This document shows, piece after piece, positions 1 to 61,012 of a stretch of DNA of 61,012 nt. Source of the stretch: Oscillospiraceae bacterium. GTDB lineage: Bacteria; Bacillota; Clostridia; Oscillospirales; Oscillospiraceae. The notes under the pieces were generated by a model, which did no database searches, was not told where the DNA came from, and worked only from the letters and a program-made list of their open reading frames with translations. The translations under genes were made by a program, and so were the position numbers. The DNA is taken from assembly GCA_022800525.1 (NCBI GenBank), contig JAAWQM010000011.1:1-61012 (forward strand), read 5' to 3'. How positions within the stretch are numbered: position 1 is the first letter of the stretch; every line of letters begins with the position of its first letter.

Positions 1-68
1 CGTTCGACTTGCATGTGTTAAGCACGCCGCCAGCGTTCGTCCTGAGCCAGGATCAAACTCTCAATAAA
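1..68 (-). rRNA. rrs: 16S ribosomal RNA, 5' end only
   Basis: The reverse complement contains the universal 5' 16S segment (AGAGTTTGATCCTGGCTCAG followed by GACGAACGCTGGCGGCGTGC). Only the first 60-70 nucleotides are in the window; the rest lies beyond position 1. The exact mature 5' end is approximate. The gene is transcribed leftwards, away from oriC at about 15 kb, so it is co-directional with replication on the left arm. Confidence 0.97.
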
Positions 69-282
69 ATGGTATCTAAACGCTTCCGCGCTTAAATCAC
101 TTTATTGAAGCTCTATCTAGCTTCAAAATCGTTTGCCATAGCGCCGGGTAATTGACTGAACCCCGGCCTACAACTATCATGTCCACGTCTTTTCAGACAT
201 CGAACTCTGGTGCTTTTCGTTCGTTACATTGTTTAATTTACAAGGTACTCGCCCCGCTCCGCTCTGTCGCGGAACATTCACT

Positions 283-620
283 ATCTTACCATACTCTCTT
301 GAGTTTGTCAAGTACTTTTTTTGACTTTTTTCAAAATCTTTTTTCGTACCCGCTCGCTCTTGTGAGTCGCTTGATAGCTTTGCTATCTTACCACACTCTT
401 TCGAACTTGTCAAGCCCTTTTTTGAACTTTTTTCAAAGTTTCTTCGGCGCTTGCCTCGCCCTCCAGGTCTCGCTCAGAAAGCTTGATTATCTTAACACAT
501 CAGCCCCTGTTTGTCAACCCTTTTTTTCACTTTCCAGGAAACTTTTTTTCAAGCCCCTGTCTCTTGCTCGCCCGTGTCAGACAGCTTGCATAATATACCA
601 GATGCCGCCCCTCTTGTCAA
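283..620 (-). promoter_or_regulatory. Four tandem rRNA promoters
   Basis: Read on the minus strand there are four TTGACA boxes, each followed by a 17-nt spacer and a -10 box. The -35/-10 pairs are 306-311/283-288 (TAAGAT), 408-413/385-390 (TAAGAT), 512-517/489-494 (TAAGAT) and 615-620/592-597 (TATATT). The -35 boxes are 102-104 bp apart, and an A/T tract lies just upstream of several of them, as in UP elements. The nearest promoter would give a leader of about 200 nt before 16S. The region 69-757 holds no protein gene that I can support. Confidence 0.88.
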
Positions 621-757
621 TACCTTTTCCCTTATTTTTTTGAAATTTTTTTCTTGATTACACAGAGACATTTTTCCCCGCTCGTGATATAGTATGTGTA
701 GCAAATCCTTCCACAATATCTTGTATACTATATTATATTGAAGAACAGGAGAATCAT

Positions 758-2977
758 ATGCAGATCAACCGACTTGCCGCTACTTTCGGGCGGCTGGAGC
801 GCGACAGCCTGGAACTGGCTCCCGGTCTGAACGTCATTGAAGCTCCCAATGAATCGGGCAAATCCACCTGGACGGCCTTCCTCCAGGTGATGCTCTACGG
901 CCTGAACACCCGGGACCGCAGCCCCGCAGCGGACAAGCGCCGTTATCTCCCATGGTCCGGCAGCGCCATGAAGGGGACGTTGGAGCTGACCACACCCTAT
1001 GGGGACGTAACCGTTATCCGGCACACCAGCCAGGCCAGCTCCCCCATGGGCGCCTTTTCCGCTGTCCATACCGGCACCGCCGAGCCAGTGGACTGGCTCA
1101 CCGCCGCCGGGTGCGGCGAGACTCTTCTTGGCGTTCCTCAGGACGTCTTTGAGCGGACCGCTTATATCCGGCAGTCCGGTATTGCAGTAGAGCAGAGCAA
1201 GGCCCTGGAGCAGCGCATCACCTCTCTTATTACCACCGGGGAGGAAGACACCTCCTTCTCCGGCGCGGCGGAACATCTGCGCCGACAGCTCAACGTCCGC
1301 CGCCACAACAAGACCGGCCTTATTTCTCAGACCGAGCAGGAGATTCGTGACCTTCGGCTCACGCTCTCCGATATCGATGCCCTCTCCCAATCCGCCGCCC
1401 AGGATCAAAAGGAGCTGGAAGCCATTCAGGCTCGTGTGCTGGAGACGGACAGACTGCTGACCCGCCACGACGCGGCGGATCAGGCAGACATTCTGCGCAA
1501 TGTGGAAAGCGCCCGTCTGGACGTGGCCTCCGCCCACGACAGGGTGAAAACTCTGGAGTCCGCCTCCCGTTCGCTGCCCACCCGTCCCGAGCTGGAGACC
1601 CTGCAAGGGCGTATCGACGCCCTCTCCTCTATTAATTGGACCGTGGAGGAGGCCCGCAGCCGGCTGGACTTTGCCGCCCATAGCCTGCGGGAGGCGGAGG
1701 ATGCTTTGGAGGCTCACCCCTGCGCAGGAATGACGCCTGCCGAAGCCGCTGAGGCGCCAGTGGACGCCGGTACGAAGCCAACGCTGCCCCGATGGCTGAT
1801 CCCGGCGGCGGCGCTGGCGGGATTGCTGCTGGGCGGCGCTGCGGCATTTCTCACATACTTCTGGCTGGCGGCCGGCGGCACGCCAGGGGCGATGGTCCCT
1901 ATCGCTGCAGGAACCGGCTGTGCGCTGGGGCTGTGCGCCCTTATCACTATAATAAGTACCTCGCGCCTGCGCAAGCGGCAGCAGGCTTGGGACATGAACC
2001 GCGCCCAGATGATCCGTCAGCGGGATGAGGCGGCGGCGGAATATGTCCCTCTCTACGAGGCGGCGGAAAAGGCCATGGCCAACTATCAGAACGCTCAGGG
2101 CGCATGGGAGGCGGTCTCCCTCAGCGCAAAGGCAAATCTGGACGCCGTGCTGAACCAGCTCCGGGCCTTCCGGCCCATGGTGCGCGATCTGGACGAAGCC
2201 TGCCGGGCGCTGGATCTTGCCTTCGAGATGCGGGGCGAGCTTGATCTGGCCATCCATCAGGAGGAGGAGCTGCGCCACCGCTGGGAGGCTTTGCGGGACG
2301 CCGCGCCGCCTATCCCAAACGAACCAGCCCAGCGTCCTGAGCTGACCAGAGAGCAGCTTCGCCTGCAAAGGGCTGAGCTGCTGGAGGAGGATGGGACGGT
2401 GCGCCGCCGTTTGCACACCACCCTGGGACGCATTCAGGCATTGGGGGATCCCCAGGAGCTGCGTTTGCAGCTTCAGATACTGGAGGAGCGCCGGGGGCGG
2501 CTCCAGCGGGAATATGATGCCGCCGCGCTGGCGGCGGAGGCGCTGTTTACCGCCAACTCCGCTTTGCAGGCAAGATTTTCTCCGGCTTTGGGAGAATATG
2601 CCGCAGGCATCTTTACAAAGCTGACCGGAGGGAAGTATAATAAGGTCACGCTGGACCGGGCCATGACGCCATCCGTTCAGGAGACGGGGGAGATCGTGCC
2701 CCACGAGGGTGCGCAGCTGAGTCAGGGGACAATCGACCAGCTTTATCTAGCGGTGCGGCTGGCTCTGTGCGACATGGCGCTGCCGGAGGAGAACGCCGTC
2801 CCCATCGTTCTGGACGACGCGCTGGTCAATTTTGACGACCAGCGTATGGCTGCCGCGCTGGATTACCTGCTCGAGACGGCGCAGCGGCGGCAGATCCTTC
2901 TCTTTACCTGCCAGCGGCGGGAGGGAGATTATCTGAACTGGGCATATCCGGAGCAGTTCCGGCATATCAAGCTATGA
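758..2977 (+). CDS. YhaN/SMC-like AAA+ ATPase with central membrane segments
   Basis: A 739-residue protein of the RecF/SbcC/YhaN type. Walker A (EAPNESGKST) is at residues 28-37. A long helical region follows, then an ABC-type signature around 654 (LSQGTIDQLYLAVRLAL) and Walker B (IVLDDAL) near 683-689. Two hydrophobic stretches at about 346-371 and 379-400 interrupt the coiled-coil region, as in YhaN-type rather than classical SbcC proteins. The ATG has an AGGAG site 7 nt upstream. In the family it usually works with a SbcD-like phosphoesterase (YhaO) in double-strand-end processing, but no such gene is beside it here: the rRNA promoter region is immediately upstream. The family is clear; the role is inferred. 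Confidence 0.8.
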   Translation: MQINRLAATFGRLERDSLELAPGLNVIEAPNESGKSTWTAFLQVMLYGLNTRDRSPAADKRRYLPWSGSAMKGTLELTTPYGDVTVIRHTSQASSPMGAFSAVHTGTAEPVDWLTAAGCGETLLGVPQDVFERTAYIRQSGIAVEQSKALEQRITSLITTGEEDTSFSGAAEHLRRQLNVRRHNKTGLISQTEQEIRDLRLTLSDIDALSQSAAQDQKELEAIQARVLETDRLLTRHDAADQADILRNVESARLDVASAHDRVKTLESASRSLPTRPELETLQGRIDALSSINWTVEEARSRLDFAAHSLREAEDALEAHPCAGMTPAEAAEAPVDAGTKPTLPRWLIPAAALAGLLLGGAAAFLTYFWLAAGGTPGAMVPIAAGTGCALGLCALITIISTSRLRKRQQAWDMNRAQMIRQRDEAAAEYVPLYEAAEKAMANYQNAQGAWEAVSLSAKANLDAVLNQLRAFRPMVRDLDEACRALDLAFEMRGELDLAIHQEEELRHRWEALRDAAPPIPNEPAQRPELTREQLRLQRAELLEEDGTVRRRLHTTLGRIQALGDPQELRLQLQILEERRGRLQREYDAAALAAEALFTANSALQARFSPALGEYAAGIFTKLTGGKYNKVTLDRAMTPSVQETGEIVPHEGAQLSQGTIDQLYLAVRLALCDMALPEENAVPIVLDDALVNFDDQRMAAALDYLLETAQRRQILLFTCQRREGDYLNWAYPEQFRHIKL

Positions 2978-2986
2978 GGTGTTTCC

Positions 2987-3823
2987 ATGTCCGTCTTTTT
3001 TCCTTCAATCTGCACAACGTACCTGACGCGCTGCTGTTATGTCTTTTTGCTCTTCATGGTTTACAGTGTGCTGGGCTGGTGCGGCGAGATGGTCTACTGC
3101 TCCATCGGGCAGCGGAGGCTCTGCGAAAAGCGGGGATTCCTGAACGGGCCTGTCTGTCCGATTTACGGCCATGGGGCGCTGGTGGTTTTGCTCTGTCTCA
3201 ACGGCGGCTGCCGGAATCCTGTTTTGACCTTTTTCTGGGGAGCGGTTCTGACCTCTATTGTGGAATATATCACCAGCTTCTCTATGGAAAAGCTCTTTCA
3301 TATGCGCTGGTGGGATTATTCCCGCTACAGGTTCCACCTCAATGGACGGGTCTGTCTTTTGAACTCCACCCTCTTTGGCCTCGCCAGCGTCTTTCTCTGT
3401 CACGCGGCCAACCCTCCGGTTGCGGAGTGGCTGGCGGGTATGTTTGCTATTGGGCTCGCTGTTCCGCTGGCGGTAATTCTCGGTGTCGTCTATGTGGCGG
3501 ATATTGTTCTCTCCGTCCGCAGCGCCGTCCAGATTGGCGACCGGCTGGCAAAGCTCCACGCGGTCTATGATGAGCTTGCGGAGAAGCTGGAGGAGCTGAA
3601 GCAGGAGCCGCAACAGGCCCTGGAAGTCCAGTGGCAGCGGCTGGAAGCCGCCATGTCCTCCGCCCGCCAAGGAGCGGAGCAGAAGCTCCATGCCCTTTAC
3701 GTCCGGCAGGACTTTTTTGAGCGCCGTCTGCTCCAGTCGTTCCCGACGCTGCATTCCGTCCGGTATCCGGAGGCTCTGACTAAGCTGAGGGAATATCTGG
3801 CAAGCCGGAAAAATAAAATTTGA
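2987..3823 (+). CDS. Putative ABC transporter permease (CmpB-type membrane protein)
   Basis: A 278-residue polytopic membrane protein. The first 170 or so residues hold about five hydrophobic segments and the family motifs GFLNGPVCPIYGHGA and RWWDYS...LNGRVCL, typical of the putative ABC-transporter type IV (CmpB) family. The last 90 residues are charged and predicted helical and probably cytoplasmic. It starts 9 nt after the preceding ATPase gene stops, so the two are likely co-transcribed. The substrate and any partner subunits are unknown, and no ATPase subunit of a standard transporter is adjacent. Confidence 0.75.
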   Translation: MSVFFPSICTTYLTRCCYVFLLFMVYSVLGWCGEMVYCSIGQRRLCEKRGFLNGPVCPIYGHGALVVLLCLNGGCRNPVLTFFWGAVLTSIVEYITSFSMEKLFHMRWWDYSRYRFHLNGRVCLLNSTLFGLASVFLCHAANPPVAEWLAGMFAIGLAVPLAVILGVVYVADIVLSVRSAVQIGDRLAKLHAVYDELAEKLEELKQEPQQALEVQWQRLEAAMSSARQGAEQKLHALYVRQDFFERRLLQSFPTLHSVRYPEALTKLREYLASRKNKI

Positions 3824-4117
3824 TTTTCAAGGTTCGCTCTGCACCACCTTTTGTATAGCCCGGTGTGCGGCCCGGTACCTGGGCCGGGGTTCGACTTGCT
3901 TCAGTGCCTATAAACTTGGAGGTTTGTCTTCCCTCAATCTGGAAGTGAAAAAAGCGGGATAGTTGCCGTATAGTGGGCAACCGTTCAGAAAATATTACTG
4001 GGGATGGCTTCTGGCTATATGGGTGCAACCGTTTTGAGCGCAGTTTTGGACAGAAGAGGGCGATTATATATGGACGGATGGTATTCGCCCCCATAAAGAT
4101 GTATCGTACAGAAGTAT

Positions 4118-4405
4118 CCAGCGCCGCTAGCGCGTCACTGCCCAGATGGCTCTGACCCTTTAACAGGGCGTCAGCCGGAGTTGGAATATTACCAGACCCC
4201 CAGATCAGATGCCCGAAGGACCTTTTGTTCACGGGGCGCCGCAGCTCTTCGCTTGCAGGCGTGTCCGAAAATCCCCCGCCGAGGTCATGCCGCAGGCATC
4301 ACCGAGAAGGGAGTCCAGAACCGTAGGTTCTGGGGTACTTTTGCCTGCTTTTCCTACAAGGGAAAAGCAGGCCCGGGGTCCGGGGCGGGCAGCGCCCGGG
4401 CCATC
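4118..4405 (-). repeat. Dispersed structured repeat, copy A
   Basis: This non-coding block matches, in reverse orientation, copies at 12748-13110 and 57131-57490. Shared parts include a perfect hairpin CCAGAACC-tac-GGTTCTGG (4315-4333), a GATGCC...GGCAT hairpin, a GGCT...AGCC hairpin around an AAAG loop, and the end sequence GTGACGCGCTAGCGG. A 12-bp stem at 4343-4354/4361-4372 replaces the stem of the other copies with different but still paired bases. Short open frames cross it but lack ribosome sites. The whole gene-free interval 3824-4471 holds this repeat plus unrecognised sequence. Confidence 0.8.
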
Positions 4406-4471
4406 GATCAGAAAACATGCCTCCCGCCCCTGGAAGGGGCGGCGCGGCATTGATAAAGAAAGGAAGATACC

Positions 4472-5290
4472 ATGTCAGAATGCACCCATGATTGCAGCAC
4501 CTGCGGCGAGAGCTGCGGGGAGCGCACCGAACCCCAGTCCTTCCTGAAGGACCACAACCCCCACGCCCGGGTAGGCAAGGTCTACGGTGTCGTGTCCGGA
4601 AAGGGAGGCGTCGGCAAGTCCATGGTTACCAGCCAACTGGCCGTCCTGACCCGGCGGTCAGGACGAAAAACCGGCATCCTGGACGCCGACGTCACCGGCC
4701 CCTCCATTCCCAGAGCCTTCGGCGTACGCGAGCGGGCCATGGCCGACGAGCGGGGAATGCTCCCCGTGCCTACCGCCTCCGGCATCCAGCTGATGAGCGT
4801 CAACCTCCTGCTGGACAACGAGACCGATCCCGTCCTGTGGCGGGGCCCCGTCATCGGGGGCGTCGTCACCCAGTTCTGGACCGACGTGATCTGGGACGTG
4901 GACTACCTCTTTGTGGACATGCCGCCGGGAACCGGCGATGTGGCCCTCAGCGTCTTCCAGTCCCTCCCCCTGGACGGCATCATCGTCGTCGCCTCTCCTC
5001 AGGACCTGGTCAGCATGGTGGTGGAAAAGGCCGTGAAGATGGCCGAGATGATGTCTGTGCCCATTGTGGGCGTGGTGGAGAACATGAGCTATCTGCTCTG
5101 CCCCGACTGCGGCAAGGAAATCCCCCTCTTCGGTCCGGGCCGCACCCAGGCCGCCGCTGAGGCCCACGGCCTCCAGCTCCTGGCCCGTATGCCCATTGAC
5201 CCCGCCCTTGCCCAGCTTACGGACCAGGGCCGCATTGAGGATTTCCAGGGCCAGTGGCTGGCCCCCGTTCTGGACGCCATCCTCGCGTAA
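4472..5290 (+). CDS. Mrp/NBP35 family Fe-S cluster carrier ATPase
   Basis: A 272-residue P-loop ATPase of the Mrp/ApbC/NBP35 family, which binds and transfers Fe-S clusters in the cytoplasm. It has an N-terminal cysteine cluster (Cys4, 8, 11, 15), a deviant Walker A with two lysines (SGKGGVGKS, residues 42-50), the DVTGPSIPR motif at 73-81, DMPPGTGD near 149-156, and the cluster-binding CPDC pair (Cys210, Cys213). The N-terminal four-cysteine motif resembles the NBP35 form. An AAAGGAAG site precedes the ATG. It is monocistronic, with a terminator directly after. Its substrate apoproteins cannot be told from sequence. Confidence 0.93.
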   Translation: MSECTHDCSTCGESCGERTEPQSFLKDHNPHARVGKVYGVVSGKGGVGKSMVTSQLAVLTRRSGRKTGILDADVTGPSIPRAFGVRERAMADERGMLPVPTASGIQLMSVNLLLDNETDPVLWRGPVIGGVVTQFWTDVIWDVDYLFVDMPPGTGDVALSVFQSLPLDGIIVVASPQDLVSMVVEKAVKMAEMMSVPIVGVVENMSYLLCPDCGKEIPLFGPGRTQAAAEAHGLQLLARMPIDPALAQLTDQGRIEDFQGQWLAPVLDAILA

Positions 5291-5305
5291 CTTCCCACAA
5301 CGCCC

Positions 5306-5345
5306 AGGGCCGCCCCGCAGATCTGCGGGACGGCCCTGTTTTTAT
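5306..5345 (+). terminator. Rho-independent terminator after mrp
   Basis: A GC-rich hairpin with arms AGGGCCGcCCCGCAG and CTGCGGGaCGGCCCT is followed by a T-run (GTTTTT). It lies 15 nt after the stop of the Mrp-family gene and faces the convergent gene ending at 5382. Confidence 0.88.
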
Positions 5346-5381
5346 GTCTGGCAAGGATACCCCATGCGTCCGGTTTTGCGG

Positions 5382-6149
5382 CTATAGAAACAGCTCGCAC
5401 TCCTTCCGCTGGGAACACGCTTTTTTGATCGCCAGAGACGCAGCTGATACCAACAATCCATTTACGCTTCTGGCAGAATGCGGGCATTTTACAACACAGC
5501 GCATACACGAAATGCATTTTTGGGCATCCGCAGTCCGGATGGCTTCCCGGTTGATTGCCATAGCGGGACACTGCGCCGCGCACAAGCCGCAGTTCACACA
5601 GGCTGTCCCGGCCTTGGGAACCAGACCCGCGCCTCCCGCTTTTCGATAGGGGCGGGAACCAGGAATCTGTACGCTCATTCCTGTACCGGACGCGCGCTGG
5701 AATTTATCCAGTATTCTCCTGGATGCTTCCCGCAGGTTTTCCACATCCCGCTGATCCGGCCTGTTTGCGGCGTACTGATGCATAATGGAGTGTTCCGCGA
5801 TTGCGGCAACTGCGGCGATTACCTGAAATCCACATGTTTCCGCGACATCGTTCATTTCAATCAACGTATCCTCATAAGCCCGGTTTCCATATACGCAGGT
5901 GAGAACGCAGCAAGCGCCGTTTCCGCGAATCTGCGCCAGCCTCCCCGCGGCTAGCTCCGGCACACGCCCGCCATAGGACGGGACAGCTATCAGAACAAGA
6001 TCCCCCTCCTGAAACGCAATTTGAGAAAACTGCCTGCTTCCATCGGTCAGATCGACTGTTTCCACGTCCTGTCCCCACTCCTTTGTAATTGCAGCGGCGG
6101 CTTTTTCCGTACCTCCGGTTGGACTGAACACAAGCTGAGCATATTTCAT
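5382..6149 (-). CDS. EFR1-type flavodoxin-ferredoxin fusion protein
   Basis: A 255-residue electron-transfer protein. Residues 1-150 form a flavodoxin fold with the FMN phosphate loop SPTGGT (9-14). The C-terminus carries two 4Fe-4S ferredoxin motifs, Cys184/187/190/194 and Cys212/215/218/222, each ending in CP. This layout matches the EFR1 family of flavodoxin/ferredoxin proteins common in anaerobic firmicutes. The partner enzyme is unknown. A GGAGG site precedes the ATG, and a strong promoter with an overlapping palindrome lies upstream, so the gene is probably regulated on its own. Confidence 0.88.
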   Translation of the reverse strand: MKYAQLVFSPTGGTEKAAAAITKEWGQDVETVDLTDGSRQFSQIAFQEGDLVLIAVPSYGGRVPELAAGRLAQIRGNGACCVLTCVYGNRAYEDTLIEMNDVAETCGFQVIAAVAAIAEHSIMHQYAANRPDQRDVENLREASRRILDKFQRASGTGMSVQIPGSRPYRKAGGAGLVPKAGTACVNCGLCAAQCPAMAINREAIRTADAQKCISCMRCVVKCPHSARSVNGLLVSAASLAIKKACSQRKECELFL

Positions 6150-6165
6150 AATTGTTCCTCCATAC

Positions 6166-6221
6166 TGTAATTTTTAGAATTACACTACAAAGAGTATACA
6201 ATACCTGCTTTGCCATGTCAA
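6166..6221 (-). promoter_or_regulatory. Promoter and operator-like palindrome for the EFR1 gene
   Basis: On the minus strand TTGACA (6216-6221), a 17-nt spacer and TATACT (6193-6198) form a near-consensus sigma-A promoter. Just downstream, at the likely start of transcription, is a palindrome with 7-bp arms, TGTAATT and AATTACA (6166-6184). Its position suggests a repressor site; the regulator is not identified. Confidence 0.75.
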
Positions 6222-6249
6222 GAAAACATTCAGTATGGATTTTGTTGTT

Positions 6250-6708
6250 CTATCTGCCGGCGTCCTCAGAGTAACCGCTTAAACCTTCGATCTCGTCTCG
6301 CTGGGCAATCTCATAATAAATATTGATTGATCCGCCATTGGTGCCAGGCACTGCTTTAAATTCGTAGTCCTTGTCCAATCCAAAAGAGCCCTGCGTCACT
6401 TCCAGAGATATATGGCCCTTTTCGCCTGCCTTGAAGGTTCTCTCGCTCTGACCATTGATTGTTGCAACAACGGAATTGGACCCGTTGTTTTCAACATACA
6501 AAGTAACGTATTTCCCGTTGCTGCTATTCAACGTAAAGGACGGATCCAATCCAGTCAAACTGGTGATGTTACCACTGCTAATTCCGGTGACGCGTGGGCT
6601 GTTCGTGACCATATCGTCCACGCTTGTTCTCCCGCAGCCAACTAATCCCAGCAGGCAAGTCAATGATACCATGATTGCAATGATTGACGCTATTCCAGAT
6701 TTTTTCAT
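6250..6708 (-). CDS. Small secreted lipoprotein of unknown function
   Basis: The protein starts MKKSGIAS, has a hydrophobic signal segment and a lipobox LVGC, so it is predicted to be lipid-anchored outside the membrane. The mature part of about 125 residues is polar and beta-rich in appearance, with no cysteines or known motif. I chose the ATG at 6708 because GGAGG lies 9-10 nt before it; an upstream ATG at 6765 would place 19 charged residues before the signal peptide. I do not recognise a family. Confidence 0.7.
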   Translation of the reverse strand: MKKSGIASIIAIMVSLTCLLGLVGCGRTSVDDMVTNSPRVTGISSGNITSLTGLDPSFTLNSSNGKYVTLYVENNGSNSVVATINGQSERTFKAGEKGHISLEVTQGSFGLDKDYEFKAVPGTNGGSINIYYEIAQRDEIEGLSGYSEDAGR

Positions 6709-6817
6709 AAAGGCATACCTCCACATATCCTGTTTTTTCAAATTGGCCTGAGTCAAGTGTACCACCGTCGCAGGCGGATATCAACCCCTGACATCTCAAT
6801 ATTCATTCCGCGTTTTC

Positions 6818-6846
6818 TTTACATTTTCCCTTGTTTATGCTACATT
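6818..6846 (+). promoter_or_regulatory. Putative promoter of the Rrf2 regulator
   Basis: TTTACA (6818-6823), a 17-nt spacer and TACATT (6841-6846) lie 24 nt before the chosen GTG start. Moderately good sigma-A match. Confidence 0.5.
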
Positions 6847-6869
6847 TGAACAAGAAAGGTGGGCTGTCT

Positions 6870-7322
6870 GTGCGTATCAATACAAAATGCTCCATTGCAA
6901 TTCACTGCTTACTGTTTGTACATGAATACGGGGAGAAGAAGAAGGTGACCAGCGAGCTGCTGGCGTTATCCACAGGCTGTAATCCTGTCGTCATCCGCGG
7001 CATCGTCAGCGCTTTGAAAAAGGACGGCATATTGACGGTCCCGTCAGGGGCCGGCGGCGCAAGGCTGTCCTGTCCTGCACAGGACATCACTCTCTACCGC
7101 GTCTGTATGGCCCTGGAGCCGGACGCCATGAGAAAACTGATCGGCTTCCATCCCCTTCCATCCGTGCTCTGTCCCATTGGACAGCGCATTCACGAGGTGC
7201 TGGATACCTCCTATGAAAAAGTCCGGGAGGATATGAAAAGGAGCCTGCAATCGGTTACGTTGGAGGATTTCATCAACGAGTACAGGAACTGCGGCGCAAA
7301 AGGGGGAAATCAAATCGGATAG
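6870..7322 (+). CDS. Rrf2 family transcriptional regulator
   Basis: About 150 residues. The N-terminal winged helix has the Rrf2 pattern: an opening S-x-R-I-N-T-K-like strand, a helix-turn-helix around residues 25-45 with the VTSELLALSTGCNPVVIRGIV-type segment, then the wing with SGAGGARL. The single cysteine region (LCPIG) near residue 100 could be a redox or ligand site but is not a clear Fe-S triad. I chose the GTG at 6870 because AGGTGGG lies just upstream. It is divergent from the small lipoprotein gene and may control it; that is inference. Confidence 0.82.
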   Translation: MRINTKCSIAIHCLLFVHEYGEKKKVTSELLALSTGCNPVVIRGIVSALKKDGILTVPSGAGGARLSCPAQDITLYRVCMALEPDAMRKLIGFHPLPSVLCPIGQRIHEVLDTSYEKVREDMKRSLQSVTLEDFINEYRNCGAKGGNQIG

Positions 7323-7503
7323 CGTTCTTGTTCTATACACTGATGTCCTGTGTGGATTTCATGAGGGAGCGCGGCACGCGGTTTCTGGATAAAACCATCG
7401 AGTAAACCGGAAAGTCATAGGACATTTGAACAATCTATACGGTCAATTGTGGAAAACCTGGACCGAATGCCGGCCTGAGCCGGTGCATCGGCAAGAATGA
7501 CGA

Positions 7504-7548
7504 TTGAACTTTTCAACAAACCATGGCATAATGGTGTCATAGTTTGTT
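7504..7548 (+). promoter_or_regulatory. Promoter with inverted repeat upstream of the WYL regulator
   Basis: TTGAAC (7504-7509), a 17-nt spacer and CATAAT (7527-7532) form a likely promoter. A 7-bp inverted repeat, AACAAAC (7515-7521) and GTTTGTT (7542-7548), brackets the -10 box. This would suit autoregulation by the downstream regulator; that is inference. Confidence 0.5.
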
Positions 7549-7577
7549 TGCTATACTGGGCTGGAAAGGAGAAACCT

Positions 7578-8483
7578 GTGAAAATCGACCGGCTGATGAG
7601 CATTGTTGTTTATTTACTGAATCATGGCCGCACGTCCGCGCAGAAGCTTGCGCAGAAATTTGAGGTCTCCCCAAGGACCATCATGCGGGACCTGGATTCT
7701 CTGGATCAGGCCGGCATCCCTATCCAGTCCTTTTGCGGCGCGGACGGCGGCTACCAGATCATGGACAGCTTTGTTCTGGAAAAGCAGGCGGCGACAACCC
7801 GCGAATACAGCTGGATTGTCGCCGCCCTGAAGGGAATGGCAAGCGCATACACGAATAAAGATCTGGAAGAAACACTGGAGAAAGTATCCAGCGTGGAGCG
7901 TACAAAGGATCTTGCCGTTTCCATGGACCTGAGCGCAGCGTGTGAGGATGAAAAAGTAAATGAACAACTCAGACTGTTAGAGGATTCGATTGCGAAAAAA
8001 TGTCTTGTCCGCTTTACATACACCAACAGCCATGATGAAACAAGGGATATCCAGCTGGAGCCGGTTTCCCTCCAGTACAAATGGTACAACTGGTATCTGA
8101 TCGGGTATTACGAGAAATATCAGGACTATTGTATGTTCAAATTGATCCGTATGGACGATTTGCGGACTACAGACACCATCAGCGCCAAAACCCACGAGCT
8201 TTCCAAAATCAGGATGAAGGACGGCGGCAAAAGGACCGTCCGTATCAGGCTCCATGGAAAGGCCGCCGTCAAATCCAAGTGCAGGGAATATCTGAACGGA
8301 CAGGTCACGCGGGAAATGGAAAACGGTGATTTTGAGTTTTGCTTTTCCGTTCCGGAGCATGAGGCGTTCTGGTTTGGAGCAGTCCTTTCCTTTGGGAATA
8401 AGGTCAGGATCATCGAACCGCAGGAGATCAGGGACCGGATTATCAGAACCTGCAAAGAAATCCAAGCTGTATATGAAGAATAG
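7578..8483 (+). CDS. YafY-type HTH/WYL-domain transcriptional regulator
   Basis: A 301-residue regulator with an N-terminal DeoR-like helix-turn-helix (about residues 1-60, including VSPRTIMRDLDSLDQAGIPI), a linker, a WYL domain with the YKWYNWYLIGYYE segment near the middle, and a C-terminal WCX-like extension. WYL domains sense small ligands or nucleic acids and this architecture is typical of YafY/PafBC-like proteins. The GTG at 7578 is chosen because AAAGGAG precedes it by 6 nt. The gene leads into the acetyltransferase 23 nt downstream, which may be its target. Confidence 0.88.
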   Translation: MKIDRLMSIVVYLLNHGRTSAQKLAQKFEVSPRTIMRDLDSLDQAGIPIQSFCGADGGYQIMDSFVLEKQAATTREYSWIVAALKGMASAYTNKDLEETLEKVSSVERTKDLAVSMDLSAACEDEKVNEQLRLLEDSIAKKCLVRFTYTNSHDETRDIQLEPVSLQYKWYNWYLIGYYEKYQDYCMFKLIRMDDLRTTDTISAKTHELSKIRMKDGGKRTVRIRLHGKAAVKSKCREYLNGQVTREMENGDFEFCFSVPEHEAFWFGAVLSFGNKVRIIEPQEIRDRIIRTCKEIQAVYEE

Positions 8484-8506
8484 AAATTTTCGGGAGGTAA
8501 ACGGCA

Positions 8507-9070
8507 ATGCCGGACGTATACGAAAGCTGCCCAGTGTTTGAAAATGGCCAGTACCTGCTGCGGCTGACGGAGGAAAAGGACGCGGAGGATTTGCTGGAGG
8601 TCTACAGCGACAAAAACGCTCTGCCCTTTTTCAACAGCGACAACTGCCACGGCGACAACTTCTACTATCCTACGATTGGCAGGATGCGGGAGGCGGTGGA
8701 TTTCTGGTTATCCTCTTATCAGAACCGGTGGTTTGTACGGCTCACTGTCATTGACAAATCCGCCGCAAAAGCCATCGGCACCGTTGAGCTTTGCCACCGG
8801 GACGCTGAGGACGCCTTTGACAACACGGGCATCCTGCGGCTGGATGTCAAAAGCAGCCATGAAAGGGAGGACGTTCTTTTCAATATCACCGGCCTCATCA
8901 CGCCGCCCGCTTTTGAGCTGTTCTACTGCGGCAGGGTCATCACAAAAGCGCCTGTCTACGCCGTGGAACGGATCAAGGCGCTGCAAAGATTTGGCTTCAC
9001 CCAGTCGGAGCATTATCTGGTCGGTTCAAACGGCTATGCCTACAACGGTTACTGGGAAATCGCAAAATAA
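8507..9070 (+). CDS. GNAT-family N-acetyltransferase (putative)
   Basis: A 187-residue protein with a good GGGAGG ribosome site. It has the general GNAT layout: an N-terminal strand with LRLTEEKDAEDLLEVY, a central beta region carrying IGTVELC, and a late segment YAVERIKALQRFGFTQSEHYLV resembling the C-terminal alpha4-beta7 region of the fold. The acetyl-CoA loop is weak, so substrate and activity are uncertain. It follows the WYL regulator and ends at a strong bidirectional terminator. Confidence 0.65.
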   Translation: MPDVYESCPVFENGQYLLRLTEEKDAEDLLEVYSDKNALPFFNSDNCHGDNFYYPTIGRMREAVDFWLSSYQNRWFVRLTVIDKSAAKAIGTVELCHRDAEDAFDNTGILRLDVKSSHEREDVLFNITGLITPPAFELFYCGRVITKAPVYAVERIKALQRFGFTQSEHYLVGSNGYAYNGYWEIAK

Positions 9071-9171
9071 AAGAAACCCCGTTCACCACTTCTGCGAAAT
9101 GATGCATAAACAAACAGTAATCCTTCCACACAAAAATACAATAACTACCATGTTCTCCAGTGTGAAAGATC

Positions 9172-9212
9172 AATAGGAGTGGGCAGAGCTTGCGCTCTGC
9201 CCACTCCTATTT
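9172..9212. terminator. Bidirectional terminator
   Basis: A perfect stem AGGAGTGGGCAGAGC / GCTCTGCCCACTCCT with a TTGC loop, with A-runs on one side and TATTTTATT on the other. It separates the plus-strand acetyltransferase gene from the convergent minus-strand gene that ends at 9212. Confidence 0.9.
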
Positions 9213-10267
9213 TATTCTTCCACTTCAAAATTCCATTTCGGGTCGTTGGTAATAATGACCTCCCGCACCCGGCCCAGGCTGTCCAACTCCAGCAGGCACA
9301 GGAACGCCCAGCCCTGCTCGCCGCCCAGCAGCAGGCACTTCCGGCCTCCCTCGACGGTCCCGCGTCCAACCCGGTTCAGTCCGGCGGCAGTCAGGTCCTC
9401 CCGTACCACGTTCAGCAGGGTCAATGCGCTTTCCAGTCCCTCCTGACGGTTCTCCAGGAAGGTGCAGACGCAGTCGCTGCGCAGAACAGGCCCCAGCCGC
9501 TCCAGACTGCCGTCCCGGAAGAATGCAGCCAGTACCGTCAGGTCGCGGTCTCCGTCAAACAGAACTCCTCCGGCGTATTTGTCCACTGCCGCGTCGCCGG
9601 ACAGTACGCAGTAAGCCGACACCACCGCGCCGGGCTTTACCCGCTCCCGCTGTGCCTCCGCTACCAGCTCCATGGGGTGGCAAAGCTCGATGTTCCCCAT
9701 CCGGGTGGAGACGGTGACGCTGACAAACCGGGTCAGCGGCTCCATTCCCAGATACGTCTCGCCCACTTTGGCGTCAGTGACGGAACCCTCCAGCAGTACG
9801 GTGTCCTGCTGGGCTTCCACTACGCCGGAGCTTTCGCCTTCATCGTAGGATATCCGCAGGGGGAATCCCACCATATTCAGCCGCAGAGTATCCCCCTCCC
9901 GCAGGTCCGGCAGTGCGTCCGCGCATAAAATGTCCACTACCGCTGAATCCTCGCCGCCGCAGCGCACCAATGCCTGACGGCTGAGGGGAGCGGCGTCCTC
10001 CGGCGTCACGTCCTTTACCACCCAGCAGTCCCAGACGCAATCGCTGGCAGCGTGGGTGTCCATGCCGGTCAGCTCCTCCTCGCCGGTCTCCTGATTGCCT
10101 CTCGTGCGGACAATCACATGGGCATCGCCTACGCGCAGACGGTAGTAGTCCCCGCCGTAGCCGGGGATGCGCTGGCCCTCCGCCATCGCCAGGGAGGCAA
10201 GGCGGAACGCGTCCTCGGGCTTCGCCGCCAGCTCGGCCAGGCCAAAGCTGTCCAATCGCAGGGCCAT
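9212..10267 (-). CDS. Unknown 351-residue soluble protein
   Basis: I do not recognise this family. It has no signal peptide or membrane segment, is acidic and appears to be mixed alpha/beta. An N-terminal region (1-130) carries GDYYRLRVGDAHVIVRTRG and DCWVVKDVTPED, a middle region is beta-rich, and a C-terminal region of about 100 residues (FLENRQEGLESALTLLNVV onwards) has a SnoaL/NTF2-like look that I cannot confirm. It starts 2 nt after the Dabb-domain gene ends, so the two are translationally coupled or at least co-transcribed. Confidence 0.6.
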   Translation of the reverse strand: MALRLDSFGLAELAAKPEDAFRLASLAMAEGQRIPGYGGDYYRLRVGDAHVIVRTRGNQETGEEELTGMDTHAASDCVWDCWVVKDVTPEDAAPLSRQALVRCGGEDSAVVDILCADALPDLREGDTLRLNMVGFPLRISYDEGESSGVVEAQQDTVLLEGSVTDAKVGETYLGMEPLTRFVSVTVSTRMGNIELCHPMELVAEAQRERVKPGAVVSAYCVLSGDAAVDKYAGGVLFDGDRDLTVLAAFFRDGSLERLGPVLRSDCVCTFLENRQEGLESALTLLNVVREDLTAAGLNRVGRGTVEGGRKCLLLGGEQGWAFLCLLELDSLGRVREVIITNDPKWNFEVEE

Positions 10268-10269
10268 AC

Positions 10270-10551
10270 TCAGACCTCCATATCCACGGCCACCCGGTCG
10301 CTGCGGATTTCCCGGCAGAGGGAAGACACCTCAATATGGCGGGGGTCGGTCTTGTAGATCTCCAGGTCCTCCAGGGAGTCAAAGATGGAGATCAGGGCTG
10401 CGTCATAATTGCCCTGAGCGACATTTTCCCCCACCTCCTGGGAGCGGATCTGCGGGATTACGCCGTACAGGCTCCGCAGGCCGTTCAGGAATTCTTTTTG
10501 TTCGTTCTCCGTACCGGGCTTGAATTTCCACATGACGATATGCTTTATCAT
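10270..10551 (-). CDS. Dabb-family (stress-responsive A/B barrel) protein
   Basis: A 93-residue protein opening MIKHIVMWKFKPG, the hallmark first strand of dimeric alpha/beta-barrel (Dabb) proteins, with the usual length and the later D-x-A-L-I-S-x-F-D segment. Members form small dimeric barrels and are often of unknown biochemical role. AAGGAG precedes the ATG. It sits 2 nt ahead of the unknown 351-residue gene. Confidence 0.85.
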   Translation of the reverse strand: MIKHIVMWKFKPGTENEQKEFLNGLRSLYGVIPQIRSQEVGENVAQGNYDAALISIFDSLEDLEIYKTDPRHIEVSSLCREIRSDRVAVDMEV

Positions 10552-10616
10552 GGTTTCGTCTCCTTTTTTGTAATTTATTTCCGGCCGTTTGGTTCGGAAG
10601 TAATACTATGATTGAT

Positions 10617-11615
10617 TCAATTGATCTTTAATATCCGGATGTCCTGTCCGAAAAATCTCAGAATCTGATATTCCCCCTGGATACGGGAAAGCACCGCCTC
10701 TCCGTAACGTTCCCGCAGCTTGTCCATTGTCAGATTGGTGGACAGAATATTCTTTTTCTGATTGATCAGCCGGTCGTTGATGATCCGGTAAAACGCCGAT
10801 TGGACAAAGCTGGTCAGCATCTCCGTCCCCACGTCGTCCATAATCAGCAGGTCGCAGTTCATATACCGGTTGATTTCCTCCCCGGGGTCCTCCTCGAAGG
10901 GGTTTTCACGGCCGAACTTCCCGCTCTCAAACTGCTGGAACACATGGGCCGCCGTATCGTAGACGACGGAAAAGCCTTTCTCGCTGACCTTCCGGGCGAT
11001 GCAGGCGGACAGAAACGTTTTTCCCAGCCCCGGCGCGCCGGTGAACAGCAGATTTCCACTGCGCCTGGAAAACAGGTGGGCATAGCGTCCGCAGATATCC
11101 CGGATGATCTCCATATTCTGCAGCGGACTGAGGCCGTAATCCGGCCAGACCTGCTTGTCGTACCACGCAAAGGAAAAGGACTCAAAGGACTGTCCGCCCA
11201 GGTCCAGCAGCTTGCTCAGCCGCCGGTTCTGCTCCTGGGTGTAGTATTTTTGCAGGCATCTGCACGGTGTACCGTCGGACAAATAACCGCTGTCCCCGCA
11301 CTGAGGGCACTCCGGAGCGCCGTCCAGACAGTCGTAGGCATACCCGGCCCCCACCAGCAGCTCGGCCCGCTCCCGCTGAAGGTCCAGGCTGTCCCGCTCC
11401 AGATTTGCCATGGCCGATTCCAGATTGGCGTCCGTTTCAAAGGCGGTCTGGATGATTTTGGCGGCGGTGCCCCGCAGCTCCTGGTCAATCTGTTCCACTC
11501 TTGGCACCCGGCGGTAAACCTCACTGGTCAGCTTTTCCTGCTGCGCCCGCCGTTTATTGCGGTCCATCTGGAACCGGCGCAGAGCGGCGGTCATGATTTT
11601 CGCGTCATAGGCCAT
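10617..11615 (-). CDS. DnaC/DnaI-type helicase loader ATPase
   Basis: A 332-residue AAA+ ATPase of the DnaC/IstB family. The N-terminal 130 residues are helical and end in a zinc-ribbon-like cysteine set (Cys103, 106, 118, 120). Walker A (GAPGLGKT) is at 193-200 and Walker B (LLIMDDVG) near 255-262. In firmicutes such proteins load the replicative helicase. The ATG shares one base with the stop of the DnaD-like gene upstream, a typical coupled pair, and the pair sits 1 kb from dnaA, supporting a replication-initiation role. Confidence 0.85.
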   Translation of the reverse strand: MAYDAKIMTAALRRFQMDRNKRRAQQEKLTSEVYRRVPRVEQIDQELRGTAAKIIQTAFETDANLESAMANLERDSLDLQRERAELLVGAGYAYDCLDGAPECPQCGDSGYLSDGTPCRCLQKYYTQEQNRRLSKLLDLGGQSFESFSFAWYDKQVWPDYGLSPLQNMEIIRDICGRYAHLFSRRSGNLLFTGAPGLGKTFLSACIARKVSEKGFSVVYDTAAHVFQQFESGKFGRENPFEEDPGEEINRYMNCDLLIMDDVGTEMLTSFVQSAFYRIINDRLINQKKNILSTNLTMDKLRERYGEAVLSRIQGEYQILRFFGQDIRILKIN

Positions 11616-12598
11616 TATGTCTCCTCCATCTCACGGCGCAGCTGCTGGCGGTACTTCTCCATCCGGGCGATATCATCCTGGGTGGCGCCCGGGTCTGGCT
11701 TTCTGGTCCGCGCAGGCTGCTGGGCAGGCTTATCCCCCGCCTCCACCTGGTCCAGGGTGTGCAGTCCTTTCTCATGCCAGGAACAGAGAATCTTGTTCAT
11801 ATAGGGCCATTTCAGCTCCTTGCATTTCAGCACGGTCTTGTCATAGGCCCGTTCAATGGCTTTGTCCTCAAAACCCATTCCGACCCAGGCCAGCAGGTAT
11901 TTTTCCTCGCCGGGTGAGGGCTTGCGGCCTTCCAGACCCAGCAGGCGCATCATACGGGGCAGCGCTTCCTGGCTCTGGTGGTATTTCCTGATGTAGGCGG
12001 CGGCGCTCTCCTGGGTCATGAGGCCCAGGCGGGCCCAGACGTAGCCCTCTTTTTCAATCTGCCGCAACGTGGGCTGACGGCCCTTGCCATAGCGTTGAAC
12101 GATACGTTCTCCACAAAAGCTGACCAGAAGGTAGATAACATCGGAGGGGAGACCAAGCTGATCATACAGGCCCAGCAGGATGGCAAGGTCTGGCGTGGTC
12201 AGCTTTTTGCCCAGCTTTTGCTCCACCGCGCTGGTGAGACCCGCGAATTCCTGACCCTCCAGAGCCCGGGCCATATCGGCGCGGGTGTATTCGGGGCGTT
12301 GGTCCTCCGCCCGCCGGGGCGGCGCGGGCTGCGGCTGAGACGGGGAGGAGAGGCCCTCCCTGCCTGGAAGACTTACCAGTCCCTGGGCGGACAGGCTGTT
12401 CAAGGCCCGCTGGAAGCGGTCCGGGGACCACTTCAGCTCGGCGCGGGCTTTTTCATCGTCCATACTGCCCTTGTTTTTCAGGACAGCGATATATAAGAGG
12501 GCGGCGTCGCCGTCGCCGGAGGCAATCAGCCGCCGGGCCGTTGGGCCGGATATGACTACGCTCTCATCCTCCGACAGGCGCAGGGTATAGTTGCTTAT
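11615..12598 (-). CDS. DnaD-domain replication initiation protein, probable ATA start
   Basis: The C-terminal half carries a DnaB_2/DnaD domain, recognised by its final helix KAIERAYDKTVLKCKELKW followed by PYMNKILCSWHEKG. The N-terminal domain (YTLRLSEDE, then GDGDAALLYIAVLK) resembles the winged-helix part of DnaD/DnaB proteins. A strong AAAGGAGG site (12607-12614) stands exactly 8 nt before an ATA codon at 12598-12596, and homologous-looking N-termini would start there. The only upstream ATG (12637) has no ribosome site and would add 13 residues. I therefore prefer ATA, with moderate confidence. Coupled to the DnaC-like loader. Confidence 0.78.
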   Translation of the reverse strand: MSNYTLRLSEDESVVISGPTARRLIASGDGDAALLYIAVLKNKGSMDDEKARAELKWSPDRFQRALNSLSAQGLVSLPGREGLSSPSQPQPAPPRRAEDQRPEYTRADMARALEGQEFAGLTSAVEQKLGKKLTTPDLAILLGLYDQLGLPSDVIYLLVSFCGERIVQRYGKGRQPTLRQIEKEGYVWARLGLMTQESAAAYIRKYHQSQEALPRMMRLLGLEGRKPSPGEEKYLLAWVGMGFEDKAIERAYDKTVLKCKELKWPYMNKILCSWHEKGLHTLDQVEAGDKPAQQPARTRKPDPGATQDDIARMEKYRQQLRREMEET

Positions 12599-12651
12599 GT
12601 TCTCCGCCTCCTTTCGTTCGCCCCCAAAAGGGGGCATGTTGTTTCTACTTT

Positions 12652-12680
12652 ATTTTACACGAAAAGTCAGGTTTCGTAAA
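12652..12680 (-). promoter_or_regulatory. Putative promoter of the dnaD-dnaC pair
   Basis: On the minus strand CGTAAA reads as TTTACG (12675-12680), followed by a 17-nt spacer and TAAAAT (12652-12657). The -35 is weak; the -10 is acceptable. It lies between the gene and repeat copy B. Confidence 0.45.
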
Positions 12681-12747
12681 GGGGGAGTTTTTATATTCCT
12701 TTCGGCTGCTGCCGCCCCCGGCGGCAGGGGGAACGGTTTCTGCTCAA

Positions 12748-13110
12748 TGGCCCGGGCTTGCGCAGCCCGGACCTGCGGTTACTTTTGTCTTGTGGCAAAA
12801 GTAACCAAAAACACACCAGAACCTACGGTTCTGGACTCCCTTCTCGGTGATGCCTCCGGCATGACCTCGGCGGGGGATTTTCAGACACGCCTGCAAATGA
12901 AGAGCTGCGGCGCCCCGTGAACAAGAGGTCCTTCGGGCATCTGATCTGGGGGTCTGGTAATATTCCAACTCCGGCTGACGCCCTGTTAAAGGGTCAGAGC
13001 CATCTGGGCAGTGACGTGCTAGCGGCGCTGCCGGGCCGGCCGTTGGGCCGCAGGCACAATGACGGCCCAGCGGGGCGTTCTGTCGCGGGATGATTCTGTA
13101 GGATGCATCT
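12748..13110 (+). repeat. Dispersed structured repeat, copy B
   Basis: This about 360-bp stretch closely matches 57131-57490 in the same orientation and the core of 4118-4405 in reverse. It opens with a CCGGGCT/AGCCCGG hairpin, then an 11-bp stem GGTTACTTTTG / CAAAAGTAACC (12777-12787/12796-12806), then the invariant CCAGAACC-tac-GGTTCTGG hairpin, and further stems. Downstream to 13500 is more GC-rich palindromic sequence, including a partial extra hairpin copy at 13441-13480. No gene is supported between 12638 and 13611. Confidence 0.82.
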
Positions 13111-13440
13111 GGCGTAGGGCGCACATTGTGCGCCCGCAAGGCAACGCCGCTGGCCCAATGACAGCTCACGGTCAGAACCGTACGAATGACGATGGCATTA
13201 CCCAACACCGCCGTAGGGCGCGCCGTCCGCATTCCAAGGGACTGATTTGCAGCCACGGCGATGGCGCGCAGCTCATATAGAAGCGGCGCTGCAGCGACCC
13301 GCCACCGTCAGAACCTGTGGGTAGCCGCAGAAGTCCGGCGCGCTAACGCAGGCATCAGGTCAGAACGAACCAAGGTATCGTCGGAGGGCAAACAAAACCA
13401 TACATTTAGGGGTTTCTCAAGGGGGCGGCCCCCCTTGAGG

Positions 13441-13480
13441 GCACTTTTGTTACTTTTCCTGCAAGGGAAAAGTAAGCCTC
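13441..13480 (-). repeat. Partial repeat copy D (hairpin module only)
   Basis: The hairpin TTACTTTTCC-tgcaag-GGAAAAGTAA (13450-13459/13466-13475), preceded by GCACTTTTG, matches the corresponding module of copy A (GTACTTTTG then CCTGCTTTTCC...GGAAAAGCAGG) in the same orientation. The rest of the long repeat is absent; a CTCAAGGGGG/CCCCCTTGAG palindrome lies just before it. Confidence 0.6.
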
Positions 13481-13534
13481 CGTCCCCGCCCGCGCGGGCG
13501 GACAAAAATCAATCTTTATATTAGAATAAGTATA

Positions 13535-13563
13535 TTGCAATTTCACCCATTGTTTGGTATAAT
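13535..13563 (+). promoter_or_regulatory. dnaA promoter
   Basis: TTGCAA (13535-13540), a 17-nt spacer and a perfect TATAAT (13558-13563) lie 48 nt before the dnaA ATG. No DnaA box is evident right here, so autoregulation would have to act from the oriC side. Confidence 0.8.
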
Positions 13564-13611
13564 AAACTCATTCATTTTTGACCGGGAAAAAGAAAAAAGG
13601 AGAGCTTCTCT

Positions 13612-14925
13612 ATGCAGTCTGTTTCGGATATATGGGATATGATCCTGGCCCGATTACGGGAGGATCTGTCAGAAACCACTATCAAAACCTGGTTCGATGA
13701 GACAACCGTCGTCGCCCTGGAGGGCAACGAACTCATCCTCCATTGCCCCAACAACTTCAAACGCTCCAACATCCAGGACCGGTTTCTGCCTAATATCGAA
13801 GCCGGCCTCAAGGACATCTTCTCCTCCGATATCGCCGTGCGCCTGCTGGACGACGAACAGCTCCAACGCCTCCAGGACCAGGAAAACCAAAAACCATCCT
13901 CCATGATGGACAGCGGAGAATTCACCTTCGACACCTTTGTAGTGGGCCCCTCCAACCAGTTGGCCTGCTCCGCTGCCCAGGCGGTGGCCGATGCCCCCGG
14001 ACGCCGCTACAACCCCCTCTTCATCTACGGCAGCTCCGGCCTGGGCAAAACGCACCTCCTTTACGCAATCGCTCACGAAATCCGCAAAAACACCCCCTCC
14101 GCCCGCATCCTCTATATCAAGGGCGACGACTTCATCAACGACTTTATCGAAGCCGTCCGAAGCGGACGGCCCATGAACGATTTCCGCGTCAAATACCGGG
14201 AGGCCGACCTCATGCTGGTGGACGACATCCAATTCGTCGCCGGTAAAGTTGAGACGCAAAACGAGTTTTTCCACACCTTCAACACCTTATATGAAAGCAA
14301 AAAGCAAATCGTACTGACCTCCGACCGGCCTCCACAGGAAATGGCCCTGCTGGACGACCGCCTTCGCACCCGCTTTGAATGGGGACTGATGGCTGACGTA
14401 CAGCAGCCCGTTTTTGAAACCCGTGTGGCTATCGTCAAAAACAAAGCAGCCAATCTTGGATTGATCCTCTCAGACTCCATCGCCGGATATATCGCCGGGA
14501 AGATCACCTCCAACGTCCGGCAGCTGGAGGGAACTGTCCACAAAATCAAAGCCTTCCACGACCTGAACCAGGAAATCAATCAGGACACCGTAGACCGGGC
14601 TATCCAGGACATGATCCGCTCCAACGAATTTATCATCACTCCGGACAACATCATCAAAGAGGTCTGCCGCTATTTCCGCATTGAGGAGGACCAGATCCGC
14701 GGGCCGTCCCGCAGCCGGGACATCCTCAACGCCCGCCAGATTGCCATGTACCTCATCCGCCGCATGACCAACCTGTCCCTGGACGACACCGGCAAGCTCT
14801 TCGGAGGACGAGACCACTCCACTACTCTCAACGGCGTAACCAAAGTCGAAAACAAAATGAAAAATGACAACAACTACGCCGAAACCGTCAAAGCCATCAT
14901 GACCAACATCAACTCCTCAAAGTAA
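13612..14925 (+). CDS. dnaA: Chromosomal replication initiator protein DnaA
   Basis: A 437-residue AAA+ initiator that binds DnaA boxes and opens oriC. The N-terminal helicase-interacting domain covers residues 1-80. A short linker follows, then the ATPase domain with Walker A GSSGLGKTH (140-148) and Walker B LMLVDDIQF (200-208), and the C-terminal DNA-binding domain with the DnaA signature GGRDHSTTLNGV (398-409). Length and order are standard. A GGAGAG site precedes the ATG. The sense strand is noticeably C-rich, unlike gyrB/gyrA downstream, which agrees with the strand switch at the origin. Confidence 0.99.
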   Translation: MQSVSDIWDMILARLREDLSETTIKTWFDETTVVALEGNELILHCPNNFKRSNIQDRFLPNIEAGLKDIFSSDIAVRLLDDEQLQRLQDQENQKPSSMMDSGEFTFDTFVVGPSNQLACSAAQAVADAPGRRYNPLFIYGSSGLGKTHLLYAIAHEIRKNTPSARILYIKGDDFINDFIEAVRSGRPMNDFRVKYREADLMLVDDIQFVAGKVETQNEFFHTFNTLYESKKQIVLTSDRPPQEMALLDDRLRTRFEWGLMADVQQPVFETRVAIVKNKAANLGLILSDSIAGYIAGKITSNVRQLEGTVHKIKAFHDLNQEINQDTVDRAIQDMIRSNEFIITPDNIIKEVCRYFRIEEDQIRGPSRSRDILNARQIAMYLIRRMTNLSLDDTGKLFGGRDHSTTLNGVTKVENKMKNDNNYAETVKAIMTNINSSK

Positions 14926-15180
14926 CGGAAAGCGATATCAACATTTTCCCCAAAGTTTTCCACAAAAGAAACAATAACTTCTCAACAGCGGCTGTGGAAA
15001 ACGTTGGGTCCGAAAAGCGCTGTGGAAATCTGAACAGATTCCCCGACATTTTCCACAAAATATTTCCCGCCATTTTTCCAGTCTTTTCAATGGCTGCGGC
15101 CAGTTATCCACAAAATTTTTCCCTACTGCCGCTCCTACTGAAAAATACTAAACTTATTCTTCTCACCGGTCAATTATGCG
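14926..15180. other. oriC: DnaA-box cluster between dnaA and dnaN
   Basis: Five clear DnaA boxes are present: 14956-14964 (TTTTCCACA, +), 14993-15001 (-), 15021-15029 (ATTTCCACA, -), 15049-15057 (TTTTCCACA, +) and the consensus TTATCCACA at 15104-15112 (+). AT-rich sequence from 15112 to about 15170 is a plausible unwinding element. The position between dnaA and dnaN is the usual firmicute origin. The change in strand base bias between dnaA and recF/gyrB agrees. Confidence 0.9.
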
Positions 15181-15214
15181 CCTGAACGCGCTTGTCACAG
15201 AAAGGGAACACACT

Positions 15215-16327
15215 ATGAAATTCTCCTGCGAAAAGCTCTTCCTTCAATCCGCTGTTAACACCGCTTCCCGTGTCGCCGCAACCAAAAGCTCCATCCCCGC
15301 TCTGGAAGGAATCCTCCTCCAGGCAGACGCGCAGCTCACAATCTCCGGCTACAACATGCAGACAGGAATCCGCACAACCCTGGACGCCGACATTACCGAA
15401 GAAGGCGCTCTGGTTCTGCCCTCCAGACTGTTCGGCGAAATTATCCGCCGTATGCCGGATGATGCCATCAGCTTCTCCGCTGACAAAAACCTTAACGTTC
15501 ATCTGACCTGCGGCGACGTGGACTACAACATCCAAGCCCTCTCCGCTGAAGATTACCCGGATCTGCCCGTAGTGGAGGACCAATATTCCATCCGCATTCA
15601 ACAAAAAACCCTTCGTTCCATGATCGCTGAAACCAGTTTTGCCGTCTCCACTGACGAGGTACGGCCCATCCACACCGGGTCCCTCTTTGAAATCAATGAG
15701 GGCGGGCTGACCATTGTCAGCGTGGACGGCTTCCGGCTGGCCCTGCGGCAGGAACCGCTGGATATGGTCAGCGGCGGAACCTTTTCCTTCGTCGCTCCCG
15801 GAACTGCACTGAATGAGGTGGAAAAAATCTGCGACGACACTGACGAGGAAGTTTTGATTACTCTCGGTAATCGACATCTGCTGTTCGAAGTGGGAAACAA
15901 TCAGCTGATCTGCCGCCGCCTGGAGGGCGAATTTCTGGACTACAAATCCGCCATCCCCAGGACAAATCCTATTATCGTCACTGCAGACACGAAGGCGCTG
16001 ATGCAGTCCATTGACCGCGTTTCCGTCGTCATTTCGGAGAAACAGAAAAGTCCGGTACAGTGCACATTCACCGACGGGAAAGTTACCATGACCGCAAAAA
16101 CCGCCAACGGGGAAGCAAAAGACATCTGTTCCGTTTCCGGTGATGGGAATAACCTGAAAATCGGATTCAATAACCGCTACCTGATGGACGCCCTGAAAAA
16201 CGCCCCGGCGGACACTGTACGCATTGAACTGAACACAGGCATCTCGCCCTGCGTAATCCTTCCTGCGGAGGGAGAGGAGAAGTTCCTCTATATGGTACTG
16301 CCTGTACGGCTGAAAAATAACGGATAA
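15215..16327 (+). CDS. dnaN: DNA polymerase III sliding clamp (beta subunit)
   Basis: A 370-residue beta clamp, opening MKFSCEKLFLQSAVNTASRV and ending in the typical YMVLPVRL segment. It forms a dimeric ring that tethers polymerase to DNA. I chose the ATG at 15215, since AGAAAGGG lies just upstream and the next upstream ATG at 15176 would add 13 residues not seen in clamps. It follows oriC and leads directly into yaaA and recF. Confidence 0.98.
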   Translation: MKFSCEKLFLQSAVNTASRVAATKSSIPALEGILLQADAQLTISGYNMQTGIRTTLDADITEEGALVLPSRLFGEIIRRMPDDAISFSADKNLNVHLTCGDVDYNIQALSAEDYPDLPVVEDQYSIRIQQKTLRSMIAETSFAVSTDEVRPIHTGSLFEINEGGLTIVSVDGFRLALRQEPLDMVSGGTFSFVAPGTALNEVEKICDDTDEEVLITLGNRHLLFEVGNNQLICRRLEGEFLDYKSAIPRTNPIIVTADTKALMQSIDRVSVVISEKQKSPVQCTFTDGKVTMTAKTANGEAKDICSVSGDGNNLKIGFNNRYLMDALKNAPADTVRIELNTGISPCVILPAEGEEKFLYMVLPVRLKNNG

Positions 16328-16339
16328 GGGTATACTTCA

Positions 16340-16555
16340 ATGGAAACGATCACCATTACCACCGAATTTATCCGGCTCCAGGATCTCATGAAGCTGGCAA
16401 ACCTGGCGTCCTCCGGAGGGGAAGCCAAAATGCTCATTCAGGACGGACAGGTGACTGTCAACGGTGAGATCTGCCTGCAGCGGGGAAAGAAGCTGCGCCC
16501 CGGCGACGTGGTCTGTTTTGACGGGCGGACCTGCACGGCTGCCTATGCGTCTTGA
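16340..16555 (+). CDS. yaaA: YaaA, S4-domain RNA-binding protein
   Basis: A 71-residue protein that is almost entirely one S4 RNA-binding domain (IRLQDLMKLANLASSGGEAKMLI...VNGE...RGKKLRPGD). This small S4 protein is conserved between dnaN and recF in firmicutes and has been linked to ribosome assembly. Its end overlaps recF by 11 bp. Confidence 0.93.
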   Translation: METITITTEFIRLQDLMKLANLASSGGEAKMLIQDGQVTVNGEICLQRGKKLRPGDVVCFDGRTCTAAYAS

Positions 16556-17657
16556 TCATCTCACGCTGGAGACCTTCCGGAACTACAGCCGCCAGGAGGT
16601 CTCCTTCGATCCGGTGTGCAACGTCATCTGCGGAGAGAACGCCCAGGGGAAAACCAACCTGCTGGAGGCTATGGTCTGTCTGTCCACGGGAAAGTCCAAC
16701 CGCACCCGGTCCGACCGGGAGCTGATTCAATTCGACGCCGAGGGCTTCCAAATACAGGGGGAGATCTTTTCTCGGGACCGGGAGTTCAGTAGCCGCATTG
16801 AGGTAGGATACGGCAGAAAAAAGAAAATCACGGTCAATCAAGTGCCCGCAAAAGTGGCGTCCGACCTCAGCAGCGTGCTGAACACAGTGTTCTTCTGTCC
16901 GGAGGACCTGCAGCTTATCAAAGAGGGGGCGGCCGCCCGGCGGAAATTTCTGGACACATCCCTTTGCCAGCTGCGCCCACGGTACGCCGCCGCCCTGACG
17001 GAATACCAGCGGCTCCATGAGCACAAGACCCGCATCCTGCGGGACTGCGCCGACCGCCCGGACCTGATTGCCACCCTGCCGGACTTTAACCTGCGTATGG
17101 CGGAGACGGGGGCTGTCCTGATCCACTACCGGTCGCGGTTTGTGAAGCTGCTTTCCTATTACGCGGCGGCGGCTCACAGCGAATGCTCCGGCGGACAGGA
17201 GGAGCTGTCCATCCAGTACAAGACGGTGAAGACGGTCAGCGACCCCTTTGGAGACCACAGAATGCTGGTCATGCAGCTGCTGGAGCACCAGCGGGAGCAC
17301 CACTACGCCGAGGTCTCCAGCCGCCAGTGTCTGTCCGGTCCCCACAAGGACGATCTGGAGGTGATGCTCAACGGCGTCAGCGCCCGTTCCTTCGCCTCCC
17401 AGGGACAGACCCGGACCGCCGCGCTGGCGATGAAGCTGGCGGCGCGGGAGATTCACAAGGAGATTATCGGGGAATATCCCCTTCTTCTGCTGGACGATGT
17501 GCTCAGTGAGCTGGACCCCAAGCGGCAGGAGTATGTTCTAAACCGCCTGGGGAATGGTCAGGTGTTCATCACCTGCTGCGAGGAGGACCGGCTGTACGCG
17601 CTCCTCAGCGGAAAAATCTTCCGGGTGAGCGGCGGCGTTGTGAAGGAACAGCGCTGA
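16545..17657 (+). CDS. recF: DNA replication and repair protein RecF
   Basis: A 370-residue SMC-like ATPase. Its N-terminus MRLDHLTLETFRNY is followed by the Walker A CGENAQGKTN, and the C-terminal Walker B reads LLLLDDVLSELD. RecF helps load RecA at gaps with RecO and RecR. The chosen ATG at 16545 lies inside the end of yaaA and gives the standard N-terminus. Confidence 0.97.
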   Translation: MRLDHLTLETFRNYSRQEVSFDPVCNVICGENAQGKTNLLEAMVCLSTGKSNRTRSDRELIQFDAEGFQIQGEIFSRDREFSSRIEVGYGRKKKITVNQVPAKVASDLSSVLNTVFFCPEDLQLIKEGAAARRKFLDTSLCQLRPRYAAALTEYQRLHEHKTRILRDCADRPDLIATLPDFNLRMAETGAVLIHYRSRFVKLLSYYAAAAHSECSGGQEELSIQYKTVKTVSDPFGDHRMLVMQLLEHQREHHYAEVSSRQCLSGPHKDDLEVMLNGVSARSFASQGQTRTAALAMKLAAREIHKEIIGEYPLLLLDDVLSELDPKRQEYVLNRLGNGQVFITCCEEDRLYALLSGKIFRVSGGVVKEQR

Positions 17658-17673
17658 CAGGAGGAAGAGGAGG

Positions 17674-17943
17674 ATGTATCTTCATCTCGGAAGCAACATC
17701 GCCGTCCCAACGGACGACATCATTGGAATATTTGATCTGGACAACGCCTCCACCGCCCGGGATACCAGAAGGCTCCTGCGGGCAGCGGAGGAGGAGGGCA
17801 TGGTCACAGCCGTCAGCGGCGATCTGCCGAAGTCCCTTATTGTCTGCTGCCCGCAGGGAAGCTGGCAGCGGGTTTATATATCGCCGCTGGCGCCGGCTAC
17901 GCTGGTCGGGCGGCTGGAATCCATCAGGTCCCTGCTTCTGTAG
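17674..17943 (+). CDS. remB: DUF370 protein, RemB/YaaB-like
   Basis: An 89-residue protein opening MYLHLGSNIAVPTDDIIGIFDLDNA, matching the extracellular-matrix-regulator B/YaaB (DUF370) family that lies between recF and gyrB in Bacillus. RemA-type relatives bind DNA as multimers; the function of the YaaB branch is unclear. A GGAGG site precedes the ATG. Confidence 0.9.
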   Translation: MYLHLGSNIAVPTDDIIGIFDLDNASTARDTRRLLRAAEEEGMVTAVSGDLPKSLIVCCPQGSWQRVYISPLAPATLVGRLESIRSLLL

Positions 17944-18004
17944 AGGCGGGCCTGAACTTTGCTGTACACAAACCAAGCGTTCCCTTAGAAAGCGAGGATA
18001 ACCT

Positions 18005-19957
18005 ATGCCTGTAACAAATGAACAAACTGAAATGAACGTCACCCAGGTGGAGCACGCCTACGGCGGCAGCGAAATCCAGGTCCTGGAGGGCCTGGAGGCC
18101 GTGCGCAAGCGTCCCGGCATGTATATCGGCTCCACCAGCGAGTCCGGTCTGCACCATCTGGTGTATGAAATCGTGGACAACTCCATCGACGAGGCCCTGG
18201 CGGGCTTCTGTGATGAGATCACCGTCACCATCAACGAGGGCGACACCATCACTGTCACCGACAACGGACGCGGCATCCCGGTGGACATCCAGCCCCAGAC
18301 GGGCCTGCCCGCTTTGGAGGTGGTCTTTACCGTCCTCCACGCCGGCGGCAAGTTTGGCGGTGGCGGCTACAAGGTGTCCGGCGGACTCCATGGCGTGGGC
18401 GCCAGCGTGGTCAACGCCCTCAGCGAGTGGCTGGAGGTCCAGGTCCACAAGGACGGGCAGATTTACGAAATGAAGTTCTCCCGGGGCGATATCACCCAGC
18501 ATATGAAGATTGTTGGGACTACCGACAGGACTGGTACCATTGTGACCTTCAAGCCGGACCCGGAGATGTTCGACGTTACCGCCTACAGCTATGAGACCAT
18601 CCACACCCGCATGCAGCAGGAGGCGTTTCTGAACGCCGGTCTGAAAATTTCCACCTTCGACAAGCGGGAGGGCCAGGAGTCGTCCGACTCCATGCGCTAT
18701 GAGGGCGGCATCCGGGAGTATGTGACGTGGCTGAATCAGAACAAGGCCCCGGTCCATGAGGACGTCATCTATATGCGGGGCATGAAGGACGACTCCTTCG
18801 TTGAGATTGCCATGCAGTATAACGACGGCTACAGCGAGACGATAGTCTCCTTTGCCAACGACGTGCGAACGCCGGAGGGCGGAATGCACGAGGAGGGCTT
18901 CAAGCGGTCTCTGACCACCGTGCTCAACGCCTACGGCAGGAAGAACAATATCATCAAGGGTGATGACAAGGTCTCCGGCGAGGACTGCCGGGAGGGGATT
19001 ACCTGTGTGATCTCCGTCAAGCTTACCGAGGCCCAGTTCGAGGGCCAGACCAAGGCCAAGCTTGGCAACGCATCCATCCGCACCCTGACCGCGGCTGTGG
19101 TCAGCGAAAGGCTGGAGGAGTACCTGGAGGAGAACCCGAAAACCGCCCGTCTGATTCTGGACAAGGCTATGATGGCCAACCGCGCCCGTGAGGCCGCCCG
19201 GAAGGCCAAGGAGTCCGTGCGCCGCAAGAGCGCCCTGGAGTCCGGCCAGATGCCAGACAAGCTCCAGGACTGCAACGAGCGGGACCCGTCCCTGTGCGAG
19301 CTCTATATTGTAGAGGGCGACTCCGCCGCAGGCTCCGCCATCCAGGGCCGGGACAGCCGGTTCCAGGCCATCCTCGCCATGTGGGGAAAGATGCTGAACG
19401 TGGAGAAGGCCAGGGCGGACAAGATTTATGGCAATGACAAGCTGTATCCTTTGGTGCTGGGCCTTGGCGCGGGCATCGGGGAGGAATTCAATATCGACAA
19501 GCTCCGTTATCACAAAATCATTATCATGTCCGATGCCGATGTGGACGGCGCGCACATCCGGACGCTGCTGCTGACCTTCTTCTTCCGCTATATGCGGCCG
19601 CTGATTGAAAAGGGGTATGTCTATTCCGCCGTGCCGCCGCTCTATAAGCTGACCCGGGGCAAGACCCAGCGGGTGGCCTACACCGACCCGGAGCGGGACG
19701 CTATTTCTGCGGAAATGCGGGGAGACAATCCCAACGTGAAAATTGAAATCAACCGCTTCAAGGGCCTGGGCGAGATGGACCCCCATGAGCTGTGGGAGAC
19801 CACTATGGACCCGGAACGCCGCACCCTGCGCCGGATTACGCTGGAGGACGCGGTGGCGGCGGATCAGGTGTTTACGATCCTCATGGGCGAGGAAGTGGAG
19901 CCCCGCAAGGAGTGGATCGAGCGCAACGCGAAATACGCGGTCAATCTGGATTACTGA
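18005..19957 (+). CDS. gyrB: DNA gyrase subunit B
   Basis: A 650-residue type II topoisomerase ATPase subunit. The GHKL ATP site includes [21 protein letters not shown] and the lid [12 protein letters not shown]. The TOPRIM part has EGDSAAGSA and the metal-binding DADVDGAHI. The C-terminal GyrB motif with FKGLGEM is complete. It pairs with gyrA 14 nt downstream; together they introduce negative supercoils. Confidence 0.99.
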
Positions 19958-19971
19958 GGAGGTGACGCGGT

Positions 19972-22458
19972 ATGGCACATAACAGAGACTACAAACCGGA
20001 AGACATCGCTTTCCCCAATCAGATCATCACCGAGTCCGAGCTGGTTGGCGAGATGGAGGAGAGCTACAAGCAGTACGCCATGAGCGTCATCGTGGGACGC
20101 GCCCTGCCGGACGTGCGGGACGGCCTCAAGCCGGTCCACCGGCGCATCCTTTACGCCATGTACGAGGACAACCTGACCAGCGACAAGCCCTTCAAGAAGT
20201 CCGCTACCTGCGTGGGCGACGTGCTGGGCCGCTACCACCCCCACGGCGACAGCTCCGTCTATGACGCTATGGTCCGTCTGGCGCAGAATTTCTCCATGCG
20301 GTACATGCTGGTGGACGGACACGGGAACTTCGGCAGCGTGGATGGGGATCCCCCGGCGGCTTACCGTTACACGGAGGCCAGGCTGTCCAAAATTTCCAAT
20401 GAGATGCTGCGGGATATCGACAAGGAAACCGTCGATTGGGACCCCAATTTCGACGAGTCCCGCCAGGAGCCCCGTGTCATGCCCAGCCGTTTCCCAAATC
20501 TGCTGGTGAACGGCTCCAGCGGCATCGCCGTCGGTATGGCCACCAATATCCCGCCCCACAACCTGCGGGAGGTCATCAATGCGGTAATCTGCGTGCTGGA
20601 CAACCCTGACACTGACCTCAACGACCTGATGGAGCATGTCAAGGGGCCGGATTTCCCAACAAGAGGTATTATCATGGGCCGCTCCGGTATCCGTGCCGCC
20701 TATGCCACCGGGCGGGGCAAGATTGTATTGCGCGCCCGGACGGAGTTTGAGGAGTTCGGCCAGAACCGTACCCGGATTATTGTTACAGAGCTGCCTTATC
20801 AGGTCAACAAGCGGCAGATGATCAAGAACATTGCTGAACAGGTGAAGGACAAGCGTCTGGAGGGCATCAGCGACCTGCGGGACGAGACTGACCGCAACGG
20901 TATGCGGGTGGTTATCGAGCTCAAGCGGGACGCCAATCCCCAGGTGGTGCTGAACAAGCTGTTCAAGCAGACCGCCATGCAGACCAATTTCTCCATTATC
21001 ATGCTGGCCCTGGTGGACAACCAGAAGCAGCCGAAAATACTCTCTCTGCGCAGTATTCTGGATGAGTACATCGCGTTCCAGGAGCAGGTCATTGTCCGCC
21101 GTACCCGGTACGACCTGCGCAAGGCCCAGGAACGGGCGCACCTGTTGGAGGGCCTGCTCATCGCCCAGGACAACATCGACGAGGTCATTCAGATCATCCG
21201 CTCCAGCTACAACGACGCCAAGGACCGGCTGATGGAACGCTTCGGGCTGGACGACGTCCAGGCCCAGGCCATCTGCGATATGCGCCTGATTTCCCTCCAG
21301 GGACTGAACCGGGAGAAGCTGGAGGCGGAGTACAAGGAGCTGGAGGAGAAGATCAGCTACTTCAACCAGCTTCTTTCCAGCGAGGAAATGCTGAAGGGCG
21401 TTCTCAAGGACGAGCTGACAGTCATCCGTGACAAGTACGGCGATGACCGCATCACCGAGATTCAGGACGTGGAGGACGAAATTGACATTGAGGACCTGAT
21501 TGAGGAGGAGCAGTGCGTCTACACCCTCACCGAGGGCGGATATATCAAACGCACGCCCGCCAGCGAGTACCGCCTCCAGGCCAAGGGCGGCAAGGGCAAC
21601 AAGTCCATGTCAACCAAGGAGGAGGACTGCGTGAACACGGTGTTCACCGCATCCACCCATGACTATATCCTGTTCTTTACAAACATGGGACGGGTCTACC
21701 GCCGCAAGGGATACCAGATCCCCGCCTCCGGCAAGACCGCCAAGGGTACAAGTCTGGTCAACATCCTGCCTGTGGAACAGGGCGAGCGGGTCAGCGCCAT
21801 GATTAACACCGACGACATCTCCACTGGCGAACGGTTCCTGGTCATGGTCACGCGCAACGGCACCGTCAAGCGCCTCCCCGGCGAGTCCCTGCGGAACCTG
21901 CGCAGCAACGGAATCCGGGCTATTACTCTGGACGAGGGAGACGAGCTGATTTCTGTCCGGGAGACCAACGGAAGCATGAAGGTACTGATTGCCACCCACG
22001 ATGGCTCCGCCCTCTGCTTCGATGAAAACGATGTCCGGCCCACCGGACGGGGTTCCATGGGCGTGCGCGGCATCCGCCTGCGGGAGGGAGATTATGTGGT
22101 TGGCGCGGGACGGGCCATTCCCGGCAAAAATGTGCTGACTATCACGGAAAAGGGATACGGCAAGCAGACTCCGGTGGAGGAGTACCGCATCACTGCCCGG
22201 GGCGGCCTTGGTATCAAGAATTACGGCCTGACGGAAAAGACCGGAAATGTGGTCGGAATCAAGGTGGTGGACGGCAGCGAGGATCTGATGGTCCTGACCG
22301 AAAAGGGAATACTGCTGCGCACCGCCGTGGATACCATCAAGACCTGCGGACGGTCCACGCAGGGCGTTATCGTCATGCGCTTCAAGGAGGAGGACGATAA
22401 GGTCATCTCCATCGCCCTGGCGGAGCGTGAGCCGGAAGAGGAGACGGAACAGGAGTAA
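19972..22458 (+). CDS. gyrA: DNA gyrase subunit A
   Basis: An 828-residue subunit with the catalytic tyrosine at 133 ([11 protein letters not shown]), a complete breakage-reunion domain and six-bladed C-terminal wrapping domain with GyrA-box-like segments (QAKGGKGN near 543-550). The quinolone region reads [10 protein letters not shown], with Ser94 and Asp98 at the positions of E. coli Ser83 and Asp87, the usual sensitive-type residues. A strong GAGGAGGTG site precedes the ATG. Confidence 0.99.
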
Positions 22459-22463
22459 AGGAT

Positions 22464-22745
22464 ATGGCTGGTTCGCTCATTTCTAACTTCATGATGTTTC
22501 TGCCGCAGCAGACACAATGGTTTTGTATAATTGGCCTGGCTATCTTCGTTTTTGGAATCTTTATCCCTTATGAGGAACACAAGAAGAAAAAGAAGCAAAA
22601 ACAGAAAAACAGTCCCCAAAAGAAGGTGCAGGTGAGACATACCCGGCCTGCGGCGGACCAGACGAAGCTGGAACAGCTGAAGGCGCTGAGGCAGGCCGGA
22701 CTGCTCTCCGAGGAGGAGTACCAGGAGAAAAAGAGGGAGCTGTGA
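22464..22745 (+). CDS. Small membrane protein with C-terminal SHOCT motif
   Basis: A 93-residue protein with one hydrophobic segment (about residues 18-36), a very lysine-rich stretch, and a C-terminal SHOCT motif (LEQLKALRQAGLLSEEEYQEKKREL, residues 69-93 in outline). SHOCT motifs occur at the ends of many unrelated membrane proteins. AGGAG from the end of gyrA lies 7 nt before its ATG, so it is coupled to gyrA. Confidence 0.75.
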   Translation: MAGSLISNFMMFLPQQTQWFCIIGLAIFVFGIFIPYEEHKKKKKQKQKNSPQKKVQVRHTRPAADQTKLEQLKALRQAGLLSEEEYQEKKREL

Positions 22746-22750
22746 CGGAT

Positions 22751-23566
22751 ATGAAGTATATGACATTCAATTCCTCATGCTCCTATGCGGGACTGGCGAA
22801 TCTTCTCTCCTTCTATGGCGTCGATACGGAAGACCGGGAGATTGCCATGCAAATGAGGCTGCCCTATCTTTTCGACCGCGAGGATGGGAGCTATCTCGCC
22901 GGCCCGATGCTTCAGGGAGCGAGATGGTTTAATCTGTATCTGCGGCTGCTTGGATTTTCCCTTTCCGAGCGCCAGATGGGCAGGGAGGAGTTCTGTACCA
23001 GTTTTCAGGCGGGCTCTCCGGTCATGCTGGGGCTCCGGTTCTCGCCGAAGAGTAAGCATGCGGTGATCTTTACTGATTGGCGGGATGGAAAATACAAGTT
23101 TCTCAATAACAAGAGGAAGGATTCTCCAGAGCCGGAGACCTTGTGTCTGACGGAGAAGGAACTCCTTGAACGCTTGGACGAAACTGTGGTGGTGGGACAG
23201 TTGGAGAGGATGGAGCCCGCCCGGATTGATTACCGTCCCGATCTGGAAAAATCGGTCCGAACTCTGCAAAGTCTGATGTTGGAGATTGTTGACTTCTGTA
23301 TAACCGGACAGTCTATTTTTGCGCTGCAAAAGGCGAGAGACGATCTGTTTCGTCCGATTCTGGTGGATGGCGTGACAATGCTGGAGCTTCTTGGGAATGC
23401 AGAGGCGGAGATGATTGGGATGCTGAAGACGGTGAGAACGCAGTTTCTGGACGTAATCAGGGCGGGACACTCCGAACGCCTGGAGGATGCACTGGATATG
23501 CCAAAGCTGATTGGCCCTATGGCATATTATGAGCATTTGATCACCGAACGTATCAAATTGGAATAG
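22751..23566 (+). CDS. Unknown protein with C39-peptidase-like N-terminus
   Basis: About 271 residues. The first 120 resemble the C39-like/BtrH-type papain fold: an early cysteine in SSCSYAGLANLL, and a later HAVIFTDWRDGKYKFLNN segment giving a Cys-His-Asp/Asn arrangement. The remaining 150 residues are helical. I could not assign a named family. I use the ATG at 22751, which is 11 nt from a GGGAG site; a GTG at 22742 overlaps the previous stop but lies only 2 nt from that site. Confidence 0.6.
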   Translation: MKYMTFNSSCSYAGLANLLSFYGVDTEDREIAMQMRLPYLFDREDGSYLAGPMLQGARWFNLYLRLLGFSLSERQMGREEFCTSFQAGSPVMLGLRFSPKSKHAVIFTDWRDGKYKFLNNKRKDSPEPETLCLTEKELLERLDETVVVGQLERMEPARIDYRPDLEKSVRTLQSLMLEIVDFCITGQSIFALQKARDDLFRPILVDGVTMLELLGNAEAEMIGMLKTVRTQFLDVIRAGHSERLEDALDMPKLIGPMAYYEHLITERIKLE

Positions 23567-23574
23567 GATAACAT

Positions 23575-24012
23575 ATGAAAACTGTAACCATCTATACCGA
23601 CGGTGCCTGCTCAGGCAACCCCGGTCCCGGCGGCTGGGGGGCTATCCTGCAATACGGTTCCCATACCAAGGAGCTGTCCGGCGGCGAGCGGAACACCACC
23701 AATAACCGTATGGAGCTGACCGGAGTCATTCGCGCCTTACAGATGCTGAAGGAGCCCTGCGTTGTGGACCTGTACTCCGACAGCAAGTATGTCATTGACG
23801 CCCTGGAGAAGGGCTGGGCCAGGGGGTGGCGGGCCAGAGGCTGGGTCAAGGGCGACAAAAAGCCTGCGCTGAACCCGGACCTCTGGGCGGTGCTGCTGGA
23901 CCTGTGCGAAACCCATCAGGTACGGACCCACTGGGTCAAGGGCCACGCTGAAAATCCCTACAACAACCGCTGCGACGAGCTGGCGGTGGGGGAGTGGCAG
24001 AAGCTGAAATAG
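23575..24012 (+). CDS. rnhA: Ribonuclease HI
   Basis: A 145-residue type 1 RNase H that cleaves RNA in RNA-DNA hybrids. Active-site residues are present in order: Asp9 in [16 protein letters not shown], Glu48 in NRMEL, Asp69 in LYSDSKYV, and the late His/Asp in [18 protein letters not shown]. Length matches the E. coli type. It follows the C39-like gene by 8 nt and is closed by a terminator. Confidence 0.97.
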
Positions 24013-24017
24013 ACGGA

Positions 24018-24053
24018 CAACGCCCCGGAGCTATTGGCTCCGGGGCGTTCTTG
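24018..24053 (+). terminator. Terminator after rnhA
   Basis: A perfect stem ACGCCCCGGAGC / GCTCCGGGGCGT around TATTG, followed by TCTTGACTGTT. The T-run is short but the stem is strong and well placed. Confidence 0.8.
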
Positions 24054-24113
24054 ACTGTTCCGCTGGATTATTTCACGTAAAGGGAAAACATTTTTGTACG
24101 GGAAAATCAATTT

Positions 24114-24142
24114 TGTAGGGGCAGATATCATCCGCCCCTACA
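24114..24142. repeat. GTAGGGGC palindromic unit
   Basis: TGTAGGGGC (24114-24122) and GCCCCTACA (24134-24142) form a perfect 9-bp inverted repeat. Similar units occur at 31636-31666, 40391-40421, 13114-13140 and near 57494 and 57568. The right arm runs into the Arc-like gene and supplies its TAG stop codon. Confidence 0.7.
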
Positions 24143-24326
24143 TGGATTCATCGTTGTCCAGATGAATTGTTCCAATTTTATCCTCAAAGGCATTAATTCG
24201 CGCTTTTATCATCTGTTCCAGTTCTTTATTCTTGGTTCTTCCGTTGTATTCAGCTATATAACCGAACTTATCAAGCAATTCCTTTGGAATACGCAGCGTG
24301 AAACGCACCATATCATTATTTGACAT
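24138..24326 (-). CDS. Arc-like ribbon-helix-helix DNA-binding protein
   Basis: About 62 residues: MSNNDMVRFTLRIPKELLDK then FGYIAEYNGRTKNKELEQMIK, the strand-helix-helix layout of the Arc/MetJ fold with R-F-T-L-R-I as the DNA-contacting strand. I chose the ATG at 24326, 7 nt after AGGAG; adjacent ATGs at 24329 and further up are alternatives. Upstream lies a set of TGAC-containing repeats that look like its operators. Its stop codon is formed by a palindromic repeat. It is divergent from a small helical protein gene. Confidence 0.75.
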   Translation of the reverse strand: MSNNDMVRFTLRIPKELLDKFGYIAEYNGRTKNKELEQMIKARINAFEDKIGTIHLDNDESM

Positions 24327-24407
24327 CATAACGCTCCTATGACTCACTATTGACATCATTATAGCGTCATGTTATTATAATGGATAAGTTTGACGTTATA
24401 ATGACGC
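24321..24407. promoter_or_regulatory. Operator-like repeats between divergent arc-like and small gene
   Basis: A 17-bp motif TGACGTTATAATGACGC (24391-24407, +) recurs with few changes on the minus strand at 24351-24369 (TGACGCTATAATGATGTC) and in shortened form at 24321-24334. The two main copies face each other, and each holds a TATAAT that could serve as the -10 box of a divergent promoter. This suits binding by the adjacent ribbon-helix-helix protein; that is inference. Confidence 0.5.
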
Positions 24408-24437
24408 AAAACTGACGTATTATTTGGAGGTTATTTT

Positions 24438-24602
24438 ATAAACAACTATCAAAAAGCATACGCTCTGCTGGTCGGAAGGATTGATGAGGCGCTGACGCTG
24501 ATGGATTCGGATGATCTTATGGAGTTCAGCCGCGTCCAGCAGATCCTGTCTGAAGCCCTGGAGGAGGCCGAGGAAATGTTTGTCGGTGACGAGAATTTCT
24601 AA
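24438..24602 (+). CDS. Small 54-residue helical protein, probable ATA start
   Basis: An open frame reads I-N-N-Y-Q-K-A-Y-A-L-L-V-G-R-I-D-E-A-L and ends G-D-E-N-F. It is acidic and almost entirely helical. GGAGG (24426-24430) lies exactly 7 nt before the ATA codon at 24438; no ATG, GTG or TTG is nearby in frame, the first ATG being 21 codons later. Either ATA initiates or the start was mutated. It resembles small accessory proteins of mobile elements, but I cannot name a family. Confidence 0.45.
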   Translation: MNNYQKAYALLVGRIDEALTLMDSDDLMEFSRVQQILSEALEEAEEMFVGDENF

Positions 24603-24721
24603 ACGTTCATAGTTTGTTTACACTGATTTCATGATTTCTTCTTAAAAGTGCTGTAATATCATAATCAGCAAAGGGGTAACACCCGATGCGATTTCTCCCT
24701 CCTAAAACACACACAACACAC

Positions 24722-24760
24722 ACCAGGAAACCCCGTCGCAAGACGGGGTTTCCTGGTGTT
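24722..24760 (+). terminator. Terminator between small gene and lrgB
   Basis: A 16-bp perfect stem ACCAGGAAACCCCGTC / GACGGGGTTTCCTGGT with GCAA loop, then GTTTTA. It closes plus-strand transcription and probably also the convergent minus-strand lrgB transcript. Confidence 0.85.
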
Positions 24761-24774
24761 TTATGACTTCCATA

Positions 24775-25473
24775 TTATCCGGCAAGATGCGCAAAGACCG
24801 GGGCCGCAAGGACCGTCAGCAGTCCGGTCACAACAATGGCCAGACTGCTGGCCGCGCCCTGGATTTCCCCCAGCTCCACCGCGCGGGAGGTCCCGGCGGC
24901 ATGGGAGGACGTACCGATTGCCAGCCCCTGGCTCAGGGGCTCCTTTACGCCGAACAGTTTCAGAAGACCCGGCGCGGCCACCGCCCCAAACAAGCCCGTC
25001 AGCATGATGGTGGCCATTGTAATGGCCGGATAGCCGCCCAGTTCCTCGCTGAGGCCCTTTCCGATGGCCGTGGTGATGGATTTGGGCAGAAGGGAAATAT
25101 ATTCCGCCGGTTCCATCTGAAACAGGCGCAGCATCAGCACACAGCCCAGCATATGGGCAAGTACTCCAGCCGCGCATCCGGCGGCCACCGCGCCGGCTTG
25201 TTTTTTCAGCAAATTAAACTGCTTGTATAGCGGAATCGCCAGACAGATGGTGGCGGGCGTCAGGAAAAATTCCAGTATGCTGCCGCCGTTTTCATAGAAT
25301 ACCTCGTAGTCCGTTCCTGTCAGCAGCAGCACAGCGCAGCAGCAGACCGTAGAGAACAGCAGCGGGTTGCACAGTTCCCTGCCTGTCTTCTTGTTAATGA
25401 CCCTGGCAAGCTGGTAGGTTGTCAGGGGAAGAAACAGGCCGAAGCTGGCGCAGGCGGTCAGCAGTTCACTCAT
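24775..25473 (-). CDS. lrgB: LrgB/CidB family membrane protein
   Basis: A 232-residue polytopic protein of the LrgB family, with the conserved SLLPKSITTAIGKGLSEELGG and the late GTSSHAAGTSRAVELGE segments. With LrgA it is thought to act in a holin/antiholin-like system or in export of small metabolites such as pyruvate or glycolate. The ATG at 25473 has AAAGGAG 7 nt upstream. It overlaps lrgA by 8 bp. Confidence 0.93.
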   Translation of the reverse strand: MSELLTACASFGLFLPLTTYQLARVINKKTGRELCNPLLFSTVCCCAVLLLTGTDYEVFYENGGSILEFFLTPATICLAIPLYKQFNLLKKQAGAVAAGCAAGVLAHMLGCVLMLRLFQMEPAEYISLLPKSITTAIGKGLSEELGGYPAITMATIMLTGLFGAVAAPGLLKLFGVKEPLSQGLAIGTSSHAAGTSRAVELGEIQGAASSLAIVVTGLLTVLAAPVFAHLAG

Positions 25474-25831
25474 GGGATCTCTCCTTTCCACCCCGCCGGA
25501 TCAGCCGCTGGGAAACCTGCCCGGTGATATACATGACGGCGATTGTGCCAATCAATCCCATGATGAGCACCGGTAAGAGCATGACCTGGATGGTGTCCAG
25601 CACAGTCAGAAAGCTGACCGACGCCGGGACCAGCAGCAGGGGCATCAGCTCCAGCAGCAGGTTGCCTGCGTCTTCAATCTGACTGAGTCTGACGGCTCCG
25701 GTCTTCAACAGGACAAAGAGCAGGAGCAGTCCGTAGATGCTGGCCGGAACCGGAAGAGGGAGCAGATATTTGACGATCTCCGCCGCAAAGGTGACGGCGG
25801 AAATTATCAATGCCTGGTGCAGATATTTCAT
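25466..25831 (-). CDS. lrgA: LrgA/CidA family holin-like protein
   Basis: A 121-residue protein with about four hydrophobic segments and the family pattern LPVPASIYGLLLLFVLL and ELMPLLLVPASVSFL. Partner of LrgB. Its start overlaps the end of the AlaX-type gene by 4 bp (ATGA), so all three genes are coupled. Confidence 0.92.
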   Translation of the reverse strand: MKYLHQALIISAVTFAAEIVKYLLPLPVPASIYGLLLLFVLLKTGAVRLSQIEDAGNLLLELMPLLLVPASVSFLTVLDTIQVMLLPVLIMGLIGTIAVMYITGQVSQRLIRRGGKERSHE

Positions 25832-26982
25832 GCCTTATCCCCTTGATCGAAAAAGTTTTCAATGGCCTGTCTGGACGCCTGGACGCTGCCCTGAACGAAT
25901 TCCGGCTTGCCGCCGCCCCGTCCTTGCAGCGCCCCGTTCATCTCCTTCGCAAAGGACCGCAGATCTCCTCCGGGGAGGCTGACAGCGTACTGGTAACCGC
26001 CGTCCTCTCCGGCGAATACGGCGCAGCGCCCGCCGCATTTCTCCTGGACCAGGCCGCACAGCTTCCGCAGGGAGTCGGCTGTCATCGGACTTTGTATGAG
26101 AAGGACGCTGCCTTTTCCGGCGTATTCCTCCGCGAGGCGGGCAAAATCCCGCTCCTCCAGCTCCGTGACGCGGCCCCGCAGGGCGTAAAGCTCCTTTTGC
26201 AGGCGTTCTACCGCTGACGCGGTCGCATCCGGCTTGGCGGAAAGAAGCTGGGAAACCTTTGTGTTCTGTGCGGCTACGGTGTTCATCCACCCCAGAGCAC
26301 GGGCGCCGGCAGCCATCTCAATGCGCACGCCGTCCCTAAACTTCTGACAGGAGATCAGCTTGACGATACCCACCTGACCGCTGGAGCGCATATGCGTCCC
26401 GCAGCAGGCGCAGCAGTCCGCGCCGGGCCAGGAGACAATGCGCACCTGTCCCGTCAGGGCTTTTTTACTGCGGTACTCAAGATTCTCCAGCTCTGTGGAA
26501 GACGGATAGCCAATTTGAATGGGATGGTCCTCCCAGATATACTGATTCGCCAGCTTTTCCACTTTTTCAGCATCCTCTGTGGATAACTCCGCATTGAAGT
26601 CGATTGTGACCAGCTCGTGGCCGATATGGAAGCCTACGTTGTCGCAGTGGAACATCCCGCAGAGGATGCCGCTAACAATATGCTCTCCACTGTGCTGCTG
26701 CATGAAGTCGAAGCGGCGGGCAAAGTCGATTGTTCCCTCTACAGTTTCTCCAACGGGGAGGGGGTTATCACAGAAATGAATGATTTCGCCGTCCTTTTCC
26801 CGTGTGTCTGTGACAGCCGCGCCGCCCAGAGCGCCGTGGTCGGCTGGCTGGCCTCCGCCTTCGGGGTAGAAGGCGGTACGGTCCAGAGTCACTGCCCAGG
26901 CAGTTTTCTCCTGGATGCAGGAGGTGACCACAGCGGTGAAGGTCTGGGTGAAGGAGTCGTTATAATATAATTTTTCTGTCAT
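25828..26982 (-). CDS. Alanyl-tRNA editing protein, AlaX-L type
   Basis: A 384-residue free-standing homologue of the AlaRS editing and C-terminal domains, which hydrolyses mischarged Ser-tRNA(Ala) or Gly-tRNA(Ala). The N-terminal part has FYPEGGGQPADHG; zinc ligands are His97 and His101 (HSGEH) and Cys193 and His197 (CCGTH). A coiled segment and a DHHA1-like C-terminal domain with GGRCAVFAGEDGG and GRGGGKPEFVQG follow. It heads an overlapping operon with lrgA and lrgB, an unusual pairing. Confidence 0.92.
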   Translation of the reverse strand: MTEKLYYNDSFTQTFTAVVTSCIQEKTAWAVTLDRTAFYPEGGGQPADHGALGGAAVTDTREKDGEIIHFCDNPLPVGETVEGTIDFARRFDFMQQHSGEHIVSGILCGMFHCDNVGFHIGHELVTIDFNAELSTEDAEKVEKLANQYIWEDHPIQIGYPSSTELENLEYRSKKALTGQVRIVSWPGADCCACCGTHMRSSGQVGIVKLISCQKFRDGVRIEMAAGARALGWMNTVAAQNTKVSQLLSAKPDATASAVERLQKELYALRGRVTELEERDFARLAEEYAGKGSVLLIQSPMTADSLRKLCGLVQEKCGGRCAVFAGEDGGYQYAVSLPGGDLRSFAKEMNGALQGRGGGKPEFVQGSVQASRQAIENFFDQGDKA

Positions 26983-27001
26983 CGGACGGATTGTCCTTTC
27001 T

Positions 27002-28249
27002 TCATTTAATCAGTCCCAGATCGTACTTCCAGCCCAGGACACGGCGGACGGCGGAATCGATGATGGTTTCTTCAATCAAACCCGCTTGTACAGCTTCAAT
27101 CACAAGGGGAATCTGCGTCTGAAAGTCTGTTGTGACGATCATGTCGTTGCCAGCCAGCGCCGCCAGGACGGCTACGGAACCGTCCTTTGCGTAAGCCTCC
27201 ACCGCGTCCATAGCAAGGTCGTCGGTGAGGATTACGCCCTCAAAGCCCAGATCTTCCCGCAGGACACGGTGAACCTCATAGGACAGGGACGCAGGGAGGC
27301 TTTCATCCATGCATTTGACAATGTTGTGGCTGACCAGGACGGACCCGGCCCCAGCTTTGATGCCTGCCTGGAAGGGGAGGAAGTCCGCCGCTGTAAACTG
27401 GTCATAGGTGCGCTCGTCGATGGCGATACCGGTGTGCGTGTCCACGTTATTGCCATAGCCGGGGAAATGCTTGAGGACGGAGCCGATCTTATATGCGGTC
27501 TCGCCGTCGCTGACGGAGACGTTTCCGGCTGCGGTTACAACGGTTTCGACGAATTCCGCTGTAGCTTGGGCGTCCTGGCCGAAGGAGCGGGCATGGATGA
27601 AGTCCGCCGGGTCGGTGGATACGTCCGCGACAGGGGCGTAATTGACGTTGATACCGCAGCGGAGCAGACCTCTGTATTTGTCAACTGCGTCCCGTTCAAC
27701 AGCCTCCAGTCCGCCCGACGCAAAGACTTCCTGGGGGGACTTGAACTTTTCCGGAAAGAGATTGGGGTTGCGGCTGGCGCGGGCGACGGTGCCGCCCTCC
27801 TCGTCCACGCCGATGAAAAGGGGAATGGTGGAATTGCTCTGGTATGCGGCGATTTTATTGGTGAAGGCTTCGGCCGTCAGCCAGTTTCCGGCCAGATCTT
27901 TGAAGTCCTGGAGGAACAGAAGGTATCCGCCCAGGTGATATTCTGAGATCTTCTCCTCTGCGTTGATGTTTGGACAGCGGACGAAGAACATCTGACCCAC
28001 CTTTTCTTCCAGGGTCATGGTGGAGAGGACCGTCTCGACCGCCTGCGACCTGGGGTCCGGTTCGGGTTCTGGCAGCGGTTCTGGATTGATTACGGTTTCG
28101 CTGTCCTCCTGGGCGGGCGGATTTTCTGAGACTGCCGGCGGAATGGCGGCGGCAGGGGGAGAATTCGTCTCCGGGGGCTTCTCCTGCTGTGCGCAGGCGC
28201 ACAACAGGAGAAGAAAAAACAATACTAATTGTATAAATTTTAATTTCAT
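27002..28249 (-). CDS. Glycoside hydrolase family 3 lipoprotein (NagZ-like)
   Basis: A 415-residue secreted protein. A signal peptide with a CAC lipobox near residues 17-19 is followed by a proline/glutamate-rich linker to about 65, then a GH3 barrel with VGQMFFVRCPN, GVDEEGG (substrate region), KHFPGYGNNVDTH (NagZ-type motif with catalytic His/Asp pair) and the late VILTDDLAMDAV carrying the likely nucleophile Asp. It is predicted to release N-acetylglucosamine from peptidoglycan outside the cell. It lies downstream of aspS but its promoter is not clear. Confidence 0.88.
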   Translation of the reverse strand: MKLKFIQLVLFFLLLLCACAQQEKPPETNSPPAAAIPPAVSENPPAQEDSETVINPEPLPEPEPDPRSQAVETVLSTMTLEEKVGQMFFVRCPNINAEEKISEYHLGGYLLFLQDFKDLAGNWLTAEAFTNKIAAYQSNSTIPLFIGVDEEGGTVARASRNPNLFPEKFKSPQEVFASGGLEAVERDAVDKYRGLLRCGINVNYAPVADVSTDPADFIHARSFGQDAQATAEFVETVVTAAGNVSVSDGETAYKIGSVLKHFPGYGNNVDTHTGIAIDERTYDQFTAADFLPFQAGIKAGAGSVLVSHNIVKCMDESLPASLSYEVHRVLREDLGFEGVILTDDLAMDAVEAYAKDGSVAVLAALAGNDMIVTTDFQTQIPLVIEAVQAGLIEETIIDSAVRRVLGWKYDLGLIK

Positions 28250-28301
28250 ATCAGTAGATACCAGCTATGTCAGTGCGCTGGTAGTTATCATATGGGCGGC
28301 T

Positions 28302-30080
28302 TCAGTTCTCCTCGACTGCTGTAATGGCGATGTGCAGTTCGTCAAGCTGCTTCTGCTCGACTGTAGAGGGGGCGTCCATCATGAGGTCCTGGGCGTTCTT
28401 GTTCATGGGGAAGGGGATGATTTCACGGATGGATTCTTCGCCTGCCAGGAGCATGACGATGCGGTCTACGCCGGGCGCGATGCCGGCGTGGGGCGGCGCG
28501 CCGTAGCAGAAGGCGTTATACATGGCTGGGAATTTGGCTTTCACATCTTCTTCGCCCAGGCGGACCAGATGGAACGCCTTTATCATGATTTCAGGGTCAT
28601 GGTTGCGGACCGCGCCGGAGCTGAGCTCCACGCCGTTGCACACCAAGTCGTACTGGAACGCTGTGATGGTCAGCGGGTCAACCTCGCCCTTGATTGCCTT
28701 GTCCAGGATGGCAGCGCCGCCGTCAGGCATGGAAAACGGATTGTGACAGAATTCCAGCTCGCCGCTCTCATCGCCAATCTCGTACATGGGGAAGTCCACA
28801 ATCCAGCAGAATTCGTATTTATCCTTGTCCATGTGGTTGGGGCACAGGGCGCCCAGCTTGCTGCGGAGTACGCCAGCCGTCTTCTGCGCCGCGCTCTTTT
28901 TGCCTGCGGTGAGGCCGACAAAGCTGTTGGGCTTCAAGTCAAGCTTTGCAATCACTTCGTCCTTGCATTCGGCCAGGAACTTCGAAATGCCGCCGGTCAG
29001 CTCTCCCTTGTCGTCCAGGCGGAACCAATAGGCTTTGTTGCCTGCCTGCACCTCTACATCTGCGCAGAGCTGGTCAATCTGCTTGCGGGTGGCGGTGAAA
29101 CCGGAGACTGCGATGGCTTTGACCGTGTTTCCCTCAAAGGGGCCAAAGCCGCAGTTCGACAGAAGCTCGGTCGCGTCGGTGACGGTCAGGTCAATGCGCA
29201 GGTCAGGCTTGTCGGAACCGTAGGTCTCCATGGCCTCGTTGAAGCCAATGCGCTTGAAGGGCGTGGCGGGGACGGTGTCGTACAGGCCGTATTTAGCGAA
29301 AATGGGCGGGAAAACATCCTCAATTACGGCAAACACGTCGTCCTGTGTGGCGAAGCTCATTTCCATATCCAGCTGGTAGAACTCACCGGGGGAGCGGTCG
29401 CCGCGGGCGTCCTCATCGCGGAAGCAGGGCGCAATCTGGAAATACCGGTCAAAGCCGGAGGTCATCAATAGCTGCTTGAACTGCTGGGGGGCCTGGGGGA
29501 GGGCGTAGAATTTGCCGGGATGTTTCCGGGCGGGGACCAGATAGTCACGCGCGCCCTCGGGGGAGGAGGCCGTCAGAATGGGCGTGGTGATCTCCAGGAA
29601 GTCGTGGTCCATCATGGCGGCGCGGATGGCGGAGACCACCTTGCAGCGCAGGACGATATTTTTCTTGACCTCCGGGTTGCGCAGGTCCAGATAGCGGTAT
29701 TTCAGGCGCAGGGTCTCGTCAGCTTCGCGGCTGTGGTTGATCTGGAAGGGCAGTTCGTTATATTGACATTTGCCCAGGACTTCAATTTTCTCGGGGACCA
29801 CCTCCACGTCTCCAGTGGGTAGGGTCGGGTTTTTGCTGCTGCGCTCCCGGACTGTGCCCTCTACGGAGATGGTGGTTTCCTTGTTCAGGCTGTGGATAAT
29901 GTTCATCATCTCTTCGGTTTCCACTACCACCTGGGTGGTGCCATAGAAATCCCGGAGGATCACAAACGCGAAGTTCTGTCCGACCTCACGGACATTCTCC
30001 ATCCAGCCGGAAAGCTTGACTTTCTGGCCTGCGTGCTCCAGGCGGAGCTCATTACAGGTATGTGTGCGGTTCTGTGTCAT
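28302..30080 (-). CDS. aspS: Aspartyl-tRNA synthetase
   Basis: A 592-residue class IIb synthetase: N-terminal OB-fold anticodon domain (residues 1-110), motif 2 with PCFRDEDARGDRSPGEFYQLDMEMSF spread over about 215-240, a bacterial GAD insertion domain (about 300-420), and motif 3 GIAPGVDRIVMLL near the end. Length is typical of bacterial AspRS. It is second in the hisS-aspS operon controlled by the T-box upstream. Confidence 0.98.
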   Translation of the reverse strand: MTQNRTHTCNELRLEHAGQKVKLSGWMENVREVGQNFAFVILRDFYGTTQVVVETEEMMNIIHSLNKETTISVEGTVRERSSKNPTLPTGDVEVVPEKIEVLGKCQYNELPFQINHSREADETLRLKYRYLDLRNPEVKKNIVLRCKVVSAIRAAMMDHDFLEITTPILTASSPEGARDYLVPARKHPGKFYALPQAPQQFKQLLMTSGFDRYFQIAPCFRDEDARGDRSPGEFYQLDMEMSFATQDDVFAVIEDVFPPIFAKYGLYDTVPATPFKRIGFNEAMETYGSDKPDLRIDLTVTDATELLSNCGFGPFEGNTVKAIAVSGFTATRKQIDQLCADVEVQAGNKAYWFRLDDKGELTGGISKFLAECKDEVIAKLDLKPNSFVGLTAGKKSAAQKTAGVLRSKLGALCPNHMDKDKYEFCWIVDFPMYEIGDESGELEFCHNPFSMPDGGAAILDKAIKGEVDPLTITAFQYDLVCNGVELSSGAVRNHDPEIMIKAFHLVRLGEEDVKAKFPAMYNAFCYGAPPHAGIAPGVDRIVMLLAGEESIREIIPFPMNKNAQDLMMDAPSTVEQKQLDELHIAITAVEEN

Positions 30081-30174
30081 ATTGCTGCCTCTTTTCTATT
30101 ATTATTTGTATAATTTATACTTGCTATTATATTTTATAATCAACACAAACCTTTTCGTCTATGCGAAGGAACGG

Positions 30175-31527
30175 TTATTCCAGTATCACAGCGCCATTCC
30201 CTTTGGTCTCCAGTCCCTTCCGGACCCGGTCCAGAGTGTCCTCAAAGCTCAGGTTCGTCTGTTCGCCGGAGGCCATTTCCTTGCAGGATATTACGCTGTC
30301 CTTGATTTCATCCTCGCCTAAGAATATCACATAGGGAACGCCGGTTTTATCCGCGTAGTTCATTTTGGCCTTGAACTTCTTCTGTTCACTGTAGAGCTGC
30401 ACGCGGATTCCCGCGTTGCGGAATCTGGTTGCCAGCTCCACAGCGGGGGAGAGATCCTCCGTCATTGGCAGGATCAGCACGTCAGCCGGGGCGGTATTGC
30501 GGTTTTGATTGAGCATGTTCTGCTCGTTCAGGACATAGAACAGCCGGGTCAGACCAATAGAAATTCCTACGCCAGGAAGTATTTTGTCTGTATAATATTC
30601 CGATAAGTTGTCATAACGTCCGCCGGAGCAGATAGAGCCGATTTCCAGGTGTTCCAACATGAATGTTTCATATACAGTACCCGTGTAGTAGTCCAGTCCG
30701 CGGGCAATGGTAAGGTCAACAGCAAAATTTTCCTCCGGGACGCCGAAAGCGCTCAGGTATTTTGCCACCGTGCCAAGTTCATCCAGGCCCTGGTCAAAAA
30801 GCTCGCTTTTACCACGGTAAGCCTCCAGGGCCTCAAGTACCTGGGTGTTGCTGCCTTTGATGGAAATGAATTTCAGGACGGCGTCCGCGTTTTCCTCACT
30901 GACGCTGAGGTCGTCCATGAGGATGGTCTTCACCTTTTCAGGGCCAATTTTCTCCAGCTTGTCCACGGTGCGCATGACATCGCCGGACTGCTCCTGGAGG
31001 CCAAGCATTGCATAGAAGCCGTTGAGGACCTTTCGGTTGTTGACCTTGATCTGGAACTTCCTCAGACCCAGCTTGGAAAAGGTCTGGTAAATGATGGCAG
31101 GAATTTCCGCCTCGTTGGTAATGTCTAGCTTGCCGTCGCCGATTACGTCGATGTCCGCCTGATAGAACTCCCGGAAACGGCCTCGTTGGGCGCGTTCGCC
31201 CCGGTAGACCTTGCCAATCTGATAGCGGCGGAAAGGGAAGGCCAGCTCGTTATAGTGCAGGGCCACATATTTTGCCAGGGGAACGGTGAGGTCAAAGCGG
31301 AGGCTCAGGTCGCTGTCGCCCTTGGTGAAACGGTAGATCTGTTTTTCCGTCTCGCCGCCACCCTTGGCAAGCAGGACTTCACTTGCTTCGATGATGGGCG
31401 TGTCCAGGGGCGTGAAGCCGTAGAGGGAGTAGATCTCCCGCAGGGTGGACATGATGGATTCCATCAGAACCTGCTGGCGCGGCAGCAGCTCCATGAATCC
31501 GGACAGAGTTCTCGGTTGTACGTTCAT
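30175..31527 (-). CDS. hisS: Histidyl-tRNA synthetase
   Basis: A 450-residue class II synthetase with the HisA-type motifs VRFDLTVPLAKYVA-like segment (here LRFDLTVPLAKYVA), the motif 2 arginine in FREFYQADIDVIG, the HisRS signature LTIARGLDYYTGTVYE, and motif 3 GVGISIGLTRL, followed by the anticodon domain. The ATG at 31527 has AAAGGAG upstream; a longer frame to 31665 crosses repeat sequence and is not real. It is the first gene after the T-box leader. Confidence 0.97.
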   Translation of the reverse strand: MNVQPRTLSGFMELLPRQQVLMESIMSTLREIYSLYGFTPLDTPIIEASEVLLAKGGGETEKQIYRFTKGDSDLSLRFDLTVPLAKYVALHYNELAFPFRRYQIGKVYRGERAQRGRFREFYQADIDVIGDGKLDITNEAEIPAIIYQTFSKLGLRKFQIKVNNRKVLNGFYAMLGLQEQSGDVMRTVDKLEKIGPEKVKTILMDDLSVSEENADAVLKFISIKGSNTQVLEALEAYRGKSELFDQGLDELGTVAKYLSAFGVPEENFAVDLTIARGLDYYTGTVYETFMLEHLEIGSICSGGRYDNLSEYYTDKILPGVGISIGLTRLFYVLNEQNMLNQNRNTAPADVLILPMTEDLSPAVELATRFRNAGIRVQLYSEQKKFKAKMNYADKTGVPYVIFLGEDEIKDSVISCKEMASGEQTNLSFEDTLDRVRKGLETKGNGAVILE

Positions 31528-31635
31528 TTGTAGTTTCTCCTTTGTTTGGCCCCTCTGGAGAGGGAATTTCAGAGTATGGCTTGTTGGGGCAGCGTATGGG
31601 TGGTGGTTTGCCGGTTTTTTGCATCTGCCCTTTGG

Positions 31636-31666
31636 CTTGCGGGCGCACAATGTACGCCCCTGCAAG
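31636..31666. repeat. GCGGGCGCACA palindromic unit in the hisS leader
   Basis: CTTGCGGGCG and CGCCCCTGCAAG form an imperfect inverted repeat around CACAATGTA. The same unit occurs near 13114-13140 and 57568-57598. It lies between the T-box terminator and hisS, so it would be transcribed in the hisS leader. Confidence 0.6.
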
Positions 31667-31675
31667 GGGATTGGG

Positions 31676-31791
31676 CTATTTATTGAGTTTCTGCTTTTCT
31701 GTGCGGCCTGTCATATAGTCCATGGATACCTCGAAGTAGTCAGCCAACGCCACCAGGTCCTTCATTTCAGGACAGGCACGGATTTTTCCAC
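31676..31791 (-). pseudogene. Fragment of a Cro/CI-type HTH regulator
   Basis: On the minus strand an open stretch ends in K-D-L-V-A-L-A-D-Y-F-E-V-S-M-D-Y-M-T-G-R-T, the C-terminal half of a typical XRE-family helix-turn-helix domain, followed by E-K-Q-K-L-N-K and TAG. The N-terminal half, including the recognition helix, and any ribosome site are missing; a stop closes the frame upstream. It is a remnant lying between the T-box and hisS. Confidence 0.65.
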
Positions 31792-31864
31792 AAAATCAGT
31801 GCGATATGTGGATATTACTTCCGATCTTTCGGTTTGGAAGGAATAATCTGTCAGGATAAAATAA

Positions 31865-32113
31865 ATGCTCCCGTCCCCGAATCAGCGGGACGAGAGCATG
31901 ACTAACCCTCGTGGTGCCACCCACATTCAACACAGCCGCACGGCTGAGTCCTTTCTACCCCTTTTCCGGCGCGGCGGGATTGGCCGCAGGCGTCTCCGCC
32001 TCCGCTCGGGCGCTGTCGTTCCCCTTGTTCTCTCCGTAAGCCGCTTCCAGCCTGTGGCGGCTCTCTCTGTACGGGGCGCATGGGTACTCTGTCGCCTTCT
32101 TCACGGTGCTAAT
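31865..32113 (-). promoter_or_regulatory. T-box riboswitch for hisS-aspS, Asp specifier
   Basis: The minus strand carries the T-box sequence GGGTGGCACCACGAGGG (31904-31922 region) and a strong terminator stem ATGCTC...GAGCAT followed by TTATTTTA (31860-31899). In Stem I an AGUA motif faces GGGGAAC-GAC-A, which places GAC (aspartate) as the specifier codon. Uncharged tRNA(Asp) would therefore allow read-through into hisS and aspS. Specifier assignment was done by hand folding against known T-box architecture. Confidence 0.9.
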
Positions 32114-32120
32114 GGTTGGT

Positions 32121-32148
32121 ATTATATCAGGTTTAATGGGAAATGCAA
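32121..32148 (-). promoter_or_regulatory. Promoter of the T-box transcript
   Basis: On the minus strand TTGCAT (32143-32148), a 16-nt spacer and perfect TATAAT (32121-32126) would start the leader near 32114. Confidence 0.75.
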
Positions 32149-32246
32149 GGGGAATTTTTAAAGTGGCAGGGAAATCAATTTTCAGAAGAACGATTTCCCA
32201 ACCCCCTACACGAACTCTGCGTTTTGAGGCTGCTTGCGGTCATGAA

Positions 32247-32663
32247 TCACTGCCGGTTATACTTCTGCTTGGGATTTACGATGTTCCGCCAATCCAGGTC
32301 GCCGCGATCCATGCCAAGCACCAGCATTTCCGCTGTCGCCACGTTGGACGCAAAAGGAATGTTGTTCTGGTCGCACAGGCGGGAGATGTATAGGAGCTCC
32401 TTCTCCATGGAGGAGTCGTTGGGATCCACGAAAAACAGCACCATGTCCATCTCGTTATACGCGATGCGCGCACCGATCTGCTGGCTGCCGCCGTGCTGGC
32501 AGGTCAGGAACCGGTGGACGTGGAGGCCGGTGGCATCCGCTACCATCTGCCCTGTTGTGCTGGTGGCGCATAGGTTGTGTCTGGACAGAATCCCGGCGTA
32601 AGCGGTACAGAACTGAACCATCAGATCTTTCTTGTTATCATGGGACATCAGAGCAATGTACAT
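32247..32663 (-). CDS. Methylglyoxal-synthase-like protein lacking catalytic residues
   Basis: A 138-residue MGS-fold protein similar to MgsA: IALMSHDNKKD at the start, the TSTTGQ phosphate loop near 35-40, and NVATAE near 108. However, the motif GG-D-QQ that holds the catalytic Asp in E. coli and Bacillus MgsA reads GGSQQ here (Ser60), and the usual His in DPL...PH(D/E)PDV is replaced by DPNDSSMEKEL. Synthase activity is therefore doubtful. The ATG at 32663 follows AAAGGAAGG. It lies after minD in the same direction. Confidence 0.8.
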   Translation of the reverse strand: MYIALMSHDNKKDLMVQFCTAYAGILSRHNLCATSTTGQMVADATGLHVHRFLTCQHGGSQQIGARIAYNEMDMVLFFVDPNDSSMEKELLYISRLCDQNNIPFASNVATAEMLVLGMDRGDLDWRNIVNPKQKYNRQ

Positions 32664-32755
32664 GTGTCTTACCTTCCTTTCTCTGTGCCGATAGAAAACA
32701 CCGAACAACCCCACACGTACTGGACGTCCAGTCCTTCCTTCGCTTGTTCAAATAC

Positions 32756-33499
32756 TTATCGAATCTTCATAAGCCGTACCCGCTGGCCGTCAATCCGGCG
32801 GGCAATGTTGCGGTACGCCTTGGCGGAACAGTCGTTGTTGGTTATCAGAAGTGGAATCCCGCGTCCGGCATACAGCGGCATCGTCTCATCCTCGGGGATT
32901 ACGCCCAGCAGGGGGAGACCCGCCTTGTCAATGGCGTCGTCAATGGTCTGATGGAGGGAGTGCAGGAGCTTTTTTCTGCAACGGTTGACAATCAGATGGA
33001 GATGTCCGGCTGGCATGTCGTTCAGCTCCATGACGGTCCGCTGGGCGTCCCGCAGGCTGCTCTCCTCTGTCGTGGTAACGACTACCGCCCGGTCCGCGCT
33101 GGACATGGCCAGATGAAACCCTGCCCCAAGTCCAGCCGGAGCATCCACAATGCAGTAATCAAATTTATTTCGGATTTCCGGAAAGATTGCCCGGAAGCCC
33201 TCCCGGTCCACGTTCAGGGTACCAATCCGGGCAGGCGCGGTCAGAAGATATAGATTTTTTTGCTGAGGATGCTGAACCGCCGCTTCATCCAGGGAACATC
33301 CTCCAGCCATGACGTCGGTAAAATCCATCATGGCCCGGTCTGTCATGGCAAGGGCGATATCCAGGTTTCTCAGCCCCACGTCGCAGTCCAGGCAGAGGGT
33401 TGGATGTCCCAGCTGCGCCAGCGCCATGCCCACATTGGCGGTAAATGAGGTTTTCCCCGTTCCGCCTTTTCCGGATACGACTGCAATGACCTGGCCCAT
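32756..33499 (-). CDS. minD: MinD-family septum-site ATPase
   Basis: A 247-residue deviant Walker-A ATPase (SGKGGTGKT, residues 9-17) with DCDVGLRNLD at 38-47 and DAPAGLGAG near 118-126, both typical of MinD. The C-terminus ends VRLMKIR, a short basic tail that might form a membrane-targeting helix but is less amphipathic than usual. No minC or minE is adjacent; it follows rsmG by 10 bp in an operon with mscL. FlhG-like or orphan MinD roles are alternatives. Confidence 0.85.
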   Translation of the reverse strand: MGQVIAVVSGKGGTGKTSFTANVGMALAQLGHPTLCLDCDVGLRNLDIALAMTDRAMMDFTDVMAGGCSLDEAAVQHPQQKNLYLLTAPARIGTLNVDREGFRAIFPEIRNKFDYCIVDAPAGLGAGFHLAMSSADRAVVVTTTEESSLRDAQRTVMELNDMPAGHLHLIVNRCRKKLLHSLHQTIDDAIDKAGLPLLGVIPEDETMPLYAGRGIPLLITNNDCSAKAYRNIARRIDGQRVRLMKIR

Positions 33500-33509
33500 A
33501 TACTGCCTC

Positions 33510-34223
33510 CTATTTCTGACCGGGAACGCCCAGCGGTGATTTTTTTATCAGCGCAAAGCGTCTGGGGTATTTCTTTGGGGTGGGGGAGACCTTCTGGATG
33601 CATATCACACGGTGGACCACATCTGTTGTTGGGATCGTATAGTCCTTGACCCACTCAAGCCGGCCGCCTAATATCCGGACAGCGGATTCCGCCTGACGGA
33701 TTTCTTCCTCTGTGTGACTGGACTTCATTGCCAGCATCCGCCCGCCAATCCTGACCAGAGGGAGACTCAGCTCACAAAGGACCGGCAAAGCAGCAACGGC
33801 GCGGCTGACTGCGGCGTCAAAGATCTCCCGCCTCGCGACGGCGAATTCCTCCGCGCGGGCGTGGACGCATTCTGTATTGTCCAGCTTCAGCGTCTTACAG
33901 GTCTCTTTCAAAAAGTCCACCCGTTTCCCCAGACTGTCCAGCAGTGTCACACGCAGGGACGGTCTGACAATTGCCAGCGGCATTCCGGGGAACCCAGCGC
34001 CTGTTCCCACGTCTACGATCTGTTCCGCCTCCAGCCCGGCCGCCGGGATCAATGCCAGACTGTCCAGCAGGTGAAGTGCGGCGATGTCTTTTGGCTCTGT
34101 GATGGCGGTCAGGTTCATGACCTGATTCCGCTCCAGCATGAAGGCGGAGAATTGTTCCAGGGCGGGGATGCGGGACTTGTCCAAGCCCAAGGCATCCAGC
34201 CCTTGTACCAGGATATCTCTCAT
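33510..34223 (-). CDS. rsmG: 16S rRNA (guanine-527-N7)-methyltransferase RsmG
   Basis: A 237-residue methyltransferase. The SAM site VDVGTGAGFPGMPLAI is near 70-85, preceded by the conserved N-terminal NLTAI and LHLLDSL segments. It modifies G527 in 16S rRNA. Its start overlaps the end of mscL by 4 bp. Proximity to parAB and the origin matches the ancestral firmicute cluster. Confidence 0.96.
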   Translation of the reverse strand: MRDILVQGLDALGLDKSRIPALEQFSAFMLERNQVMNLTAITEPKDIAALHLLDSLALIPAAGLEAEQIVDVGTGAGFPGMPLAIVRPSLRVTLLDSLGKRVDFLKETCKTLKLDNTECVHARAEEFAVARREIFDAAVSRAVAALPVLCELSLPLVRIGGRMLAMKSSHTEEEIRQAESAVRILGGRLEWVKDYTIPTTDVVHRVICIQKVSPTPKKYPRRFALIKKSPLGVPGQK

Positions 34224-34612
34224 TGCTTCCGGTCTTTCAGAAGGTCGCGGATCTCTGTCAGCAGCTTCTCCTCAGCGGAAGGTTCTGGCGGGGGAGGGGG
34301 GGCTTCCGCTTTCTTCCTGCGGGTAAGGCGGTTGACAGCTTTCACCATGCAGAAAACGATAAAGGCCATAATAATAAAGTTGAGCACGGCCTGTAGAAAG
34401 TTTCCGTAGGTGATCATGGCGCCGTTGGTGTAAAAGTACAGGTCCGCAAAGCTGGCCTCACTGACGAAAATGCCGATGATGGGCATAATAATGTCGTTGA
34501 TGAGCGATGTGGTGATGGAACTGAATGCGCCGCCCACGATAACGCCCACCGCGAGGTCCATCACGTTGCCCCGCATGGCAAATTCTTTGAATTCCTGGAA
34601 AAACTTTTTCAT
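34220..34612 (-). CDS. mscL: Large-conductance mechanosensitive channel
   Basis: A 130-residue MscL with the N-terminal amphipathic helix and first pore helix FAMRGNVMDLAVGVIVGGAFSSI, a periplasmic loop, a second helix VLNFIIMAFIVFCMV, and a C-terminal charged helix ending in the usual EEKLLTEIRDLL. It opens under membrane tension. Confidence 0.97.
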   Translation of the reverse strand: MKKFFQEFKEFAMRGNVMDLAVGVIVGGAFSSITTSLINDIIMPIIGIFVSEASFADLYFYTNGAMITYGNFLQAVLNFIIMAFIVFCMVKAVNRLTRRKKAEAPPPPPEPSAEEKLLTEIRDLLKDRKQ

Positions 34613-34651
34613 CGGTGTATTCCTCCTGTCGCTTGCAGCAGGAGGAGGCGC

Positions 34652-35050
34652 TTAAGCCTCTTCCTTTTGCTCTTCCGCCTGGATTTCGGCAGGCGCTTCC
34701 GGCGTAGTGGGCTCTGCTGGTTCAGCGGGTGCGGCGGGCGCCTCCGGCGCGGGGGCTTCGCCTCCTTCTGTTACTGGTACGCCGGTGTATTCTACGCACA
34801 GTTCATCGCTGAACAGGTGGGGCTCATCCTTCTTCTCTGCCAGCTCCCACAGCTTCGACGTCAGTGTGCCCTCGCCCAGGTTAATACCGATCTGGCGTTT
34901 TTCGCCCTCAATCTGGCTGGGTTCGCTGGTGATGCGCCACAGAAGAGCCTGGTAGCTGTTTTCGCCGGTTTCCTCGTTTTTCTCAATCTTATAAGGGGTC
35001 AGGCCAACTGCCAATGCTGCCACGCCGAGTAGTTTCCAGAACGTTTTCAT
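34652..35050 (-). CDS. Unknown protein with membrane anchor and Pro/Ala/Glu tail
   Basis: A 132-residue protein: a short hydrophobic N-terminus (WKLLGVAALAVGLTP), a central region of about 70 residues with KIEKNEETGENSYQALLWRI, and a low-complexity tail of about 40 residues rich in Pro, Ala and Glu. Similar small proteins are common in this group, but I know no function. It lies between serS and mscL in the same direction. Confidence 0.7.
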   Translation of the reverse strand: MKTFWKLLGVAALAVGLTPYKIEKNEETGENSYQALLWRITSEPSQIEGEKRQIGINLGEGTLTSKLWELAEKKDEPHLFSDELCVEYTGVPVTEGGEAPAPEAPAAPAEPAEPTTPEAPAEIQAEEQKEEA

Positions 35051-35096
35051 TGCAATTCTCCTTATTTTAATTGATTTTTATTAATCCGCCTGCTTT

Positions 35097-36404
35097 TCAA
35101 CGCTTGGGAATCAGGATCTCTTTGCCGCCCATGTAGGGCCGCAGGACTGTGGGAATCTTTATACTGCCGTCCGCCTGGAGATTGTTTTCCAGAAAGGGAA
35201 TCAACATACGAGGAGGTGCGACTACCGTATTGTTCAGCGTATGGGGAAGGTAGTTCTTTCCATCCTCCCCCTTTACTCTGAGCTTCAGGCGGCGGGCCTG
35301 GGCATCGCCCATATTGGTACAGGAGCCAACCTCAAAGGCGTACTTTTGCTGCCTGGGACTCCAGGCTTCTATGTCGCAGCTCTTGACCTTCAGGTCCGCC
35401 AGATCGCCGGAGCAGCATTCCAGCTGCCGCACCGGGATGTCCAGGGTACGGAAGTATTCTACACTGTATTGCCACAGCTTATTATACCAGTCCATGGACT
35501 CCTCTGGCTTGCAGACGATGATCATCTCCTGTTTTTCAAACTGGTGGATGCGGAATACGCCTCTCTCTTCAATGCCATGGGCGCCCTTTTCCTTCCGGAA
35601 GCAGGGAGAATAGGAGGTCAGAGTGTGGGGGAGGGTGGATTCAGGCAAAATCTGGTCAATATATTTGCCTACCATGGAGTGCTCGCTGGTGCCGATCAAG
35701 TAGAGATCCTCGCCCTCAATCTTATACATCATGGCATCCATGTCTGTCTGACTCATGACGCCCTCGACAATGCTGCCATGAATCATAAAGGGTGGAATGC
35801 AGTAGGTAAAGCCCTTGTTGATCATGAAGTCCCTGGCGTAGGCCAGAGTGGCCTCGTGGAGTCTCGCCATGTCGCCAATGAGATAGTAGAAGCCGTTTCC
35901 GGATACACGACCCGCCGCGTCCATGTCAATGCCGTCAAAGCGCTCCATGATTTCCGTGTGGTAGGGAATCTCAAAGCTGGGGACGGCTGGTTCACCAAAG
36001 CGCTGAACTTCTACATTGCAACTGTCATCCGGACCAATAGGTACGGAGGAGTCGATGATATTGGGGATTACCAGCAGAAGCTTATGGATTTCTGCTTCCA
36101 GCTCAGTTTCCCTCTTCTCCAGCTCAGCCAGACGCTCCGCGTTGGCCTTGACCGTAACTTTGGCGGCTTCGGCTTCCTCCAGTTTATTCGGGTCTCTTTT
36201 CGCCTGACCCATCAGAATGCCGACCTGCTTGCTCAGGCTGTTGCGCTGAGAGCGCAGTTCGCTGGCCTCCGTGATCGCCGCGCGATTTTCACTGTCAAGC
36301 GCCAGGATTCTGTCTACCAGGGGTAATTTTTCATCCTGGAACTTCTTCTTGATATTTTCCTTTACGATTTCTGGATTCTCACGAATGAATTTGATGTCTA
36401 ACAA
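35097..36404 (-). CDS. serS: Seryl-tRNA synthetase
   Basis: A 435-residue class II synthetase with the N-terminal coiled-coil arm (about 30-100), the TSEH serine-binding motif near 240, motif 2 FRKEKGAHGIEERGVFRIHQFEKQE-like segment, and motif 3 near 380-400. No T-box precedes it, although serS often has one in firmicutes. It follows parB, with a parS site between them. Confidence 0.98.
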   Translation of the reverse strand: MLDIKFIRENPEIVKENIKKKFQDEKLPLVDRILALDSENRAAITEASELRSQRNSLSKQVGILMGQAKRDPNKLEEAEAAKVTVKANAERLAELEKRETELEAEIHKLLLVIPNIIDSSVPIGPDDSCNVEVQRFGEPAVPSFEIPYHTEIMERFDGIDMDAAGRVSGNGFYYLIGDMARLHEATLAYARDFMINKGFTYCIPPFMIHGSIVEGVMSQTDMDAMMYKIEGEDLYLIGTSEHSMVGKYIDQILPESTLPHTLTSYSPCFRKEKGAHGIEERGVFRIHQFEKQEMIIVCKPEESMDWYNKLWQYSVEYFRTLDIPVRQLECCSGDLADLKVKSCDIEAWSPRQQKYAFEVGSCTNMGDAQARRLKLRVKGEDGKNYLPHTLNNTVVAPPRMLIPFLENNLQADGSIKIPTVLRPYMGGKEILIPKR

Positions 36405-36451
36405 TGTTGGTTCCTCCTTTTGCGCCGGGGCGCGGGGTTTTATCTTCGGAA

Positions 36452-36467
36452 TGTTTCACGTGAAACA
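36452..36467. promoter_or_regulatory. parS site 1
   Basis: TGTTTCACGTGAAACA, the perfect 16-bp consensus for Spo0J/ParB nucleation, lies between parB and serS, 10 bp beyond the parB stop. Confidence 0.95.
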
Positions 36468-36477
36468 TCGGAAACAC

Positions 36478-37353
36478 TTACCGCTGGTTCATCTCTTCCA
36501 GAGCCTCCAGCAAGTTGTTCAGGTCGTCTACGCCGTAGTATTCAATCTCCACCTTGCCCTTTCGCTTGCCTTGAGTAATGCGGCAGGCCCTGCCGATAGA
36601 GGCGGAAAGGGCCTTTTCTGCCTCTTTCACATAGTCCACGGCCAGCAGAGGCCGGGCTCGTTCCGGACGGTCCGCCAGGGTCTCCCCGGCCAGGAGGCGC
36701 TTCACCAACTGCTCCGCCTGCCGGACGTTCAGGCCCTTGTCAATAATTTCCCTGGCGGCGCTGCTCCGCAGGGAGGGAGAGAGGGGCAGAAGAGCCCTCG
36801 CATGCCCGGCGGACAGTTTTCCGTCGGTTATCATCTCCTGGATGGCCGGGTGCAAATCCAGAAGCCGCATGGAGTTGGTGACTGCGCTGCGGGACTTTCC
36901 CACCCGCCGGGCGGCCTCCTCCTGGGTCATCCCATATTGCTCCACAAGCGCCCGGAAGCCCTGGGCCTCCTCAATGGGATCCAGATCCTCCCGCTGGAGG
37001 TTCTCAATCATGGCCAGCTCCATGGCCTTCTGGTCATCCGCCTCAATGACCACCGCCGGAATCTCCGTCAATCCCGCCAGCCTTGCCGCCCGCCACCGCC
37101 GCTCTCCGGCGATAATCTGATAGTACCCGGAGGACAGCTTGCGTACCGTCAGCGGCTGAATGACACCATGCTGGCGAATTGAGTCCGCCAGCTCCTCCAG
37201 CTTTGTCCGGTCAAAGTTCTTTCTGGGCTGATTCCGGCAGCTCTCAATCTGAGAAACCGGCAGGGTAGAAGACGGCGCGGAAAAGTCAGCGGAAAAATCC
37301 TCGCCCAGCAGGGCTTCCAGTCCTTTGCCCATTCCTGTTTTCTTCGATGGCAT
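36478..37353 (-). CDS. parB: Chromosome partition protein ParB (Spo0J)
   Basis: A 291-residue ParB: the CTPase domain with IAGERRWRA (about residues 80-88) and ENLQREDLDPIEEA, then the helix-turn-helix with TQEEAARRVGKSRSAVTNSMRLLDL, and a C-terminal dimerisation part. It nucleates on parS, slides as a CTP-bound clamp and works with ParA and SMC. The ATG at 37353 is chosen because GGAGGAG lies 6-7 nt upstream. Confidence 0.96.
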   Translation of the reverse strand: MPSKKTGMGKGLEALLGEDFSADFSAPSSTLPVSQIESCRNQPRKNFDRTKLEELADSIRQHGVIQPLTVRKLSSGYYQIIAGERRWRAARLAGLTEIPAVVIEADDQKAMELAMIENLQREDLDPIEEAQGFRALVEQYGMTQEEAARRVGKSRSAVTNSMRLLDLHPAIQEMITDGKLSAGHARALLPLSPSLRSSAAREIIDKGLNVRQAEQLVKRLLAGETLADRPERARPLLAVDYVKEAEKALSASIGRACRITQGKRKGKVEIEYYGVDDLNNLLEALEEMNQR

Positions 37354-37475
37354 GACAGCTCCTCCTTCTTCCGTCATGTTTCCTTTTTGAAGCGTTCAGC
37401 TTCCCATTCTTTGGGGATCAATCCATGGTATGCGGCTAAGAAGGAAAGATGCGCAAAAAATCTATCATTTTGTTC

Positions 37476-38234
37476 CTATTTCTGATTCTTACGCAGAAAT
37501 TCCTGGGCCAGGGCAGCGTAAGCCTCGCTGCCCCGGGAGGTACGGTCGTAAGCGCTGATGGGCTTCCCATGGCTGGGTGCTTCGCTGAGACGGACATTCC
37601 GGGGGATCACCGTGGCGTAGACCTTGCCGGGAAAATATCGCTTGACCTCCTCTGCCACCTGGAGCGCGAGATTGGTGCGGCTGTCGTACATCGTCAGCAG
37701 CACTCCCTCCAGTTCCAGAGAGGGATTCAAGGACCGCCGTACCGCCCGGATGGTATACATCAGGTCGCTGAGACCTTCCAGCGCAAAGTACTCGCTCTGT
37801 ACCGGAACCAGTGCGCTGTCCGCAGCGCACAGTCCGTTCAGCGTCAGCAGCTCCAGGGAGGGAGGGCAGTCGATGAATATGTAGTCATAATTTGGGGAGA
37901 GCTTTTCCAGCGCCTTTTTCAGCAGATGCTCCCGGTCAGGCAGGGTCACCAGCTCCACGCCCGCTCCCGCCAGACCTTTTGAGGAGGGAAGGACGTCTCC
38001 ATAACGCGTGGTGACGATCCGCTTTTCCGGTTCGATCTCATTGAGCAGAACATCGTAGACCCCCAAAGAGAGAGACTTGTCCACCCCCATGCCGGAGGTA
38101 GCGTTGGCCTGTGGATCAAAGTCGCAGAGCAGGACGCGCTGGCCCATCTCCCGCAGAGCCGCTGTCAGGCTGACGCAGGTGGTGGTTTTCCCCACACCGC
38201 CCTTTTGATTTACAATGGTTACGATTTTGGCCAC
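37476..38234 (-). CDS. parA: Chromosome partition ATPase ParA (Soj)
   Basis: A 252-residue ParA with deviant Walker A KGGVGKTT near 11-18, the DFDPQANAT motif at 39-47, and DCPPSLELL around 120. GTG start with AGGAGG 6 nt upstream. In Bacillus the homologue Soj also controls DnaA activity. Its own promoter carries a palindrome over the -10 region, so the operon may be autoregulated. Confidence 0.97.
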   Translation of the reverse strand: MAKIVTIVNQKGGVGKTTTCVSLTAALREMGQRVLLCDFDPQANATSGMGVDKSLSLGVYDVLLNEIEPEKRIVTTRYGDVLPSSKGLAGAGVELVTLPDREHLLKKALEKLSPNYDYIFIDCPPSLELLTLNGLCAADSALVPVQSEYFALEGLSDLMYTIRAVRRSLNPSLELEGVLLTMYDSRTNLALQVAEEVKRYFPGKVYATVIPRNVRLSEAPSHGKPISAYDRTSRGSEAYAALAQEFLRKNQK

Positions 38235-38280
38235 AAAGCACCTCCTGGAGAGGGGACAGGCTGTCCCAGTTTCTATTCTA

Positions 38281-38314
38281 TGTGATAGTATATCACAAAA
38301 TCCTTGATTTTCAA
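38281..38314 (-). promoter_or_regulatory. parA promoter with palindromic operator
   Basis: On the minus strand TTGAAA (38309-38314), a 16-nt spacer and TATACT (38287-38292). The -10 lies inside a perfect palindrome TGTGATA-GTA-TATCACA (38281-38297). Confidence 0.7.
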
Positions 38315-38427
38315 CAGGCGAAATACAAAATTTTTGTTAAGATCCTGTATTTCAATGAAAAAATGGAGTTCAGAATCACGCACAGCGCTGATTAAAAGAA
38401 CGGAAGGACAATTTGGATGAAGTAAAA

Positions 38428-38443
38428 TGTTTCACGTGAAACA
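38428..38443. promoter_or_regulatory. parS site 2, overlapping the GH13 stop codon
   Basis: A perfect TGTTTCACGTGAAACA. The TGA inside it is the stop codon of the GH13 gene, whose last codons (Cys-Phe-Thr-stop) are read from the parS sequence. Confidence 0.95.
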
Positions 38444-40333
38444 TAATCGCTCCTGCTCAATTAAAATCACACCCGACACAGGCGGAATCTCAAGAGAGAT
38501 ACTGCCATCCGCCGCCAGAAACTGCTTGCCGCTGACCGCGTCCACCGCCAGATGATCTGACCAGGGAACCGGGAGTCTGACCGCCTTTCCGCCTGTATTC
38601 AAAACAGTTACTGTCATCTCTGTGCCGCGTTCCCGGGTAAAAGCGAGGAGATGCCCCTGGGCTGCCAGCCAGCGGATATCTCCGGACTGAAGAGAGATGC
38701 GTTCATTTCGCAGTCTGCCCAGAAGCGCGAAATGTGCCTGCAGCTCCGCGTCCTCCCGCCCCCAGGGAAAAGTCCCCCGGTTGAAGGGATCCTCAAAGCC
38801 CTCCATGCCAGTTTCATCTCCATAGTAAACAGTAGGAGATCCTGGGAACGTATAAAGCAGGGTTGCGCCAATCAGCAGCAGTTGTTTTCCTTGCCGGTAT
38901 TCATCCTCTGTCATGCGGTAAAGAGCCTTCGCCTCACGGCTGGCAGGCGATTCGCTGGGAGAGGTTCCCAGCAAAGTCAGAATGCGGGGTGTGTCATGGG
39001 TTCCCAGCAGATTCATTCCGCTGAAAAAAACCTCTGGCGGGTAGTTCTCCCGGATTGTTTCCATGGCATCCATAAAACTGGCGGCATCTCCACCCTGCAA
39101 ATAAGCCAGCGCAGCAGTACGGAAGGGATAATTCATCAGGCTGTGGACCTCATGCCCCAGCAGATATCTGCGCCGCTGGCTGTAGGCGATCTTATTGCTG
39201 CCGTCCTCCCAGACCTCGCCCAGCAGGAAACCATCTGGCTTTTCCTCCATAATAGCAGAACGGATACGGGCAATAAAGCTGTCCGGAAGTTCATCGGCCA
39301 CGTCCAGCCGCCAGGCGTCCGCACCGGCCCGAAGCCAGCGGCGAATCACAGAGTCCTGGCTTTCAACGATGTAGTCAATATAATCCGGATGGTCCTCGTT
39401 GACTGCGGGGAGGGTATGGAAGCCCCACCAGCAATCGTATTGCGTTGGCCACTCCTGGAAGGTATACCAGTCATAATAGGGGCTGTCCGGACTCTGCGCT
39501 GCGCCCAAAGAGGAGTATGCGCCCTTTGCATTAAAGTACTTGCTGTTGTCGCCGGTATGATTGAAAACGCCGTCCAGCATGACGCGAATGCCCAGGTCCT
39601 TTGCCTTCTGACAGAGTCGCCGGAAATCCCCCTCGCTGCCCAGCATGGGATCAATCTTTTCGTAATCAGCGGTGTTATATCGATGGTTGCTGTCCGCCTC
39701 GAATATGGGGCAGAAATAGATGGTGGAAACGCCCAGAGATTTCAGATATGGGAGTTTCTCCTCTACGCCGGCCAGATTCCCGCCAAAGTAGTCATGGTTC
39801 TGAGATTCTCCGTCCCGGTGGGCAAGGAAGGCCAAACCTTCATACCAGTCCGGATGAAAAGTTCTTTTTCCCAGCAGACCGGACAAGCGGGGCGCGCCTG
39901 CCCGCCGGAAGCGGTCTGGAAAGATCTGATAGGTCACACCCCGTCCGAACCAGTCGGGGGTGGAAAGGGTGGCGTCGTAAACTGTCTGCTGCCAAGAGAC
40001 AGAGTCGCTCTCCTGTGTGCTTAAACCGTTTTTTCCTAAAAACAGGACCTCTCCATTGCGGCGGCGAAGACGGAAAAGATACCAGACCAGATCCGGCTGT
40101 GCCGGCGCAGCCCAGAGGCCAGTAAACACCTGACAGCCGTCCTCTGTCCCGGAAGAAGGAAGGGGAATCTCCCAGTGTTCCTCCGCAAATTCAGCCCAGA
40201 GGATCAGTGTGCAGCCGATAAAACCCTCCGCCAGCGGGGGACGGAGGGTGAAAAAAATCTGCGTCCCGCAGGGCACAGCGCCAAAGGGCGCTTTGCAGCT
40301 GGAGTCGCGGGAATCAAAGATGGCATGGGGCAT
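38432..40333 (-). CDS. Neopullulanase-like GH13 alpha-glucan hydrolase
   Basis: A 633-residue cytoplasmic alpha-amylase-family enzyme. An N-terminal beta domain (1-120) typical of cyclomaltodextrinases and neopullulanases precedes the barrel: VTYQIFPDRF at 133-142, DGVFNHTG at 254-261, the nucleophile Asp344 in ADAWRLDVADE, acid/base Glu373 in GEVWED, and Asp447 in GTHDTPR. No signal peptide is seen, so it likely acts on imported maltodextrins. No sugar-transport genes are adjacent. Its stop codon lies in a parS site. Confidence 0.92.
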   Translation of the reverse strand: MPHAIFDSRDSSCKAPFGAVPCGTQIFFTLRPPLAEGFIGCTLILWAEFAEEHWEIPLPSSGTEDGCQVFTGLWAAPAQPDLVWYLFRLRRRNGEVLFLGKNGLSTQESDSVSWQQTVYDATLSTPDWFGRGVTYQIFPDRFRRAGAPRLSGLLGKRTFHPDWYEGLAFLAHRDGESQNHDYFGGNLAGVEEKLPYLKSLGVSTIYFCPIFEADSNHRYNTADYEKIDPMLGSEGDFRRLCQKAKDLGIRVMLDGVFNHTGDNSKYFNAKGAYSSLGAAQSPDSPYYDWYTFQEWPTQYDCWWGFHTLPAVNEDHPDYIDYIVESQDSVIRRWLRAGADAWRLDVADELPDSFIARIRSAIMEEKPDGFLLGEVWEDGSNKIAYSQRRRYLLGHEVHSLMNYPFRTAALAYLQGGDAASFMDAMETIRENYPPEVFFSGMNLLGTHDTPRILTLLGTSPSESPASREAKALYRMTEDEYRQGKQLLLIGATLLYTFPGSPTVYYGDETGMEGFEDPFNRGTFPWGREDAELQAHFALLGRLRNERISLQSGDIRWLAAQGHLLAFTRERGTEMTVTVLNTGGKAVRLPVPWSDHLAVDAVSGKQFLAADGSISLEIPPVSGVILIEQERLCFT

Positions 40334-40390
40334 AGTAAAGGCCTCCTGATTTATAATAATATCAATATATAATGATTGGCAGTTAAAACC

Positions 40391-40421
40391 TTGTGGGGGC
40401 GGATCAGATCCACCCCCACAA
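40391..40421. repeat. GTGGGGGCGGATC palindromic unit
   Basis: TTGTGGGGG and CCCCCACAA with GGATC/GATCC inside form a nearly perfect hairpin between pbp2 and the GH13 gene. It is related to the GTAGGGGC units elsewhere in the window. Confidence 0.65.
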
Positions 40422-40448
40422 GAAATTCCAGCTACATAGTCAATCGAT

Positions 40449-42656
40449 TTACGGCAGCAGCACGCCTTCTGGCGCGGTAATCACACCGATCTCACTGGGG
40501 GCGAAATAAGCGTTCAGGATATTAATTGCTGTGTCAGCCACAGCGGAACCGCTGCCGCCCCGTTCAATTACAACGGCCAGAACGATCTCAGGGTCCTCAT
40601 AGGGAGCGAAGCAGACGAAAACGCCGTCGGTCATATTGTTGCCAAGCTGGGCACTGCCGGTCTTAGCGCCGGCAGTAACGACACAGTTCTTGAAATACCG
40701 GGCCAGATCACCGCTGGTAACAAGATTTCCCATACCCAGTTTAATCGCGGCCAAGGTTGTGTCAGACAACTCCAGATTGGAGAGCACCTGGGGCTCGTGG
40801 CTGTAGATAACGCCGCTCCCGTCATAGGCAGAGACATCCTTAAGCAGATGGGCGTCATACCGAATGCCGCCCCGCACAAGAGTAGCGACATAGCTGGCCA
40901 GCTGAAGAGGAGTGAAAGCCTGGTTGGATTGCCCAAAAGCTGCCCAGGGGGCCTGATCCTCGCCAGGATTGTTTTCCGGAAGTGTGCCGGTCCGCTCCCA
41001 CAATTCAATGCCTGTTGGCTGTCCCAGTCCAAAGGCCGCAGAAAATTCGTTCAGTCGTGTCAGGCCCAAATCATAACCCATCTGTGCAAAGAAGTAGTTG
41101 CAGGAAACAGTAATCGCCTGAGATACATTGATGGACCCATGACGGCCCCGGGTCATGTTGTAAAGCCAGCAGTTGGCGTAGCTGTTGGGATCGCCGGGAT
41201 AGACCCAGGAGCCGGTGGCGTTGATCCTTGTAGTAGGCGTGATAATGCCGTTTTCCAGTGCGGCTGCCGCAGTGACCATCTTGAAGGTGGAGCCAGGCAC
41301 ATAGGTTCCCGCGATTGCCCGGTTGGTGTAAGGACGGCGGGGGTCGTGAGAGTATTCTGCCAGATCCTCCTGATATGTCAATAAACTGTAGGTGGGATAG
41401 TTGGCCAGGGCCAGGATACTGCTGTCATCAACCGATAACACCACTGCCGCTGCGCCCCTGGTATTTTCGTCCGCCGGTCCGTTGCCGGCAAGCTCATCGG
41501 CTTCGTTCATCTCCAGAACTGTCTGGGCCAGAATCGCTTCCACATCCGCCTGAAAGTCGATATCGATGGTCAGCGCCACAGCCCCGCCGGGCTCAGGCTG
41601 AATGGAATAGATCTCACTGGTAATCTTGCCCTCCTGATTGGTCGTAATCAGCCGGGAGCCGTCACGGCCAGCCAGCCAAGTTTCAAAGGCCTTTTCCACG
41701 CCCTCTTTGCCCACCTTGTCGTCATTGCGGTAATAACGGTAGGCGGAGGGATCTTCACCAGCCTCCTTGGCGGCGGTCCATGGGGCATTGAGAGCCGCCC
41801 GTTCTTCCTGGGAATCAATGGAGGCTACCCGGCCCAAAATATGGGAGGCGTGCTCTGTATGGTACTGCCGTTCAGAACGGCTGCTGACCACCGCGCCGGA
41901 AAACATGCCGTCATTGAGCAGTGAGATCATTTCTACAGAGATGTTTTCCGCCAGAATATAGGGCACCGTAGTAGCCAGACTGCCTCCCAGTTTCCTGAGC
42001 CGCAGCTCGTACAATACCCCCAGCGTCAACCGGGCCTCCTCATCGGTAAAATCCTCCGGGATGCCAAATCCGGTATCCCCGGAGCGCATCAGCTCTATCA
42101 GCTGATCCGCAGTAAGAATGGAGGACCCCTCCAGCTGTAAGCTCTGCCGCAGTGAGACGCTCATCAGCGGCTGCATGGAGGCGGCGGTCAGCTCAGAGTC
42201 TGACCACTTCCGGTCCTTGAGATAATTCTGAAACCGGTTGCGCTGCGTGGTGGAAATATCCGAAAAGGTGTAGGAAAAGGGAGCGTTCATGGAGATGGGC
42301 AGTCCGTCATCCCAGCTTACGCCGCAGCCCTGACACAGACGCAGCAGACGTAACACAGCCCTTGCCACTGTCTCCGAACGGGATACGCCCTCCTCGTCCG
42401 GAACCAGGTCCGGATCGAAGGTGACGGTGTAAATCTCCTGGTTGGACACCAGGATTTTACCATTGCGGTCCGTAATAATGCCCCGAAAGGTCTCCACAGT
42501 TTCTGTTCTGGGAAGCTGGACTGTAGAGCGGGCCAGATAATCCTGTCCATTGACAATCTGAGCGTCATAAAGAATACATACAAAACAAATAAGACATAGG
42601 GCGAAGAATCCCAACAGGAAGTCAGCCCTTCTGAAAAAGCGTTTTTCGTCTGTCAA
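40449..42656 (-). CDS. mrdA: Penicillin-binding protein 2 (elongation-specific transpeptidase)
   Basis: A 735-residue class B PBP: one N-terminal membrane helix (about 12-32), a dimerisation region, and a transpeptidase domain with the serine motif Ser456-T-F-Lys459, Ser518-C-Asn520 and Lys665-T-Gly667. A pedestal insertion of about 100 residues (100-210) is larger than in E. coli PBP2, as in other firmicutes. Downstream of maf-mreC-mreD, it belongs to the rod-shape elongation machinery, although mreB and rodA are not in the window. Confidence 0.95.
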   Translation of the reverse strand: MTDEKRFFRRADFLLGFFALCLICFVCILYDAQIVNGQDYLARSTVQLPRTETVETFRGIITDRNGKILVSNQEIYTVTFDPDLVPDEEGVSRSETVARAVLRLLRLCQGCGVSWDDGLPISMNAPFSYTFSDISTTQRNRFQNYLKDRKWSDSELTAASMQPLMSVSLRQSLQLEGSSILTADQLIELMRSGDTGFGIPEDFTDEEARLTLGVLYELRLRKLGGSLATTVPYILAENISVEMISLLNDGMFSGAVVSSRSERQYHTEHASHILGRVASIDSQEERAALNAPWTAAKEAGEDPSAYRYYRNDDKVGKEGVEKAFETWLAGRDGSRLITTNQEGKITSEIYSIQPEPGGAVALTIDIDFQADVEAILAQTVLEMNEADELAGNGPADENTRGAAAVVLSVDDSSILALANYPTYSLLTYQEDLAEYSHDPRRPYTNRAIAGTYVPGSTFKMVTAAAALENGIITPTTRINATGSWVYPGDPNSYANCWLYNMTRGRHGSINVSQAITVSCNYFFAQMGYDLGLTRLNEFSAAFGLGQPTGIELWERTGTLPENNPGEDQAPWAAFGQSNQAFTPLQLASYVATLVRGGIRYDAHLLKDVSAYDGSGVIYSHEPQVLSNLELSDTTLAAIKLGMGNLVTSGDLARYFKNCVVTAGAKTGSAQLGNNMTDGVFVCFAPYEDPEIVLAVVIERGGSGSAVADTAINILNAYFAPSEIGVITAPEGVLLP

Positions 42657-42668
42657 AGTAAAACCTCT

Positions 42669-43181
42669 TTAATAATCACTGGCACAGCGGCGGTGAATCG
42701 TGCGGAAAAGAGGCAGCGCCACCACCAGAGCGGGAAGGGACAGCAGAGCTTCTGTCAGGGCAACCCAGGCCCGCAGGGTCAGATCGCCGCCGCCGGAGAG
42801 AAGCTGGAGCAGGACTCGCGCGCCGCCAGTCATAAGCAAACCCAGCGCGGAGACCAGCAAAGCACAGAAAAATCCAGGGGAGAGCATATTCCCGGCAATA
42901 GAAGCGGAGAGAAGCGCTATCATAGGAAAAACAATCACAAAAAAGCCAGTAAAAGGGGCGGGAAGCAGCAGGTCGCACAGAAACCCAAAGGATAACGCGA
43001 AATATGCCCCGCGCCTCGGCCCCTCGTACATGGCCGACACCGCCGGAAGAATCGGATAGATAAAGGGCGTGACGGTGAGAATACGGATATGGGAAAATAC
43101 AAAGGACTGAAGCGCACATAAAAATAAGGTCGCCAGCGTATATACAATCCATTTGAAGGCCAGATAGCTTTTTGGCAGCAT
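42669..43181 (-). CDS. mreD: Rod shape-determining protein MreD
   Basis: A 170-residue, very hydrophobic protein with about five membrane helices and the family segment PILPAVSAMYEGPRRGAYF...GFLCDLLLPAPFTG. It lies between mreC and pbp2, the standard position. Confidence 0.92.
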   Translation of the reverse strand: MLPKSYLAFKWIVYTLATLFLCALQSFVFSHIRILTVTPFIYPILPAVSAMYEGPRRGAYFALSFGFLCDLLLPAPFTGFFVIVFPMIALLSASIAGNMLSPGFFCALLVSALGLLMTGGARVLLQLLSGGGDLTLRAWVALTEALLSLPALVVALPLFRTIHRRCASDY

Positions 43182-43217
43182 GAGGTAACCTTTCCGTGAA
43201 TGTCCCCCGGCAGGGGA

Positions 43218-44060
43218 TCAATCCACAATATCAAAGGAGGTAATGATAAAAACCTGAACCAGATCATGTAGTTCGGCCTCCGGCGTCAGGATGGCGTACT
43301 GGGCCAGCCCGTTGTCGCTGGTGCGGACTTCTTCCACATGTCCGATAACCAGGTCGGAGGGGTAGTACCCCCCCAGGCCGGATGTGACAATCAGATCTCC
43401 GGAGACCACGTCCGGCTCTGTGCCCAGATAGCTCAGCGTCAGACGGTTCTCCCGCATAAGGGCGAAATCTCCCTGTGCCAGCGTGTTGCTCTTACTGCGG
43501 AACACCAGGGCGCCAATGGAGGACTCACTGTCCAGAATGGTACGCACAGTAGCCCAGTTCAGCCCCGCCTCCGTGACCACGCCCACCAGATACCCGGTTT
43601 CTGTGACCACGCAGTCGCCAACAGCGACATCATGAGCCGTACCCTTATTGACAGTCAGCAGACTGGACCAGTTAGAGGTATCCTGGGCCAGAACGCGGGC
43701 GGACTCCAGATCCAAGTCCCGCCGCTGTTCCCGCAGGCCGACGGCTTCCCGCAGACGGACATTCTCATCCCGGTCCGCCTGGGCTTGCCGGACTATCTCC
43801 TCCATCTCGGCAATCTTCAGCTTCAGCTGCTGGTTTTCTTCCTTGAGTGCGTCGAATTGGGTAAAATAAGCCGACCAGCTGCCCGCCATTTCCGCCAGCG
43901 AGGCGGAGACGGACCGGAAGGGAGCGGCGATCATCCCCGCCAGATTGGGCAGAGGAGCAGAGGTGACGGAAAAATACCCCATGATGCTCAGCAGTACGGC
44001 AATAAGCGCCGCCAGGGCCAGAACGGTGATCCCAAAGCGGTCAGACGGACGTTTATTCAC
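43218..44060 (-). CDS. mreC: Rod shape-determining protein MreC
   Basis: A 280-residue protein with an N-terminal membrane helix (13-34), a coiled coil (about 65-100, LKEENQQLKLKIAEMEEIV) and the beta-barrel MreC domain containing GDCVVTETGYLVGVV and VTSGLGGYYPSDLVIG. Its ATG overlaps the maf stop by 4 bp. It scaffolds the elongasome outside the membrane. Confidence 0.95.
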   Translation of the reverse strand: MNKRPSDRFGITVLALAALIAVLLSIMGYFSVTSAPLPNLAGMIAAPFRSVSASLAEMAGSWSAYFTQFDALKEENQQLKLKIAEMEEIVRQAQADRDENVRLREAVGLREQRRDLDLESARVLAQDTSNWSSLLTVNKGTAHDVAVGDCVVTETGYLVGVVTEAGLNWATVRTILDSESSIGALVFRSKSNTLAQGDFALMRENRLTLSYLGTEPDVVSGDLIVTSGLGGYYPSDLVIGHVEEVRTSDNGLAQYAILTPEAELHDLVQVFIITSFDIVD

Positions 44061-44653
44061 CGTCCCACCTCCTCAGCGAACAGGTCCAGGCCAAAGTCCT
44101 TCAGCATCCGCCCAAGCAGATGCAGCGGCAGGCCCATTACATTGAAATAGTCCCCTCGAATACCAGATACGAACAGAGCCGCCTTGCCCTGGACACCGTA
44201 TGACCCCGCTTTATCTATTGGATCTCCGGTGTGGATATAAGCCCATTTTTCCCGGTCCAATATGGAACGGAAGGTGACGGCGGTAGTTTCCGTCCGGGTC
44301 TCAACCCGCGTACCGCGGCAGACAGTCACGCCGGTACAGACGTGGTGGGTTCGTCCAGAAAGAGCTGTAAGCATGGCAAACGCATCCGCCTCATCCTTCG
44401 GTTTTCCCAGACGCAGGCCGTCCAGAAAGACCATCGTGTCTGCGGCGATAATAAGCGCCTCCGGTTCCCCGACAAGCGCCTGGGCTGCTTCGCCCTTTCT
44501 GCGGGAGATAGAGGAGACAATTTCCTCCGGCGAAGCAGTGGAGTCATAGCTCTCGTCCGCCTGAGGCACAAGAATTTCAAAATCCGTGAGTCCCGTCTGC
44601 ACCAGCAGCTGACGGCGGCGGGGAGACTGAGAGGCAAGTATGATACGCGGCAT
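44057..44653 (-). CDS. maf: Maf-like nucleoside triphosphate pyrophosphatase
   Basis: A 198-residue Maf/HAM1-fold protein beginning MPRIILASQSPRRRQLL, the signature first loop, with the later ADTMVFLDG and GDPIDKAGSYGVQG motifs. Family members hydrolyse dTTP, UTP or modified nucleotides. The ATG at 44653 follows GAGG with good spacing. It heads maf-mreC-mreD-pbp2, as in Bacillus. Confidence 0.94.
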   Translation of the reverse strand: MPRIILASQSPRRRQLLVQTGLTDFEILVPQADESYDSTASPEEIVSSISRRKGEAAQALVGEPEALIIAADTMVFLDGLRLGKPKDEADAFAMLTALSGRTHHVCTGVTVCRGTRVETRTETTAVTFRSILDREKWAYIHTGDPIDKAGSYGVQGKAALFVSGIRGDYFNVMGLPLHLLGRMLKDFGLDLFAEEVGR

Positions 44654-44699
44654 GGATTTTCCTCGATTCATGGTTTGAAATAGTATGCACAGAAAGGTT

Positions 44700-44774
44700 A
44701 AAGTTTGGGGCCGCCCTTTTTAAAGGGCGGTGGGTCCAGGGCAAAGCCCTGGCAGGTTTGGACGGAGTCCAACA
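44700..44774 (+). repeat. 75-bp hairpin repeat, copy E1
   Basis: Matches 51803-51877 in reverse orientation, 70 of 75 bases by eye. Three stems: GCCGCCCTTT/AAAGGGCGG, CCAGGGC/GCCCTGG and TTGGAC/GTCCAA. Two of the five differences are a paired A-T to G-C change in the last stem. It lies between dut and maf. Confidence 0.85.
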
Positions 44775-44786
44775 GGTTTTATACCC

Positions 44787-45233
44787 TTATCTCCCTGTGG
44801 ACCCAAAGCCGCGTTCGCCCCGCTCCGTTTCCGGCAGAACATCTACGAGTTCAATCTCCGGGCGGACCACAGGAAGCACAAGCAATTGCGCAATGCGGTC
44901 TCCAGGCTGGACGGTATATGGCTCAGTCCGCAGATTATGCAGACCGACGCGCAACGGCCCGCGGTAGTCGCTGTCAATAACGCCAATTCCATTGGAAAGA
45001 CTGACGCCATGGCGGATGCCCATACTGCTGCGTACCGCAAGAATACCTACATGTCCCTCTGGGACCGCCACAGCCAGGCCAGTGGGAATCAAAGCCTCGC
45101 CGCCGCAGGAAATAACCACCGGCTGGCCGATGCATGCGTGAAGATCCAGCGCGGCGGCGCCAGAGGTGGCGTAATAGGGGAGGGGGATGTCCTGTCCAAT
45201 CATTTCGGATAAAGCCTTAATCTGAAGTTTCAC
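44787..45233 (-). CDS. dut: dUTP diphosphatase
   Basis: A 149-residue trimeric dUTPase: motif 1 ALDLHAC, motif 2 RSSMGIRHG, motif 3 GVIDSDYRGPL, motif 4 GDRIAQLLVLP and a C-terminal RGERGFGSTGR arm. I chose the GTG at 45233, which lies 9 nt after GAGGA and gives the usual M-K-L-Q-I-K start; an ATG at 45242 is too close to that site. The start overlaps parS site 3. Confidence 0.95.
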   Translation of the reverse strand: MKLQIKALSEMIGQDIPLPYYATSGAAALDLHACIGQPVVISCGGEALIPTGLAVAVPEGHVGILAVRSSMGIRHGVSLSNGIGVIDSDYRGPLRVGLHNLRTEPYTVQPGDRIAQLLVLPVVRPEIELVDVLPETERGERGFGSTGR

Positions 45234-45241
45234 GTGAAACA
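45226..45241. promoter_or_regulatory. parS site 3, at the dut start
   Basis: AGTTTCACGTGAAACA matches the 16-bp parS consensus at 15 positions. It covers the start codon region of dut, downstream of its ribosome site. Confidence 0.88.
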
Positions 45242-45267
45242 TTCCTCTTTTGTAACATATTGCAGGG

Positions 45268-47370
45268 CTACTCCACGCCCCGGTAAAACAGTCCCCGGGT
45301 ATAACCGTCGGGAACGTCCTCATTCTGCCCAAGATAGCGCTGCATCACACGCAGACATTCCTGGGCGGTCTCGGTGGTAAAGCGCAGGCGGGCATAACGC
45401 AGGCCGCAGCGGTGAAATTCCGGCTTGTCGCCCAGAAACAGAAACTTGCTGTTCTGGATTTCACTGCGGCAGCCGAAGACTGGCAGGACAGGGAAGGTCT
45501 CGCCCCTGCGGTCGGTAAGGGAATGCGGCTGGCTGCACGGGACAGGGGACCCCTTCCTTACAGAACAGCCCTTTCCCTCATTGGAGATCAAGCAGTTTTC
45601 TGTAATCATCAACGGCAGGCGGCCATAAACGATGGCCTCACAGGGCAGGGGCTTACGCAGATCCCGCACCTGCTCATGGCGCAGCTCAAAGGACAGACAT
45701 ACGCTGGATAACCCCCATCTCCGCAGCTCCTCCAGGGAGCGGCTGTTGAACACATTGAGCCCGTAGTCGCCCCTGGGAAATAAACCAAACCGCTCCGCAA
45801 GACCGATCTGACCGATATTGTGAACCGCCAGAGAAGAACAACCCCTCTCCCGCGCCAGCTCCAGGAGACAGAGCAAATCCTTCTCCTCACAGTCCTTGCA
45901 GATGCGGGGTAGAGAAGCGCAGAATTCGATGTCAGAAAACCGTCCCAGCTCCAGGGGGGGCAGTTCCTCCATGCGCTCCACCGGCAGATAAACCACCGCC
46001 GGCCTCAGCTCCAACAAAGCAGCGGACAGCTGTGCGGGATGGTATAGGGAAACGGAAAAAGACAACTCCCCGCAGGAGGCGGAATCCACCGGCAATGGTG
46101 GCGCAGGCTGTTCCCGGCACGCCGGAACAGATACCCGCAGCTCCGCAAGCCGCTTCAGGACATCCCGCCGCAGACCATTGACCGCGCTGGCGGACAGGGC
46201 CAGCCCGGAATCCAGCGACAAACCGGTTTCCGCAACCTGAAAGACAGTGCCGCCGGTCTTCGCCAGTCGGTCTTTGACGTCATCCGCCTTCAAAGCCCGG
46301 TTTCTGGCGAGTTCAGGAACAGGACCCTGCACGTCCACACGATGACCATCTTGGTCAGAAGCGGTAAGACGGCAGGGAAGCCCTGTCCGAATTTCAGCCG
46401 CAAGCGATACTGGCACAGTTCGCAGGTCCTCCCGGCTGTAAGCGGCCCTGGCCTGCCGGAAAAGCTCCACAGGCTCAGAGACTTTCTCACTCCGAATGCC
46501 AAACATGTCCGGCCCCAGCTTCCCATGCCAGTAGCCCTCCGTAAACCCATCCCGGGAGAAAGCCTGAGCCATCTGCTCAAGCTCCTCCACGGCGGGCAAA
46601 CGGTCTTCCTTCAGAAGAGCGGCATAAATACGGGTAATAACAGCCACATACTCCGGCCGCTTCATCCGCCCCTCGAGCTTGAGAACAGATACCCCCATGT
46701 CCCGCAGCTCCCGCAGATGGGAAGCCAGGCAGGCGTCCTTCAAGCTGAGCGGATGCGCCATGGCGCCGCCGTCAAACCGGTACGGCAGCCGGCAGGGCTG
46801 CGCACAGAGCCCCCGGTTGCCGCTGCGCTGCCCGATCAAAGCGCTCATGGCGCACTGCCCGGACCAGCACATACACAGCGCACCGTGGGCGAAAACCTCA
46901 ATTGCAACTGGACTGCGGCTGCAAATAAACCGGATGTCCGCCTCACTGAGCTCCCTGCCCAGCACAACGCAGCGCATTCCCAGCTCCGCAGCCTTTTCCA
47001 CACCGGCCAGGCTGTGAACGGTCATCTGCGTAGACCCATGCAAGGGCAGATCCGGCACAACAGTCCGTGCCAGCGCCGCCAGCCCCCAGTCCTGAACAAT
47101 CACCCCGTCCACGCCGCAGGAGCTGGCCAGCCGCAACATTGTTTCCGCCTCAGCCATTTCCCGGTCAGTGGGCAGGGTGTTCAGCGTCAGATATATCTTA
47201 ACGCCCCGGAGGTGGCAGTACGCCGCAGCCCGAGGCAACTCCTCCGTGGAAAAATTCTTCGCGCTCCGGCGGGCGTTGAGTCCGCCGCAGCCGAGGTAAA
47301 CAGCATCCGCGCCGTTCTGCACGGCGGCGACCATGGCCTCCCAGTGGCCGGCAGGTGAAAGCAGCTCCAT
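45268..47370 (-). CDS. Peptidase U32 family protein (DUF3656-containing)
   Basis: A 700-residue protein. The N-terminal U32 barrel opens MELLSPAGHWEAMVAAVQNGADAVYLG in outline, has a cysteine set near 170-200 (CMCWSGQCAMS, NRGLCAQPCRLPY), and a DUF3656-like middle. The last 250 residues form a second barrel-like part with cysteines near CKDCEEKDLL. Related proteins (RlhA, TrhP) act in RNA hydroxylation rather than proteolysis. It follows zapA by 3 bp. Confidence 0.9.
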   Translation of the reverse strand: MELLSPAGHWEAMVAAVQNGADAVYLGCGGLNARRSAKNFSTEELPRAAAYCHLRGVKIYLTLNTLPTDREMAEAETMLRLASSCGVDGVIVQDWGLAALARTVVPDLPLHGSTQMTVHSLAGVEKAAELGMRCVVLGRELSEADIRFICSRSPVAIEVFAHGALCMCWSGQCAMSALIGQRSGNRGLCAQPCRLPYRFDGGAMAHPLSLKDACLASHLRELRDMGVSVLKLEGRMKRPEYVAVITRIYAALLKEDRLPAVEELEQMAQAFSRDGFTEGYWHGKLGPDMFGIRSEKVSEPVELFRQARAAYSREDLRTVPVSLAAEIRTGLPCRLTASDQDGHRVDVQGPVPELARNRALKADDVKDRLAKTGGTVFQVAETGLSLDSGLALSASAVNGLRRDVLKRLAELRVSVPACREQPAPPLPVDSASCGELSFSVSLYHPAQLSAALLELRPAVVYLPVERMEELPPLELGRFSDIEFCASLPRICKDCEEKDLLCLLELARERGCSSLAVHNIGQIGLAERFGLFPRGDYGLNVFNSRSLEELRRWGLSSVCLSFELRHEQVRDLRKPLPCEAIVYGRLPLMITENCLISNEGKGCSVRKGSPVPCSQPHSLTDRRGETFPVLPVFGCRSEIQNSKFLFLGDKPEFHRCGLRYARLRFTTETAQECLRVMQRYLGQNEDVPDGYTRGLFYRGVE

Positions 47371-47373
47371 GGG

Positions 47374-47700
47374 CTATTTCTTCTGCTGGAGGCGGTTCTG
47401 GAGCTTGATGATCTGACGTTTGCATTCGCTCAGTTCACTTTTTGCCTTGTTGGCATCATCCAGATAGCCCTTGAGCTGTCCGCGGAAATTTTCTGTGGAG
47501 GCCTGCTGTTTGAGCAGCTCGTCGGCCAGATTGGCGGCAGCGAGGACAGCGGCGTCCATACGGCTGACGCGGCCGGAAGCCATGAATTCTTCCATTTTGG
47601 TATCGACCATCTCAGCAACGCGGCGCATATAGGAGGGCGCTTCTTCGCTCATGAGGGTATATTCGGTGCCGCTGATGGTAACCGTGATCTTGTTAGCCAT
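47374..47700 (-). CDS. zapA: Cell division protein ZapA
   Basis: A 108-residue protein opening MANKITVTISGTEYTL, the ZapA N-terminal strand, then LAAANLADELLKQQ and a C-terminal coiled coil. ZapA bundles FtsZ filaments. The ATG at 47700 follows AGAGAGGG. It is the first gene of a zapA-U32-dut run. Confidence 0.92.
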   Translation of the reverse strand: MANKITVTISGTEYTLMSEEAPSYMRRVAEMVDTKMEEFMASGRVSRMDAAVLAAANLADELLKQQASTENFRGQLKGYLDDANKAKSELSECKRQIIKLQNRLQQKK

Positions 47701-47784
47701 TGTAATAATCCCTCTCTTAAATACTACTCGTATATCACCTCCGAACAAAAAGCTCGGAAGCAATATGCGCCATGTTTTGCGGTT

Positions 47785-47875
47785 GCCGCTGTTGGCAGCG
47801 GCGAGCAAAGCGGCTTCAATCAAATATGTTATTCCCGGATTTTGCATTCAGAAATAATATAATGCTACAGTCTAA
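47785..47875. repeat. Hairpin-rich repeat, copy F2
   Basis: A GCCGCTG/CAGCGGC hairpin is followed by GGCGAGCAAAGCGGCTTCAA and a second weak hairpin. The order and the shared GGCGA-CAAAGCGGCT sequence match 55102-55179. The interval 47701-48048 otherwise holds the sigma-G-like promoter of spoVAC. Confidence 0.5.
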
Positions 47876-47987
47876 CAGTATAACAGATTTTAGAGGAAAT
47901 GCAAATAAATAATTTGTAAACCCGCTATAATTCAGTACTAACATTTTGCGAATTATCGCCCAGCATAAATTTTTACAGAATACGCCC

Positions 47988-48017
47988 GCATAACCCGCCT
48001 GCGGGCCGCACATACTA
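47988..48017 (+). promoter_or_regulatory. Sigma-G-like promoter of spoVAC
   Basis: GCATA (47988-47992), an 18-nt gap and CATACTA (48011-48017) match the forespore sigma-G consensus (G-A/C-ATR, 18, CATNMTA) at every position. It lies 31 nt before the ATG, and spoVA genes are sigma-G dependent in Bacillus. Confidence 0.75.
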
Positions 48018-48048
48018 ACCCCAAACCGGAACCGAAGGAGAGAGACCA

Positions 48049-48486
48049 ATGGAGATATCGAAGCAAGAGTATCAAAAATACGTCCAGGACCGGGCGAAGA
48101 GCTCACCAGTGGTCAAGAACTGCGCGTTGGCATTTGCGATTGGCGGCGCAATCTGCGTCCTGGGACAGGCCGTTATGGACGGCTGGATGGCGATGGGCCT
48201 GGAGAAAACCGACGCCGGGACAGCCACATCCATCTGCATGGTATTCCTGTCGGTGCTGCTGACGGGGCTGAACCTCTATAACAAGCTGGGCCGCTACGGC
48301 GGCGCGGGAACGCTGGTGCCCATAACCGGCTTCGCCAATGCGGTGGCTTCTCCGGCCATTGACTTCAAGAGCGAGGGCCTGATTACCGGCATGGCATCGA
48401 AGATGTTCACGGTAGCCGGACCAGTAATCGTATTCGGCGTAGCGGCAAGTGTGATCTACGGCGTGATCCTGATGTTTTTCCAGTAA
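48049..48486 (+). CDS. spoVAC: Stage V sporulation protein AC
   Basis: A 145-residue membrane protein of the SpoVAC family, with a short basic N-terminus, about four hydrophobic segments and the conserved LGRYGGAGTLVPITGFANAV and SKMFTVAGPVI regions. SpoVA proteins move dipicolinic acid into the developing spore, and SpoVAC is a mechanosensitive channel component. spoVAD and spoVAE do not follow; a terminator closes the gene. Confidence 0.93.
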   Translation: MEISKQEYQKYVQDRAKSSPVVKNCALAFAIGGAICVLGQAVMDGWMAMGLEKTDAGTATSICMVFLSVLLTGLNLYNKLGRYGGAGTLVPITGFANAVASPAIDFKSEGLITGMASKMFTVAGPVIVFGVAASVIYGVILMFFQ

Positions 48487-48497
48487 GTGAAGCAAAG

Positions 48498-48540
48498 AAA
48501 AGAGCTGCCCGCATCCTCCAGGACGCAGGCAGCTCTTTTT
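48498..48540. terminator. Terminator between spoVAC and gcvPB
   Basis: Stem AAAGAGCTGCC / GGCAGCTCTTT with T-run TTTTT on the plus strand and TTTTCTTT on the minus strand, so it may serve both convergent units. Confidence 0.85.
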
Positions 48541-48601
48541 ATGGCATAATCAATCTTATGATACCTCAGCCCTGTCACATGTACAGGGACAAATTGAAAA
48601 C

Positions 48602-50029
48602 TCACCCTTTTGTATACCGCAGTACCGGGTTCCGGGCCGCGCCGACCTCGTCCAGACGCCGTACCGGCGTTTTCGTGGGCGCGTCATGCAGGGCCTGGGG
48701 ATTCTCGTGGGCAAGGTCCCACAGCTCAAGGAACACCTTGCACACCTCGTCCATAGTCTCCTGACTTTCGGTCTCGGTAGGCTCGATCATCAGCGCCTCG
48801 TGGACAATCAGCGGGAAGTACATCGTGGGCGGGTGAATGCCGTGGTCCAGCAGGCCCTTGGCGATATCCATGGCGGAGACGCCCGTCCCGTCGTGGAGAT
48901 CCGTCAGCGTCATGACAAACTCGTGCATACACGGACCCGCATAGGCCATGGCGTATTTTTCGCTCAGCAGCTTCATCATGTAGTTGGCGTTGAGCACCGC
49001 GTTCTTCGCCGCCTCGGGGATGCCCTCCCGGCCCAGCGTCAGAACATAGGTCAGCGCGCGCACCACCACCAGGAAGTTGCCGTAGAAGTCCTTGATCCTG
49101 CCGATGGAGTGCTCCGGACTGACCATATGGTAGCCGGACTCGTCCCTGGTCACAACAGGGCCAGGCAGGAAACAGCGCAGGAATTCCTTACAGCCCACCG
49201 CGCCGGAGCCGGGGCCGCCGCCGCCATGGGGCGTGGAGAAGGTCTTGTGCAGGTTCAGGTGGATCACGTCAAAGCCCATATCGCCGGGACGGACCACGCC
49301 CATGACTGCGTTCAGGTTGGCGCCGTCGTAGTAGCACAGGCCGCCCGCGTCGTGGACAATCCTGGTAATCTCCAGAATATTCTTGTCAAAAATACCGACT
49401 GTATTCGGATTGGTCAGCATCAGACCGGCGGTGTCCGGACCCACGGCCTTCCGCAGGGCCTCCACGTCCACGCAGCCATCTTCGCTGGAAGGGATGTTCA
49501 CCACCGTGAATCCCGCCATGACGGCGGAAGCCGGGTTGGTGCCGTGGGCGGAATCGGGGACAATGATCTTTGTCCGGGCGGCGTCATTCCGGTGTGCATG
49601 GTACGCCTTGATAAGCAGCAATCCGGTGAACTCGCCATGAGCCCCGGCGGCGGGTTGGAAGGTCATGGCATCCATGCCGGTTATTTCGCCCAGCAGTTTC
49701 TCGGACTCGTGGAAAACCTCCAGACAGCCCTGGACCGTCTCCTCCGGCTGAAGGGGATGGATCTGGGTGAATCCGGGCAGCGCGGCCATGTCCTCGTTGA
49801 TCTTGGGGTTGTACTTCATGGTGCAGGACCCCAGGGGGTAGAAGCCGTCATTAACGCCGTGGACCCGCTTGGCAAGGGCCGTATAGTGGCGGGTCAGCTC
49901 AGTCTCGGACACATGGGGCAGGTCCAGCGGCTCGGTGCGGGGATGGGACAGCTTGACCTCCGGCACGTCGCAGGGAGGCATCAGGGTCAGGTGCTGGCCG
50001 GGAGCGCCTTTTTCAAAAATCAACTTCAT
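48602..50029 (-). CDS. gcvPB: Glycine dehydrogenase (decarboxylating) subunit 2
   Basis: A 475-residue PLP subunit of the two-part P-protein. The PLP lysine is in HLNLHKTFSTPHGGGGPG. The ATG at 50029 lies 1 bp after the gcvPA stop. With gcvPA it decarboxylates glycine and passes aminomethyl to the lipoyl arm of GcvH. Last gene of the operon. Confidence 0.96.
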   Translation of the reverse strand: MKLIFEKGAPGQHLTLMPPCDVPEVKLSHPRTEPLDLPHVSETELTRHYTALAKRVHGVNDGFYPLGSCTMKYNPKINEDMAALPGFTQIHPLQPEETVQGCLEVFHESEKLLGEITGMDAMTFQPAAGAHGEFTGLLLIKAYHAHRNDAARTKIIVPDSAHGTNPASAVMAGFTVVNIPSSEDGCVDVEALRKAVGPDTAGLMLTNPNTVGIFDKNILEITRIVHDAGGLCYYDGANLNAVMGVVRPGDMGFDVIHLNLHKTFSTPHGGGGPGSGAVGCKEFLRCFLPGPVVTRDESGYHMVSPEHSIGRIKDFYGNFLVVVRALTYVLTLGREGIPEAAKNAVLNANYMMKLLSEKYAMAYAGPCMHEFVMTLTDLHDGTGVSAMDIAKGLLDHGIHPPTMYFPLIVHEALMIEPTETESQETMDEVCKVFLELWDLAHENPQALHDAPTKTPVRRLDEVGAARNPVLRYTKG

Positions 50030-50030
50030 G

Positions 50031-51335
50031 TCAGCACACCTCCTTGATGACCGCAGCCGCGCGGTCAAGCTCTTCCTTCGTCACGACCTCGGTGACGCAC
50101 CACAGAATGCCGCCCTCAACAGGCAGCCCGCCCAGGATGCCGTTCTCATCCAGGGCCTTGAGGACCTTTGCGGGGTCCTCGCTCTTGGTAACGAACTCGT
50201 GGAAATACTCACCGCTGTGGATTCTCGGCAACCCGATTTTCTCCAGCTCACCGGCGAAATAGTGGGCCTTGGACATGGACAGCGTGGCGGCCTGCTTCAT
50301 GCCCTCCGCGCCCATGGCGGTCATATAAACCCCGGCAATGAATGCGCACAGGGCCTGATTGGAGCAGATGTTGGAGGACGCCTTCTCCCGGCGGATATGC
50401 TGCTCACGGGCGGTGAGGGTCAGCACATAACCCACCTCGCCGTCCACATCGTGGGTCTGGCCCACAATGCGGCCCGGCAGCTTGCGGAACATGGCCTTGG
50501 TAGCGGCCATGTAGCCCAGGTACGGCCCGCCGAAGGCCACGTCCAGGCCCAAGGGCTGGGCCTCGCCCACAGCCACGTCCGCGCCGCAGGCGGCGGGGGT
50601 CTCCATGATAGCCAGCGCAATGGGGTTGCATCCCATGATGTACCTGGCGCCGGCGGCGTGGGACGCTTCGCCGATGGCCTTCGCGTCCTCAATGATGCCG
50701 TAGTAGTTGGGCTGGGCGATATAGACGCAGGCGGCGTCCGCGCCCAGGGCGGCTTTCAGGGCATCCAGGTCCGTGCGGCCGTCCTTCTCCGGGACGATCT
50801 CCAGCTCCATGCCGGAGCCGAAGCAGTAGGTTTTCATGACCTCGATCACCCCGGGCTCGGCGCAGGCGGACACATAAGCCTTGTTCCGCTTGCGGTCCCG
50901 GCACATGGCAAGGGCCTCAGCGGCGGCGGTGGCTCCGTCATAGACGGAGGCGTTGGATACGTCCATGCCCGTCAGGGCGCAGATCATGGACTGGTACTCA
51001 AAAATGGACTGGAGGATGCCCTGGCTGATCTCAGCCTGATAGGGCGTATAGGCGGTGACCAGCTCCTCGCGGCTGGACACGCTCCTGACCACGGAGGGGA
51101 TGAAATGCCGGTACGCGCCCGCGCCCCGCAGGACGGTGGGATACACCCGGTTCTTCGCCGCCATAGCGGAGACCTTCTGGCGGACGGACAGCTCGCTCAG
51201 GCCCTCCGGCAGGTCCAGATGGTCCACCAGCATCTCGCGGGGCACAGCGGCGAACAGTTCCTCCACCGCGCCAACGCCCACAGCGGACAGCATGGACTGC
51301 TTCTGGGCCTCGGTATTGGGGACATAGGTTCCCAT
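50031..51335 (-). CDS. gcvPA: Glycine dehydrogenase (decarboxylating) subunit 1
   Basis: A 434-residue N-terminal P-protein subunit opening MGTYVPNTEAQ, with FIPSVVRSV, TAYTPYQAEISQGILQ and the DVSNASVYDGATA segments typical of the family. I prefer the ATG at 51335, preceded by AAAGGAAG, over one 7 codons upstream. Confidence 0.96.
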   Translation of the reverse strand: MGTYVPNTEAQKQSMLSAVGVGAVEELFAAVPREMLVDHLDLPEGLSELSVRQKVSAMAAKNRVYPTVLRGAGAYRHFIPSVVRSVSSREELVTAYTPYQAEISQGILQSIFEYQSMICALTGMDVSNASVYDGATAAAEALAMCRDRKRNKAYVSACAEPGVIEVMKTYCFGSGMELEIVPEKDGRTDLDALKAALGADAACVYIAQPNYYGIIEDAKAIGEASHAAGARYIMGCNPIALAIMETPAACGADVAVGEAQPLGLDVAFGGPYLGYMAATKAMFRKLPGRIVGQTHDVDGEVGYVLTLTAREQHIRREKASSNICSNQALCAFIAGVYMTAMGAEGMKQAATLSMSKAHYFAGELEKIGLPRIHSGEYFHEFVTKSEDPAKVLKALDENGILGGLPVEGGILWCVTEVVTKEELDRAAAVIKEVC

Positions 51336-51395
51336 AATGTTTTTCTTCCTTTCCATTGCATGGTGGGAGGGGCTGTCCAGCCCCTCCCATGAAAA

Positions 51396-51770
51396 TTATT
51401 TCTGGATAAAGGCCTCGTACTCGTCGGCGCTCAGCAGTTCGCCATAGCCGGTGATGTCCTTGATCTTGGCAATCCATGCCTCATAGGGGTCCTCGTTGAG
51501 CATCTGGGGTTCGTCCTCCAGCTCGCTGTGGACCTCTTCCACCACGCCGGTGCAGGGACTCATGACGTCGGAGACGGCCTTCACGGACTCCACGTCGCAG
51601 AAGGACTCGTCAGCCGTCACCTCATCGCCCTCCTGGGGCAGGTTGATGAACACCAGATCGCCCAGCTCGCTCTGGGCGAAATCGGTAATGCCTACCAGTG
51701 CGGTGGTGTCATCCAGCATCTTGATCCATTCGTGGTCCTTCGTGTACTTCAGTTCAGCAGGGAAAGTCAT
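51396..51770 (-). CDS. gcvH: Glycine cleavage system H protein
   Basis: A 124-residue lipoyl carrier. The lipoylated lysine is Lys64 in ESVKAVSD. The opening [10 protein letters not shown] and the [12 protein letters not shown] strand are standard. No lipoate ligase or dihydrolipoyl dehydrogenase gene is in the window. Confidence 0.97.
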
Positions 51771-51802
51771 TGTGTGTTCCTCCTATGATTGTTAATAATG
51801 AG

Positions 51803-51877
51803 TGTTGGGCTCCGCCCAAACCCGCCAGGGCTTTGCCCTGGACCCACCGCCCTTTGAAAAGGGCGGCCCTAAACTTT
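51803..51877 (-). repeat. 75-bp hairpin repeat, copy E2
   Basis: Inverted copy of 44700-44774, lying between the gcvT-SHMT fusion gene and gcvH inside the operon, where it would be transcribed. The last stem is TTGGGC/GCCCAA instead of TTGGAC/GTCCAA. Confidence 0.85.
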
Positions 51878-51886
51878 ATCTCAACC

Positions 51887-54535
51887 TCAGATTCCGGACT
51901 TCTTTGCCAGCTCGTTCAGGGCGTTGACGACCTGATCCTCAGTGAAGCAGTATTTCATCTCGGTATAGCCCTCGCGCAGAGCTTCGATGTCCTCCTTGAC
52001 CTCCTTGCCGCGCAGGATGCAGTCCGCCATGATCTGCGCCAGCTTATCAAACTCCGCGGGGCCAAAGCCGAAGCGGGTCATCTCATTCACGCCCATACGC
52101 AGTGCGCCGGAGGCCGTGAAGCCCTCCTCCTCGGGGGTAGCCTGATAGTTGCAGATGATGTTGTTCCGCTCCAGGCGCATGGCCACATCGGGACCGGTGC
52201 CGTAGCCCACACTGACGATGACCTGATGGGTCTCGGTATAGTCGTTGGCCGGGTCGCCCGCCACATCCAGACCGGCGGCCTTCAGGCTCTTGGCGAAGCT
52301 CTTGGCGTTGTTCACCACGGCCTTCTGGTATTCATCCTTGAACTGGTTCATCTCATACGCCGCCATCAGCAGGCCCAGCTGGGTACCCAGGTGGTGGTTG
52401 GAGACGCTGCCGGGGAACGCGCGGGATTCGATGGTCTCCCACAGGCCGTATTTCAGTTGATCCTTCTTGTAGTTGACGCCGATGACGCCGCGCTGGGGAC
52501 CGAAGAAGGTCTTGTGGGTGGAGCCGGTGACGATCTCCGCGCCCTCCTGGAAGGGCTTCTGGAAGTGGTCTCCGATGAGGCCCAGGACGTGGGCCATGTC
52601 GTACATGATGGTGGTCTGGAGGCCCATGTCGTCCACGTACTTGCGGATGGCGGCCACAGGCTCCTTGTGCAGCACCATGCTCTTGCCGAAGATGATGAAC
52701 TCCGGGCGGTACTGGTCGATGACCTTCTTGGTCTCCTCCACGTCAATCCTGTAGATGTTGTCCTTGCAGACGGGGAAGTTCACGATAGCCTGCCGCTCGG
52801 TGACAGGGTCGATGGCAATGTAGTCGTGAAGCGCGCCCATCGGCTGAGCGGACAGGTGGCCACCCTTGACGATATGGTTGTTCAGCACATAGCCCAGGCG
52901 CTTGGGGTCATGCTTGCGGTCCAGGCGGTTCTTCCAGTCCATCAGGGAGGAGAACACCGCCGTGTTGGACATCTGGCCGCTGATGCAGCGGGTCTCCACC
53001 TCGGCGCAGCCCAGGAACGCCCGCATTTCCTCCACCAGAAGCTGCTCCACCTCGTCGATGAACTCGGTGCCCTGGTAGTAGAACACGTCCGCGTCATAGA
53101 AGCTCTTGATCTTCCGGTGCTCGGCATAGCGGAAGGACGGGTCGCTGGCGCTGAGGAGCCGCACAGCCCGGGAGGGGCTCATCTCGGAGGGGATCAGGTT
53201 CACACACTTTTCCTGACGCCAGGAATGATTCTCAATAGCCCTGCCGATAAGCTCCAGAGCTTTCGGGGCGCGGTCACCGGAACCGACGGCGTTGTCGTCC
53301 TCCGCGGGACGGTAGATGATGGGACGGGCGTAGGGAGGCGCGTCCACACGCATGTGGTAGGGCGGGATGACGGCCTTGAGCCGCTTGCCGCGTACGTCAA
53401 TCTGGACCTCGTCGTCCTCCAGGGTGTCGCTGTCCACAATGGCAAGACCGATGGAACGCTTGGCGGTCTCCTCCAGAATGACGGTCTTCAGGCCCTCGCC
53501 CTCATGGCGGTAATAGGGGACCATGGTGCCGCTGGTGACAAAGCCGATCTGCTTCTCTCCCTTATAGACGGGCATTCCGGCGCGCATGACGCCCTTGTCC
53601 AGCAGGGTGATAGGCATGATGCGGCGGGGCAGGTCGGTCAGGTCGGAGAAGTCCCGGTTCATGATGCGCTTGAAGACGGCGTACTGCTTCTCCAGGGGCT
53701 TGCGGCCGATGAAATCGCCCTTCTGCTCCGCGAAGCTGACGGCGAACTTGGCCAGAGGCACGGCGAAAATGGGGATTTCCTTGCCCTCGGGATCGTCGCC
53801 CATGTCGTGACCGTACAGGGGCAGGCAGGCCTCCAGACGGCAGGTGTCGCGCGCGCCCAGTCCGGCGGGCTTGGCGCCCAGCTCAATGAGCCGGTTCCAC
53901 AGCCATGCGGCCTCAGCGGACTCAATGTAGACCTCGAAGCCCAGGGGCTCGCCGGTGTAGCCGGTCTTGGCGACGCGGACGGTGCGGCCCTCAAATTTCA
54001 GGGTGTTCAGGGCGTTCTTGACGGGCTCGGTGACGGCCTCACCGCCGGAGAGCTTCTGCAATATCTCCTTGGACTTGGGGCCCTGGACGGCGATGGCGGC
54101 CCACTTATCGGTGATGACCGTCATTTTGGCGTCGTAGTTCTTGATCTGCTCGTTGAGGTGGGCAAGGTCCTTGTCGGTGTTGGCGGCGTTGACCACCAGC
54201 AGGTAGCGGTCCTCCTCAAAGCGGTAGAGGTAGGCGTCGTCCACCGCGCCGCCGTTCTCGTTGGGGATGATGGCGTACTGGGCCTGATTCAGGTCCAGGG
54301 CCTGGACGTTGCTGGACAGCACATGCTGGAGGAAGGGGACCATCTCAGGGCCCTCCACCAGGATGCGGCCCATATGGGAGACGTCGAAGAGGCTGCAAAA
54401 ATGCCGGGTGTAGAGGTGCTCGGCCACGATCTTGCTGGGATACTCGATGGGCATTTCCCAGCCGCCAAAGTCCACCATGGTGGCGCCGGCGGCGACGTGG
54501 ATGTCGTAGAGCTGAGTGCGTTTCAGGTCAGGCAT
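51887..54535 (-). CDS. GcvT-serine hydroxymethyltransferase fusion protein
   Basis: An 882-residue fusion. Residues 1 to about 405 are the glycine cleavage T-protein (aminomethyltransferase), with DFGGWEMPI, SLFDVSHMGR, GGAVDDAYLYR (catalytic Asp at 99/100) and GARDTCRLEA. Residues about 420-882 are a serine hydroxymethyltransferase: VNLIPSE at 445-451, DMAH at 646-649, PLP lysine 675 in GSTHKTFFGP. The SHMT half lacks the usual YPGxRYYGG motif and has RYAEHRKIKSFY instead, so it belongs to a divergent clade. The joint would pass methylene-THF from glycine cleavage to serine synthesis. No frameshift or internal start is needed; GGAGG precedes the ATG. Confidence 0.93.
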   Translation of the reverse strand: MPDLKRTQLYDIHVAAGATMVDFGGWEMPIEYPSKIVAEHLYTRHFCSLFDVSHMGRILVEGPEMVPFLQHVLSSNVQALDLNQAQYAIIPNENGGAVDDAYLYRFEEDRYLLVVNAANTDKDLAHLNEQIKNYDAKMTVITDKWAAIAVQGPKSKEILQKLSGGEAVTEPVKNALNTLKFEGRTVRVAKTGYTGEPLGFEVYIESAEAAWLWNRLIELGAKPAGLGARDTCRLEACLPLYGHDMGDDPEGKEIPIFAVPLAKFAVSFAEQKGDFIGRKPLEKQYAVFKRIMNRDFSDLTDLPRRIMPITLLDKGVMRAGMPVYKGEKQIGFVTSGTMVPYYRHEGEGLKTVILEETAKRSIGLAIVDSDTLEDDEVQIDVRGKRLKAVIPPYHMRVDAPPYARPIIYRPAEDDNAVGSGDRAPKALELIGRAIENHSWRQEKCVNLIPSEMSPSRAVRLLSASDPSFRYAEHRKIKSFYDADVFYYQGTEFIDEVEQLLVEEMRAFLGCAEVETRCISGQMSNTAVFSSLMDWKNRLDRKHDPKRLGYVLNNHIVKGGHLSAQPMGALHDYIAIDPVTERQAIVNFPVCKDNIYRIDVEETKKVIDQYRPEFIIFGKSMVLHKEPVAAIRKYVDDMGLQTTIMYDMAHVLGLIGDHFQKPFQEGAEIVTGSTHKTFFGPQRGVIGVNYKKDQLKYGLWETIESRAFPGSVSNHHLGTQLGLLMAAYEMNQFKDEYQKAVVNNAKSFAKSLKAAGLDVAGDPANDYTETHQVIVSVGYGTGPDVAMRLERNNIICNYQATPEEEGFTASGALRMGVNEMTRFGFGPAEFDKLAQIMADCILRGKEVKEDIEALREGYTEMKYCFTEDQVVNALNELAKKSGI

Positions 54536-54584
54536 ATCGGTTTTCCTCCTAAAGAAATTTTCAAACTGAGAACAGATAACGCAG

Positions 54585-54622
54585 ATAAAAAAGAAGAGCG
54601 CAACAAAACCACCTTGTTACGC
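54585..54622 (-). terminator. Expression-platform terminator of the glycine riboswitch
   Basis: On the minus strand GCGTAACAA / TTGTTGCGC around GGTGGTT is followed by TCTTCTTTTTT. It lies just after the second aptamer, so glycine binding presumably prevents its formation. Confidence 0.7.
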
Positions 54623-54797
54623 CTCTGTCGTTTCACCTGAGAGATTCCACACGGCCAAACAGCCGCAGTTGCCCCGCCGGCGCGTCTGAGCCATGCAGCC
54701 CGGCGCTTTCCAGATTTCGTCCCGATCCAGTCCTTTTGCCTGAGAGAGTATGGCGATGCTCCTTCGGCGCCGCGCAGGGGCGGTCTCTCCTGGATCG
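54622..54797 (-). promoter_or_regulatory. Tandem glycine riboswitch
   Basis: Two aptamer cores are visible on the minus strand. The first has GGAGAGACC, GCCGAAGGAGCA and CTCTCAGGCAAAAGGAC; the second has CTGGAAAGCGCCGG, GGGGCAACTG and ATCTCTCAGGTGAAACGACAG. This is the standard two-aptamer glycine class, here controlling the gcvT-SHMT/gcvH/gcvPA/gcvPB operon. Confidence 0.93.
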
Positions 54798-54838
54798 TTC
54801 ATCCGCATATGGAGTTGTCACGTTTCCTTACCCTCTTA

Positions 54839-54867
54839 AAGATACCAGCCGAAAGCCTAACTGTCAA
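54839..54867 (-). promoter_or_regulatory. Promoter of the glycine cleavage operon
   Basis: TTGACA (54862-54867), 17-nt spacer, TATCTT (54839-54844) on the minus strand, about 40 nt before the first aptamer. Confidence 0.8.
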
Positions 54868-54982
54868 GGTAAAATTTAGGTTTTTTTTGTAGAATCGTAC
54901 AACGGGCCGGGTGTCTCCGCGCCGGCACGCCATATCTGCGGGTTCCTGACGGTGAAAATCAGTTTTCAGCCCGATCCCGCCG

Positions 54983-55025
54983 GGAAAATGAATTTGCCAG
55001 TCCCGGCGTCAAAAATTCATTTTCC
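54983..55025. repeat. 13-bp inverted repeat upstream of the zinc-ribbon gene
   Basis: GGAAAATGAATTT (54983-54995) and AAATTCATTTTCC (55013-55025) are perfect reverse complements. Function unknown; no T-run follows. Confidence 0.6.
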
Positions 55026-55033
55026 TGGGTTCC

Positions 55034-55073
55034 GCAAGAATTTCTTGCATAAAACACGGTGTTCTGATATAAT
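55034..55073 (+). promoter_or_regulatory. Promoter with palindrome over the -35 box
   Basis: TTGCAT (55045-55050), 17-nt spacer, perfect TATAAT (55068-55073). The palindrome GCAAGAA-T-TTCTTGC (55034-55048) overlaps the -35 box and may be an operator. It would drive the zinc-ribbon and tatD genes with a leader of about 130 nt. Confidence 0.7.
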
Positions 55074-55101
55074 GCAGGGCAGAATAAATTCCAGGCTTTG
55101 T

Positions 55102-55179
55102 GTTCGCCGCCGCTTGCGGCGGCGAACAAAGCGGCTCAAATCAAGCGCATTATGTCCGAATTCTATATTCGGACATAAT
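55102..55179. repeat. Two-hairpin leader repeat, copy F1
   Basis: A perfect 12-bp stem GTTCGCCGCCGC/GCGGCGGCGAAC (55102-55127) is followed by CAAAGCGGCTCAAATCAA and a perfect 13-bp stem ATTATGTCCGAAT/ATTCGGACATAAT (55149-55179). Similar layout and shared middle sequence at 47785-47875. Confidence 0.65.
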
Positions 55180-55212
55180 ACCTACAAGCCCTGGACCATA
55201 AGGAGAAAAATC

Positions 55213-55530
55213 ATGTCAAAACGCTGCCCTGATTGTGGGTTCGTCAATGAAGATTCCCGCATTTACTGCGGCTCCTGCGGCGAACCGCTGGACGCTGAGC
55301 TCCGGCTGTTGAAGGATCTCTCCGAACAGAAGAAAAACGCCCCCATCGAAGACCCCGCTCCGTCAGACGCTCCCAAGCCCGCCTCCCGCCGGAGGAGTGA
55401 CGGCGACGACGGCTATGTCCCCCGCAAGATGGCGCAGGAGAAAAAAACCAGCCCTCTGCCCTGGATCCTGCTGGCCCTGGGCGTTATCCTTGTGGTGGCA
55501 GGCTACCTGATTCTGAGCTATGCTGTTTGA
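55213..55530 (+). CDS. Zinc-ribbon membrane-anchored small protein
   Basis: A 105-residue protein: an N-terminal zinc ribbon with CPDC (residues 5-8) and CGSC (18-21), a charged linker with many Asp, Arg and Lys, and a C-terminal membrane helix PWILLALGVILVVAGYLIL. Such tail-anchored zinc-ribbon proteins are widespread and mostly uncharacterised. AAGGAG precedes the ATG. It overlaps tatD by 11 bp. Confidence 0.78.
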   Translation: MSKRCPDCGFVNEDSRIYCGSCGEPLDAELRLLKDLSEQKKNAPIEDPAPSDAPKPASRRRSDGDDGYVPRKMAQEKKTSPLPWILLALGVILVVAGYLILSYAV

Positions 55531-56293
55531 CACACACGCCCATTATGACGCGGAACAATTCGACCAGGACCGGGAGGCGGTCCTGGCCGGATTGCCGTCC
55601 AGGGACGTTTCCTTTGTGGTCAACCCCGGCTGCGATATCCGCTCTTCCCGGAAAGCCGTGGAGCTGGCCCGCCAATGGCCGTTCCTGTACGCCGCCGTGG
55701 GGTATCATCCGGAGGAGTGCGGACCCTACGATCCGGCGGAATTGGATGTTTTCCGGGAGCTGGCCCGGGACCCGAAGGTTGTCGCCATCGGGGAAATCGG
55801 ACTGGACTACTATTGGGAGGAAAATCCGCCCAGGGAGCTCCAGCGGCGGGTTTTCCGGGACCAGATGGCTCTGGCCCGGGAGCTGGAGCTGCCGGTCATC
55901 GTCCACGACCGGGAAGCCCATGGGGACAGCCTTTCCATCATCAGGGAGTTTCCCCAGGTGCGGGGGGTGTTCCACTGCTTCTCCGGCAGCGCCGGAATGG
56001 CGCGGGAGCTGGTGAAGCTGGGGTGGATGATATCATTTACCGGGGTGCTGACCTACAAAAACGCCCGGAAGGCCGTGGAGGCCGCCCAGGCGGCGCCCCT
56101 GGACCGCATTATGATTGAGACGGACAGTCCGTATATGGCCCCTGTGCCCCACCGCGGGAAGCGGAACGATTCCGGGTATGTCCGCCATGTCTGCGAGAAG
56201 CTGGCGGAGATCAAGGGGATATCCTTTGAGGAATGCGCCAGAATCACGCTGGAGAATGGGCTGCGGTTTTATGGGATCACCAGGCCGGACTGA
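55520..56293 (+). CDS. TatD family metal-dependent hydrolase
   Basis: A 257-residue TIM-barrel nuclease/hydrolase. Metal ligands are the N-terminal DTHAHYD (His6, His8), Glu in GEIGLDYYW near 93-101, His in VIVHDREAHGD, His in FHCFSGS and Asp in ETDSPYMAP. Members act as DNA 3'-exonucleases or D-aminoacyl-like hydrolases. Its start lies within the previous gene, so they are coupled. Confidence 0.94.
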   Translation: MLFDTHAHYDAEQFDQDREAVLAGLPSRDVSFVVNPGCDIRSSRKAVELARQWPFLYAAVGYHPEECGPYDPAELDVFRELARDPKVVAIGEIGLDYYWEENPPRELQRRVFRDQMALARELELPVIVHDREAHGDSLSIIREFPQVRGVFHCFSGSAGMARELVKLGWMISFTGVLTYKNARKAVEAAQAAPLDRIMIETDSPYMAPVPHRGKRNDSGYVRHVCEKLAEIKGISFEECARITLENGLRFYGITRPD

Positions 56294-56366
56294 AAGACCT
56301 GTTTTGCAATGAAAGCGGCGTTCAGCGCTTTTGGATAACCTGTACAGGGGATGCATTGCAGGAATA

Positions 56367-56402
56367 AAAGGACGGGCAGCAGCGCTGCCCGTCCTTTTAT
56401 TT
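56367..56402. terminator. Bidirectional terminator after tatD
   Basis: AAAAGGACGGGCAGC / GCTGCCCGTCCTTTT is a perfect stem with A- and T-rich ends. It closes tatD and the convergent DUF2461 gene, whose stop lies in the right end. Confidence 0.9.
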
Positions 56403-57074
56403 CAGATCGTCCAATCCCGCTTTGCAGAAGCTCTTGAAATACTGGTAAAATGGTTCCAGGAAGCTGTAGCCGTCTGACAGCGTGTCCACCAGCTCCGGCG
56501 TATACAGCGCTTCATCTATGGGGCTGTAGCGGCCGACTGAGAGGTCCTTTTTATTGTACCACTCCGCCAGCAGCGGGGTGGCGTCCCCTTTTTTGCGGGC
56601 GTAGTCCTGGCCTTGGACCGCGAAACGGCCATCCTTGTTCAGCCGCCGCACCAGCTTTTCCAGCCGCCTGGGGTCCTCATCCATGTCGCGGCGCATGGCC
56701 GCCAGGGTCTGGGCGTCCGCGTTCCAGAAGCCGACACCGTAGCTCCACTCCTCCGGGGTGATCTCGAACCAGAATACCGGCTGGTGGCTCCAGATGTCGT
56801 TCTCCGGGCGGATGGTAAACCACAGATGGTCCTTGTATGGCCCTCGGCCATGGAGACGGCGGGCGTCACGGTAGATGCGGCAGACGTGGAGGTTCAGGTC
56901 CAGCTTTGGGTGCTTGTCCATGAATTTGTCATAGACTTCTTTTCCTAATTCCACTGTCGGGGTGTAGAGATGGTCGGTATAGTCCTGCTTGTGGGCCATG
57001 AACCAGTCCCGGTTGTTGTTCAGGCGGATTCCCCACATGAATTCGATTGTTTTATCCGAAAAGCCTGTAAACAT
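56397..57074 (-). CDS. DUF2461 domain-containing protein
   Basis: A 225-residue protein matching DUF2461: NNNRDWFMAHKQDY near the start, RIYRDARRLHGRGPYKDHLW in the middle, and WSYGVGFW. The biochemical role of the family is unknown. GGATCC/AAAGGATC-like ribosome site precedes the ATG. Repeat copy C lies just upstream. Confidence 0.88.
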   Translation of the reverse strand: MFTGFSDKTIEFMWGIRLNNNRDWFMAHKQDYTDHLYTPTVELGKEVYDKFMDKHPKLDLNLHVCRIYRDARRLHGRGPYKDHLWFTIRPENDIWSHQPVFWFEITPEEWSYGVGFWNADAQTLAAMRRDMDEDPRRLEKLVRRLNKDGRFAVQGQDYARKKGDATPLLAEWYNKKDLSVGRYSPIDEALYTPELVDTLSDGYSFLEPFYQYFKSFCKAGLDDLK

Positions 57075-57130
57075 GATGGATCCTTTCTTCGCGCCGTCCC
57101 GGCGCGAGGGTTAATTGGTTCTATTTGTTA

Positions 57131-57490
57131 CCCCGGGCTTGCGCAGCCCGGACCTGCGGTTACTTTTTGCTTGTGCAAAAAGTAACCAAAAACACACCAG
57201 AACCTACGGTTCTGGACTCCCTTCTCGGTGATGCCTGCGGCATGACCTCGGCGAGGGATTTTTGGACACGCCTGCAAGTGAAGAGCTGCGGCGCCCCGTG
57301 AACAAGAGGTCCTTCGGGCATCTGATCTAGTGGTCTGGCAATTGACCAACTCCGGCTGACGCCCTGTTAAAGGGTCAGAGCCATCTAGGCAGTGACGCGC
57401 TAGCGGCACTGCCGGGCCGGCCGTTGGGCCGCAGGCACAATGACGGCCCGGCGGGGCGTTCTGCCGCGGGATGCTTTCTGTACGATGCAT
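57131..57490 (+). repeat. Dispersed structured repeat, copy C
   Basis: Nearly the same as 12748-13110 in the same orientation. The second hairpin is a 13-bp stem GGTTACTTTTTGC/GCAAAAAGTAACC (57158-57170/57175-57187): one extra pair versus copy B, with both sides lengthened. From 57490 to 57700 follow GTAGGGGCGG- and GCGGGCGCAC-type palindromes. No protein gene is supported from 57075 to 57988. Confidence 0.82.
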
Positions 57491-57908
57491 CTGCGTAGGG
57501 GCGGATATCATCCACCCGCGCACCGAAGGACTGCTTCGCGCCTGCTGTACTGCGCATCTGCCCTTCGCTTTGCGGGCGCACACTGTGCGCCCCTGCACAG
57601 GCCAATCGCTGCTCAATATTTTTCAATACAAGACAAGACCCTATAGGTCCTGCCCTTGCGCTAATTCAGGGAAAGCCTCTTGCAATCCAATAATTATGTA
57701 GTAAAATAAATGTGCGAGATGGCAGAAGCAGGGCGTGGAGGACCCCTCTCCCCCACGCCCCTATGCAGGAGATCACGCCTCCCACACAGCAGATATAACT
57801 GCGCCACGCCCATTATAACCGTTTTCCTGAAATTTAGCAAGGGGAGAATGGGCCTTGTGTTGCAGCTTCGGCGGTGCGGGAATAATTCTGCGCCGCTTTT
57901 GTTGTCTC

Positions 57909-57952
57909 GGCGCTGTCCGCAGGGCGGGGACTCCCGCCCTGCGGACAGCGCC
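57909..57952. repeat. Perfect 20-bp inverted repeat
   Basis: GGCGCTGTCCGCAGGGCGGG (57909-57928) and its exact reverse complement (57933-57952) around GACT. It is not followed by a T-run on either strand, so a simple terminator is unlikely. Confidence 0.8.
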
Positions 57953-57988
57953 GTTGAGCTATTTCAATTTTAAGAAAGGATGAAATTC

Positions 57989-58378
57989 ATGGCACTGAGC
58001 AATAAAAAGAAAGAGAACTTGAAGGAATCCCTCAAAAAATCGGGCGCTATTGCCCCAGCCGACACAATGATCGACGCTGCCTACGCCAACTACATCCAAT
58101 TCGGAATCGGCGGCGTCCTGCTCCAGCGGCCCAAGCCAGGGTTTGCCTGCTTCACCGAAGAAAAATTTATCTGGACCGGCGCAGGCGACGACATCATCAT
58201 CCCCTACTCTCAGATCCGCGAATTGGGTAAATGTCTGATTATGCTGATGCCGATGGGCATCAAAATCACCTATCAATCCGAATCCAACGGAAAGCTGGTG
58301 AAGAAAAAATTCTCCATTTGGAGCCGGCAAAAGTGGCTGGCCCTCATAGAGGAAAAATCAAAAGTCACCTGCTCCTGA
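57989..58378 (+). CDS. Unknown 129-residue protein, possibly PH/GRAM-like
   Basis: A small basic protein: MALSNKKKENLKESLKKSG, then a beta-rich part with GGVLLQRPKPGFACFTEEKFIW and IPYSQIRELGKCLI. This alternation and length suggest a bacterial PH- or GRAM-like fold, but I could not confirm it. I chose the ATG at 57989, 9 nt after AAAGG; another ATG lies 3 codons upstream directly on the ribosome site. It stands alone. Confidence 0.6.
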   Translation: MALSNKKKENLKESLKKSGAIAPADTMIDAAYANYIQFGIGGVLLQRPKPGFACFTEEKFIWTGAGDDIIIPYSQIRELGKCLIMLMPMGIKITYQSESNGKLVKKKFSIWSRQKWLALIEEKSKVTCS

Positions 58379-58428
58379 CCGCCGCCCCTGTGAGGCGCTT
58401 TCCGGACTGAAAGGGCGGAAGTAATACA

Positions 58429-59154
58429 TCACCTCTGCTCCTCCTCCAAGCTCCAACCATACAGCGGGTACCGCTGAATAGCGCCGAAAATCTTCTTTTT
58501 CAACTGTGGGAACTGCTTTTCCAACCGGAGAAGCAGTTCCTTTGTCTCTTCCCGCTTGGTAGTTCCGTTGGCCGGACACGGATTTTTCACCACAGGAAGA
58601 TTCAGGCGGCGTACCGCGCCGCGGACCTCCCGTTCCTGCACATACAGCAACGGCCTGATCTGCGTCACCCCGCTCCTGTCCAGATACGTCACCGGCTGGA
58701 AGCACCCGATCCGCCCCTCCAGGAACAAGCTCATCACCATTGTCTCCACCGCATCGTCATAATGGTGTCCCAGTGCAATTTTGCTCAGCCCCAGACGGTT
58801 CATCTCCGTACTCAGCGCCCCCCGCCGCAGTTTTGCGCACAGCGAACACGGATTCTTCTCTTTCCGGTACTCAAACACGATTTCATAAATGGGCACCGGG
58901 ATCAGATGATATGGGACGCCCAGCTCCCCGCACAGTCTGGCGATGGGTCCAAAATCCATCCCCGGGGCGGCACTGTCGATAGTCAGCGCCGCCACCTCAA
59001 ATCTCTTCGGGTAGAAATCCCGCAGCTTCGCCAGCGCCGCCAGCGTCAGCACTGAGTCCTTCCCTCCGCTGACGCCCACCGCCACCACGTCCCCAGCGTC
59101 AATCATATTGTAGTCCTCCACACACCGGCGGACCAGAGATAAAATGCGCTGCAT
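58429..59154 (-). CDS. ttcA: TtcA-like tRNA 2-thiocytidine synthetase
   Basis: A 241-residue PP-loop ATPase. The loop SGGKDS is at 29-34, the Fe-S cysteine pair Cys103/Cys106 in NPCSLC, and a third cysteine Cys193 in NPCPANG, matching the TtcA/TtuA group that thiolates tRNA C32 or U54. The firmicute branch is best called TtcA-like. AAGGGGG precedes the ATG. Confidence 0.88.
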   Translation of the reverse strand: MQRILSLVRRCVEDYNMIDAGDVVAVGVSGGKDSVLTLAALAKLRDFYPKRFEVAALTIDSAAPGMDFGPIARLCGELGVPYHLIPVPIYEIVFEYRKEKNPCSLCAKLRRGALSTEMNRLGLSKIALGHHYDDAVETMVMSLFLEGRIGCFQPVTYLDRSGVTQIRPLLYVQEREVRGAVRRLNLPVVKNPCPANGTTKREETKELLLRLEKQFPQLKKKIFGAIQRYPLYGWSLEEEQR

Positions 59155-59272
59155 CGCGCCGCCCCCTTCCTGGCGTTGCCATGAATTTTGAAAATTGAAG
59201 TAAAGAAATCAGAAGATAATCAAAGAAAACAGAAGATATCAGGAGATTATACTATGATAAATTAAAATGCTG

Positions 59273-59302
59273 TTGACAAACCGCTTGGTCCTGTGGTATA
59301 AA
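59273..59302 (+). promoter_or_regulatory. rplM-rpsI promoter
   Basis: TTGACA (59273-59278), an 18-nt spacer and TATAAA (59297-59302). Confidence 0.8.
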
Positions 59303-59354
59303 TATGATTGCGCGTAAACAGCATTGTAACTGATTTCGCGTAAAAAAACAAGTA

Positions 59355-59416
59355 TTCCTTCGATGACGAGACGGCAGGAGCCTTAACCCACTCCTGTTCT
59401 TTCGTAATCGAAGGAA
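59355..59416 (+). ncRNA. Putative L13 leader (autoregulatory mRNA structure)
   Basis: TTCCTTCGAT and ATCGAAGGAA close a stem that also pairs ACGA with TCGT and GCAGGAG with CTCCTGT around CTTAACCCA. It lies 22 nt before rplM, the place and shape of the firmicute L13 leader, which is thought to bind L13. Confidence 0.75.
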
Positions 59417-59438
59417 CCAGAAAAAGGAGAAAACAGCC

Positions 59439-59867
59439 ATGTCCACTTTTATGGCAAACAAGGGCAATATCGTCCGCAAGTGGTACGTTGTTGACGCCGC
59501 CGGCAAGCCCTTGGGCAAGACCGCCGTCATCGTCGCTGACCTTCTGCGCGGCAAGCGTAAGCCCACCTACACCCCCCACGCCGACTGCGGCGACAATGTC
59601 ATCGTCATCAACGCATCCAAGGCCGTGCTTACCGGCAAGAAGCTGGAGCAGAAGATGTACCGCACCCACTCCGGCTGGGTGGGCGGCCTCAAGGAGACCA
59701 ACTACAAGGATATGATGGCCAAGAAGCCCGAGCTGGCCATGCGTGTGGCCGTGCGCGGCATGATGCCCCGCAATGTGGTCACCAAGGATTCCCTCAAGCG
59801 CCTGCACGTCTACGCCGGCGACACCCACGAGCAGCAGGCTCAGAAGCCTGAGCTCTACGCGGAATAA
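59439..59867 (+). CDS. rplM: 50S ribosomal protein L13
   Basis: A 142-residue L13 with the KWYVVDAAGKPLGK opening, a central AVLTGKKLEQKMYRTHSGWVGGLKE stretch in outline, and VRGMMPRN near 107-114. Standard length. AAAAAGGAG site upstream. Paired with rpsI 14 bp downstream. Confidence 0.98.
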   Translation: MSTFMANKGNIVRKWYVVDAAGKPLGKTAVIVADLLRGKRKPTYTPHADCGDNVIVINASKAVLTGKKLEQKMYRTHSGWVGGLKETNYKDMMAKKPELAMRVAVRGMMPRNVVTKDSLKRLHVYAGDTHEQQAQKPELYAE

Positions 59868-59881
59868 GGAGGTAGAGGAAC

Positions 59882-60286
59882 ATGTATCAGTCTAAAAAGC
59901 CCTATCTGTACGGCACAGGCCGTCGGAAGTCCTCTGTCGCCCGCGTCCAGGTCTATCCGGGCGGCACTGGATCCATCACCATCAACGGCCGTGACATTGA
60001 GGAATATTTTGGCCTTGATACCCTGAAGATGATTGTCCGTCAGCCCCTGGTGGCTACCGCCAACGAGGGCAAGGTGGACATTGTCGCCACAGTCAAGGGC
60101 GGCGGTGTCAGCGGACAGGCAGGCGCCCTGCGCCACGGTATTTCCCGCGCTCTGTTGCTGGCCAGCGATGACAATCGTCCCGTTCTCAAGAAGGCCGGGT
60201 TTCTCACCCGTGACCCGCGTATGAAGGAACGCAAGAAGTACGGCCTCAAGGCCGCAAGACGCGCGCCGCAGTTCAGCAAGCGTTAA
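59882..60286 (+). CDS. rpsI: 30S ribosomal protein S9
   Basis: A 134-residue S9 with [12 protein letters not shown] near the start, [19 protein letters not shown] in the middle and the basic C-terminus [16 protein letters not shown] whose last residues reach the ribosomal P-site. GGAGGTAGAGG precedes the ATG. Confidence 0.98.
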
Positions 60287-60387
60287 TCGGCTGTTCAAAC
60301 CGTATCAAAATTGCTCAAAAACCCCGGAAAATCAAGGCTTAATAGTGACAAGTAACTATTTGCCGCAGAGGGCGGCGTGACCGAGTG

Positions 60388-61012
60388 TCACGCCGTCTTT
60401 CTGCGTCCATAGGTAGTTTCAGTAATAACAGGTTCGCTGATTTCCGGTACTTCCACTTCCTCCAGGAAGTTGAAAACGATCTTGACCTTCTGCGTCCGCT
60501 TTCCGTTGACCTTTTCCGGGGCGTAGACGATGATCTGCTTGATGAACTCGTTCACGATGGTGGTTGTCAGCTCCGGGATGTCCACGTACTTTTCCAGCAG
60601 GGCAAGGAACTGGTCAACATTGTCCTCCATTTCCTCGCGGGTCGCAACCCAGTCCTCAAGACCGATGACCTCGTTATTGAGCGCCGCCTGCTCCGCCTCA
60701 TAGCCCTCCAGCATCTTCTGGTAACGCTCCTGGCTTAGATCGCCGAGTACCATGTCCTCATAGATACGGGTGATGAGCTTGTCGATGTCCGCCAGCCGCT
60801 TCTTTGATTTCTCCAGCCGCCGCTTGTCCTCCCGGATAGACTTCTCCTGTTCCTCCCTCCGGCACATCAGCCATTCCTCTTGAAAACCCTCCACATCGGC
60901 CCGGATATACTCTGTCACAGCCCGGATGCGCTCAAGCACCACATCCCGCAGAACATCCTCCCGAATATAGTGTGCCGAACAAGTCCCCCGTCCGCTCTTG
61001 TACTTGGCACAG
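60388..61012 (-). CDS. Large serine recombinase, C-terminal part (runs off the window)
   Basis: The frame stays open to the end of the window, so the 5' part with the catalytic serine is missing. Visible are the end of the recombinase zinc-ribbon region (KYKSGRGTCSAHYI), a long coiled coil with KRLADIDKLITRIYEDMVLGDLS and ERYQKMLEGYEAEQ, and a C-terminal DUF4368-like end with VNEFIKQIIVYAPEKV. These mark TnpX-like recombinases of integrative elements in Clostridia. A GGCGTGAC/GTCACGCC hairpin overlaps its stop. rpsI lies 100 bp away, so this is probably an element edge. Confidence 0.88.
   Translation of the reverse strand, partial: CAKYKSGRGTCSAHYIREDVLRDVVLERIRAVTEYIRADVEGFQEEWLMCRREEQEKSIREDKRRLEKSKKRLADIDKLITRIYEDMVLGDLSQERYQKMLEGYEAEQAALNNEVIGLEDWVATREEMEDNVDQFLALLEKYVDIPELTTTIVNEFIKQIIVYAPEKVNGKRTQKVKIVFNFLEEVEVPEISEPVITETTYGRRKTA

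Follow-up and report, generated by a model that had tools for sequence, protein, structure and literature searches.

A two-ended intergenic repeat of Oscillospiraceae with putatively pseudoknotted ends, possibly a MITE-like mobile element

A hairpin-rich element in three intergenic regions

The window, meaning the whole stretch of 61,012 nucleotides that we analyzed, is contig C17 of a 2.87-Mb draft genome of an Oscillospiraceae bacterium (G000). It opens with the end of a 16S rRNA gene (model positions 1-68, at window positions 1-68 on the minus strand) that is cut by the contig end, and it carries a tandem glycine riboswitch at 54615-54802 on the minus strand, the second copy of which is weaker. 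Three copies of a hairpin-rich repeat were present where the original prediction had placed them: copy A (4118-4405) on the minus strand, and copies B (12748-13110) and C (57131-57490) on the plus strand. Copy B occupies most of the intergenic region 12638-13611, which runs from a DnaD-domain gene to dnaA (13612-14925, plus strand), and because of these neighbors it lies in the likely oriC region. The predicted limits of the copies were too narrow. An outer hairpin, H0, lies outside all three ranges (12709-12727 in B, 57089-57107 in C, and 4424-4442 in A), and the limits of copy B also miss an inverted right end at 13416-13503. The part first described is the left part of a double-ended element, with the following features.

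Copy B
12709..13503, plus strand: whole element as far as recognized (left end, middle, inverted right end)
12709..12727, plus strand: outer hairpin H0
12752..12770, plus strand: hairpin H1
12777..12806, plus strand: hairpin H2, with a loop predicted to pair with the linker at about 12812-12815
12807..12815, plus strand: A-tract and loop-complementary linker (AAAAA CACA)
12816..12834, plus strand: hairpin H3
12835..13415, plus strand: middle region, the first part of which is conserved mainly in primary sequence
13416..13503, minus strand: inverted right end, with an H3-like part (13416-13439), H2 and linker (13437-13477), and a GC-rich hairpin (13482-13503)

Copy C
57089..57107, plus strand: outer hairpin H0, 14 nt before the start codon of a DUF2461 gene (gene on the minus strand)
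57133..57490, plus strand: H1 (57133-57151), H2 (57158-57187), H3 (57197-57215), and middle

Copy A
4424..4442, minus strand: outer hairpin H0, 29 nt before the start codon of an Mrp/ApbC-like ATPase gene
4118..4399, minus strand: H1 (4380-4399), H2 (4343-4372), H3 (4315-4333), and middle
3829..3935, minus strand: probable alternative right-end module, recognized by eye

The alternative module of copy A recurs on contig C67 and, in the relative G003, at the corresponding site. We looked for a right end in copy C and recognized none.

The stem that first suggested selection on a fold reads GGTTACTTTTG in copy B and GCCTGCTTTTC in copy A, with exactly the pair changes that had been listed (G-C to C-G, T-A to C-G, and A-T to G-C), and both of its arms are lengthened in copy C, as had been noted. 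Another stem, CCAGAACC/GGTTCTGG, had been called invariant. This holds within the window, but in copies elsewhere it is replaced by CTTAAACC, CCGGAACC, or CCAGGACC with matching partners. The predicted fold of copy B had a z-score of -4.58 on the plus strand and -2.91 on the minus strand, and none of 100 shuffled sequences was as stable.

Protein coding was rejected as an explanation, given that five open reading frames over the window copies had no Pfam match even at an E value of 1; together with the covariation, this bears out the idea that folding rather than coding is what matters here. The element may in turn explain some of the spurious open reading frames in intergenic regions. A match to a known Rfam family had been named as a result that would refute the original prediction; no Rfam family scored above its gathering score anywhere in the window, and copy B at a lax threshold gave only three weak, subthreshold matches. 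The suggestion that the element is undescribed agrees with this result and with the lack of a description in the open-licence literature, which is weak evidence of newness.

Behind the middle of many copies, B and C among them, lie short palindromes of the GTAGGGGCG...CGCCC type (window positions about 13112-13138 and 57495-57590). They recall GTAG-tagged REP elements, as these appear in the available part of the source, and lie next to or inside the element (PMC3733652). A tiny frame, ATG AAG AG[C/T] TGC with TGA after seven codons, recurs in many middles, in the window near 12899.

A multicopy family with long inverted ends

With copy B as the query, at least 42 places in G000 matched, several of them cut off at contig ends; this number is a lower bound, with 40 of 101 candidates scored. 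Matches were found in 19 of 25 genomes of the same genus, G000 included, although some had just one to three, and among the relatives the closest and longest matches came from G007. For comparison of copies, we fetched 40 of the 42 loci from G000 (omitting two short 3' pieces), 20 of 30 from G007, and 20 from six other genomes of the genus. A search for terminal repeats, which had been proposed with the original prediction, found inverted ends in copy B and in G007, where the left module returns in the opposite orientation about 630 bp away. Of the 19 two-ended copies in G007, 17 measure 627-641 bp and the other two 654 and 1192 bp when their lengths are extrapolated from the model. Other subfamilies have inward-facing end pairs with hairpin starts about 370-420 bp apart, and elements with different middles have the same ends in common.

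Read inward, an end has the order H0-H1-H2-A-tract-linker-H3 and spans roughly 110-140 bp. The H1 anchor was present in 88 of 97 end modules, 16 of those 88 being without H0, and 4 of 61 middle regions lacked their anchor. A search across the whole family, which used a query of 311 bases and scored two candidates in each genome, returned matches in 6 of 300 genomes and 3 of 106 genera; it is too insensitive to give prevalence.

Near-perfect stems

A strand-neutral stem finder applied to the 97 end modules returned 327 hairpins with 3,034 stem cells, comprising 3,017 Watson-Crick, 4 GT, 10 AC, and 3 other cells; the resulting 17 non-Watson-Crick cells are a figure favorable to perfect stems, because the finder penalizes all mismatches. 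We also counted pairs at fixed columns of an alignment (A1) of 84 of 95 candidate ends, 11 having been omitted by eye for nested insertions or poor fit. There, 13 GT-type and 32 AC-type cells made up 45 of 2,348, a count that leaves out column pairs 57-62, 58-85, 62-81, and 26-44, which have no single register (57-62 would add 8 AC-type cells). As an RNA stem for comparison, P1 of 30 glycine riboswitches from the same genus, fetched from a longer list of matches, had 23 GT and 7 AC cells of 210. The scarcity of wobble pairs in the element favors folding at the DNA level or renewal by template switching. The stem of H2 is 98.0% paired, with two-sided changes in 7 of its 13 pairs. Unpaired stem substitutions across many copies, which had been named as the finding that would speak against a selected fold, are few.

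A single event of DNA template switching can restore a perfect stem, and the mechanism predicts reversed loops, according to the part of the source available (PMC8794818). By eye, some loops are indeed reversed (GTA for TAC in H3 and GGA for TCC in H0), and stem alleles reassort among copies and species. Because template switching renews perfect stems, covariation within stems is weaker evidence by itself than the original prediction took it to be. The repeats could then be ordinary palindromes that template switching and inter-copy recombination keep free of mismatches, their fold having no function. Their low mismatch count (17 of 3,034 cells, from a finder that itself favors perfect stems) fits such an origin, as do the reversed loops in H3 and H0 and the reassorting stem alleles. 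Against it stands a second kind of covariation, between bases that are not arms of one hairpin.

Predicted pairing between loops and the linkers that follow them

The best signal in the data, new here and missed by the original prediction, is the predicted pairing of the H2 loop with the linker between H2 and H3. This linker begins with AAAA[A/G] and continues with bases complementary to the H2 loop. Across the 84 aligned ends, column pair 61-82 is UA in 36, CG in 33, AU in 10, and GC in 4, with one gap and no misfit. Column pair 60-83 is GC in 82 and CG in 1, 59-84 is UA in 41 and CG in 32 with 10 misfits, and 58-85 is paired in only 27 of the 84 rows; all of these counts are of sequences and not of independent events. 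The covariation score between loop and linker was 0.515, compared with 0.171 after shuffling (reached by none of 500 shuffles) and with at most 0.236 when the columns were slid by one to three positions, a control that preserves relatedness. The number of further pair types between loop and linker showed no excess over shuffles (443 of 500 reached it). An unsupervised ranking of column pairs by mutual information recovered H2, the loop-linker pairing (61-82 fourth and 59-84 seventh), H3, and H1.

When each distinct loop/linker combination from all loci was counted once, at least four complementary bases were found in 112 of 139, against a mean of 35.2 and a maximum of 50 over 200 shuffles of the linker. 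Restricted to the 9 nt after the A-tract, the count was 71 of 98, against a mean of 17.9 and a maximum of 26 over 100 shuffles. Among the other 27 combinations, 24 had three complementary bases, and locus L146 and two others had none. The 98 include ends omitted from the alignment, among them L146, which has no loop-linker match, and L057, L161, and L166, with three bases each.

A second, weaker pseudoknot is possible between the H1 loop and the linker from H1 to H2, where columns 25-45 are CG in 81 ends and TA in 3, and columns 26-44 are paired in 65 of 84. With the H2 loop, and more weakly the H1 loop, complementary to the linker behind it, one or two pseudoknots may form in each end when it is single-stranded. 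A 13-bp stem is long for a 5-nt linker to cross, so an end may adopt the hairpin and the pseudoknot as alternatives. Loop and linker covary with all four Watson-Crick pair types, and we infer that template switching would not readily produce pairing of this sort. Together with its recurrence beyond the genus, described below, this makes a functionless set of palindromes improbable in our judgment.

The same end design in other genera and phyla

In two other genera of the family (genomes G103, G309, and G312), 7 of 8 distinct combinations had at least four complementary bases. When plasmids were searched with BLAST, the end turned up in Persicobacter, Aureibacter, and Parabacteroides (Bacteroidota) and in Ilyobacter (Fusobacteriota), and the three matches that lie in annotated records have no annotated feature beneath them. 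Aureibacter, Ilyobacter, and Parabacteroides have loop-linker complements of 6-7 bases. In Ilyobacter and Parabacteroides, two ends face inward at a spacing of 430 and 531 bp, respectively, and their loops are different yet each self-consistent. The Persicobacter copy has an imperfect stem and was not matched by the hairpin-linker scan. Among 13 viral contigs with the motif, 5 have a loop-linker complement of at least four bases and several others look like AT-rich chance matches; no long-loop variant of the H2 motif was found in viral contigs. Copy B itself had no match in phages or plasmids, so its spread by either was rejected. The element at L295 likewise had no plasmid match, and the end at L303 had no phage match.

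A loop-linker rule that recurs across phyla amounts to a precise, testable claim that the folded single strand matters, in repeats of a kind easily dismissed as palindromes. Its signature could be used to find the whole family and its enzyme, and the element offers a clear case for separating structural selection from template-switch repair.

Position before gene starts and the question of strand

Many ends lie close to genes. H0 was found 12-43 nt before a start codon preceded by a Shine-Dalgarno (SD) site at 33 of 70 ends, compared with 290 of 5,000 random positions in the same loci (counting open frames of 100 codons or more and setting aside two short-flanked ends). Under looser calling, 48 of 72 ends are at gene starts, 16 at gene 3' ends, and 8 elsewhere. 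The pentanucleotide flanking H0 on the outside resembles AGAAA at gene starts and is A-rich in the gene-end and other classes; since it is similar whatever the neighbor, it is probably part of the element. With many copies directly before ribosome-binding sites, the element may also affect gene expression in gut bacteria.

Such positions raise the possibility that the ends act as RNA. Transcribed outward, an end would form a structured 5' leader (a pseudoknot with a possible U-rich triple helix, H1, H0, and the SD site) that sets the stability or translation of the neighboring gene, and copies would persist because they are useful. The excess before SD-preceded starts (33 of 70) agrees with this, yet 16 of 72 ends face gene 3' ends. 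Intermediates of the G.U type are more numerous on the outward strand than on the inward strand, at 32 versus 13 cells and 17 versus 9 distinct cases, a bias that is not significant (P = 0.17); wobbles are also rare on either strand, at 45 of 2,348 cells compared with the 23 GT and 7 AC of 210 in the riboswitch stem. Outward-strand ends are the more stable (-55.1 versus -47.9 kcal/mol), with the inward strand more stable in only 1 of 84. Relative to dinucleotide shuffles, however, the end modules have equal mean z-scores on the two strands (-5.88 and -5.87), and we dropped fold energy as a means of choosing the strand for that reason. On balance, we consider a role as RNA leaders rather unlikely.

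A further pattern bears on both strands. The inner base of the purine arm of H2 predicts the fifth base of the linker: G goes with G in 24 of 24 combinations and A with A in 37 of 40, while C goes with A in 50 or G in 9 of 59. On the inward strand this is the rule of a class II intrastrand triplex; on the outward strand it would suit a U.A-U/C.G-C triplex just as well, so an outward RNA leader could use it too. The combinations are related by descent, and the pattern is therefore only a hint. In triple-helix pseudoknots such as that of telomerase RNA, a U/A-rich tract runs along the groove of an A-U stem, next to the pairing made by a loop. If the end is transcribed, its own U/A-rich tract could sit likewise.

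Among known DNA repeats, the nearest precedent that we found is the BoxC/TM_ECO intrastrand triplex repeats, as presented in the accessible part of the source (PMC4666352). BoxC, PIT, and TM_ECO repeats likewise have a hairpin followed by a purine tract as a possible third strand, are widespread, sometimes form inverted pairs, and have no assigned function in that text. The present element differs in its A/T core (theirs has a C-rich consensus), its putative third strand of 5 nt, and its loop-complementary linker, and it belongs to a larger two-ended element. Membership in BoxC/TM_ECO was rejected because the consensus of our alignment differs, by eye, from the one given there (PMC4666352). 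The element could nonetheless be a separate DNA triplex repeat of that kind, acting via replication stalling or genome instability. In its favor, H2 and the AAAA[A/G] behind it are arranged pyrimidine-purine-purine, as in the class II intrastrand triplexes laid out in the same partial source (PMC4666352), and the fifth base of the linker can be predicted from the purine arm as described above. We nevertheless hold this to be very improbable: the third strand of 5 nt falls under the 6-nt limit of the published finder and the BoxC consensus is a different sequence, insofar as the available text gives both (PMC4666352), and the triplex inference hangs on one variable position.

Filled and empty sites and a candidate mobile element

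At orthologous sites, with G000 included, the element matched in 2 of 24 genomes at site A, 2 of 21 at site B, and 4 of 18 at site C. G003 carries it at the same place between the DnaD-domain gene and dnaA (site B), and at site C the copy in G000 points the other way from those in G002, G005, and G007. Eight relatives without a match at site A were inspected by eye, and in seven of them the same upstream gene is separated from the next by some 30-90 nt that include a Shine-Dalgarno site; from this short-spacer arrangement, the element appears to split an operon in G000 and G003. Two genomes without the rest of the element at site C, G004 and G023 (L230 and L231), keep a GC-rich, H0-like hairpin immediately upstream of the Shine-Dalgarno site; H0 may therefore be a remnant or may have belonged to the target beforehand. 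As filled and empty sites come from different species, loss in the relatives is as possible as gain. No target-site duplication was recognized by eye, with relatives too diverged to fix the boundaries.

The interpretation that we favor, with moderate confidence and from sequence comparison, is a nonautonomous, MITE-like mobile element whose folded ends probably serve as its recognition signal. The original prediction had suggested something REP/MITE-like, and the MITE-like part of this is borne out by inverted ends, many copies, and filled and empty sites. Features by which MITEs are recognized are found here: terminal inverted repeats, presence/absence at orthologous sites (which does not give the direction of change), and many copies without a transposase gene (five window frames scanned; other copies mostly 627-641 bp). 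The proposed element would have a variable middle bounded by two long inverted ends, each of which, when single-stranded, could fold into one or two pseudoknots. An enzyme acting in trans would recognize the folded end as a signal and move the element. Selection on the fold, helped by template switching that renews perfect stems, would keep the pairing while letters drift. The outer end would land on purine-rich tracts such as Shine-Dalgarno sites, where insertion would do little harm. Copy number, inverted ends, and filled and empty sites are what point to movement; a need for the folded single strand does not by itself show that mobility is its function.

An enzyme for the element was not found in a Pfam scan of the five window frames or in a search of G000 and G007 for PF01797, and the elements leave little room for a transposase. 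PF01797 (Y1), the sole transposase family searched in these draft assemblies, was absent from G000 and G007 and present in 5 of 25 genomes of the genus. Without a resident Y1 (HUH) protein in G000 and G007, we rejected a Y1 transposase as the mobilizer, and with it membership in REP/RAYT or IS200/IS605. REP and BIME sequences are recognized as single-stranded hairpins. Like REP/BIME sequences with RAYT (Y1) transposases, the present repeats are dispersed intergenic palindromes, but by the available part of the source they are much longer, have inverted multi-hairpin ends, and lack a Y1 gene in G000 and G007 (PMC2817692). Bacterial MITEs, including pneumococcal BOX and RUP, offer the broader likeness of short, noncoding, multicopy, intergenic elements with inverted ends, a modular middle, and strong folding, as described in the excerpt seen (PMC3049150). 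Compared with what that excerpt covers, our element has multi-hairpin ends of roughly 110-140 bp with putative loop-linker pairing and occurs in several phyla, and we recognized no duplication or parent element for it.

More tentatively, the element may represent an unnamed class of mobile elements found across bacteria, with ends recognized as a folded, pseudoknotted, perhaps triple-helical single strand and not as double-stranded sequence. In Bacillota, Bacteroidota, and Fusobacteriota, the rule would have outlasted the letters themselves, and the enzyme would be new for such ends.

Some copies carry further palindromes. The site C copy of G007 (L229) has a different palindromic element of about 80-110 bp nested inside H1, and a similar palindrome lies at an end in G005 (L128). 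At L139 in G004, an inverted end pair about 1.1 kb apart has similar outer flanks and masked bases and is possibly a longer element or a larger palindrome.
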